In this document: piece by piece, positions 1 through 64,000 of the stretch
Layout: every line of letters begins with the position of its first letter
Numbering within the stretch: the stretch's first letter is position 1
Origin: Hyperoplus lanceolatus
Taxonomy: Eukaryota; Chordata; Actinopteri; Uranoscopiformes; Ammodytidae
DNA: 64,000 bases
NCBI GenBank assembly: GCA_026929865.2
Contig: CM049402.1
Coordinates: 26,295,001 to 26,359,000, forward strand
Reading direction: 5' to 3'
Translations under genes and position numbers: made by a program
Notes under the pieces: model-generated
What the model saw: only the letters and a program-made list of their open reading frames with translations
What the model was told of the DNA's origin: nothing
Database searches by the model: none

Positions 1-14
1 ACCTGGAGCCATAG

Positions 15-200
15 GCTTCTCAAATCGCGTTCCTGCGCCGCACTGAAATCTGCGACCAATACGGATATGTGACCATAGAGCATGCACGCGTGAACCGGAA
101 ATCGGACTGGGTGTACGACCAGATCAAATGCAGTAATAAAAACTATATAAAAAAGTATTTCTTTGCACAGATGGTCTTGTTTGCTGTTAAAGGTAATTTA
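15..200 (+). other. Exon-like open segment at window edge
   Basis: An in-frame stop (TAG, 12-14) ends in an AG, and directly after it a frame stays open from 15 to a TGA at about 200. The first 40 or so codons use mixed, GC-containing codons and read as a plausible protein segment rich in R, D, Y and E, including DQYGYVTIEHARVN. After about 130 the sequence turns AT-rich and the translation looks random, so any real coding part probably ends near there. No clear splice donor is visible. The window begins only 14 bases upstream, so no polypyrimidine tract can be judged. I do not recognise the family. It could be a terminal exon of a host gene or chance. Confidence 0.25.
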
Positions 201-459
201 TGATTATGAGAGGAAACATGAGGCTGTTTAAAATATATTTAAACAGATATTTAATGTTACTTGTTGCTGCTTTAACCATACTAGCGTATCAAGTAATTAC
301 GTACATGCATTTCGACGTATTCCCTGCTGACCGTCTGGGGTGGCTATGCAGTAAACACTATGGCAGCCGGTCGAGAAATAACTTGTTCAAATTTGATGTT
401 TCCATGTATGGTAATGCTGCTCAGGCAAGCTCCGGCTGCATGCCCCCACCTTCCTGAAA

Positions 460-3400
460 ATCTCCCGCTGCTGGAAGGAACCAATCACAACTGAGTGGGG
501 TTTGCAGCAGGGGGGGAGGGGCGGAGAAGCTCAAAGCAGTGTGTAGAGAGAGACTGCTGTGCTCGCAAGGGTAAGAGGACGATTGTCCCGAAAATCTACA
601 TAGTTTTCTGTGATGTGATTCGTGTCAGGTTGCTCTATAGCAGTTTTTAACAATAAATTAAGACCAGAAAAGTAGTATAATAGGATCTCTTTAAATAAAA
701 ATATAATTGAGTGCTGGTAAAAACAAAAATATCGGAGAAATTATGAAGGAGATACTGTGGAGGAAGTACTATTAATGTACTTCTCTATCCTCCTTCCCAA
801 CACCCACCTTATTTAACAGGCATCTTCATCAAGGTCTGGGCCCATTAAATACATCATTGGAGCGGTGATTAAAAATGAAACCGACTTAAATGTGGTAATC
901 AATCATTTAATAGGTTAACAGGCTTAAAATATCGTTGTGCTTTTTCAACCTGAGCCCACTGGGAGAAAAAAGAGAGTGAGAGAAGGGGGAGAGATACCTG
1001 GAAATCATCTGTGACATTTTTATGCCAAGACAAAATGTGATATTATTCCTATGGAGCAGTCTCCCGGGGTGCAGCTAGTGTGACTGAGTGGTGTTTCGGA
1101 TTAAATACTGTTTATTATGTAGAGTCTACCTGAAGTGGGAAAAGTGAAACTGACCGGGTATACATGTGAAATGCAAGAGATACATTCCACTAATTGCCCA
1201 TAACTGGAGCAATTACTGTGCAGCTACATGGAACCAATGCCATTTGAGCTTTAGAATGCACAGTGTGGGGCTTCATTTGAATGGGTACATGAATGCTTCT
1301 CATTGACAAGATGCTGTGCTCTGGATTCACACAGCGGTTAAGTGTGTGAATGCTGTACAGCAGAGAATGCTCTCCCACTGGTGTCACTCCACGCTTTCTT
1401 TCTACCCAAAAGGATATAAGATTACCAGCAAATATCATTCTTTTTTTCCTGTTTGGATCGGTAGATGAATATGACTCAAAATTTCAAAAGTGTTGCCTTT
1501 TACCATCTGTGCTAATTGCCACAGATGGATGATACAGACTGGCACTTCTCAAGTGTGATGTAACTTTGAATGTTATGTTGGTCTAAAGCTGTGAGAAAAA
1601 CAAACCAATTCCCGACTAGAATTTCTGAACATTAAATAGGTTTAGAAGGTGTTTAAAAACTTTACAAAATAAAGACGCCATATGTACTGTATATAACTTT
1701 GCATATTAAAAATGTAAATGGTGTATAGATGGATGCCGGAATATGTATGTTGACTATATGCATCATACCTTAGCAGAACCTAGCCATAATATGTCCTTAA
1801 TGCCTGATCTGGATGAATATGACCTCTACTGTGAGAATTCTTCAAGAAATATGTGATATACTTTTCACATATTCCAGGTACCCCTTCACTGTCCAATCAA
1901 ATAAAGACAAACATACTAACATAGCCAAATAGCCTGGCCATGCTAACAGGTATGTGGCACTGTGCTTTTCTACAGTGACAATGTCAGCTAACTGTTTATG
2001 CAAGTGACTTAGTGATGTTAAGTGGGTGTTTTTTTCCATGTGTACACACCCAATTACGCACTAAGCATACTTAATGTTGCTATTAAGACAAAAGAGATTT
2101 ATATTAGTATCCATATTTCAGTTATATTTTGACCTAACATTGTCAAGCTCATGAAGGCAGATCCACCTGAATATCATTATGATTCATTCTCCATAGACCA
2201 ATCCATTCAATATCTTTGTGGCTATTTCGAAAGATCAGCAGTAAAGATGCTTTAACAATGTGGATCAGCCACCCTCACACATGACCATGTGGGAGCAGCA
2301 GCACAATGCACCACAGTGTTATTCATTCATATCACATACATACATCCTCCCCAGTGATATCTCAGTCATTATTTCTGACCTTTGCTGCTGTTGATTGAGT
2401 TTATAGCACTCGCATGGAAACGGACTTCACAGGGTCCTTCTTCCCAATAAAACAAAGGAATAAAAACATCATATAGACATACACCTGCATTGTATTGTTA
2501 TTATTATAACTCCCCTACACCTATATTTTGAAATTAATGTTTTTACAGATTATACAACATACTAGTAACGTCAATTTCCATCTTCTCATGATACTCAATG
2601 GAAAAACTAGAAACTAAGTGGTTTTCCCAAAAAATTTAAAAATATATTGTGTTAATGTGTTGCCCTTCTAAATATATGATACACTAAACAAGAAACACCT
2701 AGTTGGTATTAATAATACAAGTAAGACACCTGATCTTTTCTCTGGACACTCCTTTCACCAGGCAATTTTGACACAGTTGTTACTGGCTACATAAATTACT
2801 TCTTATAAATGAATCGAACACACTCTGGTCCCCAATTCAATTTAACTGACCTTCAATGAAAAAAGACTGAATAATTAAATGAGAGAACTGCAATGTTTTA
2901 TTTTGGACAACACTCCTGATACATATCCCCAACCTTAGACTGAATGCAGGCTGTGGACAGAAAACAGAGCAGAAAATCCTAATTTAAAATCCAGCAAAAC
3001 AACACACAGAGGAGAAAATGTGACCAGTATTTGTTCAGAGTGTGATTGTAAAGCCAGATACACACATGCTATGTAAGACTTTGCATTAGTTGTGTACAAT
3101 ACATGACATTTCTGAGGAGAGGCCTTTGTTGATCAAGTCAAATGAGGTCAGGTAGAGAAAACAAGCCTGGCTATGCTCACTATTTATATAGACTGAACCC
3201 CACAGTCCGTTGGTGCATTGGAATACTTAAGTGTGGCAATCAGCACTGTCATACTGTTGTGAGAGACAACACAGCATATTTTTTTGTATAGTGTTATGTT
3301 TATTTTTGTCTAGAACGTTCTGGGAATCAAAATGGATAGGAAAAATAGGAGGAACATACATTTGCTGGGGACCATGAATATCAACATAACACAAATGCAA

Positions 3401-5818
3401 GGTAGTCGATTCGTTTTGGAGTTACACAGTAGAGAACGTATGTGTTGGTCATAGGGAAACTCTGACCAATTGATAATACAAAAGAAATGGTCAGGGATAT
3501 CAGTTTTAAGTACAGTTTTCAGAAGCCATGTCCCCTCTACTCCGGTGACTGATCACAATGATCAAACTAATGTCTTGTCACTCATTTTGTCATCCTGCCA
3601 TTTGCCAAACTTCAAATTGACGACTGAGAATTTTACAGAAACTGACACTTCCAGCATCACCAGCAGGTCAAATTATTTAATTTTTGAACAATCTCCACAA
3701 CTACTTGATAGATGGATTGAGACACAATGTTGTAGATACATATATTTTCTTTTGTGACAACTACCTTTCCTTTGTAACAACTCTTGAATGGATCGCCATG
3801 ACATTTGGCTCACACAATACAAGCTCCAATCAGGGTTAATTATACTAACTTTGGTAATCCTCTGGCTTTTCATCTGCCATCCGCATCAGGTCAAAAAGCT
3901 AATTAGTGCCATATTTGGTTTTATATGTGTGCCATATCTTGGTTTGTAAGTGAATATCTCCAATTCAAATTGCCTTTTCATGAGCTTTGACTGTTCTTTA
4001 TATTTAACGCTAATTAGCAGTCGAAAGTGCTGCATTTGTATGTCCGCATTTAGCTCAAAGCCCCGCTGTGCTGCATGGCTGCAGACTTTAACATATCCTT
4101 TCAGTTTAGGGTAAGACGATGGTCATAGGTAATTGCAATGTGTGTCATGCATTGGAGCTGGATGTTACCATTGGATAGAAAGATCTATAAGCACATGTTT
4201 AATTCATACCATGCATACCAATGCATTCACCCAATAAGAAGCAATTTAAATTACATAAAGTTGCTTGGTAAAGAGACTTGGTAATGGCAGTCTGAAGTGG
4301 ACTGTGTGTAGTTAAACAATGTTGTTAATGGAGAGTTGAACACTCTTTGAGGCATGCATAGTATACCCACCATTGGTAAATGTGTGTGTTCAGAGTCAGT
4401 GTGACTTTGTCTTTACTGTGATTATGCAAATGCAATTAGAGTCTCTTTATCTGTTCAAAGGCTCCAGGATAAAAGCGAGGCAGACTTGACCTGATACACA
4501 TCCCATCTTTTGTCCTGTGTTCAGCACAAGAATACCAATGTTCCTGCATTAACCCACAGAGACGGTGGGTGAGCGCTGGAAAAAAAAGAAAGGGAAAAAA
4601 AACACTGAAAGTGTCAGCATTGAGTTAGCGCCCTTGATAATGGAAGCAAGAAAGGGAGTGTGTGTGTCAGAAAAAAGGTGCTAATTTCTGAAGTCAAATC
4701 AATATAAGGGAGATAAGTAAAGAGAATGTTAATGAGTTGTAGATATGGAGGCGGCCTGTGTTTTGCATGTGGGTAGTACATCACACACACCATCAGAGAG
4801 GGCTGTCTACGTACTGCCGAACTCAACTTAACCTCACCCCTGCTGCTACTTGTTTTGATGTGCTTTCACTTCTAAATAATCTTCCACTATGAATCAAATT
4901 TCAATTGACCTATTTACACTTAAAGAGGTTAATTTCATAACTGGATGTGCCTAACTTTACTCCAAAACAAAAAAATATATACATTCTCAATATTCTTTAA
5001 ATTATTGAAATATGGTGCTGGGCTCATTGATGGGCATGACATATTCCTGAGAAATATAACAAACATTTCCAAACACAAATGATAAATGTTTTACGTTGAT
5101 TTGATTGACTATGGTTGACTTAATAAAAGAACATGTTAATGTACAGCATGTAACAACCTCTGCAGCTTCTAATGAAATTGTAGACGGTATGTCAATTCAA
5201 GTCTCAATTTCAGGCTGAATTATGAAATATTACCAAGGTCTGATTTTGAAGCTAATGTGTGCAATTTTCCAGGTTGTATTTGCTTAGTTACTACTTGAAT
5301 TAAACAGTAATTGTGTGTAGTGTCAACCAACACAATGTAGTCATATATTCTGCCAGTTTGTATACAACATCCCATTATTTATTTCAAATCCAAATGAAAG
5401 CAAACGTTGGAACATTAATGACTTTATCCCTCTAATACAATATGTAACTACAAAGCTATATGCCACTTCCCCTATGATTCTTACCATTTATAATGTTGCC
5501 TTTGTGTATGTTTTGGATTTCCTATCTTATTAATATTTTTTGCATTTTTTGCATTTGCACTCGTCATATGTTAGTCTGCCACTGGGATAAATAGAGCTTT
5601 TAGTAGGCTTTATTCAGCCACCACCGAACCATATCATTTAAACCCACCCTGCCTAATGAAACACACTATATCAATACAATGTGGCAGTAATGTCAGTAAA
5701 CAAATAGTTGCCTTCATATAGTCTGTTTATTCTATAAATATTTTTGTTAGTGAGAGCTCTTTTCAGTTTCTGGAAAAGTGACATTTAATCAGCGGAGGGG
5801 ATAAATACACAGAACATC
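460..5818. other. Single-copy noncoding DNA, no gene seen
   Basis: AT-rich intergenic or intronic-type sequence. The open frames here are short and have no recognisable domains. No terminal inverted repeats, tRNA-like or LINE-tail sequences were recognised. Some stretches, for example around 4000-4450 with ATGCAAAT-like and homeobox-type ATTA motifs, have the even base composition often seen in fish conserved noncoding elements. That cannot be tested from one sequence. Confidence 0.6.
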
Positions 5819-5821
5819 TTA

Positions 5822-6807
5822 GGGTGTATTCACACATGCCGTGTTTAGTTCGGTTGAAACGAACTCAGATGCACTTCTGCCTTCAACGCATCTATCAGGC
5901 AGGTGTGAATACAGCAATCCACCGGGCGGACCAAACAAAGCTCCGAGCCCAGCTGGTGTCTCGGTGCGTTTCCAAGCCTCTGCTGCAGTTCGTTTGTGGT
6001 GTGATTGTCCGGACTCGATCCGACCCAAATGAGGGGCGTGCCTTTTCTTTCTTTTCTTTTAAATAAATGCCGTCAGCTTCACATTATGGGAAAGTGTTGT
6101 TGCCATTGTTAGGACGATAAGTTGTGGTTTGACCGGGAGCCCAGAACAATATATTACATTTGATCGAGAGGCGCATAAACAGCTGAACGTGTTCAGCGAT
6201 CAGATGAAGGAGAGGGGAGCGCTCTCCACAGTGCCAACAGGTTCACGCTGCGCAAGAAATGTGTGTTTTTATTTTGCTTCCCATGTACGGGACCGTCAAT
6301 ACCCCGTGTCAGTTTGGAGCTGAACGCGCCGACCCAGCTGATACACAGCTTAATCAGCTGAGTGTCAGCTTGAGCCTATTCTTCTCGCGTGACGCGTCCA
6401 GCACCAAAACTACAGTAAAAATGATATTTCACATTGTAGGCTACACGCCACATAACGTTGCATTGACATAGGGCTACATATTATAACCATATGAAACAAC
6501 AATAATCCGATGTTTTCCTCTTTATTTATAGGTTAGATGTTGGCCATTTTATTATTTTTAACCCCATATTATATCAATGATATATATTTCGTAGTTTTAA
6601 CTTCGTGCTTCCTGTTTCTCTCCACCCCAGAATGTCTGTCCAATGAATGAATAACCTCAGATCACGTGTGGTTTTGCTTCGTAATGCTGGTTCACTTGCA
6701 AAAGGGGCAATATGAAAGTGGACCACACCAAACAAAAAAAATCAAAACTCCATTTGGTCTGGACCAAAGCAAGTGAACTAGCGGACTTTCCCAGTGTGAA
6801 TACACCC
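5822..6807. mobile_element. Harbinger-like non-autonomous DNA transposon
   Basis: The ends form an inverted repeat (GGGTGTATTCACAC at the left, GTGTGAATACACCC at the right). They are flanked by a 3 bp direct repeat TTA at 5819-5821 and 6808-6810. A TTA/TWA target duplication with a G-rich terminus is typical of the PIF/Harbinger superfamily. The 986 bp interior has subterminal motifs related to each other (a TCGGTTGAAACGAAC-type block near the left end, GGTCTGGACCAAAGC near the right end). It contains no transposase-like open frame, so this is a non-autonomous copy. Confidence 0.8.
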
Positions 6808-7123
6808 TTAATCCGCAAAAGGCAATACCTTTTTTTTCAAAATTAGAATATGCATCTTGCTTGAAAGATACACTTATGTCTGAATTGATCAAATCATGTG
6901 TTACTTTTTTTATATGGAGCCCTCATAAACCCTGCATTGGTCATTTGTGGGTATGAATATGTGGCCAATGAGTCACTTATTGTTAGGATAAATATAATTT
7001 AGGCCATATTTTTCTATAAACAACATGTAAAAGTTGCTTTATAGCTGCTGTGCTTCTACTGTCCTGCCCTAAGTACAGCCCAATGTGAATTAATGGATAT
7101 ATTTTAACACGCGTTAAGATATA

Positions 7124-8380
7124 GGGGAGAACGGGGTAATCTGAGCCACTTTTTACATTTGCTCCCCTCTAAGCGAGCTAAAATGATGTATCACTCAAAT
7201 TTACACATTTCCCATTAATTCAGGATGTTTCCTAGAAATGGGCATTAGCAGATTTTTTTCAAGACAATGAGCAGTGAAAATATGATTGTTTTAAAAAAAG
7301 TTGTCATGTGGCTCACTTTACCCCAGCTGTGGGGTAAACTGATCCACTTACTTTTTCCACTCTTTTTTCTTCAACTACCATAACAACACATATTGTAACA
7401 GTAAGAATCCTGAAAGCTAGCCACACATTCCAGAACTAATGTTGGACTAGTAAAAGAATGATGGGGTTTGGTCAATTAAGCAAAGCAAATGTCCTAAACA
7501 CTTGAAAGTAACTCCGAACAAAATCACATACAACATATTATAATTCAAAAGGTTTTAATAAGATTCAAATGAAAGCTATAACCAGTTAGATTAGAACACA
7601 GTCTGGGGGTCAGAACACAGGAACCTTAGAGCCAGCTTGTGTCTGGGGGTCAAAGCATAGGAAAATCAGAATCAGCGAGAACAGCCTGGGCCTCAGAACA
7701 CAGGAGAAGACCCAACTGGATTATAACAACATCTGGATTATCAACATCATACTCTATATCTAGGCCTACTCTACATTCTAGCCCTGAAGGTTACAGGGAA
7801 AGATGAGAAGGTGCTCTTTCCGTGTGGTTGCCCCAGGTCATCTTCCTGGTGTATTTCCTTGGCATGATGGCTTTTCTACAATGTGTATTACATTAAAATA
7901 AAACATATGTCATGTAATATTACATTAGAATATGTTTAAGACTAAACTTAACTTGTGCCTCATGGTGGGGGAAAGTGAGACAGTGGCTCACTTTCCCCCA
8001 CAGCATTTGGCTCACTTTCCCCCACCACCACAATTTGAGATAAAACTACCTATCTTAGCATTTCAGGCTAATCTTTAGCTAATATCATCACATGGTTTTT
8101 ATATGTTGGTAGTTCATCAACACGTATGATACAAGTTTTTCTACGTGAATACATTTGCTTTGGCACAACAGTTGATTAAGTTGACAGCAAGAACATTTAC
8201 TTTTACATGCAAAATACCTATTTTGGTGAGAAAAACACACCATGAGGTCCTCTCTTTCAGGGCCAGGGAAATGAGAGGGGCTTGAAAACATATATCTCAC
8301 ATGACCACAAATGTTTTCCGTTGCCTAGATACAGGGGGTGGCTCACATTACCCGATGCCTCAGATTCCCCCGTTCTCCCC
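7124..8380 (-). mobile_element. Pogo-like deleted DNA transposon (TA target)
   Basis: Terminal inverted repeats begin GGGGAGAACGGGG and end CCCCCGTTCTCCCC, with TA directly outside each end (7122-7123, 8381-8382). The interior repeats motifs such as GGCTCACTTTCCCCCAC in both orientations. On the minus strand, ATG at 7865 opens a short frame starting MPRKYTRK, which resembles the amino terminus of fish pogo/Tigger-type (jerky-like) transposases but stops after 24 codons. The rest of the transposase is missing. I infer an internally deleted pogo-family element. The superfamily call rests on the TA duplication and this short relic only. Confidence 0.65.
7791..7865 (-). pseudogene. Relic of pogo-like transposase N-terminus
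   Basis: A 24-codon minus-strand frame beginning MPRKYTRKMTWGNH. The M-P-R-x-Y-x-R-K pattern is a familiar opening of pogo/Tigger-type transposases in fish genomes, where a helix-turn-helix DNA-binding domain should follow. Here a stop ends the frame and no downstream domain is visible. It lies inside a TA-flanked inverted-repeat element, which fits a decayed transposase start. Confidence 0.4.
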
Positions 8381-8390
8381 TATATATATA

Positions 8391-8580
8391 TTTTTTTTTT
8401 TAAAGATATTTTTTGGGCATTTGTATGCTTTATTGATAGGGCAGAGAGACAGAGGTCAAATGGGGCAGAGAGGGGAGTGACATGCAGAGAATGACCGTGG
8501 GTGGGAATCGAACCCGGGTCTGCTGCTGGGCCCGGCCCGGGGGTGGGACGCCCTACCAACTGAGCTAAGGGCGCCCCCAG
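8391..8580 (-). mobile_element. tRNA-derived SINE, copy 1
   Basis: Read on the minus strand, this begins with a tRNA-like head: an A-box-like TAGCTCAGTTGGTAGG at about 8552-8567 and a B-box GGTTCGATTCC at about 8506-8516. It continues through a body with CTCTGTCTCTCTGCC and AATAAAGCATACAAATGCCC and ends in an A-rich tail (T-run on the plus strand at 8391-8403). A second copy of the same family lies at 35293-35480. A 10 bp target duplication is present (8581-8590 with 7113-7122). Such elements are transcribed by RNA polymerase III from the internal boxes and moved by a LINE. Whether this copy is active is unknown. Confidence 0.85.
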
Positions 8581-8590
8581 GTTAAGATAT

Positions 8591-8946
8591 TTTTGGCTAC
8601 TAAACAGAGCAACTTTATCATTCACTTTGAGTTTGTTTGTGTATCCAACTGTTGCATGTAGCTGCAATTGCCATTCTTATTTATTTATTCTTATCATATT
8701 TAAGCCTGCAATTCCTCCTCCTCAAAAAAAGAAATTGCTTTAATTGCTAAATGCTAAATGCTCCACTATGTAGCAGACTATAAGGCAGAAGAAGCTACTT
8801 TAAATTCTTGAAAAGCGCGATATACCGGTGTGGCAGAAACAGCCACATGGAAGTGAGTGGAAGTAGAACCTGGAAGTGGATAAACTGTGTTGATGAGCAA
8901 AGGCAGGTGTGTGCAGGTAGGCGGAATCCAGATGAGAGGCTGGAGC

Positions 8947-8947
<1 letters not shown>
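8591..8947. other. Noncoding, nothing recognised
   Basis: Single-copy sequence between the SINE and a CA microsatellite. No coding frame or element ends seen. Confidence 0.5.

Positions 8948-9017
<70 letters not shown>
8948..9017. repeat. (CA)n microsatellite
   Basis: About 35 uninterrupted CA units. Open frames across it are simply translations of the dinucleotide repeat. Confidence 0.97.
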
Positions 9018-9018
<1 letters not shown>

Positions 9019-9657
9019 AGGGACATTGAAGAAACAGGCGGAGAAGGGAACACAGGGAAGCTCAGGGGAAAGACAGGGACACAGCGATGGCCATGAAAAA
9101 CAGCTGGCTGCTGCAGTTGCTGGAAACAGTGGCTGATAAAAAGCAACTGAACCAAAACAATGAATAACAAAAGAAAACAATGAGCAGAAAGAGGCTCAGA
9201 GCTCAGAAGAGTTGAGGGGAACTGCATAGTTGGTGACAGATATCTTGGTTTCTCCCTGTAGGTGACAGCTTTTACATTAGACATAGTTATTCCATCCATT
9301 GTTGAGATTTATTAAAAAAGGATTTGTGCAGCTTGACATAAGTGTAACCCACACACAGTTGTTTTGGAATCAAAATTAATGTTTGGCCTCCAGTGTAGGT
9401 CATTTAGAAAGAAAGCTTTTTGAAAGTGCCCCCACTATTTTCGGTTTCCCAGGATGCCTTAGGGAGAATTGAGCTGTGTGTGTGCTGAAAAGTTGTGGTG
9501 GCAGTGCTCAGTGCTTGGTTAACTATATGAGTAATGAGTGAAAAAGACCAATTTATCAAATCAGCTTCAACTCATTGACTTTCTGCTTATAAGACAGGAA
9601 TGAGCTACCGTTAAGCTGCCGTTAAGGAACATTAGGGAGATATAACCGACAGCAGTA

Positions 9658-9789
<132 letters not shown>

Positions 9790-11308
9790 CGGAAATGGTC
9801 CAGTGTTTAAACTATAGGTTTTCTTTCACTTTAGTATATGATTTTAAAATAATCCAAATTCCACTGTTGAGTAAACATTATTCTCCATCAAAATCAATGA
9901 GTGAACCCCTAAATGGTCATTTGTTACTCAATTAGATTTGATATATTTGTTGCCTGTCTTGTTGTTTAGCATTTTTTAACAGGCACCAGTATTATGGCTA
10001 ATGGGGTTTCTGACCAAATTTTATTTTTCAAGTGGAATGTTGAAAGCTTCAACTAACTTAGTACTTTTAAGTCAGGTTTTTCCTTCAATTTATAACCTGT
10101 ATATTGTTTCGAATTGAGCTGTAATAGTAGTAGCGTTTTATATATTCTGCCTCGATGGCTGCTTTGTCATGGCTTTATCAGCTGCATTTCCAATGAGCAG
10201 CATAATGTATTTAAACACCCTTTGCTTTTTCATAAATTTCAGTTAAATCAGGCAACACACAAAAGGCATGTGAACCGAGTCTTGTCAAATAAAGAGGGGA
10301 ACCCATTCAACTGATCTTCAAATTGAATCAAACAATAAGTCACACAAGGCAGTCATTGAGATTATTCAGATTTTTTCGCAGCTTTGTTATTTTCATATGT
10401 GCAGCGCCCCCCCACAGCCACAACTGCTATCCAGCTCACAATAGTGCCACTGGAAACGGGCGGCATCGTTTCAATGCCGAGTGCCATAGATGACTCATGC
10501 CTTATTTAACAAGGCGGCCTCTCTCTGAACAAGCTCAGCTGGCAAAATAGATGAGGGAGCCCTTGAGAAAATGAGCACAGAGGAAATATAAAATGGTAGA
10601 TAGTCAGCAGGTTGTTATCCCTCCCTCTTCTTAGCTTTTGGCAGAAGAAGACGCTGGTACTCGCACCTCGCAGGGCGCACTCTCTCCGAGGAGACTTCAT
10701 TTTGTCCCCGCTGGATAGCGGCTCCGGCCAAAATGACATAGAGCGAAATGCAACGTGACAGCAGCAACAACTATGGGGGGAGGGAGGAGGCGGTGTGTGT
10801 TAGGGTGTTTGTGTGTGCATGGCATTTGAAGATTGTTTTGTGTGGGGGAGGGGGCAGTGATACTAGAAAGTGTCATCTGTTGGTGTACTGGGATGATGCA
10901 AAGATGTGAGTACATTTCCGGTTACTTTTATGTATTGACATGCACTAAATGTGTTTTTCTGGTGTGTGTGTGTTGAGGTAGGATGTGCATTGTGTCTTTA
11001 GCATGCAGGTTCAAGTTCACGTTATCCAGCTCATATGACCTATCGTTATCATATGACGTTAACCATTTATATGGCTTTAATTGCTAATATTTAGGGTCAA
11101 GTTAGGCTTGGGAATAGTTTCACTATGTTTTCACTTCCAATACTACTTACTAAGGTAATACTTTAGGTTAAACATGGACAGTCAAGGACATACTAAAGCG
11201 GAGAGGAATAGTGTTCAAGGAAATTCTCATAGGAGTCAACCCCAGAACAACCTGGGTCCTCCTCAAACCTTTTCAGTCAGTCACCCTTCAACCTTTTCAG
11301 TCAGTCAC
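9790..11308. other. Single-copy noncoding DNA
   Basis: No element ends or convincing coding frame. The stretch 10385-10740 is GC-richer and less simple than its surroundings, a candidate regulatory or exon-proximal segment. I see no splice-bounded frame there. Confidence 0.45.
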
Positions 11309-11392
11309 CCCCTAAAGCACTTTGAGTGGCCTTGTGTTTGAATTGTGCTATATAAATAAACTTGCCTTGCCTTGCCTTGCCTTGCCTTGCCC
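11309..11392 (+). mobile_element. LINE 3-prime tail fragment
   Basis: The sequence TAAAGCACTTTGAGTGGCC, then GTGCTATATAAATAAA, is followed by short tandem CTTGC units (about 11362-11391). This layout is the usual 3-prime end of fish L2/CR1/Rex-type non-LTR retrotransposons, which end in short tandem repeats rather than poly-A. Only the tail is present, a 5-prime truncated copy. The family is not assigned with confidence. Confidence 0.55.
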
Positions 11393-12091
11393 ACACTACT
11401 TAATTACACGTAAAACATTCCCCATTCAGGCTAGGAAAACACCATGGTGGACACCTTTTATTTCCCATCCACAGTCGTGATATAATACGGCTGCGTAGTT
11501 GTCTTGTATGCACACTGCATTCCCGCCACCTCCGGTTGACCAAAGAGACGCTAGGGTTTGCCTCAAGGTCGTGGTAAAGTGAAGTTAATGTTTTCAATAA
11601 AGCCTGGGGGCTCTCTCATGGCAAATAGAAACAGAGCAGAGGAGGCTGGGTGGACTATTTGTTTAGATACTAATGGTTTCCATTATGGTGGAGGGGAGTA
11701 TTATAGCGTGACCCTAAACTGTCCTTGGAAAAACCCCAAAGTCCACCCAACTGCACATACTGCACTATGGATGATCCCTGCTTCTCTCTTCTGTTGCTCT
11801 CCCTCGTATATTTGCTCTGTCACTTTCTTTCCTCTTTGTAGATGTCATTATGATTGTATTTTTTTGCAGGTTTACTGCTCCACAAGATAACATATCCTGT
11901 TACAGGAGGAAAGCTCAGAGGAGTTGCCGGAAAGAATGCATGGGAAGGATTAAGGAAGCTTTCTGAGGCTGACCATCTTCCCTCAGGCTTGATATGGAGC
12001 TTACATGTGTCAGGCAGGAGCAGCAATGATTTGTTAGCTTGTTCTGCGCCACCTCAGTCAGGTCAAACTGAAGGAATTCTCTCAAGCCCAG

Positions 12092-13361
12092 AGGCCTGTT
12101 TCAGGTAGATGGTTTTGAGACAACCCAGAGTTTGTTCGCTCTGAGTTAGTGGAAACGCTGGGTTTTACGTTTCAGGTAGCAGGTTCAGCGCAACCAGGAG
12201 TCAGTTACTGCAGCAACATACGTCATGGGTCTAACCTGCTCGGTAGGTGGTTAGACCTACCCTGAGTTTGTTTTCACTTTACGCTGCAGCTCCGACTGAA
12301 GAAAGAGTGTCACTGTCACACGCGTCCCTGTACAGTTTGAATCAAAATCACTCCATAGAAATCTCCATCGGGATGTTTTTATCATTTCTGACCAATCATT
12401 CATCTGATCAGTAGCCTTGTTCTCAGCCCTCGGTCCGTTCATATAGGCGGCCACTTTACACATCGTGACATGCTCTACATTCAGATTAATAAACCCATTT
12501 GTATTGTATGCTTTTTAATGTCTGTGCCACTGAACAGATTTATGTCAGGTGGATTCATGTAACGCTGCGGCTGCACGCAATCTTTACTGTTCACTTGTGC
12601 GATCCTAAAGTCACAGACGATCCTCGTTAAATAGCCTAATATGAATATAAAAATTATATAATAATATACACTGTGATCACTTGAGGAAAATGGACCTGGT
12701 AATAAATCAATCAGGCTCTTCAATGGAAACTGTCACCTAATGTGTCTGATCTTAATGTCTTTCACTCCCCATTTAAAAGAAGCGACAGTCTGTTTACTGC
12801 ACAGTATTAGGCTATAGCTTGTCAAACATATAATACAGCGAATATAAAACACTCTCAGCAATGCTGTGCGGCGCCAGCTTAATACTTTACTGCTGATATG
12901 CGTAACTTTTTAAAATAGACTATGGCTTCTCATACGGAAGCGAAATGATTCATTTGACAACAAATGTTTGCTCTGTTTTTTTCTGAACTGCAGAGGAGAT
13001 TAGATTAGAGTTATGAGACAATATCCCTGTTAATTCTTCTCCATACCATAAACTCATTCGTTAATATATCTAACTCTAGTGGGAGGAGCGGAGATTTTTT
13101 TTTCTTTTTTGAGAAGTGGAGAAGTGGGAGGATCAATCATTTGTTTTTACTGTTTACATGGTGAATCATGTTATCAGCGACTCATTGACGATGGCTTTTA
13201 CGCACGCGATCAACCCAGAGTGAACACGCTCAGAGTTGATTAACCCAACGCTGATCCACTGTTCTGAAACCGAAAACCCAGAGTTGCTCGTCAACCCTGC
13301 GCTCTGAGTTGACCAACTCAGAGCTCAGGAGTATGTTAAACCAGCTACCTGAAACAGGCCT
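12092..13361. mobile_element. Non-autonomous TIR transposon
   Basis: The left end AGGCCTGTTTCAGGTAG and right end CTACCTGAAACAGGCCT are perfect inverted repeats. CAG lies directly outside both (12089-12091 and 13362-13364), a candidate 3 bp target duplication. Subterminal AACCCAGAGTT / AACTCAGAG motifs recur near both ends (12120-12180 and 13210-13325), as expected for transposase-binding repeats. No transposase frame is visible in the 1270 bp interior. A 3 bp duplication suggests a Harbinger-type element, but CAG is not the usual TWA, so the superfamily is left open. Confidence 0.7.
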
Positions 13362-13365
13362 CAGG

Positions 13366-15259
13366 TGTGCAGTGTAGTTATCTCACTGAAAAAGATGAGC
13401 AGAGGTCAGCAGAATCCAACCCAAATGGGTGGTTGTTGCATTACTGTCATCAGCACTGTCAGAGGTAACTTCATTAACGACATTGATACGATATTTTACG
13501 ATATTTTATCCTAAAAACGTCCAATAGTCTTGTGCATTGAGGGCATTACTGCCTTGGTCTGCAATGAACCATGGAGGGAAATGGTATATTGAAGACTTAC
13601 CCTTCGTCCATTATTAGAGTGCCAGGGAGCTGGACTGCTCTAGATTTTTTTAATTGACATTTTTTACATGGCCTCAATTTTTTTTCTCCCATCTTTTCTC
13701 ATGTCTATTTGTCCCTTATCAGGCCAGCCCAGGGTGCACCACAGGCTAGCACCACCACATGCCAAATAAAGGGACCTTGTCCCCAGCACAAACTTAACCC
13801 TTAGGTGCTCTTGGGGACGTTTTTGTCCTTTCGCACTTTTTTTACGCTCTTTTTTGTGTATAACTTTGGCTGTGCTTATGTTAACTGAAATATTTTTGGC
13901 CAGGGATTTTTTTTTTTCAAATATTTTGTGAATTTCTACTCAGCAACTTTGTACCATCTATTATAAAGGCTGTACACTTTTTTGTTCCTCTCAGCTCCCT
14001 AAGGACGTTTTTGTCCCCTATTGACTCCCATTCAAAATGGCCTTTTTTCACCAATTTGATCCTGCTGTCATTACAGCATAAAATATTTTTTTCAATGATT
14101 TTATGCTTTCATCCTAGACACAAAGCATCACAATTGATCATTTTCAACACCATCAAAATTTTGAGCCATTTCCCTATATTTGGCATAGGGTTGAATTACA
14201 ACCAATTTTCCAGGTTGTCGGTCCTGCCCCCCACAGTGCAATAGAAAAAAAAAATTCAACCTAAATGGTGTGAGTGTGATGGAAGGGATGTTAGTGTGTG
14301 GTGCATATGTGTGTATTGAGAAAATATAGTGTGTGTGTTTGTGTACACACAGCCAAACTTTACAAACTCAAACGTGTATGGAAAAAATGGCCCAATTTAA
14401 ACTTTATTTTTTCACACCATAGCCATGATGACAAACACATGTAAATTTGATGATATTAGGCAATAATCTAACACTTAAGACACCAAAATTGCTTTTTTAG
14501 CCCTATCTAGCTCAATCATTTATTTTCTCCAGTTTTCTTTGAGGATCAAATATGCTCCCTACAACCATTTTTGTACTTTTTTGTAATTTGTTAGAGTTGC
14601 AGGCCTAAACATAAGAAATATGAGAAATTAATGGAAGGTGTGGATCCATATGGATACCTTAGGGTTGTGTCAGTGTGTGTGTTGTGAAATTACTGTGTGT
14701 GTATGTGTGTGTGTCTTTGTGCGCATGCATATGTGTGCAGCTGTAATGTGCAATTTGTGGGTTTTCAGGTGGCTGCAGGTTTACTTTGTTACTTTGTTGA
14801 CATCATCAAAGAAACTGGAATTAAAAGGTCAAAAGCAACTAACAATGAATTAATATTTGATATGTATGTAAAGAGGTCAAGTGGGATAAAAGGTTTTTTA
14901 AAAAAAAGTAGAAAAAATATTACTGTATAATGTGTTTAGGGAGGTCATGAGAGGGAGTATTTATTTGCATCTGTGACTGCACAAATACTAAACATGTGTA
15001 TCAAAAGCAGTTTTATTGCAAATCATTAACATATCCTAGAGTCTAATTATCCCACTCAAAAAAATCCACTTTGCATCTATTATATGAGAAATTTTTCAAT
15101 TATTGTGTTTTTTTTTTTATAAAAATGGCTCACGTCATCACATACGCATGCATGTAAAGGGTTAAAAGCAATTACAAATGAATGAATATTTGATATGTAT
15201 GTGATGATGTCAAGTGGGATAAAAGGTTTTTAAAAAAAAAGTAGAAAAAAATATTAATG
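13366..15259. other. Noncoding AT-rich repeat-like region
   Basis: TTAACCCTT at 13794 and AAGGGTTAA at 15157-15165 could be the ends of an old piggyBac-like element, but the matching part is only about 9 bp. Within it GGACGTTTTTGTCC-type phrases recur (13814, 14003). A segment at 14826-14932 is repeated imperfectly at 15163-15259, and the second copy is where the next element inserted. No coding frame of substance. Confidence 0.45.
14826..14940. repeat. Direct repeat, copy 1 (empty site)
   Basis: The stretch around ATGAATTAATATTTGATATG and GTCAAGTGGGATAAAAGG is repeated at 15163-15259 and continues past the element at 16367. Copy 1 reads ATTACTG-TATAATG where copy 2 has ATTAATG-TA, the inserted element, then TA-TAATG. 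It therefore acts as an internal pre-insertion reference. Confidence 0.65.
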
Positions 15260-15453
15260 TAGGGGAAGGTGGGGTGATTTGTGCAACTTTTTACTCAAAG
15301 TGATTTTAAAGTGAGGCCTTGACAGTTATGTCTCCAACTCAAATATGTACATATATTTCAGGATGTTGTGCATCCCTGGCAATAAAAACTTTGGATCTGG
15401 AATAAACTGTTTAAGAAATATAGCTTTCGGAAAAAAGTTGTCTTGCGCACAAA

Positions 15454-15642
15454 TCACCCCACGAGTGGGGTGATTTGTGCGCATTGTGTCACAATGACAA
15501 AGTCACCATCATCATCTTTCTGGCCATCTGAACTCTCATCAGTGGTGTCGTTAAGTGGAATTGAGATGTCACTCTCTCCTGAGCTACTGTAGACTATCAC
15601 TTTCTTTTGGTGACCAGCGTATACAGCCAGCCACTGGCACAA
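15454..15642 (-). pseudogene. Acidic frame, possible transposase C-terminal relic
   Basis: A 62-codon frame with the acidic stretch SSGESDISIPLNDTTDESSD and then DDDGDFVIV. An acidic linker followed by a G-D-F-V-type beta strand is seen at the C-terminus of several fish pogo/Tigger-like transposases, which would suit its place in a TA-flanked element. The similarity is only by eye. The frame starts and ends inside the element and has no catalytic part. Confidence 0.35.
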
Positions 15643-15649
15643 CTCTCAG

Positions 15650-15980
15650 AAATGTACTTTGCACTAGTTGCTCTGTGCTTGTGGAACCAACTGCCACCTG
15701 ACAAATGTGATTCCCCCTACATTTCTGCCTTTAAATCAAGGCTCAAAACCCATATGTACACCCTGGTGTTTCCTCCCCCATTAACCTCTGCACTACTTAC
15801 TTACCTCTGCACTACTATCTGTGTTTATGTGGATGTATGGGCTTTACGTCTTTTATTTTGGTTATTGTTATTTTACCTTCATTGTTTACCTACTGAATGC
15901 ACTATGTACAGCACTTTGGACAGTGCAAACTGTCATAAATGTGCTTTTATAAATACATTTTACTTACTTACTTACTTATA
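15650..15980 (+). mobile_element. LINE 3-prime fragment with degenerate ORF2 tail
   Basis: The translation contains LWNQLPP followed by FKSRLKTHMYT. That is the characteristic last piece of the reverse-transcriptase polyprotein of L2/Rex-type LINEs (a W-N-x-L-P-P block, then F-K-x-x-L-K-T-H). Downstream comes a short 3-prime UTR with CACTTTGGACAG and a tandem ACTT tail (15959-15978). Only the last 60 or so codons survive, so it is dead on arrival. It sits inside the pogo-like element and is therefore younger than it. Confidence 0.65.
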
Positions 15981-16373
15981 ACTCACCCAGGCCCTTGCCA
16001 CAAATCACCCCATCCCCAGAATTTTGGATAATAGGCATGATGCAGCAATTTAGGGTTGACATTGTGCTAACTATATAGACTCAAAGTGTAGCATACCAAA
16101 GCACTAAAACATGTGTCAAATGTTTTCAAACGTGTCTATAATTGTTCAGCCATAATCAAAAATTGATCATGGAAATTTTACTTTGAAAGGAAAAACATTT
16201 TTTGAGCTTAAATGTGTTATATCTTATTCCTTGTGTCTCCCTTCTTTACAGGATGAGTAAATGGATGGCTCTTCTTAAATATGTGGTCACATTTCCAATT
16301 TCTTCCACGGTTTTCTAGAAAAAGGGGTTTTGCAACTTCAAAATGCACAAATCACCCTACCTTCCCTATAATG

Positions 16374-17991
16374 TTTTTATGGAGTTTATAGGGAGAGGAG
16401 TTGTTGTCCTAAGGTAAAAGGGTAGTAAAGAAGGATCAAGGGTTAATACATAATATTAAAGAATAAGGAATAAGGGAGAAGAACAGAGGAACCTAGCAAC
16501 AGTATCTTTATTAAGTTGAAAGAGCAGGAAGTTACCAAAGAAAAACATGATGTGTGAGCCGTGAATTCAACAGCAGTATTACAATCTATTTCCAAGCTGT
16601 TGCAAAATGTCAGATGCAGATGATGGCAAAAAGGTGATGATAAGTATACTGGTATACGTAGGATGTTAACTGAAACTATTAAATCAATACTTACTTTACA
16701 TTAGTTATCATTTAGCTGTTGCTTTTACACAAATCAACTTCCAATAAGTGCATTCAACCATGAATGTTCAAACGCAGAAAAGCAAGAAGCATTGAAGTTT
16801 ATTTGCTTTGAATAAGCCAAACTACAACGTGCTACATGTAAGTGCTAAATAAAAGTGCAAAATGTAACATCCCCCCACCTGTGCTCACTTCGCTCCTCAG
16901 TCGCTCTAGCCTGCCCATGTGATCACCTCATGCATCACATTCACTCATTGTATTGTGTTGCTTGACAACTGCTTTGTTAGTTTGGTCAGTTTGTTTTTTG
17001 TGTTAGTCATTGCATTCATCCTGTTCCCAATGTCCCTTTGTGTGTCCCTGCCAATAAGCTTCCATGTATATGAAATCATTTAGTTCAGCCTGCTGCCTTA
17101 TGTGTCTGCGTCACAGTTCACTCCTTGACCCTGCATTTGACTCATCGCTGTCATCACTATACTGAAGTATGAGTTGGGTAATGAATCAAACATAGCATTC
17201 GTAAAGGCATATCATGTAATATTGAACAGGGAAAGTAATATTTGATACAAAGTTGTGTCTTTAATGTTTAAAAGTAACAGTTGATTATCTTTTTTTAATT
17301 GAGTCAGGCCTAACACTAACGATTTAACAGCAGATGTCACTTTATTGGCGAGGGAAAATTACTCAGGGACAGGACCGAGTTTTATTTTACATTCTACATA
17401 CAGCTTCAGAGACAAGACAAATCATTTGAGTCAAGATGCCCATACTCGCTATTTGTTGCATAGACAATATCACCCTGCAAAAAAAACAGGAAAAAAACAG
17501 GCTTGAATTGGGCTTATTAGCTTTGCAGAATTAAAAGTTCTTACAAGCAACATCTGTTTCCCCAGTTTTACCTGAGGGTCTGACTGTTTCAGGAAACACA
17601 ATTACTTTTATCCCATAATTAACATGAGATTCTCATGGAATATTAACTACCTCTGCAAGTTCAGCAGACCTCATTAAGAATGAGTTGTTATGCAGTCTCA
17701 CTCAGCTTCGAGCCTAACTGATGATATCAGTGTCGCTAACACTATGTTCATTTACTTATCTGTGATGCTGCTGGAATTGCCAGTAAATTGTGAATACCAC
17801 CTTTTGAATAAATATAATAGTTACAATGCAACTGTTACCCCCCATCATGGTTTGATTGCATATCTAAGTCAAAGTAAGTTATACATTATCAGTACAGGCC
17901 CAAAGTAAAAACATGGCATTGGAAGCTTGTGCAAAACACAATACCAAAGATTGATCCTGTAGTTGGGTACTTTGCGGCACATTCATACTTA

Positions 17992-18028
<37 letters not shown>

Positions 18029-19406
18029 TTATCAGAATAAACCCTTGTTGATCTAACAGTGGCTCTTAAAATAATACTTTTACCACTTGCAGTGGAGAAT
18101 CCTGATGTACTATCCTTCATCTTAAATAAAACAAGCTGATTGCTCCATGTTTGATCCACACTCTATTGCACATGTGTAGTATGTTGTCTGCGTGTAACTG
18201 AGACTCACCTGTGTTCCTGACAACAGGGCAGGTCACCCAGGTCAGAGTTTACAGTCCAGACATGGGATCTATGGGCTTCCCAGGGCTGTATATCCACTCT
18301 CACACACCTCCAGTTATCTCAAAGGCCAACCGTTTAGACCCTCAGGTATCGTAAATCTCGTTCTCTGGCTCCCCGACAAGCCAGACACACGGATTACAAT
18401 TCCACATCCATCGCTCACCCTAAAGCCCTTAATTCCCTGTTACACAAAGCAGAAACAACTCTCGCTCACAAGTGCTCCAAAAAAGGCAAGGGATGGAAAA
18501 TAAGTACTTTAGAAAGTATTTTGTAAAGGAGCCAACAGCATGCACTGAATCTGCAGCCCTTTGATGAATATTAGCTGCGGCAGCTCAGCTGTACGTATCG
18601 TCCCAGTGAAATCCTACTCAAAGCTGCTGTTGATGTGCTGATTTACACTGAGTTAATTACCAGCAATTAGCTCAGCCTACACCTGCACATATGCCATGCC
18701 GACTCGCGTCACCCTTTCACTGTGATGGAGGGAACAGAGAACACTACATACAAATTATTTGTCTCATGTAGCTCCTACTTAGTCTCCAATTATAAACATA
18801 TGTAATTATCAGGAAGAATGCAACACATTTTCAAATATAGAAAGGTTACTGTAGGGGCACGTGTACTAGACAACGGATAAATATTTCACAATTTCGAGTT
18901 AAAAAATTACTAATGTTTATCTGTAATTATTATACAATAGTTGCTGGTAATCATCTCAAATTACTATAGGACAGCTGCCAATTCATATTTAGATTTGCAA
19001 TTAATATCCCTATTATGTTTTTGATTGATTGATTCATTTTCTGTTGAAGTTGTAAAACAGTGCCCTTTAAAATTTCCCAAAGTCTGGTGACACCATTAAA
19101 TGTATTGCTCTGTTGACCAGAACAAAAATGCTTTTTCAGTTTCCAATTATGTATGACAACATGAGTGGCAAATCCTCACATTTGAGAATAAAGAACAATA
19201 TTATATGTCATTATGTGTCATTTTACCAATAGTGTTGCCTAACATAGGAACATGATTATCACCAACTATTTTTATCAAAATATTCTATTTGCTCTGAATT
19301 GCTTCCAATGAGTTTGAAGCTTTTGCATGCTCAATAAACACTATTTTCACCTGTTCTATTCATGCACTGTACCTTGTGTTTTTAGGTCTGTCTCAGTCTG
19401 TCTCAG
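16374..19406. other. Single-copy noncoding DNA
   Basis: No gene seen. It includes a short CA microsatellite at 17995-18025. The stretch 18540-18720 is compositionally even and free of repeats (GCTGCGGCAGCTCAGCTG; CAATTAGCTCAGC), a candidate conserved noncoding element. 16860-17160 resembles the 3-prime part of some dispersed repeat but I could not assign it. Confidence 0.45.
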
Positions 19407-19613
19407 TTAACCCTCCTGTTATGTTCATTTGTCAGGAACAGCAATGGTGTTCCGGGTCAATTTGACCCGGGGCATGTTTAAATCTCCAAAAGATGTCCTA
19501 AACCAAAAAGAATCCTAACAAGCAGTGTGCACATGTCATTACCAACTCCATTACTAACTAGTTTATCAATATTTAGTGCAATGTGGTGTTCCTTACCTCT
19601 AACATGTAATGGT

Positions 19614-20000
19614 TCAATAAGGATAATTCACTCGTTTTTCATTAAAAAAATACATGTTCAAACTTTTTTTGTAATGTTTCACCACTTTATTACTTTTGGA
19701 ACACTTGATACAATGTGAAAAGTCTCCAGAGACATTGTGGCTTGAAATATAGCCCTGCCTGTCTCTGCATCCCACATACTGGCTGTCGATTCTTCCTTCA
19801 ACCCCAGCCAGGATGAGCAGCCCCAAATACGCATCTAAATGTGTTTTGTCCAGCTCCTTCCACTTCTCCCCAAAAACACACCTCCCTTCTAGATTAGTCA
19901 TTTCCAGAATGATTTTCTGTATTGAATCTGGCATGACCAGCTCAAAAGCTGACTTGATGTCAGTCACACGAGTCAGTTCCATCCTGGTGGGCCCTGGCAC
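19614..20000 (-). pseudogene. piggyBac transposase fragment
   Basis: A 128-codon minus-strand frame. It contains a W-K-E-L-D-K-T-H-L-D-A-Y-L-G-L-L-I-L-A-G-V stretch, the well-conserved segment near the start of the piggyBac (PGBD-type, DDE_Tnp_1_7) catalytic region. After this the frame quickly loses resemblance and ends next to the element's left terminus. The DDD catalytic core and C-terminal cysteine-rich domain of a normal transposase (about 550-600 aa) are missing. The upstream part of the gene is separated from it by the inserted element at 20009-20373. Non-functional. Confidence 0.75.
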
Positions 20001-20008
20001 TGTCTTTA

Positions 20009-20373
20009 AGGTGAAACACGAAAAATTAGAATATGCAAAAGTTAATTTATTTCAGTAATTTGACTCAAAAGGTGAAACTAATATATTATATAGACCCATT
20101 ACATGAAAGGTGAGATATTCAAAGCCTTTATGTGTTATAATTTAGATTATTATGGTTTACACAGCTTATGAAAACCCCAAATTTAAAATCTCAGAAAATT
20201 TGAATATTACTTGAAATCAATAAAAAAAGGGATTTTTAATACAGAAATATCAGCCCTCTATAAAGTATAATCATGCATGTGTACTCAGTACTTGGTTTGG
20301 GTCCATTCTGCATGACTTCTTGCCTGAATTCCAATTAATTGTCAGTGATATTCTAATTATATGAGTTTTACCT
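20009..20373. mobile_element. Small TIR element inserted inside piggyBac relic
   Basis: The ends AGGTGAAACACG...AATTAGAATAT and ATATTCTAATTA...GTTTTACCT are imperfect inverted repeats of about 26 bp. The element splits the two piggyBac transposase fragments. Phrases such as TCAGAAAATTTGAATATTAC and TTTATTTCAGTAATTTGACT have the look of a widespread fish MITE. I could not define the target duplication, so the superfamily is open. Confidence 0.55.
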
Positions 20374-20516
20374 GTATGTTTTCTGCAGACGCATATTTGG
20401 GGATGAATTTCACAATTTGTTGACATGAATGTCTTGCTTGGAGGAATAGGAATAGCAATTCCCTCATCTGGTTCAAATTCAGAATCATTAGAATCAGAAT
20501 TTAGCTCAAGATACAT
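20374..20516 (-). pseudogene. piggyBac transposase N-terminal fragment (acidic)
   Basis: A minus-strand frame starting MYLELNSDSNDSEFEPDEG, an acidic S/D/E-rich leader typical of piggyBac transposase N-termini. It is in the same orientation as the fragment at 19614-20000 and separated from it by the inserted element. The frame continues into that element and so is broken. Confidence 0.5.
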
Positions 20517-21399
20517 CCTCCTCTATTTTACTGTCATGATCAATGATGACTTCCAGAGCCTCCTGGACTGTCATCCTTTTGTTCTGCTTCTCATTTTGTA
20601 AAGGTCTGCCTGACAGAGTGGAATGTTGGTAGGACTCCCATGCAGAGAATAATGTATGTTTTGCCCCTCCCCTGTTGAGTGTCCACTGAATGTGGGTGGA
20701 GTTTTCCCAAGGGAACATAAATGGTTCCCGTCAAAAGTCGTAACACTTGCAACTGTGTTTGTGTGTGTGTGTGTGGGTGTGTGTGTGTGTGCGTGTGTGG
20801 GCATGTGTATGTGTGTGCGTGTGTGAGATGTAGGTGAAATATGTCTCACAGTTGTCAAGAAAGAAATAGTCTTACATTTCTGACACCCTTTTACCTCCAG
20901 TTTTACTGCCGGGTCAAATTGACCCGAACAGTATCTATGTGATATAAACATGCAGGGGGTGGTTGCAAATGTGTGAGATGAAATATTTTCATATTATATG
21001 TTGATTACACTAATTAAGGCAAGCAGAAGAAGTTTCATACTGAAAAAATAATTTTAACTATTTTTCCTAGATCTCCAAACTTTGAAACGAGTCAATTTGA
21101 CCCGGAACATAACAGGAGGGTTAAGTTACAATATTTGATACAAATGTTTTGTTACTGCTCCCTCTCAAGTTAAGTTCAAAGATGGTAGATAAGACAGATA
21201 GATATGTCCACAAAGTGGTCCCCCTAACATTTCTTCAAATATTTCATTATTCTTTCCATGCGACAACACTGAATAAATGACACTTTGATACAATGTCAAG
21301 TGTCAGTGTACAGCTGTATAACAGTGTAAATTTACTGTCCCCTCAAAATAACTCGACACCAGCCATTAATGTCTAAACGCGGCAACAAAAGTGAGTACA

Positions 21400-22110
21400 C
21401 CCCTAAGAAAAAATGTCCAAATTGGGCCCAAAGTGTCAATATTTTGTTTGACATCTTATTGTCTAGCACTGCCTTAACCCTCTTGGGCAGTAGTTCACTA
21501 GAGCTTCACAGGTTGCAACTGGAATCCTCTTCCACCCATTCATGACATCAAGGGCATGTAGTGTCTCATCTGTTTTAGGTCAAATTATAGGTTTAAGACT
21601 AATTTATCCATACTTTACCCTCAGTTCTTTACATGCGTTCGGAGGGGTGTTTGGGGTCGTTATCTGTTGCAGTACTGCCCTGCCTTTTGAAGGAAGGGGT
21701 TGTCTGTTAGTATGTCATACTTTAAATTCAATGAACTGTAATCCCCAGTGTCTCTGCACAACCATGACACTCCAACCACATTTGACTCTAGCAGACACTT
21801 GTCTTTGTCTCCTCACCTGGTTGCGCTCTATACTCTTACCTTGAACAAATAAATGTATTTTGTCTCATCAGCTACAAATGGTTGAGTATATGTCGTAGTC
21901 TGTTTGTCTTCAGAAACTTTTTGTGGGGTTTCTTGTGCATCATCTTTAGAATAGGTTCCTTCTGGGATGACACCATGGACATATGATGAGAGTGGGTATT
22001 CTGACACTACAGTTGACCCCCACCCCTTCAAGCTTAGCAATGTGGCAGCACTCATAGTCTATTTTCCAAGCAACTTGTGTTCATGTGACTCAACTTTAAA
22101 CTGGGCCGAG
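21400..22110 (-). pseudogene. Tc1-type transposase relic
   Basis: Read on the minus strand, the sequence follows the order of a fish Tc1 transposase: MSAATLLSLKGWG (22055), then a VADET block (in intact copies a W-S-D-E-T catalytic motif), then the region encoding the last catalytic residue, then the LVNYCPRGL-like end near 21490. Many stops and indels break it. The catalytic aspartate region is altered. Non-functional. Confidence 0.65.
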
Positions 22111-22199
22111 GGTGGTATTGAACATGTAACGACAAACCCCTAAGAGAATGGTTGTAAAAGTGAGGGTAAAGGTTATGGCTCAAGCCTTCTCCAACTAAA

Positions 22200-22345
22200 C
22201 TATTGGATCTTTGGGGCATTAAAGGAAGGTGGAGGAGCGCAAGTCTTTAATATCCACATTGTGATGTTATAAATGGGTGGAAGAGGGTTCCAGTTGAACT
22301 GTGAAGCTCTAGTGAACTACATGCAAGAGGGTTAAGGATGTAAAA
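22200..22345 (+). pseudogene. Second, inverted Tc1 transposase 3-prime end
   Basis: The plus strand carries GGAAGGTGGAGGAGCGCAAG and GAAGCTCTAGTGAACTAC, the coding end of a Tc1 transposase, in the opposite direction to the relic at 21400-22110. Frame breaks are present. It is part of the duplicated inverted arm. Confidence 0.6.
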
Positions 22346-22560
22346 TAATGGTGGAAAAATATTTAATTTGGGAATTTGTAAATTTTTTAAGGGGTGTACT
22401 CACTTTGTTGGCAGTTTAGAATTAATGGCTGTGTTCGAGTTATTTTGAGGGGAGGAAATTTTGTTATAAAGTTAATGATATTTATTTATAAAGTGTATTT
22501 ATTAGTGTTGTCATGGAAGATATAAGAAAATTGAGAAATGTGAGGGGTGTATACTGTATA

Positions 22561-28930
<6,370 letters not shown>

Positions 28931-29084
28931 AGTGTGTCCTATATTCTAGCAATCATATTCACCTGCCACACAAATAGTTATATCTACGTAGGTTTATGAT
29001 GTCTGGGGTTACCATATCTCCTCTGTCCTCATCTCCCTCTATTTTCTTTCCATTCATGAATAATCTATATGAACTCTGAGTTGA

Positions 29085-29203
29085 AGCCTGCGGGCACAAG
29101 GTCTGGCCATGTCCTTGGAGGGAAAGACAGCTTTGGCAGAAGATCTTAATGCACCCTCAGCTTTGGCTGTTTCTGCTCTGCTGGAAGACAATAGCTCCAT
29201 CAA
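29085..29203 (+). other. Exon-like open segment
   Basis: On the plus strand a frame is open from just after a TGA at 29081 to 29203. It reads AQGLAMSLEGKTALAEDLN and then APSALAVSALLEDNSSIK, with varied, non-simple codons. It is preceded by an AG and followed by AAG|GTTTGC, a weak but possible donor. The opposite strand is also open across the same bases, so strand is uncertain. I do not recognise the protein. It may be a small internal exon of a host gene whose other exons lie outside the window, or chance in a GC-richer block. Confidence 0.3.
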
Positions 29204-29930
29204 GGTTTGCACCTTTGACACGCTTATGAATGTTTGTAGGGGATGAAAGAGTGTCTCATGTGTGGTTGTGTGTATGATTCTAGTGTTTGGAAATGGTAGA
29301 TATGATATTGTGTGGGTAGTTTGATTTATATTATTCTTATAAGTGGGAATTTTTTTTAAAACCACAACAAACAAACATTTAACATTCCCAAAGGGAGGAA
29401 TTCTTGCAAAAATAAAATTAACAGACCAAATTGAAGTGCAATGAAAGCTACTGCAGGATAGATACTTTTTAATTGTAAAACGTAACTATCCTTTTACAAT
29501 TAAGTAAGCTTATTTGCTTCCATCAACAGAATGGAAGCAAAAAAGCCAGTTTGCATAAGCAGGGGGACTGGAATGCTAACATTGTCTTACTGTTACTGGT
29601 CGTATTAAACACTATAACTGTATGCTACCGTTGGACACATGTACATTTTCACCTGACAGTAGCATGTGATGATTTTTTTAGAATTTTGGGGGTATTTAGA
29701 CTAAAAAAACAACCCTGCAGTAAAAAAAAAGCAAGGATTGCTTTGGTGGTTCCATGTTCAAGGCACCCGTGAGACAATGAATTATGATCCAGTCAGTCCA
29801 GTTGGTGTAACAGATTATTGCATTTAATGGCCTCTAAAGAGTGTTATAAACCGTTCCGCTGTGTTTTGGAATCTAAGACAGGCTTGAACAACAATTGAAT
29901 TTCATCACATGCACAACTATTGTGTCTTTA

Positions 29931-30166
29931 AGCCCAGTTCAGACCAAAGATTCGCCTTGCAACTGCTTGCGACGAGACGGTTTTAGAACGTCGCGGGGGA
30001 TGAATCGCAGCAGTGTGAACTGCTCGTTGCAGCGCGTTGCAAGCCGTTGCAAGGCGTCGCAGAAGATTCAACATGTCAAATCGCAAGGTCCAGTTTTAGA
30101 ACGTTTCGTCGCAAGGAGTTGCAGTTGCAAGCAGTTGCAAGGCGAATCTTTGGTCTGAACTGGGCT
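29931..30166. mobile_element. Harbinger-like MITE, near-perfect palindrome
   Basis: The ends AGCCCAGTTCAGACCAAAGA and its complement form inverted repeats of about 40 bp, with TTA outside both (29928-29930, 30167-30169). The 236 bp body is rich in GTTGCAAG and CGTCGC words in both orientations, so the whole unit can fold into one long hairpin. Size, TTA duplication and structure fit a Harbinger-type MITE. No coding capacity. Confidence 0.85.
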
Positions 30167-30169
30167 TTA

Positions 30170-33100
30170 GTTGAAACCGTCCCAAGGTAAAATGTAGAAA
30201 TAAAGCATTAAAACAAGTATCCTACCAGGAATGTGTACATCTATGTGATTGTGCAACGCAGTGCATTGCCGAATTATGCTGTCTTGTAGACAAAGTTGAG
30301 CCTAGTTCAACGTATTTGACCTTTTTTCTTTCCATTCAAATTCATACAAGGCTGAGTTCCTTTGATGCAGGGCTAATGAGGGCCCGGATGCAGTCTAACC
30401 CTGAGGGAACTGCACATGTCAGCACAAAGGTTCATGCCAATCCATCAATTAGATGTTGGGACATTTCACTGATGAAGGGAACAGTTTGACCTGCTGGTGG
30501 GTGCTAGATGAAAATTCAGAGGGTAATATAAACTACTTTCCATTAGTTATCCTCGGAAATAAATGAGAGCAATTCGGAGTTTTCATCATGATTGTTTTAT
30601 TTTCTCCAGGATCCCTTGTAATAGGTATTTGCAAAACACATTATGAATTATACCCTTAAAGGCTTGAACTTGTAGTTCAGTTCCATAACGTTACTATATA
30701 AATAACATGATTCATTTGAGGGAACTGCATTTAAACTGCCAACAGAGATTATATGATTTCACTTGGTTTAAGCCTAAATAGCGGTAGGACATACATAATA
30801 TATTTAAGAGCGGATGGATAATGTAAGTAGAACACAGGAGTTAAAGGGGTTAGTCAAAGATCAATATATACCTCATCAGTCTAGCCCTTTAATATATAGC
30901 CTTTGTGAGGCTGCACACTGCTTCCTTTACCCGAGCAAATCACCTCAATCTGATTATCTCCCTCTGTCCGTTCCTAATTATGGTCCACACAGCAGACATT
31001 GTTAGTGAACACACTCCGGAGGCTGTTTCTCTAATTACTACACTCAACCCAACCAGCCCTCAACTATAACTGCACAAGCAAGAATACACAAGCAAGAATA
31101 CACACACACACACACACACACACCAGTGCCGCCAACTGCCCCCCTCCCTCCTCGCTAGCCACCATTCTCCAACCATCTTCCAGCTAACACAGCCACTTCT
31201 AAACAGCTCTTAAGACAATCACCCACATGCTGTTTTTTGTAGAATATTGTGCTGAATCACATAAACCAGTCCCCCTCTTATCAAGTCTTATGATTGTTAG
31301 TGTGAAGAACCATTTGCCTGTATGTCAAAGCCATAACCTCAGTTGGCGAGCACCTTGTTGTAGGCAATTGGACTGCTCTTTGGAAGGCGAGAAGCCCCTG
31401 AGGGTAGACATGTAATAATGTGGAGTGGGTAAGTATGTTGGTTTGTGTTCAACAATGTGAAACCGGAAAATGTGATGGCCAGGTGGAGTGAAATATTCTC
31501 TCTTTCCGTTTCCATTGTTTATTTTTAATATATTGTCTATCAATTTGCCTTGCAGAACAAAACAAATTAAATCCGTCCTCGCTGCTCGATGCATTTTCAC
31601 TTCTTAAAATATATCCCCCTGTTTATAAATTGCTCTTTCACTGTTACTGCTGCTACCTCCCACCGTTGTTTATCTAGTCCAATTCAGTTGGCCAACAAAT
31701 GTGGGCTCTATTTTGGTGGCGTTGATTATAGGAAAATGTTGTTTAATAATTTAAAAACTGGAGTATGAATGCCTCCCTGTTACATATCTGGCTATCCATT
31801 AAAACAGAGAAGCAAAGTTTTGGAAATAAGAAATGAAAACAACAAATATAAGTTGTTAAATAGTAAAACGGTATGCGCTGCAGAGTGTTGAGTATGAAAT
31901 ACTGTGGTACTGATATCATTACTACTTTGTAAATCTACATCATTGGTAAAATTACAAACACAACAGGTAACCATGGAGTAGGAGTAAAGAAGGTGTTTAG
32001 TTAATTCACTGATTTATTTTTAGCTATGTCTGATACGCCAATAACTCAGTACACAGTTTTTGACTATACTGACTGACTGGTGTCTGTTGCACAGTGCATG
32101 GAGAGTATGAGTCTTTCCCCACTAGAAAAGTATCAGCGTCATCATTCATTCAAACTAATAAATAACCGTATGTTTGTTTTTCTCTGACTAGTGAACAATC
32201 ACGTTCCTCCTGTCACTCAGCAGCAATGGTGACAATACAATTACCATGTTAACACATTTAACCCTTGTGTGTTGATAGGGTCTGTGGGACCCATTTCCAT
32301 TTTTATTAAAAGAAAGATTTTACTTTTAATTATAATTTCAAACTGAGACTCATTGGCCTTGGCTCATTTACCGTGAAGAACATATAAAAAACAATTCAAT
32401 GAGCACAGACTGTACACCCCCCCCCCCACACATTTATATTACATACAGGATTAAATCTGTTTCTTTGATATCTGTGAAATGCCACAGGGTTGTTGATGTT
32501 TTTTTTATGTGTAGTAGTACTATAAACTCACATGTGTGTGGAAAACGTAAACGTCTAATTCATTAAAACATTGTTTCTCTACTATTAGTCTATGTTTCTT
32601 GCGCCAGTGGTCCGCATTGAGCATTGTGTTATTATTTCGAAAAGTGGAGGAAATAAATTTCCCTGACGCGGCATGATCACTGACGATTTGGTCGCTAAGA
32701 AGGTTGAAAGAGTGGGTCAGCTCCGTCTTACAGTTCCATCTTAGTGAAAGAGCTACTTTCGCTAAGAACAAATCTGGGAAACGCATTCTTCTTTCACAGC
32801 GTTCTTAAGAGCGCTCCAAATAAGTACTTAGCCCAAAGAGGCTCTTAACGAATCTGGGAAACGCGGCCAATGACAGTCCAGTCCACTCACTGACAGAAAA
32901 CAACGCAAGCGAGTTGGCGATGCCTCAAGACACACCTCCCCGGCTCGGAGAAAACATAGCCTTAACGATAAACCAACCCAGCAGATCTATACCGCAGCTT
33001 ACCTTTTCTTGAAATCTGGTCAAAATCCATGACAAACAAAATATCAACTGAGGAGACAAATCCATTGTCTACATCCATAAAGAGTTATCATTAGGCTATT

Positions 33101-33348
33101 ATTCGCCCATTCGCTGGCTTGTTTATTTTCCGGTGCAGTGCATTAAAGTGATCAGCTGCCATAAAGTGATTTCAGTCTCACGGCACTTGCATTACAACAC
33201 CACTTATAAACATCTATGTAGTCTAAAAGTATGTCTTCATACAAGAACGCACATTTGCTTGTGCTTTCTCTGGATGTCCAGGTTTTTTCTTCATTATAAA
33301 GAGTATTATAAAAAATAGTTGTGGGAAGAATTAAGTCCCTGATATCCG
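30170..33348. other. Single-copy noncoding DNA
   Basis: No gene seen. It holds a short (CA)n at 31099-31122 and a C-run at 32417-32426. TTTAACCCTTGTGTG at 32257 followed by GGGTCTGTGGGACCC resembles one piggyBac-like terminus, but no partner end was found. 32640-32880 holds repeated AATCTGGGAAACGC phrases (about 32770 and 32850), possibly an old palindromic repeat. Confidence 0.4.
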
Positions 33349-33349
33349 G

Positions 33350-33425
<76 letters not shown>
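33349..33425. repeat. (CT)n microsatellite
   Basis: About 35 CT units with single T interruptions at the ends. Confidence 0.97.
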
Positions 33426-33426
<1 letters not shown>

Positions 33427-35276
33427 AATAAAAATGTACATACATTTTCTATTCCATCAAACATGCAGTGTTTTTTCACCGACTCTAGAAAACCTGCACA
33501 TAATGTCATCAAACACAACCATATTCCTATAAGTGTATCAGAAAATTATAAATGACATATAAGAGAATACATTTTACTGACATCCAACCTTTTAAATGTA
33601 AGAAATATATCTCAAACAAGTACAACCATATTTTTTTTCCAATTTTCCAAAAATTAACAACGTTAGCCTTAAAATGTATTTATTTTATTTTATTTTGTAT
33701 TCAATTGGTGTAGTATTATGCCTAACAAGACAACACTCACGTAATGCTATTATTGTTATCACAGGAAATTTTGATATAGAGTGAAACAAATACAAATTGT
33801 CAATATAATAGAAGTTAAGGTATTTTGCCTTTGTATGACCCATTATTGTTTTGCAGATAATACAAAGGCAGAGTACAGTAACTTCCGAATAAGGGTCTAA
33901 AATTTTTGATTTTTGGGGGATAAATAACTTCCTTTTCATACAATAACATGCCAAATGTTCAATAATCTACTTACAATTGATTTGGCAGGACAACAAAATA
34001 ACTTTGAATTATTTTTTCTCAGTTCTATACTGTGGTGAGTTAAGGTCTTTTGCCTTTGTAGGGCAGTATAGTTATTCAGCAAAAGCAATAGATTTCATGA
34101 ATAAACTGTACATTAAGATGGAAAATATCAAAAGGTTGAGGTACTTGTCCGACTGCAGTAGGAAAAGGATACACAATAGTGGACACACATTTCCTAAACA
34201 CGCTAAATCAAACTTTTTAGAAATGCCAACAAGTATTGCTGCATAACTTTAAGGAAACAATTTACCTCGGGCATAAATCAGCTCTCATTTAGGACGTGCA
34301 CTTATATATTTTCTCGCTCTCTACCATGCAGCTAAGCAGTTCAATATCTAAAAGGGATATAAACATGAATCACAGTGAGACTGGGGCTGTCCATAGAAAG
34401 AGGCACAGAGTGATTTGAACTTATAATCATAATGCACGTTGCCTTGAAGGGGACTTCATGAATATGCTCAGAGAGTCGGAGTGCCTGTCTGGCACCGGGT
34501 CAAATCTGATTTGCATATTGTTTACGGCCACTAGCTTAATTTGAAGCAGAGGTTTGAGCCTGTGATAACGCCTGGGCCTTATCTACAGAGTTGGCTAAGT
34601 GGATGCAAGAGTAAACTTCTCAAAGTGATAAGCTCCAGCAGCCTGGCATCGAGTGGATACCCTGTTGCATTCAGCACAGAACTTTTTGTCAAAATGCTTA
34701 GTGGAATTGCACAGTACAGTGTTTGGAAGGAGCTGTAAACATGTCATTTATGTAAATGTTATCATACATCAGTTTGCCACAAAAGGTCCGTCGGGACATA
34801 GCAGAAACCACATTTTTACTTGCAGAACAAAGTTTCCGAAACCACATCTTTTAAAGTTGATATAAATATTCCACAGCAAAATACATGGTTAAGTGTTTTT
34901 GATCATTTGTGAAGATATGGCGTTTTCAGGACTAAAAAGGATCAACTAATACCTATAATTTACTTTTTCCTGCAAAGTGACCTTATGCGAAGGACTTTCA
35001 ACTGTAAGTGTTATTTCTTTGTGAACATTTTGTTCTTGATGAAATCACTAGGTGATTGAACACATCTGTTGTTTTAGCTTTGCAGTAGCACTGATGAGGG
35101 CAAAGTGCATACTTTCAGTTGTTATTTAAAGATGTAGCCATGGCTGCAAATGCCAAGGCCATGATCTTAATACCATCATACCACAAATGTTAATGCACTC
35201 TGCACTATGTTAGCCATCATTTTACAAAACCGTTTTCACCATGTTGATTAATAGATTGTAATACATTTTTGGAAAT
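33426..35276. other. Single-copy noncoding DNA
   Basis: No gene or element ends recognised. 34410-34560 is an even-composition stretch with ATTTGCATAT and TTAATTTGAAG, a candidate conserved noncoding element. Confidence 0.4.
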
Positions 35277-35292
35277 TTTTATTTCTTGTTTA

Positions 35293-35480
35293 TATATATT
35301 TTTTTTAATATGTTTTTTGGGGCATTTTTATGCTTTATTGATAGTGCAGAGAGACAGAGGTGAAATGGGGCAGAGAGGGGAGTGACATGCAGAGAACGAC
35401 CACAGGCGGGAATCGAACCCGGGTCTGCTGCTGGGCCCGGCCCGGGGGTACGCCCTACCAACTGAGCTAAGGGTGCCCCC
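35293..35480 (-). mobile_element. tRNA-derived SINE, copy 2
   Basis: Same family and orientation as the copy at 8391-8580, with a TAGCTCAGTTGGTAGGGCGT head and GGTTCGATTCCCGCC B-box on the minus strand and the AATAAAGCATAAAAATGCCCC tail region. It is flanked by a 16 bp direct repeat TTTTATTTCTT(G/A)TTTA at 35277-35292 and 35481-35496 with one mismatch, which marks a fairly recent retrotransposition. The two copies differ by a few substitutions and a 3-base indel near the GGGCCC-rich part. Confidence 0.88.
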
Positions 35481-35496
35481 TTTTATTTCTTATTTA

Positions 35497-36539
35497 AAGC
35501 TAGGTCATAACTTCTGTTGCCCCCATGCGTAATCATGGGTAATTCCAACAATACTGTCAGCGCATCTACTCATGTGGTAAGTATTCAGTGATCGTGCATG
35601 GATTGTATACCTTCAGCTGTACGTCCAGATTTTTCATGAGCAACTTTGAGCTCCTGCACCAGTGTCGGGGGGGTGACACCAGTTTGTAAATGCTGCCGTA
35701 CTGAGAAATGCAGAGAGAGTTTTGAAGAGCTGACAATTGTATCAACTTTTATGGCAATGACTTGAATGTAACAACATTCCTTTGTATGACAAAGTTATGC
35801 ACTAGAATGTTACTATAAGCAGCATCATGAATCCAGATCATGCGTGTTTCATTACTTCCTAACTTCCTAACCATGTTCGCTCTGGCTGTCGTTTCTGACA
35901 GTATGCTCTACGACAAGAGGGTGCACTCTGAGCTTCTGTGCACGATCAACCAAGCCTTTCTTTCGCCCTTCCTCTATTTCTTCCTCCCTCACTCTGTCTT
36001 TCCCTGGGCTCTGTTTCTCTTTCTTCTATCCTCTCCTCTCCTCTCCTCTTCGCCCGCCCACCTCATATCTCTTTCCCTTCATCTTTCTTACTCTCTTTCC
36101 CTCTCTTGTTCCCTTTCTTTCCGGGGCCTCCTCCATATTCCTAACTCGCTCCCTCTTCTTTTTATCATGCATCAACTGCTGCGTCTGATGAGCACATCAG
36201 TCAAGGCCTGGCTAATGAAGTCCCTCTCCTTCGCCATTAGAGTGAAATAACTAATCTCTCTCTCTCTCTCTTTCTCTCTATCTTCTAACCAAACCAAACA
36301 ACTTTCTCTTCCTCCTCCCCACTTACCTCCTCTCAAATCCATCTCTTCCGCTCCTTCCTTCTTGTCTCTTTTCGTCCTCCCCAGCTTCTCTCAGGCAAAT
36401 AGGGAGCCAAATAAAGAGCAAGGCTGGCTGAGGTTTAAAAGAGCAAAATGAAAGGGAACATTTACCAACATAAGAACATACATGGGTCAAGACCTTGAAA
36501 ACCAAATCAATAATTCTCAAATGTAGGAATGGGTGAATT
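35497..36539. other. Noncoding, pyrimidine-rich in part
   Basis: 35950-36150 and 36250-36370 are C/T-rich on the plus strand (CTCTC runs), which produces spurious L/S/P-rich frames. No gene seen. Confidence 0.5.
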
Positions 36540-36795
36540 AAAAGGTGGGGGAAAATGACTTTGGGATAGATACATACTGTTTTATATTGTACAAAAAAGT
36601 CCTTTGCACTACTTAGTATTTAGAATGTATATAATGTACATATTGTTTATGGTATGTTCATCTTATTCTGCTCTATATTTGTTATTGTTCCTATTGCACT
36701 ATTGGGCTAGTGATGAATGCTATTTCGATTCTGATGTATGTCTTGCATATATCAGAACTCACAATAACAAACTTTGACTTGACTTTGAAGACTTA
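36540..36795 (+). mobile_element. LINE 3-prime UTR-like fragment
   Basis: The phrases CCTTTGCACTACTTAGTATT, TTGCACTATTGGGCTAG, ATGCTATTTCG and a closing CAAACTTTGACTTGACTTTGA with a TTGAC-type tandem tail match the layout of a fish LINE 3-prime UTR and tail. No coding part remains. The family is not assigned. Confidence 0.4.
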
Positions 36796-36807
36796 CATGT
36801 TTACAAA

Positions 36808-36866
36808 TGATATATATATATAGATATATATCTATATATCTATATATATATCTATATATCTACATA

Positions 36867-36923
<57 letters not shown>

Positions 36924-36944
36924 GATATATATATATATATATAT
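36808..36944. repeat. (AT)n/(ATCT)n microsatellite
   Basis: TA repeats with ATCTA variants, ending at the start of the homopolymer tract. Confidence 0.95.
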
Positions 36945-36950
36945 TACTAC

Positions 36951-37232
36951 TATACCCCTCCCTCCCCTCCCTCCCCCTCTTCCCCCCCCCCGTCTTCCTT
37001 TTTTTTTCCCCCCCTCCCCCCCCCCCCTTTTCAACTAAATTTAATAATAATTAGGGTTTTTTTCTCCCCCGCGCCCGTGGCGCGTGGGGGGGCGTGGGGG
37101 GGGGTGAGAGAGTGGGGGGGGGGGGGGGATATATATAAAACTACCCCCCCCCCCCCCCCCCCACCCCCCCCCCCCCCCCCTCCCCCTCCTCCCCCCCCCC
37201 CCCCCCCTTCAATAGAAGGGGAGGGGGGGGGG
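36951..37232. repeat. C/G homopolymer tract at left element junction
   Basis: Long C runs, CCT-rich and G-rich segments and poly-G directly abut the element's left end at 37233. The proline and glycine frames here are translations of homopolymers. Such a pile-up of C then G runs is unusual for fish DNA and may be a sequencing or assembly error that hides the true left junction. Confidence 0.8.
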
Positions 37233-37264
37233 GTGCGTCTTAAAGAATGTTTTTTTTATCTGTT

Positions 37265-37860
37265 TTTATTACTTCCTTAACACCCCAATTCAAAGGATAC
37301 CTTAGGAGGGCACATTGATTAGTTTGCAAAACAAAACACCTCTTCAAGGGGGGTAACTCAGGATTTTATATCCCATTATGTTATACATGTGGGGTACCTT
37401 AGGAGGTCACAATGATTAGTTTGCTAAACAAAACACCTCTTCAAGGGGGGATGACTGAGGATTTTATATCCCATTATGTTATACAGGTGGGGGTCATATA
37501 GAATCACGGGAATGATTTTTAAATCTTTTAAATAGTCTGATATACAATACTTCAAGGGGTTACCTCAGGATACCACACCTACATGCTAACTTTGTGTTCA
37601 CGGATACTTATATGATACATTTAATCAGGGGCATTCTTATCGACTCGTGGGAATGAGGGATTTTTTTATTTTACAAAGTCTTCTAAACAAACCATCCCTC
37701 TTCAAGGTGGTAACTCAGGATTTCACACCCTTATGTTATATAGAAACTTTAGGTGAATTTTTTTTAATCAGGGGTCAGGGACTAAACAACTCACACATCA
37801 AAGGGGTAACTCTGGATTTCACATCCATGCTAGCTTTCTGTTCACAGATGCTTTAGGTGT
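37265..37860. repeat. Five subterminal iterons, left arm
   Basis: The phrase TTCAAGG-GGTAACTCAGGATT followed by T(A/C)(T/A)(A/C)(T/C)CC recurs at about 37343, 37440, 37551, 37702 and 37797, spaced roughly 95-150 bp. Copies 1 and 2 share flanks (GATTAGTTTGC-AAACAAAACACCTC). They lie within about 600 bp of the element end, where viruses with protein-primed linear genomes keep replication or packaging signals. The function here is inference. The same array is mirrored at 48160-48756. Confidence 0.7.
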
Positions 37861-38116
37861 TAGGGTGTATTTCTATTCCACTATCATTCTGCGTTAACAC
37901 TAACAACTGTTGATGGGGAATAAAATAATTCCTCTGTATATAAGTGTTAAACTGTATGCATATGGTCACAAAGAGGTAAATAGAAGCCTCTATAGCATAT
38001 GAATTTATAAAATACTCCCCTGACCGATTTCAAATCTGACGTATTTTAAAATGTAAGCATCCACTTATTAACAAACACCTCATATGCTATAAACCAAGTC
38101 AAAAACCCCTGTTGCC

Positions 38117-38124
38117 TATATAAA
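38117..38124 (+). promoter_or_regulatory. TATA box for the spliced gene, left arm
   Basis: TATATAAA followed by ATAATATAAAAAGGGG lies about 200 bp upstream of the first ATG (38323) in an otherwise mixed-composition stretch. It is mirrored at 47897-47904. Confidence 0.5.
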
Positions 38125-38322
38125 ATAATATAAAAAGGGGATAGGGCTTGTCTATTAAGTTATGTAAGAATGGATATCAGGAGGTCACACATACATGTTA
38201 GTTTTTCTGCTCAATGGAGGGGATGGCCTTTAAGAGTCCAAGGGGTTTGACAGACTCAACCAGGTCAGGCCACAGTTGATGAACGATACAACTCTGAGGA
38301 CGTCTTATTTTCAGCCTACAAG

Positions 38323-39575
38323 ATGCCCCTAATTCATGGTGAGTTGATATGATGTTTATATTTGTTATAAGTGTTTCTACTTCTCTGTTCTTTCCTGCAA
38401 CTTATTTCTCCTAAAATGTGCTAGTTTTTCTACACAGCTCAGACCAAATGGACTACATCTACACTGAATGTTAATTCCCTCGGAGAGACAGGGAGAGCTA
38501 ACATTACAGGTATCTAAATGGTTCATTATTGTTAATGCGTATATATTTAAGATGTTTCTTCAATGTATTTCTTAAAATTAAATGCACAATCATAATTTGG
38601 TATAGATGCTGTATGTCTGTTTGACGAGCCGTCGCGAGCCATATGTGTAGAACATCGTCCGATATCACCCGCTAAAACTCAACAGCCAAGAAGGGTTCTT
38701 GGGCTAGCATTGCGGCCTGCAAGTAAGAGAAACTACAAATTACAAACAATATTACATTCTTAAGTGCTGATGTAATATTTATACTGATCTAGGATATGTT
38801 TGTTTTGTGTTTTTTAATTTTTTAAACCAGATGGTTCTAACGATTACTACAAGCCGATAGCGTTTAAACCTAGCATCCATAAAAAATTGCTCAGATCTGG
38901 AGAGGGGGCCGTTAATTCACCCGCCAAATCCAGGCCAAGAGGTAAATACAACTCCGTGACAACATTAAGTATGTATCACAAAATATATATATTAGTGCAT
39001 TCTTAAATGTTACAGCAATATATCAATATGCTATTTGTGTTTTTATTTTATTTTTTAAAACAGATACGTCTAACAGCAGAGACAAGGTACCAGCATCTGG
39101 CCCTAGCACATCTAAAACATTGAGCTACGTGGGAGCAGCCATTTCACAGCCCCGGGGAGGAATCTACGGTGTCGATGAGGAGGTCAACTTATGGAACGAT
39201 GAACATCTAAAGCGATGGGATGCGAAAAGATTCAAGGGACATCAGGATACATCAACATCATATAGTAAGACAAAAATCACTCAAAAACCAGAGGTGAAAA
39301 AAACAAACATAACTCAAAAATCAGTGGTCAAAAATAAGGAAAATGATGATGGTGGACTTTTAAGAAGAGTTAAAGCTCAGCTACATATTTCTAGATTCAC
39401 AAAGGCCTTAATTGTAAAGTACAATTTGAGACAGGCTAAGGTTCAATATGGTCAAGCTAGGAAGGCAGAGGAAACTCTAAAAGAGGTTGGTCAACTTAAA
39501 AGGATGTTAGCACAACATAATACAGAAAACAGAGAAATCAAAACAATGTTAGCAAAATTACTCTCAAGAAAGTAA
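38323..39575 (+). CDS. Five-exon spliced gene, basic protein with coiled-coil-like C-terminus
   Basis: Predicted exons are 38323-38338, 38438-38509, 38606-38722, 38831-38941 and 39064-39575, about 275 codons. Each junction has GT/AG ends (donors GTGAGT, GTATCT, GTAAGA, GTAAAT; acceptors CACAG, TATAG, CCAG, ACAG). Introns are only 96-122 bp and all are phase 1. The internal exons are 72, 117 and 111 bases, so each can be skipped without a frameshift. The last exon encodes a lysine-rich middle and an E/K/Q-rich C-terminus (about residues 205-275) with heptad-like leucines, probably a coiled coil. No known domain was recognised. It lies directly upstream of polB, the place where a terminal protein or DNA-binding protein would be useful, but that role is a guess. 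A near-identical copy lies in the right arm. Exons are predicted by eye. Confidence 0.72.
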
Positions 39576-39589
39576 TATTAGCTTATTTA

Positions 39590-39603
39590 GGGGGGGGGGG
39601 GGG
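39590..39603. repeat. G homopolymer between spliced gene and polB
   Basis: A run of about 14 G sits between the stop of the spliced gene and the polB start. In the right arm the same run is 6 long (46435-46440, as C). It is the main length difference between the arms. Confidence 0.8.
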
Positions 39604-39644
39604 CCGTGGTCTGATATCGTCATTATATTCTAGTGGTCTTAACG

Positions 39645-42600
39645 ATGTCTCGTAAGAGCTCATCCAAATCAAAGCATGGTAGACGTTGTTCATTAGTATG
39701 CAGTGAAGATGACGAAAAGGGGTCAGTTCTACCTGAAATTTGTGCGGCTACAGACAGTATGTATGATTATGGAGAATTCATTGATGAGACTGATCTGTCG
39801 GAAATATACAGGGTAACTGATGAAATGATGGACTACGGTGATTGTAACGATGATCGTGATATTTCAGATATACACAGGCTCACGGATCAATTGCATGATG
39901 TTGTTGGTGACAGTGAGGATTGGTCGGAGGGGTTTCAAAACCTTTCAGAGGATAGAGAACAATGGAATGAATGTGCTCCTGAATCATACAGATACTCAGA
40001 TCAATGTGATGCAGATTGGATAGACGATTGGAGCCGTGAAGATAGCCTAGAAGTATTGCATGATATGGGTATACTCAAAGCCTCTGAACAAATAAATGTA
40101 GAATCGTCAGACTCTAGACAAAATACACAGGAATCTGCACCGGGAAACATAGCATCACACCAGGAATGTAATATCATTTGTCAAAATGTTAACAATCAAT
40201 TTAGCCCTGAATTGAATGAGCGCATACAGAGAGCGGGGGGAGCGCAACAATTTAAGATAACTGAACGGCGCAAATTCAATGGTGTTGAAATTCGGCAGCG
40301 TATTGACTTAAGAAATATTAGCATGGAGAATTTGGGGTCTGCATTAACTACTCTCAGAAGTCAGTTAACTGAGATTGTCAGTTTTTCAACTAGTGTAACT
40401 TCCCCGGATGGGGTTCTAAACGTTGTTTTAAGAGGGCCATCAATGTCCAGTGATGTCTGTGCGTTATTAAACACAAACAATAACGATAATGCGGAAGCCT
40501 TTATGGCACAAATTGAGCAAGTCATGCAGAGTAACAGTAAAATGATTTCGGACGATTCCCTTGAATTTATTGTAACTGGAGCTTTAAACAGACGGGGAGG
40601 GGCTAGGCGCAAACTAGGAAGTGTTCCTTATGACCATATCATAAGTAAAAAAGCGGCGTGCCTCTACAACCCTGCAAACAGTGAAAACATGTTGTGCTTT
40701 TCAATATGCCTAGCAAAGCATAAGCATCCTGACTTGCCCGAGAGCCAAATTGAAAAAGAGGGCCAACAGATACATGAGCGTACAGGATTGTCTCTCGATC
40801 ACAAAGTTTCATTCACAGATGTATCTAAATTTGAGCAACTCTTGAATGTTAAAATCATTGTATTTTATCATAATGAAGGGACTAAGCAACTGGACATGTT
40901 TCAGAACAGTGAACAACCTCATGCCGAGACAGTATGGATGTATCTGCACGACGATCATTATTATATGATAAAGAATAAAACAGGTTTCTTTGGGAGCTCG
41001 TATATGTGTGAGTTCTGTTACAGAGGCTACAGTAGTAAAGCTTTCCATGAATGTAAATATTCATGTAACGTATGTCTGTCTGGAGAATGCTACGAAAGAC
41101 GGGGTCCCCGCACTATAAAGTGTCCAGATTGTCACCGTTTATGCAAGTCCGACTTCTGTTTAAACAAACACAAGCAAGTAGTTACAGCCACAAAACACTG
41201 TAAAGAATATACGCCATGCAATCGCACAAAATACTGCAACGACTGTGGTCGGCTGTATAGTGTGAGTAAAAATCCAAAATCTGGGGGGCACAAGTGTTTG
41301 AAAGGCAACTGTGAGCATTGCGGCGAAATGCTTATTTCGGACGTTGAGCATAAATGTTTCATACAGCCTCAAAAATCAACCAACCCCCAAAATAAATATG
41401 TCTTTTATGATTTTGAAACAAAGACAAATGATAATAAACATGAGGCAAATTTCGTATGCGCTATTGACTTCGAAAACAAAAAGTGGTACGCCTCTGGACC
41501 TTCGTGTGTCGATCTCTTTGTCAAAAAATACAGAAAGCCAAAATACAAGAACTATACATTCATAGCTCACAATGCTTCAGGATTTGACAATTATATCATG
41601 TTGGACTACTTCACTAAACAGGGTATTACACCACGATTAACTATGCGAGGTAGCAAAGTTCTGCTAATGTATGACACCACATACAAACAAAGGTGGCTGG
41701 ACTCTTACAGTTTCATGCCTATGAGACTAGCAAGCACTCCTGCGGCATTAGGATTCGAAGATGCCAAAAAGGGGTATTTCCCACACATGTTCAACATTGA
41801 TGAGAATAATGACTATAAAGGATCCTACCCCGAGCCTCATTTTTATGGCTATGATAATATGTCAGAAAAAGATAAACAGGATTTCATGCAGTGGTATAGT
41901 GAAGCGTCGAAGGGGGAGTTTGACTTCCAGTTTCAGCTTCGATCATATGGAATCAATGATGTTGTGGTCTTACGAAAAGCTTGCATGACCTACCGCGAGG
42001 CATTCATAGAGTGTACAGATTTAGACCCTTTTGAATATACAACACTTGCATCTTGTTGTATGGCTGTGTTCAAAACCAAGTTTTTGCCTCCCAACACATT
42101 GGCTTTGACTCATGAGAATGCTTATACTACGCAGCATAAGGCCTATTCTAATGTATCAATACAGTGGCTAGAATATGAGTCTTTCATACACAATGTAGAG
42201 ATTAAACACGCTCTCAATCACGGTGAAGAACGGTTTGGGCCCTTTCATGTTGATGGGTTTTGTGAGCAAGACCGTAAGGCTTACGAGTTTGCAGGGTGCT
42301 TTTGGCACGGTTGCCCGAAGTGTTACAACCCAGGACATAAAAATTCTGTAAACAATATAGGATTTGGAGTTCTCTACAGGCAGTTTGTGGAAAAAATAAG
42401 ATGTCTAAGACTTACCCATAAGCTCAATGTTAAGGTGGTGTGGGAGTGTGAGTGGGGCTTAGCCAAAAAAAATGACATGAGATTGCAGGAATTTTTGAAA
42501 AGTTACGATGCCCCTGAACGTCTCAACCCACGACAAGCCCTGTTTGGAGGTCGAACCAACGCATACAAACTCCACCACAAAGTAACCGGGGGTGAAAAAA

Positions 42601-43877
42601 TACTCTACTATGACTTTACCTCTCTATACCCCACGGTACAGGCGCACAAAGACTATCCGATTGGACACCCTGAAATAATCATTAGTGATTTTGAGCCCCT
42701 AGAAAATTACTTTGGTCTGATTAAATGTACAGTGCTGCCTCCACGAGGTTTGTACCATCCTGTGCTTCCATACAGGTGTCATGATAGGCTAATGTTTCCA
42801 TTGTGTCGAACATGTACAGAGAATAGAAATCAGGACAGTAACTGTATGCACTCAGATATTGAACGTTCTCTGTCTGGAACATGGGTCAGTTTCGAGTTGC
42901 AAAAAGCAATAGAAAAGGGTTATATTGTAACCAATATTGACGAAGTGTGGCATTTCGCAGAAAAAAGCGATAACCTCTTCAAAGAATATGTAAAGACATT
43001 CTTAAAGCGAAAACAGGAGGCTTCGGGTTACCCGAGTTTTGCAAAAGATGATCAAACAAAAGCGAAATACATCCAGGATTACTATGAAAAGGAGGGTATT
43101 CGTTTGAATCAGGAAAAAATTTCAGTCAACAAGGCTGTGCGTAGCATTAACAAGCTATTGCTGAATTCGCTGTGGGGGCGTTTTTCAATGCGTGAAAATC
43201 AGGCTTCATGCGAGCTAGTGACAGATCCCGAGCGTTTTGCCCGATACATGTTTAGCGATCAGTATGATGTCAGACAGTTTACATTTGTAAATGATCAAGT
43301 GGCTCTAGTTCAATGGAGACATGCAAATGCCCAGGCATCTAAGACCAAAAATATTAACATATTTATTGGTGCAATGACAACAGCATATGCACGGATGATG
43401 CTGTATGATCTTATGGACAAGCTTGGGGAAAGATGTATTTATTCTGATACAGACAGTGTTGTTTTTGTCTCAAGAGAAGGTGATTGGACACCTGAGACAG
43501 GACCCTTTTTAGGGGACCTAACAGACGAGATTAATGGAGACACCGGAGAGAGCGATTACATTGTGGAGTTTGTGTCAGGAGGGCCAAAGTGCTATGCTTA
43601 CCGGACACTGAGTAACAAGACACAGATAAAATGTAAAGGTATCACTCTGAATGCTCATAATGCATCCATTGTCACCCATGAGTCCTTAGTAGATCTAGTT
43701 GACGAGTTTGTGAGACATGGCGATGCACCGCAAAATCTAATGACGAGATCAGACACTATAGTGAGAAATAAGAAGAAGTTCGAACTTAAAAACAAAACAG
43801 TCAGAAAAAAATTTCAAGTGGTTTACACTAAACGAAGGGTCTTTGAGGATTTTACCACATTACCTTATGGTTATTGA
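39645..43877 (+). CDS. polB: Family B DNA polymerase, protein-primed (Maverick type)
   Basis: ATG at 39645 (MSRKSSSK) gives 1410 aa. A GTG 12 bases upstream is in frame, but ATG is the better start. Order: acidic leader (about 1-200); conserved Maverick N-terminal region (about 200-450); a Cys/His-rich zinc-binding block (about 455-572); a 3-5 exonuclease with D589/E591 (DFE), N643-F647-D648 and Y768-x3-D772; an inserted domain with GCFWHGC (884-890) and VWECEW (932-937); polymerase motif A (D990, SLYP 993-996), motif B (N1169 to G1178, NSLWG) and motif C (YSDTDS, D1268/D1270). All catalytic residues are present and no frame break is seen, so it looks functional. It would replicate the linear genome from a protein primer. 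The first 419 codons are repeated in the right arm. Confidence 0.93.
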   Translation: MSRKSSSKSKHGRRCSLVCSEDDEKGSVLPEICAATDSMYDYGEFIDETDLSEIYRVTDEMMDYGDCNDDRDISDIHRLTDQLHDVVGDSEDWSEGFQNLSEDREQWNECAPESYRYSDQCDADWIDDWSREDSLEVLHDMGILKASEQINVESSDSRQNTQESAPGNIASHQECNIICQNVNNQFSPELNERIQRAGGAQQFKITERRKFNGVEIRQRIDLRNISMENLGSALTTLRSQLTEIVSFSTSVTSPDGVLNVVLRGPSMSSDVCALLNTNNNDNAEAFMAQIEQVMQSNSKMISDDSLEFIVTGALNRRGGARRKLGSVPYDHIISKKAACLYNPANSENMLCFSICLAKHKHPDLPESQIEKEGQQIHERTGLSLDHKVSFTDVSKFEQLLNVKIIVFYHNEGTKQLDMFQNSEQPHAETVWMYLHDDHYYMIKNKTGFFGSSYMCEFCYRGYSSKAFHECKYSCNVCLSGECYERRGPRTIKCPDCHRLCKSDFCLNKHKQVVTATKHCKEYTPCNRTKYCNDCGRLYSVSKNPKSGGHKCLKGNCEHCGEMLISDVEHKCFIQPQKSTNPQNKYVFYDFETKTNDNKHEANFVCAIDFENKKWYASGPSCVDLFVKKYRKPKYKNYTFIAHNASGFDNYIMLDYFTKQGITPRLTMRGSKVLLMYDTTYKQRWLDSYSFMPMRLASTPAALGFEDAKKGYFPHMFNIDENNDYKGSYPEPHFYGYDNMSEKDKQDFMQWYSEASKGEFDFQFQLRSYGINDVVVLRKACMTYREAFIECTDLDPFEYTTLASCCMAVFKTKFLPPNTLALTHENAYTTQHKAYSNVSIQWLEYESFIHNVEIKHALNHGEERFGPFHVDGFCEQDRKAYEFAGCFWHGCPKCYNPGHKNSVNNIGFGVLYRQFVEKIRCLRLTHKLNVKVVWECEWGLAKKNDMRLQEFLKSYDAPERLNPRQALFGGRTNAYKLHHKVTGGEKILYYDFTSLYPTVQAHKDYPIGHPEIIISDFEPLENYFGLIKCTVLPPRGLYHPVLPYRCHDRLMFPLCRTCTENRNQDSNCMHSDIERSLSGTWVSFELQKAIEKGYIVTNIDEVWHFAEKSDNLFKEYVKTFLKRKQEASGYPSFAKDDQTKAKYIQDYYEKEGIRLNQEKISVNKAVRSINKLLLNSLWGRFSMRENQASCELVTDPERFARYMFSDQYDVRQFTFVNDQVALVQWRHANAQASKTKNINIFIGAMTTAYARMMLYDLMDKLGERCIYSDTDSVVFVSREGDWTPETGPFLGDLTDEINGDTGESDYIVEFVSGGPKCYAYRTLSNKTQIKCKGITLNAHNASIVTHESLVDLVDEFVRHGDAPQNLMTRSDTIVRNKKKFELKNKTVRKKFQVVYTKRRVFEDFTTLPYGY

Positions 43878-43908
43878 AAAAAAAAAAAAAAAAAAAGAAG
43901 GAAAAAAT
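43878..43908 (+). promoter_or_regulatory. Intergenic A-tract between polB and ATPase
   Basis: Only 31 bases separate the polB stop from the ATPase ATG, and 20 of them are an unbroken A run starting right after TTATTG. The run could affect transcription or translation of the next gene or be a slippage site. No other signal is visible. Confidence 0.5.
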
Positions 43909-44577
43909 ATGTCTATCAGAGAATTGGGATCATTTGACTGTAGACTCCAACACCCCTTTAGTCTTATTGTTTCAGGACCTTCAAATAGTGGTAAAACGTA
44001 TTTTGTCAAATTGTTATTAGAACATGCAGAGAGATTGATTTCTAAAAACATTGACAATATTGTATATATTTATTCATGCTGGCAACCATTGTATGATGAT
44101 TTACTCAAAATTCGAAATGTTAATTTTGTTGAAGGTTTGCCTCTATCTCTATGTGATGATTCTCTGCTTCCTGTACATAAAAACAATCTGTTGATTATTG
44201 ATGACTTAATGAATGATGCAAGTAAAAATATTGAGGTTCAGAATGTTTTTACAAAATATGTACATCATAGGAACTTGAGTTGCTTGTATTTGGTGCAGAA
44301 TTTGTTCATGCAGGGTAAATCCAGTAGAACAATCAGTCTGAACACTAATTATCTAATTTTGTTTAAAAACCCTCGAGATAAATATCAGGTCATGTTGATG
44401 GGTAGACAAATGTTTCCTGGCAAGAGTAAATTTTTTATGGAATGTTTTGATGATGCAACAAGTGTTCCTTATGGGTATCTAATGATTGATTATAAAGCCA
44501 AGACACCTGATAATCTCCGTCTCAGAACGGATCTGCTGTCAAACTATCCTGTTGTGTATGTTCCGAAAAGCAAATAA
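43909..44577 (+). CDS. Packaging-type ATPase (FtsK/HerA-like, Maverick)
   Basis: 222 aa from ATG 43909 (MSIRELGSF). An upstream in-frame start overlapping polB would add a lysine-run leader and is unlikely. Walker A GPSNSGKT is at residues 23-30 and Walker B LLIIDDLM at 94-101. A later N-L-F/sensor-like region (LVQNLFMQGKSSRTISLN) matches the A32-like genome-packaging ATPases of Mavericks, adintoviruses and related viruses. In those viruses it pumps DNA into preformed capsids. Here no capsid gene remains in the element, so the protein has no obvious job unless a helper virus supplies particles. The length is normal and the frame is intact. Confidence 0.88.
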   Translation: MSIRELGSFDCRLQHPFSLIVSGPSNSGKTYFVKLLLEHAERLISKNIDNIVYIYSCWQPLYDDLLKIRNVNFVEGLPLSLCDDSLLPVHKNNLLIIDDLMNDASKNIEVQNVFTKYVHHRNLSCLYLVQNLFMQGKSSRTISLNTNYLILFKNPRDKYQVMLMGRQMFPGKSKFFMECFDDATSVPYGYLMIDYKAKTPDNLRLRTDLLSNYPVVYVPKSK

Positions 44578-44581
44578 AAAC

Positions 44582-44917
44582 ATGTCTGAACGTGTACGAA
44601 GAAACTTGTCTTTATTAAAAAAACTCCATGACGCTTCTCCTTCTAAGAGGAGGGATCTTATCAAACATGCAACTGCAGACTTGTTATTAGCAATATGTGA
44701 AGTAGCATTCAACGTTTTAAAAGGCAAAGTGCCTTTAACAACATCACAGTATCAAAAACTGAAGAAAAAGAAGGCGGGGATTATTCTATTGGCTGATAAA
44801 AAGGTGTGTGTATCCAGAAAAAAAAAGAGAATGATGAATCAATCTGGAGGATTCCTTCTACCTCTGCTGAGTATAGCGGTGCCGTTTATCTCAAGTCTAA
44901 TCACATCGAGAAGATAA
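44582..44917 (+). CDS. Small basic protein with hydrophobic C-terminal segment (Maverick core-like)
   Basis: 111 aa from ATG 44582, four bases after the ATPase stop (TAA AAAC ATG). It has a basic N-terminal half with KRRDLIKHATADLLLA, two lysine/arginine clusters (KLKKKKAG; SRKKKRMM) and a closing glycine-rich hydrophobic stretch (SGGFLLPLLSIAVPFIS). Proteins with this layout recur in Mavericks and adintoviruses and have been compared with adenoviral small core protein X. The basic parts suggest DNA binding and the tail suggests membrane or capsid contact. The exact role is not established. The frame is intact. Confidence 0.7.
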   Translation: MSERVRRNLSLLKKLHDASPSKRRDLIKHATADLLLAICEVAFNVLKGKVPLTTSQYQKLKKKKAGIILLADKKVCVSRKKKRMMNQSGGFLLPLLSIAVPFISSLITSRR

Positions 44918-44926
44918 CAGACTAAT

Positions 44927-45220
44927 ATGGAGTTTGCTCAAAAAATGATTCTTGTACCGCAAGAGCAACTTGATGTTTTAAGAAGACCGTCTGAACACAA
45001 ATCTATACGTGAATCTGTGGAAAATGAGCTTGATCGGTCCATTAAAGATATATTGGATCAGAAAACTGAAGACATACACGAAAAAGCCAATAAATACTCA
45101 AAAGCATTACAGAGATTTCTCACGATGAAACATGTCCAGTTGCTTAGTCCCTTCATTATGATAAAATACAATGATTTTAACATTCAAGAGTTGCTCAAAT
45201 TTAGATACATCTGTGAATGA
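44927..45220 (+). pseudogene. Truncated small Maverick protein fused to antisense polB
   Basis: ATG 44927 opens MEFAQKMILVPQEQLD, a start seen in a family of small helical Maverick proteins of unknown function. The genuine part is about 66 codons and E/K/D-rich, probably helical. At codon 67 (45126) the sequence switches to the inverted arm, so the remaining 31 codons are antisense polB with no meaning. In complete elements more genes, including the capsid module, would be expected after this one. The fusion pinpoints the rearrangement. Confidence 0.7.
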
Positions 45221-46384
45221 AACTTTGTGATCGAGAGACAATCCTGTACGCTCATGTATCTGTTGGCCCTCTTTTTCAATTTGGCTCTCGGGCAAGTCAG
45301 GATGCTTATGCTTTGCTAGGCATATTGAAAAGCACAACATGTTTTCACTGTTTGCAGGGTTGTAGAGGCACGCCGCTTTTTTACTTATGATATGGTCATA
45401 AGGAACACTTCCTAGTTTGCGCCTAGCCCCTCCCCGTCTGTTTAAAGCTCCAGTTACAATAAATTCAAGGGAATCGTCCGAAATCATTTTACTGTTACTC
45501 TGCATGACTTGCTCAATTTGTGCCATAAAGGCTTCCGCATTATCGTTATTGTTTGTGTTTAATAACGCACAGACATCACTGGACATTGATGGCCCTCTTA
45601 AAACAACGTTTAGAACCCCATCCGGGGAAGTTACACTAGTTGAAAAACTGACAATCTCAGTTAACTGACTTCTGAGAGTAGTTAATGCAGACCCCAAATT
45701 CTCCATGCTAATATTTCTTAAGTCAATACGCTGCCGAATTTCAACACCATTGAATTTGCGCCGTTCAGTTATCTTAAATTGTTGCGCTCCCCCCGCTCTC
45801 TGTATGCGCTCATTCAATTCAGGGCTAAATTGATTGTTAACATTTTGACAAATGATATTACATTCCTGGTGTGATGCTATGTTTCCCGGTGCAGATTCCT
45901 GTGTATTTTGTCTAGAGTCTGACGATTCTACATTTATTTGTTCAGAGGCTTTGAGTATACCCATATCATGCAATACTTCTAGGCTATCTTCACGGCTCCA
46001 ATCGTCTATCCAATCTGCATCACATTGATCTGAGTATCTGTATGATTCAGGAGCACATTCATTCCATTGTTCTCTATCCTCTGAAAGGTTTTGAAACCCC
46101 TCCGACCAATCCTCACTGTCACCAACAACATCATGCAATTGATCCGTGAGCCTGTGTATATCTGAAATATCACGATCATCGTTACAATCACCGTAGTCCA
46201 TCATTTCATCAGTTACCCTGTATATTTCCGACAGATCAGTCTCATCAATGAATTCTCCATAATCATACATACTGTCTGTAGCCGCACAAATTTCAGGTAG
46301 AACTGACCCCTTTTCGTCATCTTCACTGCATACTAATGAACAACGTCTACCATGCTTTGATTTGGATGAGCTCTTACGAGACAT
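45107..46384 (-). pseudogene. Truncated polB copy in right arm (N-terminal 419 codons)
   Basis: A minus-strand frame from ATG 46384, identical at protein level to residues 1-419 of the complete polymerase. It then runs six codons (HREKSL) into the unique centre before a stop. It has the acidic leader and N-terminal Maverick region but none of the zinc block, exonuclease or polymerase motifs. If expressed it would give a 425 aa protein that could compete for partners of the full enzyme, which is speculation. There are no frame breaks before the junction. Confidence 0.88.
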
Positions 46385-46445
46385 CGTTAAGACCACTAGA
46401 ATATAATGACGATATCAGACCACGGCCCCCCTAAATAAGCTAATA

Positions 46446-47698
46446 TTACTTTCTTGAGAGTAATTTTGCTAACATTGTTTTGATTTCTCTGTTTTCTGTA
46501 TTATGTTGTGCTAACATCCTTTTAAGTTGACCAACCTCTTTTAGAGTTTCCTCTGCCTTCCTAGCTTGACCATATTGAACCTTAGCCTGTCTCAAATTGT
46601 ACTTTACAATTAAGGCCTTTGTGAATCTAGAAATATGTAGCTGAGCTTTAACTCTTCTTAAAAGTCCACCATCATCATTTTCCTTATTTTTGACCACTGA
46701 TTTTTGAGTTATGTTTGTTTTTTTCACCTCTGGTTTTTGAGTGATTTTTGTCTTACTATATGATGTTGATGTATCCTGATGTCCCCTGAATCTTTTCGCA
46801 TCCCATCGCTTTAGATGTTCATCGTTCCATAAGTTGACCTCCTCATCGACACCGTAGATTCCTCCCCGGGGCTGTGAAATGGCTGCTCCCACGTAGCTCA
46901 ATGTTTTAGATGTGCTAGGGCCAGATGCTGGTACCTTGTCTCTGCTGTTAGACGTATCTGTTTTAAAAAATAAAATAAAAACACAAATAGCATATTGATA
47001 TATTGCTGTAACATTTAAGAATGCACTAATATATATATTTTGTGATACATACTTAATGTTGTCACGGAGTTGTATTTACCTCTTGGCCTGGATTTGGCGG
47101 GTGAATTAACGGCCCCCTCTCCAGATCTGAGCAATTTTTTATGGATGCTAGGTTTAAACGCTATCGGCTTGTAGTAATCGTTAGAACCATCTGGTTTAAA
47201 AAATTAAAAAACACAAAACAAACATATCCTAGATCAGTATAAATATTACATCAGCACTTAAGAATGTAATATTGTTTGTAATTTGTAGTTTCTCTTACTT
47301 GCAGGCCGCAATGCTAGCCCAAGAACCCTTCTTGGCTGTTGAGTTTTAGCGGGTGATATCGGACGATGTTCTACACATATGGCTCGCGACGGCTCGTCAA
47401 ACAGACATACAGCATCTATACCAAATTATGATTGTGCATTTAATTTTAAGAAATACATTGAAGAAACATCTTAAATATATACGCATTAACAATAATGAAC
47501 CATTTAGATACCTGTAATGTTAGCTCTCCCTGTCTCTCCGAGGGAATTAACATTCAGTGTAGATGTAGTCCATTTGGTCTGAGCTGTGTAGAAAAACTAG
47601 CACATTTTAGGAGAAATAAGTTGCAGGAAAGAACAGAGAAGTAGAAACACTTATAACAAATATAAACATCATATCAACTCACCATGAATTAGGGGCAT
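46446..47698 (-). CDS. Second copy of the five-exon spliced gene
   Basis: Predicted exons on the minus strand are 47683-47698, 47512-47583, 47299-47415, 47080-47190 and 46446-46957. All splice sites are kept. One amino-acid difference from the left copy is visible (K to R near the start of the last exon's lysine-rich part). Because both copies are intact, the gene is present in double dose and would be transcribed toward the element centre from both ends. No known domain. Confidence 0.68.
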
Positions 47699-47896
47699 CT
47701 TGTAGGCTGAAAATAAGACGTCCTCAGAGTTGTATCGTTCATCAACTGTGGCCTGACCTGGTTGAGTCTGTCAAACCCCTTGGACTCTTAAAGGCCATCC
47801 CCTCCATTGAGCAGAAAAACTAACATGTATGTGTGACCTCCTGATATCCATTCTTACATAACTTAATAGACAAGCCCTATCCCCTTTTTATATTAT

Positions 47897-47904
47897 TTTA
47901 TATA
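47897..47904 (-). promoter_or_regulatory. TATA box, right arm copy
   Basis: Mirror of the TATATAAA at 38117-38124, about 200 bp upstream of the minus-strand ATG at 47698. Confidence 0.45.
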
Positions 47905-48159
47905 GGCAACAGGGGTTTTTGACTTGGTTTATAGCATATGAGGTGTTTGTTAATAAGTGGATGCTTACATTTTAAAATACGTCAGATTTGAAATCGGTCA
48001 GGGGAGTATTTTATAAATTCATATGCTATAGAGGCTTCTATTTACCTCTTTGTGACCATATGCATACAGTTTAACACTTATATACAGAGGAATTATTTTA
48101 TTCCCCATCAACAGTTGTTAGTGTTAACGCAGAATGATAGTGGAATAGAAATACACCCT

Positions 48160-48756
48160 AACACCTAAAGCATCTGTGAACAGAAAGCTAGCATGGATGT
48201 GAAATCCAGAGTTACCCCTTTGATGTGTGAGTTGTTTAGTCCCTGACCCCTGATTAAAAGAAATTCACCTAAAGTTTCTATATAACATAAGGGTGTGAAA
48301 TCCTGAGTTACCACCTTGAAGAGGGATGGTTTGTTTAGAAGACTTTGTAAAATAAAAAAATCCCTCATTCCCACGAGTCGATAAGAATGCCCCTGATTAA
48401 ATGTATCATATAAGTATCCGTGAACACAAAGTTAGCATGTAGGTGTGGTATCCTGAGGTAACCCCTTGAAGTATTGTATATCAGACTATTTAAAAGATTT
48501 AAAAATCATTCCCGTGATTCTATATGACCCCCACCTGTATAACATAATGGGATATAAAATCCTCAGTCATCCCCCCTTGAAGAGGTGTTTTGTTTAGCAA
48601 ACTAATCATTGTGACCTCCTAAGGTACCCCACATGTATAACATAATGGGATATAAAATCCTGAGTTACCCCCCTTGAAGAGGTGTTTTGTTTTGCAAACT
48701 AATCAATGTGCCCTCCTAAGGTATCCTTTGAATTGGGGTGTTAAGGAAGTAATAAA
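48160..48756. repeat. Five subterminal iterons, right arm
   Basis: Mirror image of the array at 37265-37860, same spacing and consensus. A T-to-C difference interrupts the T run within it (near 48259). Confidence 0.68.
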
Positions 48757-48778
48757 AACAGATAAAAAAAACATTCTT

Positions 48779-48876
48779 TAAGACGCACATTTTTACCTCA
48801 CGCACGCACCTTGCTTGCTCACATGTACGCTCATGTACGCATGCATGCGCGTGCGTGAGATAAAATGCGCGTCTTA
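48779..48876. repeat. Imperfect hairpin at right element boundary
   Basis: 48779-48807 (TAAGACGCACAT...CTCACGCACGC) and 48849-48876 are inverted repeats with about 24 of 28 bases matching. The 41-base loop is rich in ACATGTACG/GCATGC words. The first arm overlaps the last 10 bases of the element. Whether it belongs to the element end or to the host target cannot be told from one locus. Confidence 0.6.
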
Positions 48877-48879
48877 TTT

Positions 48880-51088
48880 ACTACTAACCTTTGTTCATCA
48901 ATCCTACTCTGCCTCTGTCTGCTCTTGGGTCCAGTATCAAACCGTAACATTATCAGCCCTTCAAGGTAAAACTATTCATTCAGATGTCTGTTTGGCCTTC
49001 AGTACATTCCAGAATACTTCTGCTGAATGATACATCCCTCCATAATGAATAAAAATGTGTAATTACAATGTTAGTGCTCTTAGCTTTATTCAGTAATATA
49101 TTAAACATGATCACATTCATCTCATTTATTAGATGACTGTGGGACTTAAGTAGAGATCACGCTCATTTAATTTAGTAAAAAATCACATTTGTATGATTGT
49201 CACAGTTCATTACACAAATACAGGCACTATGCATGGCCAAGACTAAACGTTGTGTACTTTAGGACTGGAATGGTTTCCATTGTTTGGACTCTTCTTCTTT
49301 GTTCAAATTAACACTTTGAACCTCAGACTTTTAGATGAGCTAATTTCTTTAATCTTTACTTGGCTTTTGGCACAGTTACTGTATGTCTTACTTAACTGTA
49401 AACTAGGCATGTATGTTGTTGGGATGTCCAAGTACCTGTGTATAATACATGAAAAGATATTTGTATTTGTTCAGTGTCTCTTGGACAAACACTGCCAAAT
49501 CATGCTGGATTAAATATGCATAATCACACCAGATGTAGAGTGAAGTGAAAACAAACAGGTTAATGAATGGATATGCATACTGATTGGAACAGAATGCAGC
49601 CAAGCTTTTCAGCCCAGTCACTGACAGGGAGGTGGACATGAGCCGAGGCTTTTCAACTAACTACTTGTTCAGCAGATAAAACTGCTCGCCTGTAGCAGCC
49701 CAGTGGTATTAATTCAATCTTGCGTGAAGACTGCCTTGATCTGCTCTCCCAACACACCACCAGCCTGTACCCTCCCAGAAACTGAAAACCCGCCCCCCAC
49801 CCTCCCCAATCCCTGCTGACATTTTTTACCCCACCCTTAATTCACATTTATGTAAAGTGGGCCCGCCGAGTTAACGCCAGGATAACTTCACTGAGTGCTA
49901 CGGTTATGCTAATGTGCCATCTGAAAACCTGGTGGCCTAATTTAATTTTGTTCAGCCCCCCCCCCCCATCCCCAGGATGCTCACACAACTGGTAGACTCC
50001 ACTTAATGAATCTGTTTAAAATCGAATAGAGACTTTTAATAGCTCACAGAGCCTTCCGTCCCCATCTACTGCCATTAGCAGTCGGCGTCACATCCACATC
50101 AGGACTTATTTGGGAAAATGACAAGTTGGCTTTGAACAACACGACATGGCTGGAGTCTGACTGTGAATTAATTGTGTAGTATTGCCTCCTCCTTAATACA
50201 TACGCAGTGTGTGTGGTGCTCTAAATGTGCAAGCTAAAGTGTATCGTCTGTGTTACTGATGTCAGTATCACCTTTTGACTGCATTGCCATCTACAATCTA
50301 TTTAAGAAAAAAACATTAAAGTATTGCACTGGGCTTCTTCATCCCTCATTACACTGTTTGCTGTATTCCTCAGTGGACTAAACACTACGATATAGATCAG
50401 AAAGTTACACAGTTGTTTTTATGTTGTACTGCAGTGATGTGTCCCCTAAATGAGACATCATAACTATTAAACAACAATCCTATTGGACAGGTGAAGACAA
50501 ACCACTGCGTTGACAAAGCAAGGCACATCTGGGTTTTCCTCACATCTGGTTTGTTTTTTGTGCAAATATCAACAGACATTCTCTGAAATGGTTTACTAGT
50601 TAACAGTATCCTATGGACAGTGGCCAATTTACTTTGGACACATATACCAGTCAGATCCTATTGCCGCTACCCTTGAAGTTCACCTTATTAAGCACAACTA
50701 ATGAGGTGCTGACTGCAACCTGACAATGACTCATGAATGACACAAGGGATGAAACCCCCATCTTATAAGTGTAAGTATGATTGCCCTAGTTGTCTTTGTG
50801 TTCAATTAAGCGCACTTGGCGCAGGATGCCTTAGGGCCTCAATATGCTTCAAACAAAATGCATCGGACAGCAAAGGCTCCTCCCCAACACATTTCAGGTG
50901 GTGTCAGGATGCAGGTGCATTTGAAGGCATGTTTTGTAAACTTTCAAAGAAGTCCATCTGATAAGCATTCCCACTCTAAACACTAATTGGCCTGTGTTAT
51001 GTAGGTTGCAAAATAGGTGTCTATTTTAAGCTCTGTTGCTTTATTCTTCATAATGTGACCAAAGCGTAAAAGTGACCAAGCATAATGT
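48880..51088. other. Single-copy noncoding DNA right of the element
   Basis: No gene seen. There is a C run at 49956-49965. 49850-50170 has even composition and TAATTTAATTTTG/TTAATGAATCTG phrases, a candidate conserved noncoding element. Confidence 0.4.
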
Positions 51089-51136
51089 CTTCAAGGAGAG
51101 AGTACCCCAGCGTTATGCAGCACTTATAGGCTGTTT
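51089..51136. repeat. Duplicated segment, copy 1
   Basis: TTCAAGGAGAGAGT followed by ACCCCAGCGTTATGCAGCAC is found again in two pieces at 52351-52364 and 52538-52570. There about 173 bp containing a perfect-looking hairpin interrupts it. The copies flank the hAT-like element. Confidence 0.6.
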
Positions 51137-51189
51137 AGATTGTCTTAAAAGAAGCATGCAGGCAGGATAACCTCCTTCTTCATATGTGT

Positions 51190-52300
51190 CAGGGCTGTAC
51201 AGTGCGACAGTTTTGATCGCATTTGCTACTGAAATTGATCACGTGCGATGATGAATACAAGTCCAGTCGCACCAGTGCTAATGAGCAGATGCTGTCTGTT
51301 TGAGACACAGAGGAGCTATGCAAAAATACTGCTTAGAGGGCACTACATTAACACTCTCCAAATGCGGGTGAATGTAGTCTTAGGCGAGTAAGTTATTATG
51401 TCTACCCTCCACTTTGGCAGGTGAAAGATGTGTGCTCGGGATCTGTGCTTGTGCGGCGATTATGGCGTCTAACTTAACCAACGGTTAAAACAGGAAGGAG
51501 ACGGCTCTCTTTACATTAACGCAGTCAAGTTAGTGCGTGTGCAAACAGAACATTTTCTGTGCGCATTCACAATAAAAGTCGGTTACTAGCCAAATGCGAG
51601 TTGACTCTTATTTTGAAGCAGGTAAGAACGGGATGGGGGGGGTTGAGGGCCCCCCCCCCCCCTCTGTGCCTCTCGAGGGGGGGGGGGCCGCCGGGGGGAA
51701 GTTCAGCGCTTCACAGACCTGCAGTCAACCATGGACCTATAAAGAAAGCAGTTAACAGCAGTAACTATCTATGATTTAAACAAAGATTGACACATACCTA
51801 TTTAACTTGGCCTAAATTGTATAACTATGTTTACTAATTTATTTAATAGGCTATATGTTCAATGTTTTAAAGTATGGTTTTCATTAAAAGAATGAAATGT
51901 TCTAAAAATGTTTGTTATTATTAGCCTAATATAATAATGATATGTTTCTAAAAATATATAGGTATAGAAATTATTTTTATAGTTCTATGGGGGGGAAATA
52001 ATTCTGAATCAGCAAAAAAATTGCCATTGGCAGGTTAGACTCTTTTGTCTAAATTGCAATCAGTGCACCCCTATTCATTTTTCTACAATTATTACTGCAC
52101 AGTAGGATATCATATTCATTGAGAATCTCAAATAAAACCAAGATGACATGCTCAAAGGTAATTAGAGCTAAATGCAAGGGTTAGGGTCATGCAAGTTTTC
52201 GATCAGACTTTGTGTGCTACCAAATTTATTTTTGTGCTACTGAATTTTTTTGCTTGCTAGCACCAGTGCTACCACTTTAAAAAATAAGCGTACTGCCCTG
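51190..52300. mobile_element. hAT-like non-autonomous element
   Basis: The ends CAGGGCTGTAC and GTACTGCCCTG form a short inverted repeat of the CAGGG type used by hAT elements. A clean 8 bp duplication is not obvious (ATATGTGT left, TGTGTACA right), so the copy is old or the boundary is slightly off. The interior contains CACCAGTGCTA near both ends. It also holds a C/G homopolymer block at 51633-51697 that may be a sequencing artefact. No transposase frame. Confidence 0.5.
51633..51697. repeat. C/G homopolymer block
   Basis: Runs of G, then C, then G, C, G within 65 bp, similar in look to 36951-37232. Confidence 0.85.
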
Positions 52301-52356
52301 TGTGTACATCTGCAGCTGTTCATGTATGGAAGTGCCACACCATGAATGTATTCAAG

Positions 52357-52428
52357 GAGAGAGTGCGAAAAAAGACTGACTGTCAATTTGAACGCATTTG
52401 GACAGTCAATCTTTTTTCGCACTCTCTC
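52357..52428. repeat. 28 bp hairpin, likely MITE end or fold-back
   Basis: 52357-52384 (GAGAGAGTGCGAAAAAAGAC...) and 52401-52428 are inverted copies with one mismatch and a 16-base loop. It sits exactly at the point where the second duplicated segment is interrupted. Confidence 0.75.
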
Positions 52429-52599
52429 ATTTATATTGTGGCAGGGTTTACACCCACCCATATTGTGCGACCACTGGGCATGGGTATAAATGTACAAACA
52501 AGTATACATTCATTAGACGTTAGTTCTTTTTTAAGGGTACACCAGCGTTATGCAACACTTATAGACTGTCAACATCAACAAGGCAGATTATAGCCTCTT

Positions 52600-55500
52600 C
52601 CTTCCTAACTAAGGAACTGAATGTTTTAATGCCGTACATTTACACAGATGGTGAAAACCAGCAGTGAGAGGATAATTTATTATCCCATGGTACAGAAGCC
52701 AGTTTAATCTGGGCATCATTATGAGCAGGTTGTGCATTATTGCAGTCTACACGTGTTGACCCAAAACCAAGTTACTTAAGAATATAATCCTCTGTGCATG
52801 TAAACACAGACAGTGGCCTACAGCTTCAGGCTCAGCTCACAACAAGCTCCAAATATGTCAACTCTCAACAGGAGGAAAATGTGCAACACTTCAACAACAA
52901 TAACACCATTTTGTTGTGTTCTCTGTGTTGCAGCCGAAGCCGGATCCTTAACAAGTCAAACATGAATCAAATAAAAAAGATAAATTGGACTCTTCCTTTG
53001 TTCACGTAAACAACATCTGCAGGCTGACCAGGCCAGGTGAGAAAGAGAGGACCCGGGTCTTGTTGGTGTCGCCCAGAGGGAGAGAGTTCCTTCCTCACCA
53101 GCTGTGGAGCTAAATCTGCCCGTCTGTCTGTAGATAAGCAGACAAGGGCTATTGTGGAATACCATTTGGTCATTTAGAATTATTATATAGTTTTTAATAA
53201 TCTACTGAGAAAAATGTTCCAATATTTCAATGTGATGTGGGCATTTTTAAAATAAATATACAGTATGCTGTATAGGCATGTGGAAAAATGACAACTAAAA
53301 GTAAATATGTCACTAGTCTTCACATGTTTTAGTTTACATTGTTATGAGGGAGGGCATTTCATTCCCAGACGGATAATGAACAACAACATGTGGGAAAATA
53401 GAATATTGTCAAAGGGCACATTGTTACGCAGAATTCAGCATTACTCTCTAAGGTGTTATTTGAATCTCGTACTTGTCCTATATAAGGATACAGATTGTTG
53501 AGATCACACATGCTCTTTTGGCTCTACAAATGCTAACATCAGTGCCACTTATAGGCTGACTTTAAAAGTTGTGTTAATGCAATACCTATTACAAGTAACC
53601 TTTGACTTATTTACACTAATTTTCGCTAATGGCCACTCTGTTGTTATCTTTCTTTAAAACCCTTTTTTCCTCTCTTAACTTTGACTGTGCCTTTTAATTT
53701 GACATTGCCTGAAACAAAACAGAACCTATTTATGGAAGCCTACATAAGAGGAATAATTGAATTGGATAATTGGCACTGTCTCGCTTGGAGAGCCTGCCTG
53801 CACCAGCTGCCACTGATGAGATTTATTTATCTGAAAAAGTAAAGTATCGCCGCAAGACTTATCAGGAGTGGAGCAACACAACTTGGGAATGGTTTGTATA
53901 TTCCTGTTATGTAAAACAAAATGTGCATATCATTTGAAATTATGGTAGATTGTTTTTTTTGTCCACCCCAAATTGCATTGGTAAAGCCATGGTAAAGGAC
54001 AAATCATCAAAACATTTTTTTTTGTGTTTTCCAAGAGGAGGATAGATCCTGAGAACTTCAGGACAGGGGAACATGAAGGTGATGTCACAGCTTACAGTTA
54101 TAGGGAAGTGATGCTCTTTCAAATCTAATGTCTCCCAAACCTTGTGAAGGAGATACAGCTCCTGCTGCTTTGCTAGGGCGTAAAATCAGTGCTGTACTGG
54201 GGTCATCAGGTGTTTTGGCTCTCGTAACCTCAGACACCTTCACCCAGGTTACCAAACTAAAGATGTTCACGTTTCAGCTTGTGCTCTCAACCCAGAAATG
54301 CGCTCTCTTTACCCCAAGCAGTGTGAAGGCTTTTTTCTGCAGCCTCCATGCTGTTGTGGATGGTTAATGTCCTACTCTTCCTTTGAAGCAGAGTGCATCA
54401 TGGTCTCAACACAGGCGCTGTTCTCCACAGGAGAGCACCTCAGCCATGCTGAATAAATAAAAAGTGTTGTGCTCCACCCAAACTGGAATAATTTAAAACG
54501 CCTTGGTAGACTTGAGTGGTATTTGTATTCCTCTTCTTTTTTTACAGCAAAACCTAAGCTTCCAGAGCTCATTATAATTTTAAAACAGCTGAAGCTTATT
54601 CAGTCCATCAGACACTTCGGTGACACTGTGTGTAGCAGCCCGTGGTTCTGTACATCAAACCCAAAAAAACGTCCAATGTGAAAATGCAAATCATAAATCA
54701 GCACGCTAATGTTGTGCATCCGAGTGGAGGATTGCACTTGAGGCATGTTTGGATTTCAAACTAACTTTAAAGATGCTCGTGGGCATAGACAAACTCAGTC
54801 AGTAAAACACATTACGATGGTAAAATATAATTTAAGTATATAGAAAGTAAATACATTCAGCTCCAGACAAAACGTATAATTGAATATAAAATGCATTTCT
54901 TTATAAAGCAAAGAGTACAATCACTTGCAGTATTTTTCAGTTAACTTTTTTTATTTAATTTTATCTAAAAACATCAGGAAGCAAGAGCTCGTATTAATGT
55001 TCTGTTAAGACATATCTTGCAGAAGGAACTTTCTAGAAAAGTCAAATAGATAAGGCAATTATCAAGTACACTCACAGTGAAATAACATCACTTCCATCAC
55101 CTGAATCATCCACATGTTGACAGATTTACAACATGGCCTCAACTGAGGAACACATTCTCTTTGTCACCTTCACATTCATGAAACAGTGAAAGTATGACAG
55201 AGTAGGCTTATTCCAGTGATTTGTAATTACGTTTTCAGAAGTTTGGAGATTCACACAGCAAGTTGCAGCAGGCATGTTTTATTCCCCATTTGATTCAAGC
55301 TCCAACATACGTGATCATATCAGTGAATCAGCACATCCATTCTACTACACTGACCACTTCTTCTGTCTGAATGATGGGTTTGGTATGCACCACAGCTGTA
55401 ATTGATACAAGTCAAACGACTTAATGCAACATAAATGCTCTTACATTTTTTTAGAAAAACATTTTTGTGCCAAAAACCTTCCTGCAGCAGCACTGTCAGC

Positions 55501-56326
55501 TGGCCAAAAGCCACACAAGGCTTCTTCAGGTCAGCAGCTCCTCAGAAGACGGTTGGCAAGGTTTCATGCCAGTGTCAACACAAGTATATAACTTCTTTAG
55601 ACACAGCTTAGAGCTGGCAGGTGGCACACCTCACCACACCTCCAAACAATACATTGTTTAGCTCAGCCTTGCCTCTGTTATTCAGCATGCACGGCTATCC
55701 CCTCGCCTTCCCTCTCACTTTCATTAATGTTGGCTGTCTGCCCCTCCTATCCCCCCCTACACTTTCTCTCCGTCTCTCTCCTCTGCCTGCTTGGCCCCTT
55801 GTGAACTGTGTACAAATATAGATTAGTTTAGAAATTCATTAGCCCAGTCGTTATCTGTCATTGGCGTGCGCCACACCATAACAAGCCCCAAGGGGTGGGG
55901 GTTGATGGAGGGAGAGGTGTGTTTGTGTGTGTGTGTGTTTGGGGGATGGGAAGGGGACACGTGTTCGTTAGTGGTGAGATAAGCAATGAGTTCCTCTTTT
56001 TCACTGTGGCAAAGAGAGAGGAAGAAAGTTAATGAAGAGAGAGAACGACATAGGGAGAGATATAGGGAAACAGATAAAAATAGAGGGGGAGATAGATGCG
56101 GGAGGGGAGAGGAATGTTGAGGTTAGGGAACAGCAGGAGATGCCAAGAGCATTTTTAACATCTGTTTATGCTCTGCAGATTTCAAAGTACACACACACAC
56201 ACACACCCACACAACCCGGTCAACATTACCCAACATGCTACAGTGTCGGGAGTCAGAGCAGCCCAGCTGTTCACTCATTGATATGTTTGGTTTTGTGATA
56301 CTTGTTTGTGTATGTGTGCTCGCTTA

Positions 56327-56340
<14 letters not shown>
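52600..56340. other. Single-copy noncoding DNA
   Basis: No convincing gene. 52990-53160 and 54060-54370 are GC-richer with open frames on both strands, but neither shows clear splice-bounded coding or a known domain. There is a (GT)n-like patch at 55918-55940 and a short CA patch at 56188-56214. Confidence 0.45.
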
Positions 56341-56395
<55 letters not shown>

Positions 56396-56406
56396 AAGAG
56401 AGAGAT
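56326..56406. repeat. (GT)n-(GA)n compound microsatellite
   Basis: GT units followed by AGAG repeats with ATAG interruptions. The E/R-rich frame is repeat translation. Confidence 0.95.
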
Positions 56407-56578
56407 TGTCTGCTAACACGTCAAATAAGCCATCAAAAAGAAAACATTCTTGAGCCAAGCTCTCCTCTTCATCACTGCTTTTATCAAGGCAACACATTTG
56501 ATCCTCACTTGTTATGACTGTCTATTGCACTGCCTCTCTCAAGTGTCAAGCACACCAAGAAAAATAAACACTGTGTGA

Positions 56579-56580
<2 letters not shown>

Positions 56581-56625
<45 letters not shown>
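56581..56625. repeat. (GT)n microsatellite
   Basis: About 20 GT units. Confidence 0.96.
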
Positions 56626-56627
<2 letters not shown>

Positions 56628-56639
56628 TGTGTATATGAG

Positions 56640-59300
56640 GAATAAATACTGGGTTTGAATTAACCTGCTGTCACTTCAGTGAAAGACAAGGCACAACAGA
56701 ACCAAATGCTGGTGATGCAAACCAGATTCTGCCTGTGGTCCATCAAAGACATTTGGTTGTTTCTTCCCCCAACCGCAGTGAGTAATCACACATTTTCTTA
56801 TGAAGGCACTGAAATGCAATAACTAGTTTAATGCAATTGTTTGAGCACAAAGCATTCGGCAGGGGAAAACACAATGTGCATTAATATTTAATAGCGAGAC
56901 AACAGAACATCATAGAGAACGGCACATTGTGCGCCACATCAAGCTAATCGAATCTCCATCCCCAATTATGTTATTTCTGGATGGTTGGTCCAGGGTTTGT
57001 TGTTCTTATCCCTGCAGTTTAGAGGTAATTAATCATCTAAATATTTTTTTTCACTCTATTGGTCGACTGGACTCTTAAGGATTGGAGCAAACTCCTAATT
57101 GGGCCTCAAGGAGAAGATTTCCATGGTACAAACTTTGGCTGTTTGCACAGGCATGACTGTGCCCCTAACACTGGTGTTCTAGCCAGAGATGCAAAAACAC
57201 TTAAGCTCATTAAGAAATCAGGAAGGCACAATTAATTTGTATATGTTTGAAGGACTATCCAAGTAAAACCCTGCATGTGCCGCACAGTAATAAGCAGAAT
57301 GTGACTTTCTTTGTTGGCTTGTAGAATAATAAAAGGTATTTGTACAGCATATAATAAATGTTTTAGTGGGAACCAACAAAAGGAATAAAGTAGGGAGGAT
57401 GATGCTCAATTCAAGTTGTTTACCAAATTAGAATCTTGTGAGTTCATTGTGCGAATCTGATACTGCTTAGAAATGGAACAGAGCACCACGTTGGAATTAC
57501 TTTTTAAAAAATAATTAATTTCTGCTTCCCCTCCGAAACTTTAAAGTAATGGTCTCCCGTATTGCCTATAATGCTTGTGCTTACTTTTTAATGTATGACC
57601 CTATTTGGGCTTTTCTTCTTGCTCTGTGCTGTTTAAAAGGCATCTCAGTATCTATTAGAGCTGGCTGAACAAATGCATGTTTCCTTCATTTAACCATGTA
57701 TTTATTACCAGTCTATTCTGCATAAAGTCAGTCTGGCAAAAAAATACATGGTATATGCTATTTATTTAGTTTCAAATGAGGATGTTCCTGTATTCCTATG
57801 AGGCTCATTCTATTGTATTTATTCACAAAGTACTGGAAAACAGAACAAAATGTCTTGTTATTACAAGTTAGGGGGAAGAAAATACGTAAATCAAGCATCT
57901 TTCTTTATTTTTCTAATCAGGTCAGGCATTGCTCAACACTCAGCCTAACTTCTTAAGATGAATAATATTGCAGACAGGAAGTTGCAGTGAGTGTCAAACC
58001 AATCCAGCTTTAGAGCTGTTCAGAAATCCCTTCGGATCTTTTGGGTTTCTGTGTCTGGGTATACCATAAATAATCTCTGTTTAGGGGATTATTGTGTATC
58101 TGATAGGCCTCTGCTCAAATCTAACCTGTCCTTTGCAGGGCTTGGCTGAAGAGGTATGTTGCACGATGGGAAGCCAGATATAGCCACCACAGACTGGGAG
58201 CAGATTTATAATTTTGATTAAAAGAAGTGATTTCCCCCTCTGTGACTATCACTCCTCTGTGGTAGATGCATGGCAGATTATACAGTATAGCCTGCAAGAA
58301 AGAAACATACTGAAAACATTCACATGGCCTTCAGAGAAGATGTGTGACTTTGGATTCAACCTTCCCGACAGTGGGGAAAGCCAGGCTATACGGAATTTTC
58401 AAAACAGCCCCCTCAACCCTCGCCCGATAATCTCCCCTTCCACCCACAGATACTATCTCCACATTATCGGCTAGGGCTAAAGTAAACACATTTCATGTTT
58501 TATAACGCGAGAGAGCTTACAGGAAATGAAAGAGTCCCGGGCCTGGAAGACAAATAAAGAGAAAGAGGGAGGAAAAATTGACGCTGTATACAGGGGGAAT
58601 CCACTCTTCATCTCCCAGAGCTACGGGGCAGCAGCTCAGCCGACAGATATATTTCTATCTCATTGTAGGCGTGTGTGTGTGTGTGTGTGTATGTGTATTA
58701 TAGCTGCAGGGGCCAAGTGAAACTCAGCAGCGTCAATAAGATGAGATGGTTTTTTTCCCCCCCTGTCCAACTCTGTCTACTTATAAATGTTGTCATCCTT
58801 CTTAGGGCAAAAGATTAAAAGGGTGCTTTTGGGCCGAGCACTCGAGCTCATTTGTAATGTCATAGAAGAAAAATGCCTGCAGCCTGAAACACACACACAC
58901 ACACATGCACACACACACGCGCACACACACAGCAAGAGAAAGACGTGGGTTTGAGTTTGAACAGAAAAGGGAAGGGAAAGAGGAAGTTAAAGGAGATGAT
59001 AATATGCAAGAAGAAACTCACACTGGCAGATTTACTGACTCCAGCCTTTGCCAGCAGCGTTTTGTACGTTAACTGAGCTTACAACTCGGCTTTTCCTTTT
59101 GCCTATCAATATAATTAGAGACTCTATTCAAGCTTATTCAAGAGCCTTTTTTTAAATGATTGCTATCAACTTCTCCTGTCTCGCTGTTTTTGACCCCAAA
59201 GAAGAGGTTTCCCGGACTTACAAAAGGCTTGTTTATACGTCCCAGTCATTTATTTAGACTGATTCGGACGCTCTCTCTTGTTGCGTTTGAGTGTGTATCT
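56640..59300. other. Single-copy noncoding DNA
   Basis: No gene seen. There are short GT/CA patches at 58671-58690 and 58889-58931. 56870-57010 (GTGCATTAATATTTAATAGC; CCCCAATTATGTTATTTCTG) and 58200-58470 are compositionally like conserved noncoding elements. Confidence 0.4.
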
Positions 59301-59308
59301 TTGGGCAG

Positions 59309-60028
59309 GTAACACTTTACAATAAGGTACACAAAATTGTAGTAGCTACTACATACCTACTACATAGTTTTTTTTTTTGCGCTACCTATGTGTTAGGTAG
59401 CACAAAAAAAAACCCCCTATGTGTTACCTACTACATAGTTTTTTTTTTTTGCGCTACCTATGTGTTAGGTAGCACAAAAAAAAACCCTATGTGTTACCTA
59501 CTACATAGTTTTTTTTTTTTTGCGCTACCTATGTGTTAGGTAGCACAAAAAAAAAAACCCTATGTGTTAGGTAGCACATAGGGTTTTTTTTTTGTGCTAC
59601 CTATGTGTTAGGTAGCACACAAAAAAAAAACCTATGTGTTACCTACTACATAGTTACCTACTACATAGTTTTTTTTTTGGTTAGGTACCTACTATGTAGT
59701 AGGTAACACATAGGGTTTTTTTTTTGTGCTACCTAACACATAGGTAGCACAAAAAAAAAAAAACCCCTATGTGCTACCTAACACATAGGGGTTTTTTTTT
59801 GTGCTACCTAACACATAGGTAGCACAAAAAAAAAACTATGTAGTAGGTAACACATAGGGTTTTTTTTTTTGTGCTACCTAACACATAGGTAGCGCAAAAA
59901 AAAAAACTATGTAGTAGGTATGTAGTAGCTACTACAATTTTGTGTACCTTATTGTAAAGTGTAAAAAACTATGTAGTAGGTATGTAGTAGCTACTACAAT
60001 TTTGTGTACCTTATTGTAAAGTGTTACC
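59309..60028. mobile_element. MITE expanded into a palindromic array
   Basis: The outer ends are GTAACACTTTACAATAAGGT and its complement, then ACACAAAATTGTAGTAGCTA in inverted copies, a typical fish MITE layout. Between them the words CTATGTGTTAGGTAGCAC, CTACTACATAG and 8-12 base A or T runs alternate about 15 times in both orientations, so the strand sense flips repeatedly. The right terminal block is itself duplicated (59935-59962 and 59997-60028). No target duplication is evident. Confidence 0.75.
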
Positions 60029-61138
60029 GAGTAGGGTGCCAGTGCATTAAAAAAATAAAATAAAAACACCATGTCAGTCAGCAGCTCTGGCTGTAATGAA
60101 TACATTATTATTATGAATTGTCTTCATACACCCACACTTAACTGCTGAAATTCAGTGAGAAGAAATGCATTAAAACTAAATAATGCTAAAATGTAGAATG
60201 TTAATGCATTTTTGCTTTTTGTTTTCTTAGACTTTATGATATCAGATATTGAGGAACATGGAACATTAAAAAACACCACTAAACCAACAACAACAATACA
60301 AGAGCAGCTACTCCCTCCCCTCTCTTATCTGATTTAAGTTTTTATTTTTATTTCATATCGATTGTTTATTTGTTTCTTGTAGCGTGTATTTCGTTTATGT
60401 AATTTTTTAACATTGTGTATTGTTCTTTTTTTTGTGTGCTGTTTTTTTTTTTTTTTTTTGATGCAGGATTGTTTGTGGGGGGTGGGGGGTGGGATATGGG
60501 CGGGGTGTGTTCGGGGAAGAAAAAAGGGGAACAACTCAATCATTGTACTGTATTTGCTTCGCAAATCTCTTGATGAATACAAAAACCTTTGAAAGAAAAA
60601 ACACCACTATCAAAACCAGTTTGATCAAATTAAATTGTCTTTCAGCTCACTGTCTTACATATAAGTCTTATACTGTCTTACATTGCATACAGTAGCTGTG
60701 TATACAGAGTTTTTTTCAAACCAAATGAGCCTATCCCACAACACACAAGCAATGCTTCATGTTTGATTCAAATCCATTTCAACCATTTGGCTGAGACCAT
60801 GATTACTCATCCAGCCTTTTAAAAGTTGACGTTGTGTTCAGTGTGCCAAAACATCTCCATTTGGGTCCACATAGCAGCGTTCCAGCTCTTACCAACTCTT
60901 TTCAGGGGAATTGCTTTTGAAATTGAGGTCTAGCAGGCATGCACCAGAAAAACAAATAATTGTGCCAGGTATGAGACCTTGTACCTAACATTTGTAAAGT
61001 ATGGCTGTCATATTCAACACATTTCCTGTTCCTTCCAGGTTGATACAATAGTAGTAGAACAACCATATATTTATCTCAGATGAAGTAACTTGATTGTACA
61101 CACAGGACACATTGAAATTAGTCTTTTTGCAAGTTTGG
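60029..61138. other. Single-copy noncoding DNA
   Basis: No gene or element ends seen. It includes T runs (60442-60460) and a G-rich patch (60475-60530). Confidence 0.45.
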
Positions 61139-61337
61139 GGGGTGGGGGGTGGGAGCTAGCACAGGGTCAGATTCCTTGCTCAAGGACACAATGGTAGATA
61201 AGGTGGGCACCGTAGACGTAATACCAGCCACCGCTAGTTTTACAAATAACACCATCCGGTCCAATGCCGGGGATTGAACCAGCGACTATATGGTTACTAG
61301 CAGTCCACTCTTTCATATAGGACATCCTACCACCCCA
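61139..61337 (-). mobile_element. Old tRNA-derived SINE-like repeat
   Basis: On the minus strand, GAGTGGACTGCTAGTAACC is followed by a B-box-like GGTTCAATCCCCGGC and then GTGTCCTTGAGCAAGGAA. This order resembles a common fish SINE (tRNA-like head, then a TCCTTGGGCAAG body). The A-box is degenerate and no target duplication was found. It is a different family from the two SINE copies at 8391 and 35293. Confidence 0.5.
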
Positions 61338-62598
<1,261 letters not shown>

Positions 62599-62606
62599 CT
62601 GTACAT

Positions 62607-63636
62607 CACATGTGTCAAACTCAAGGCCCGCGGGCCAGATGTGGCCCGCGACACGTTTTGATCCCGCGAATCAATTCGGCCGATTTGAATCAATTCTGAT
62701 TCAAGTCTGTGCCATATCCGCACGTCGCATACACTCCCAACTGTTAGGAAACTTACGTGGCTTACAGCTAGGAATGTCTGCTGAAAGTTCCACAGCTCAG
62801 GATTTTAAGCCATGAATTGATGAACTTGCATCTAAGAAGAGCTGCTCACTCCAGCCGCTAGGGGGCAGCCAAAATAAAAAAAAGCAGATTTTAGCAACGT
62901 GGTAAATGGCAATCTTGCTTCACCGCTATTAATGTTTCCTCCAGTGCTTTATGGCAAAGTAAAAACCAAAAAAATAATAATAAAATAAAAAAATATATAT
63001 TTTTAAGTGCTGAACAATTAATGTACTAGCCAGCGCGGTGTGTCTGCGGCTCTGCGTGCGCGAAACGAGCAGGAGCATGCTAGTGTAGGCCTACAAGATT
63101 TATTTTCTAATTTTCCATGCTGCTTTATTTTTATGTTTTAAATTGGGAAAAACGTATTCCAAAACAACCAATATTGTATTTAAAAATAAATCAAAACAGT
63201 GTATTTTGTACTGTCTGCATGTTTGCACAAAATGTGTCCCTGTACATATAGTAAACAAAATTGGACAAAAGTGCCTGTAGTATTTGTGTATTCAAACAAG
63301 GAATACACAAATACTACATTATTAGTGCGTATTGGCATCTTTGAGCAAAATACCCCCAAAATTTTTGCTGCAGCGCCCCACGCCGCACCTCTTATTCCCA
63401 TGGCCAGCAGCAACATTTACTAATACATTTCCTGGAGGGTACAGAGATCCCTTTTGATCCGTGATAATGTAGGTTACATATGTAGGCTGAATGATAAAGC
63501 ATATTACTGAAAAATAAAACTATAGATTTGGAGTTGACATATGTACGTTATTTTGCCATTATTTTACTGGCCCGGCCCACTTGAGATCAGAGAGGCTGTA
63601 TGTGGCCCTCGAACCAAAATGAGTTTGACACCCCTG
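62607..63636. mobile_element. hAT-type non-autonomous element with perfect 8 bp duplication
   Basis: Terminal repeats CACATGTGTCAAACTCAAGG and, at the right, GAGTTTGACACCCCTG (complement CAGGGGTGTCAAACTC). They are flanked by CTGTACAT at 62599-62606 and 63637-63644. The 8 bp duplication and CA(G)GGGTGTCAAACTC ends are standard for hAT elements of the kind common in vertebrates. The GGCCCGCGGGCC and GTGGCCC words recur near both ends. The 1030 bp interior has no transposase frame. Confidence 0.9.
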
Positions 63637-63644
63637 CTGTACAT

Positions 63645-64000
63645 GCTGGTGCCTCTGAGTGTATGCATGTGTCAGTAAAAGTGTGTCTGTGTCAGTGTAA
63701 TGCAGAGATGAGCGCCAGGCTGGTTTCAGCATATCCCATGGGATATACCGTCAAAGGGCCAGGCCTACTGCAGCGGCCTCGGCTTTAGCTCCCTGGATCT
63801 GAATAATTCACTAAACATCATGCCATCTCTTTCACTTCACTGGCTTGAAGCAGGCAGATAGAAAACTGAAAAGACTGCAGAGAGAAGGAGGGCAAAGAGA
63901 GAGCAAAGCAGAGATTCAGAGCGAACGGATTAGTAGTGCTCAGGACTTTCATGTCTGTGAGCATATTCACAACCTCACTTGTCCCTGGCTGGATGGCTAT
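63645..64000. other. Noncoding, window end
   Basis: Purine-rich patch at 63870-63920. No gene seen. Confidence 0.45.

Follow-up and report, generated by a model that had tools for sequence, protein, structure and literature searches.

The window analysed here, the whole stretch of 64,000 nucleotides of Hyperoplus lanceolatus DNA, contains an element arranged as a large palindrome. The initial annotation had described two inverted arms of about 3.67 kb round a 4.2-kb centre, and this architecture was confirmed: 37233-39595 pairs with 46426-48788 and 39598-40903 with 45126-46431, leaving 4,222 nt between the arms, and a global alignment of arm against arm gave 2 substitutions and one 8-bp poly-G indel over 3,663 columns. 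Judged from the sequence, a 3.67-kb inverted repeat of such identity cannot be the product of chance. The features of this copy are the following.

About 36940 to 37232: low-complexity tract (poly-C/poly-G/TA) in place of the outer left terminus, whose outer ~97 bp are missing or garbled
37233 to 40903, + strand: left arm as far as it can be read, with subterminal repeats, the presumed spliced gene and polB codons 1-419
37295 to 37492, + strand: two subterminal direct repeats of ~97 bp (mirror copies at 48529-48726)
38323 to 39571, + strand: presumed spliced gene of no known family, with introns of about 100 bp and exon limits read by eye
39645 to 43877, + strand: family B DNA polymerase (polB), 1,410 aa (PF03175, E 3.4e-48)
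40904 to 45125, + strand: unique centre, with the remainder of polB, the putative ATPase, the 119-aa ORF and the beginning of the truncated gene
43867 to 44577, + strand: putative A32-like packaging ATPase, 236 aa (Pox_A32, E 1e-4; 22.3 bits, cut-off 22.8)
44558 to 44917, + strand: 119-aa ORF standing where vertebrate Mavericks have 'pm', so called by position only (gene order as given in PMC8097293)
44927 to 45220, + strand: truncated gene, 97 aa, running into the right arm, at the 'pz' position and so named by position only
45107 to 46384, - strand: duplicated N-terminal part of polB, 425 aa, with a new 3' end
45126 to 45127: mirror junction, 2 bp common to the two joined sequences
45126 to 48788, - strand: right arm, the left arm inverted
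46450 to 47698, - strand: mirror copy of the presumed spliced gene (position deduced by matching the arms)
48774 to 48885, - strand: true right terminus, with an (AGT)2 end and a strong terminal-repeat hairpin
48886 to 48891, + strand: AACCTT, the TSD copy expected at the right end

The polymerase is a family B enzyme of the PF03175 kind, as in Mavericks/Polintons. The YxDTDS residues, at least 90% invariant across a 17-sequence PolB alignment, are also present in the window ORF, and with residues 620-1120 as query the best 120 of 1,531 homologs were 75-41% identical, the named ones among them being mostly from teleosts, plus other animals. The ATPase ORF carries the Walker A motif GPSNSGKT, and its place after polB also fits a packaging ATPase; a PDB search by sequence gave no match for either protein. 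The arms hold what had been proposed for them, namely subterminal repeats, the first 419 codons of polB and a spliced gene, the last being presumed. For the centre, the rest of polB and the ATPase stood as annotated, but only one of the 'two small genes' is complete, the 97-aa truncated gene having a 249-aa counterpart in the copy on C20. In the C15 copy, the ORF in the last exon of the presumed spliced gene had no Pfam match above cut-off, and none of its 138 candidate homologs reached E 1e-3. The left arm had no match in phage records. A search of IMG/VR viral contigs with the PolB alignment yielded 33 pattern matches, of which none was confirmed, so that no free relatives were available for comparison. 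The window copy has no rve integrase ORF (with chromodomain), and among its ORFs of at least 90 aa there are no adenain-like protease or capsid genes. Since it lacks the integrase, it is a defective derivative of a vertebrate-type Maverick and not a complete Maverick/Polinton member.

The element had been thought to end at 48788; comparison with other copies placed the terminus at 48885, where the right end reads AGTAGTAAATAA and carries (AGT)2, one of the two terminal motifs, (AGT)2 or (AG)3, expected of vertebrate-type Mavericks. Outside 48788 lie about 97 bp more of terminal repeat, up to 48885. The hairpin at this end gave a DNA fold z of -9.5, with 0 of 200 shuffles equally stable. The left end is unreadable, and the tract at 36940-37232 is probably poor assembly. 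AACCTT was not found within 36000-37300; with the left end garbled, the window copy's own TSD is not readable on that side.

A search of the same genome, as the initial annotation had suggested, revealed at least 18 family loci, 17 of which were read: 2 ordinary, 4 left-left, 3 right-right, 3 left-right deletion, 1 complex and 5 unclassified, the last including the C13 locus, whose sequence was not read. Repeat counts are lower bounds, and a 31-bp match on C5 and an integrase fragment at C22:3.09 Mb (pieces 91% and 85% identical, no end found) had been left out before counting. The two ordinary elements, on C15 (L042+L043) and C20, are about 15 kb each, have unlike halves and match the window up to 45127, where they diverge. 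C15 is a relative of the sort that the initial annotation had proposed to look for: it matches the left half, and beyond that lies an unlike right half holding an integrase that is broken (Chromo 3e-8), a protease resembling adenain (E 5.7e-4, slightly under cut-off) and ORFs called capsid-type by position only. The protease of C20 scored above cut-off (Peptidase_C5, E 5e-8), and its 433-aa capsid-type ORF had no Pfam match, its name resting on position. The TIRs of C15 are ~180 bp. The two of C20 give a poor alignment, with 40 substitutions over 171 columns. PolB and integrase traces occur together in C15 and C20 alone among the matches listed.

The family resembles the vertebrate Mavericks described in PMC8097293 in having a pPolB-type polymerase and a putative ATPase at one end with integrase, protease and capsid-type ORFs at the opposite end, in its (AGT)2 termini and 6-bp TSD, and, for the two ordinary copies, in a length of about 15 kb. 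In contrast, intact elements there have TIRs of 46-1,447 bp, whereas the window copy has 3.67-kb arms with part of polB inside and the second module gone. An ordinary Maverick with unusually long TIRs is scarcely credible: vertebrate TIRs do reach 1,447 bp in the same source, but C15, of the same family, has ~180-bp TIRs, both ordinary copies have unlike halves, arm length varies between copies and right-right forms occur.

The window element had been taken for a single rebuilt palindrome; it is one of seven mirror forms with separate junctions. The left-left forms are the window copy and those on C16, C1:30.7 Mb and C8:32.06 Mb (one of the four classed without the sequence of its far end), and the right-right forms are those at C1:8.88 Mb, C1:9.29 Mb and C4:38.2 Mb. 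In each of the seven, one end is present twice, the other is lost, and the junction is different and at a chance position. PF03175 was found at 6 places in the genome, 3 of them left-left and none right-right, and none of the 114 scored integrase matches (of 351 candidates) fell in a left-left copy. The C1:8.88 Mb copy, 8.25 kb long with a centre of about 40 bp, carries two head-to-head integrase genes, and a 358-aa integrase of the family, with rve at E 1.4e-11 and Chromo at 7e-8, lies in the right-right copy L041.

Flanking 6-mers were identical in all six fetched copies with both termini readable. Both ends could be read in only two of the seven mirror copies; in the others one end is garbled, unread or truncated close to the apex of the hairpin. 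These two have 6-bp TSDs, TATGTT in the left-left copy at C16:8435896-8444929 and CATGCA in the right-right C1:8.88 copy at C1:8877049-8885295. The proposal that the product became genomic therefore holds for these siblings, while the left TSD of the window copy is unreadable. Homology at the mirror junctions was 0-8 bp in six of the seven (8 bp at C1:8.88) and ~50 nt of filler occupied the seventh; five junctions had 0-3 bp, two of these with 1-2 nt extra. Substitutions between arms numbered 0 in 2,675 for C16, 1 in 4,101 for C1:8.88, 0 in 978 for C8:32 and 2 in 3,663 for the window. The less alike arms of C1:30.7 (80 in 1,264) and C4:38.2 (13 in 298) we tentatively attribute to poor sequence. 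Between copies, C16 differed from others by 0-5 positions in 1,265-1,466 bp (setting aside C20, with 79, and the garbled second arm of C1:30.7, with 35) and C1:8.88 by 4-26 in about 1,360-1,450 bp; the window's left arm was identical to C15 and C8:32 over 1,466 bp.

The best reading of the window copy is a left-left mirror-image defective Maverick genome integrated in the chromosome. We consider it likely that such mirror genomes form before integration, a judgement that covers a snap-back and an end-joining route alike, and the two TSD-bearing copies support this timing. The element would replicate outside the chromosome as linear DNA, using a PolB that is probably protein-primed. A one-ended strand or genome may then fold back, switch to the opposite strand or join at a chance site and so regain the same end, giving L[1..x] + inverted L[1..y] or its counterpart for the right end. 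As both ends of the product would carry the terminal repeat, the integrase could insert it and make the 6-bp TSD; left-left products, which lack an integrase gene, would need the enzyme in trans. The initial annotation had proposed strand switching or panhandle repair. Snap-back/strand-switch is the best fit, though not separated from end-joining of broken genomes, while panhandle repair acting through the ~180-bp TIR alone would leave internal junctions of 0-8 bp homology unaccounted for. Homologous recombination at the subterminal repeats was also considered and discarded, since the junctions fall outside these repeats and have 0-8 bp in common.

Two broken linear genomes present together in a cell could also be united by end-joining and integrated later. 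This differs from the best reading by the joining step only, and we hold it possible, its likelihood being a share of that given to formation before integration. Any two broken ends could be ligated, so that left-left, right-right and left-right deletion forms would all arise, and the 4, 3 and 3 observed are near the expected 1:1:2. The 0-8 bp of junction homology suits it as well as snap-back, the five junctions with 0-3 bp and the filler at a sixth favour it, and PMC8235507 prefers NHEJ as the origin of the symmetric, asymmetric and deleted AAV genomes that occur mixed there. The ~40-bp centre of C1:8.88 with 8 bp shared resembles a fold-back instead, and arms nearly identical within copies that differ from one another would require both ends to come from one clonal pool; for the window copy, whose left arm is identical to C15 and C8:32, arm identity is no proof of same-molecule origin.

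Conversion after insertion, in which a broken ordinary element has one end rebuilt from the other via the shared TIR and then joined to the interior, also predicts retained TSDs and identical arms. It is unlikely, since it would have to strike 7 of 18 loci within the short time since insertion (0-1 arm substitutions in C16, C8:32 and C1:8.88, besides the identity of the window's left arm with other copies), and each event would have to replace as much as about 7 kb and leave a single non-homologous junction. Missed adapters or wrong joins of near-identical copies could find room in the near identity of the family and in the garbled or cut ends of the window's left terminus and several other copies, but an assembly artefact is highly improbable: a read-level palindrome should mirror the flanks, and these differ, and the 6-bp TSDs of C16 and C1:8.88 match as direct repeats between unlike flanks, each match expected by chance at about 1/4,096 with equal base frequencies.

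Adenoviruses, with a protein-primed PolB, form symmetric defective or recombinant genomes with one end inverted and duplicated, which are not known to be integrated with a TSD; a literature search for these returned nothing on the subject among the matches listed. AAV, a small parvovirus with single-stranded DNA, replicates by hairpin priming. Its snapback genomes (5'-SBG, 3'-SBG), described in PMC8235507, are likewise left-only and right-only self-complementary molecules beside middle-deletion mutants, symmetric or asymmetric, the latter with an unpaired centre; they are packaged molecules, unlike the integrated chromosomal copies here, two with TSDs. In the ITR expansion of poxvirus MVA-CR19 (PMC11680203), the place of a lost end is also taken by the other end duplicated in inverted orientation, so that the ends are long and mirrored, but with 27-kb repeats and in a free virus. 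AAV snapback genomes and the expanded poxvirus ITR are precedents; for Mavericks we found no report, no title or abstract start among the matches listed dealing with palindromic ones.

A regulatory role has been proposed for AAV snapback genomes. That left-left and right-right forms are complementing half-genomes, one serving replication (polB, ATPase) and the other integration (the paired integrase genes of C1:8.88), trans-mobilised and maybe regulatory, is very doubtful here; a Maverick so split would let the family persist partly as such halves, but no junction is common to two mirror copies, so none is seen spreading as a mirror form.

Mavericks are regarded as viruses hidden as transposons, and mirror copies beside normal ones suggest that the element replicates virus-like, prior to insertion. 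Maverick particles have not been observed, according to the abstract of PMC8097293. The survey in that paper gathered loci with integrase and pPolB matches 4-40 kb apart, and since it needs both, it would miss forms of the left-left and right-right kind; surveys with this requirement would have a blind spot, seeing few such loci. Left-left copies with a TSD would be evidence for an integrase working in trans, and the TSD-bearing mirror copies would be chromosomal fossils of faulty linear-genome replication, left- and right-ended alike.

The window copy, a defective vertebrate-type Maverick/Polinton, has the following features:

37233-40903, left inverted arm (inverted-repeat comparison within the window)
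39645-43877, PolB ORF (Pfam DNA_pol_B_2, 3.4e-48)
43867-44577, ATPase ORF (Pox_A32, 1e-4, slightly below the Pfam cut-off)
Window centre, 119-aa ORF (ORF reading)
Centre/right-arm edge, 97-aa ORF extending into the arm (ORF reading)
45126-48788, right inverted arm (inverted-repeat comparison within the window)

An end-to-end alignment of the arms, which are separated by a central part of 4,222 nt, has 3,663 columns and contains only two substitutions and a single poly-G indel of 8 bp, confirming the two inverted arms around a centre described in the initial annotation; its ORF set (PolB, ATPase and two small ORFs) was also seen again. Teleosts account for most of the proteins with a name in the list of 120 PolB homologs, pointing to a fish as the probable host. 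When the arm substitutions were used as probes against the same genome, excluding the window's own loci (L003, L007 and L008), the one at 46786 was confined to the right arm, every other place that its probe matched having the base of the left arm, and the probe for the other substitution had no match outside the window. In other copies of the family the terminal repeat, which begins AGTAGTAAATAA, extends about 97 bp further out than the limits first proposed, placing the right terminus at 48885, directly followed by AACCTT, and not at 48788. Folded as DNA, the last 112 nt at this end give a long hairpin of -38.7 kcal/mol (z -9.5), and none of 200 shuffles was as stable. The left terminus has been lost within a poly-C/poly-G/TA tract (about 36940-37232), and AACCTT is absent from 36000-37300. 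The outer part of the TIR hairpin is missing or garbled at one end only in the fetched pieces L038, L039, L040 and L050 and at the window left end, in some of them near the hairpin apex, reflecting either faulty sequencing or hairpin ends that had opened. Bases following AGTAGTAAATAA in the outer TIR stem of many copies take several forms across left and right ends, GACG and TCGG being the commonest.

Using the left end and the right end of the C15 copy as queries, we found at least 18 family loci in this genome (a 31-bp match on C5 was left out), of which 17 were read (C8:32.06 and C19 partly) and C13 was counted without reading. Five (C14, C7:0.24, C7:16.69, C19 and C13) were left without a class; the others, named by contig and Mb position, are given below.

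Family copies by form (left, polB/ATPase side; right, integrase/protease/capsid-type side), with junction homology and TSD where read
Ordinary, C15 (16217584-16233010; L042, L043): halves unlike; TSD AAGGTT
Ordinary, C20 (L044, L045): halves unlike; TSD TATACT
Left-left, window: 2 bp shared
Left-left, C16 (L037): arms 2.68 kb; 0 bp shared, about 2 nt extra; TSD TATGTT
Left-left, C1:30.7 Mb (L038): arms about 1.3 kb, the second apparently poorly sequenced; 3 bp shared
Left-left, C8:32.06 Mb (L047): 978 bp of inverted arm read, far end outside the part read; 0 bp shared, 1 nt extra
Right-right, C1:8.88 Mb (L041): single 8.25-kb palindrome, centre about 40 bp; 8 bp shared; TSD CATGCA
Right-right, C1:9.29 Mb (L039): 0 bp shared
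Right-right, C4:38.2 Mb (L040): about 50 nt of other sequence
Left-right without middle, C21 (27418581-27429022; L048/L049): left end joined across an internal deletion to a complete right end, then a tandem second right half; outermost TSD ATAGTT
Left-right without middle, C11
Left-right without middle, C4:11.57 Mb: TSD CACACA, inside a CA repeat
Complex, C22 (about 7466.8-7475.3 kb; L050/L057): right terminal part exchanged for 412 bp plus the terminus of an inverted left end

The expected relative with a matching left half exists: the right halves of C15 and C20 carry integrase remains, an adenain-like protease (under the cut-off in C15, over it in C20) and ORFs that are capsid-type by position only. 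The TIR pair of C15 shows 3 substitutions in 178 columns; that of C20 aligns poorly (40 in 171). The C20 left end is 5.4% divergent from C15 and the window, and its right end 0.35-0.83% from the copies compared and 2.6% from the second of the two right ends in C21; judged from these sequences, C20 is probably a recombinant of two lineages. C21 resembles a nested or concatemeric form that has undergone recombination, and in C22 a second left end, cut within its own TIR hairpin, is fused to the right half midway along it. In the accessory region on the right, an ORF of 144 aa (L043:5207-5641, minus strand) has a weak, below-cut-off Bcl-2 match (E 0.013) and is a possible candidate for a viral Bcl-2-like gene.

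In all six fetched copies with both termini readable (C16, C1:8.88, C15, C20, C21 and C4:11.57) the flanking 6-mers were identical on both sides. Two of the seven mirror forms, left-left C16 and right-right C1:8.88, are among them, and for these two the matching TSDs on unlike flanks speak against both assembly error and nested insertion as the source of the mirror copies, and fit the insertion of a ready-made palindrome by the integrase. Conversion after insertion would also fit, since a TSD would persist through it. The junction differs in every one of the seven mirror copies compared, and because no two share one, these forms look like one-off events, not a spreading lineage. The L041 junction and the L048 deletion point, independent rearrangements, break less than about 10 bp apart (L043 about 3381-3396), possibly a hot spot or chance.

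Arms within a copy are close to identical in C16 (0/2,675 substitutions, 6 one-base indels), C1:8.88 (1/4,101 substitutions), C8:32 (0/978 substitutions) and the outer stretch of C1:9.29 (0/1,456 differences), whose whole arm has 9 differences counted, the 8 displayed all lying inside one indel-shifted block. Against other copies, C16 shows 0-5 differences in 1,265-1,466 bp, a range that excludes C20, at 79, and the second C1:30.7 arm, which is garbled, at 35; over about 1,350-1,450 bp, C1:8.88 shows 4-26 and C1:9.29 1-34. This pattern fits a single clonal source for both arms of a copy. Against it, the window left arm matches C15 and C8:32 without a difference over 1,466 bp, so the identity of the window arms shows recency alone. 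The arms of C1:30.7 (80 substitutions in 1,264) and C4:38.2 (13 in 298) are less alike, in sequence that is apparently of poor quality or truncated.

PF03175 was found at 6 places in the genome, all belonging to this family: three are in left-left copies, one is in each ordinary copy and one is an old fragment, with none in a right-right copy. Among the 114 of 351 integrase candidates scored, matches of at least 80% identity were open in C1:8.88 (twice, 358 aa), C4:38.2, C22:7.47 Mb and C21, broken in C15, limited to the first 128 residues in C1:9.29 and fragmentary at C22:3.09 Mb; those of C20 were broken and lower-scoring, the remaining listed matches had 23-47% identity, and none of those listed was in a left-left copy. 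On this gene content, left-left copies would need integrase supplied from elsewhere, and right-right copies polymerase.

Either end can be doubled, the junctions vary with short homology, and two mirror copies have TSDs. We infer that the element replicates outside the chromosome as linear DNA, and that a strand or genome with one remaining terminus would fold back, switch strand or be joined, regaining the same terminus; integrase, acting in trans for left-left copies, would then insert the product. The replication-error origin first suggested for the window copy is supported and widened by the left-left and right-right set. With the hand count of family loci at 4:3:3 (left-left, right-right and left-right deletion), snap-back and random end-joining, for which 1:1:2 is expected, cannot be told apart.

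Adenoviruses can form symmetric defective genomes with an inverted duplication of one end. AAV is described as producing snapback genomes of either end, in symmetric as well as asymmetric forms, alongside deletion mutants (PMC8235507), and in MVA-CR19 a 27-kb ITR is reported with one end duplicated onto the other (PMC11680203). A Maverick survey describes vertebrate copies with two usually convergent modules, 6-bp TSDs, ends of (AGT)2 or (AG)3 with one further type, and, where the element is intact, TIRs of 46-1,447 bp, from loci collected with integrase and pPolB matches 4-40 kb apart (PMC8097293). Among the papers listed in our literature search, no title or abstract opening reported mirror-image Mavericks. 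Alone, the window copy, with its uncheckable left end, would be a curiosity; the set of left-left and right-right forms, two of them with TSDs, lifts mirror Mavericks beyond that, and supports the idea that mirror copies of a virus-like element arose through a replication accident of a known kind.
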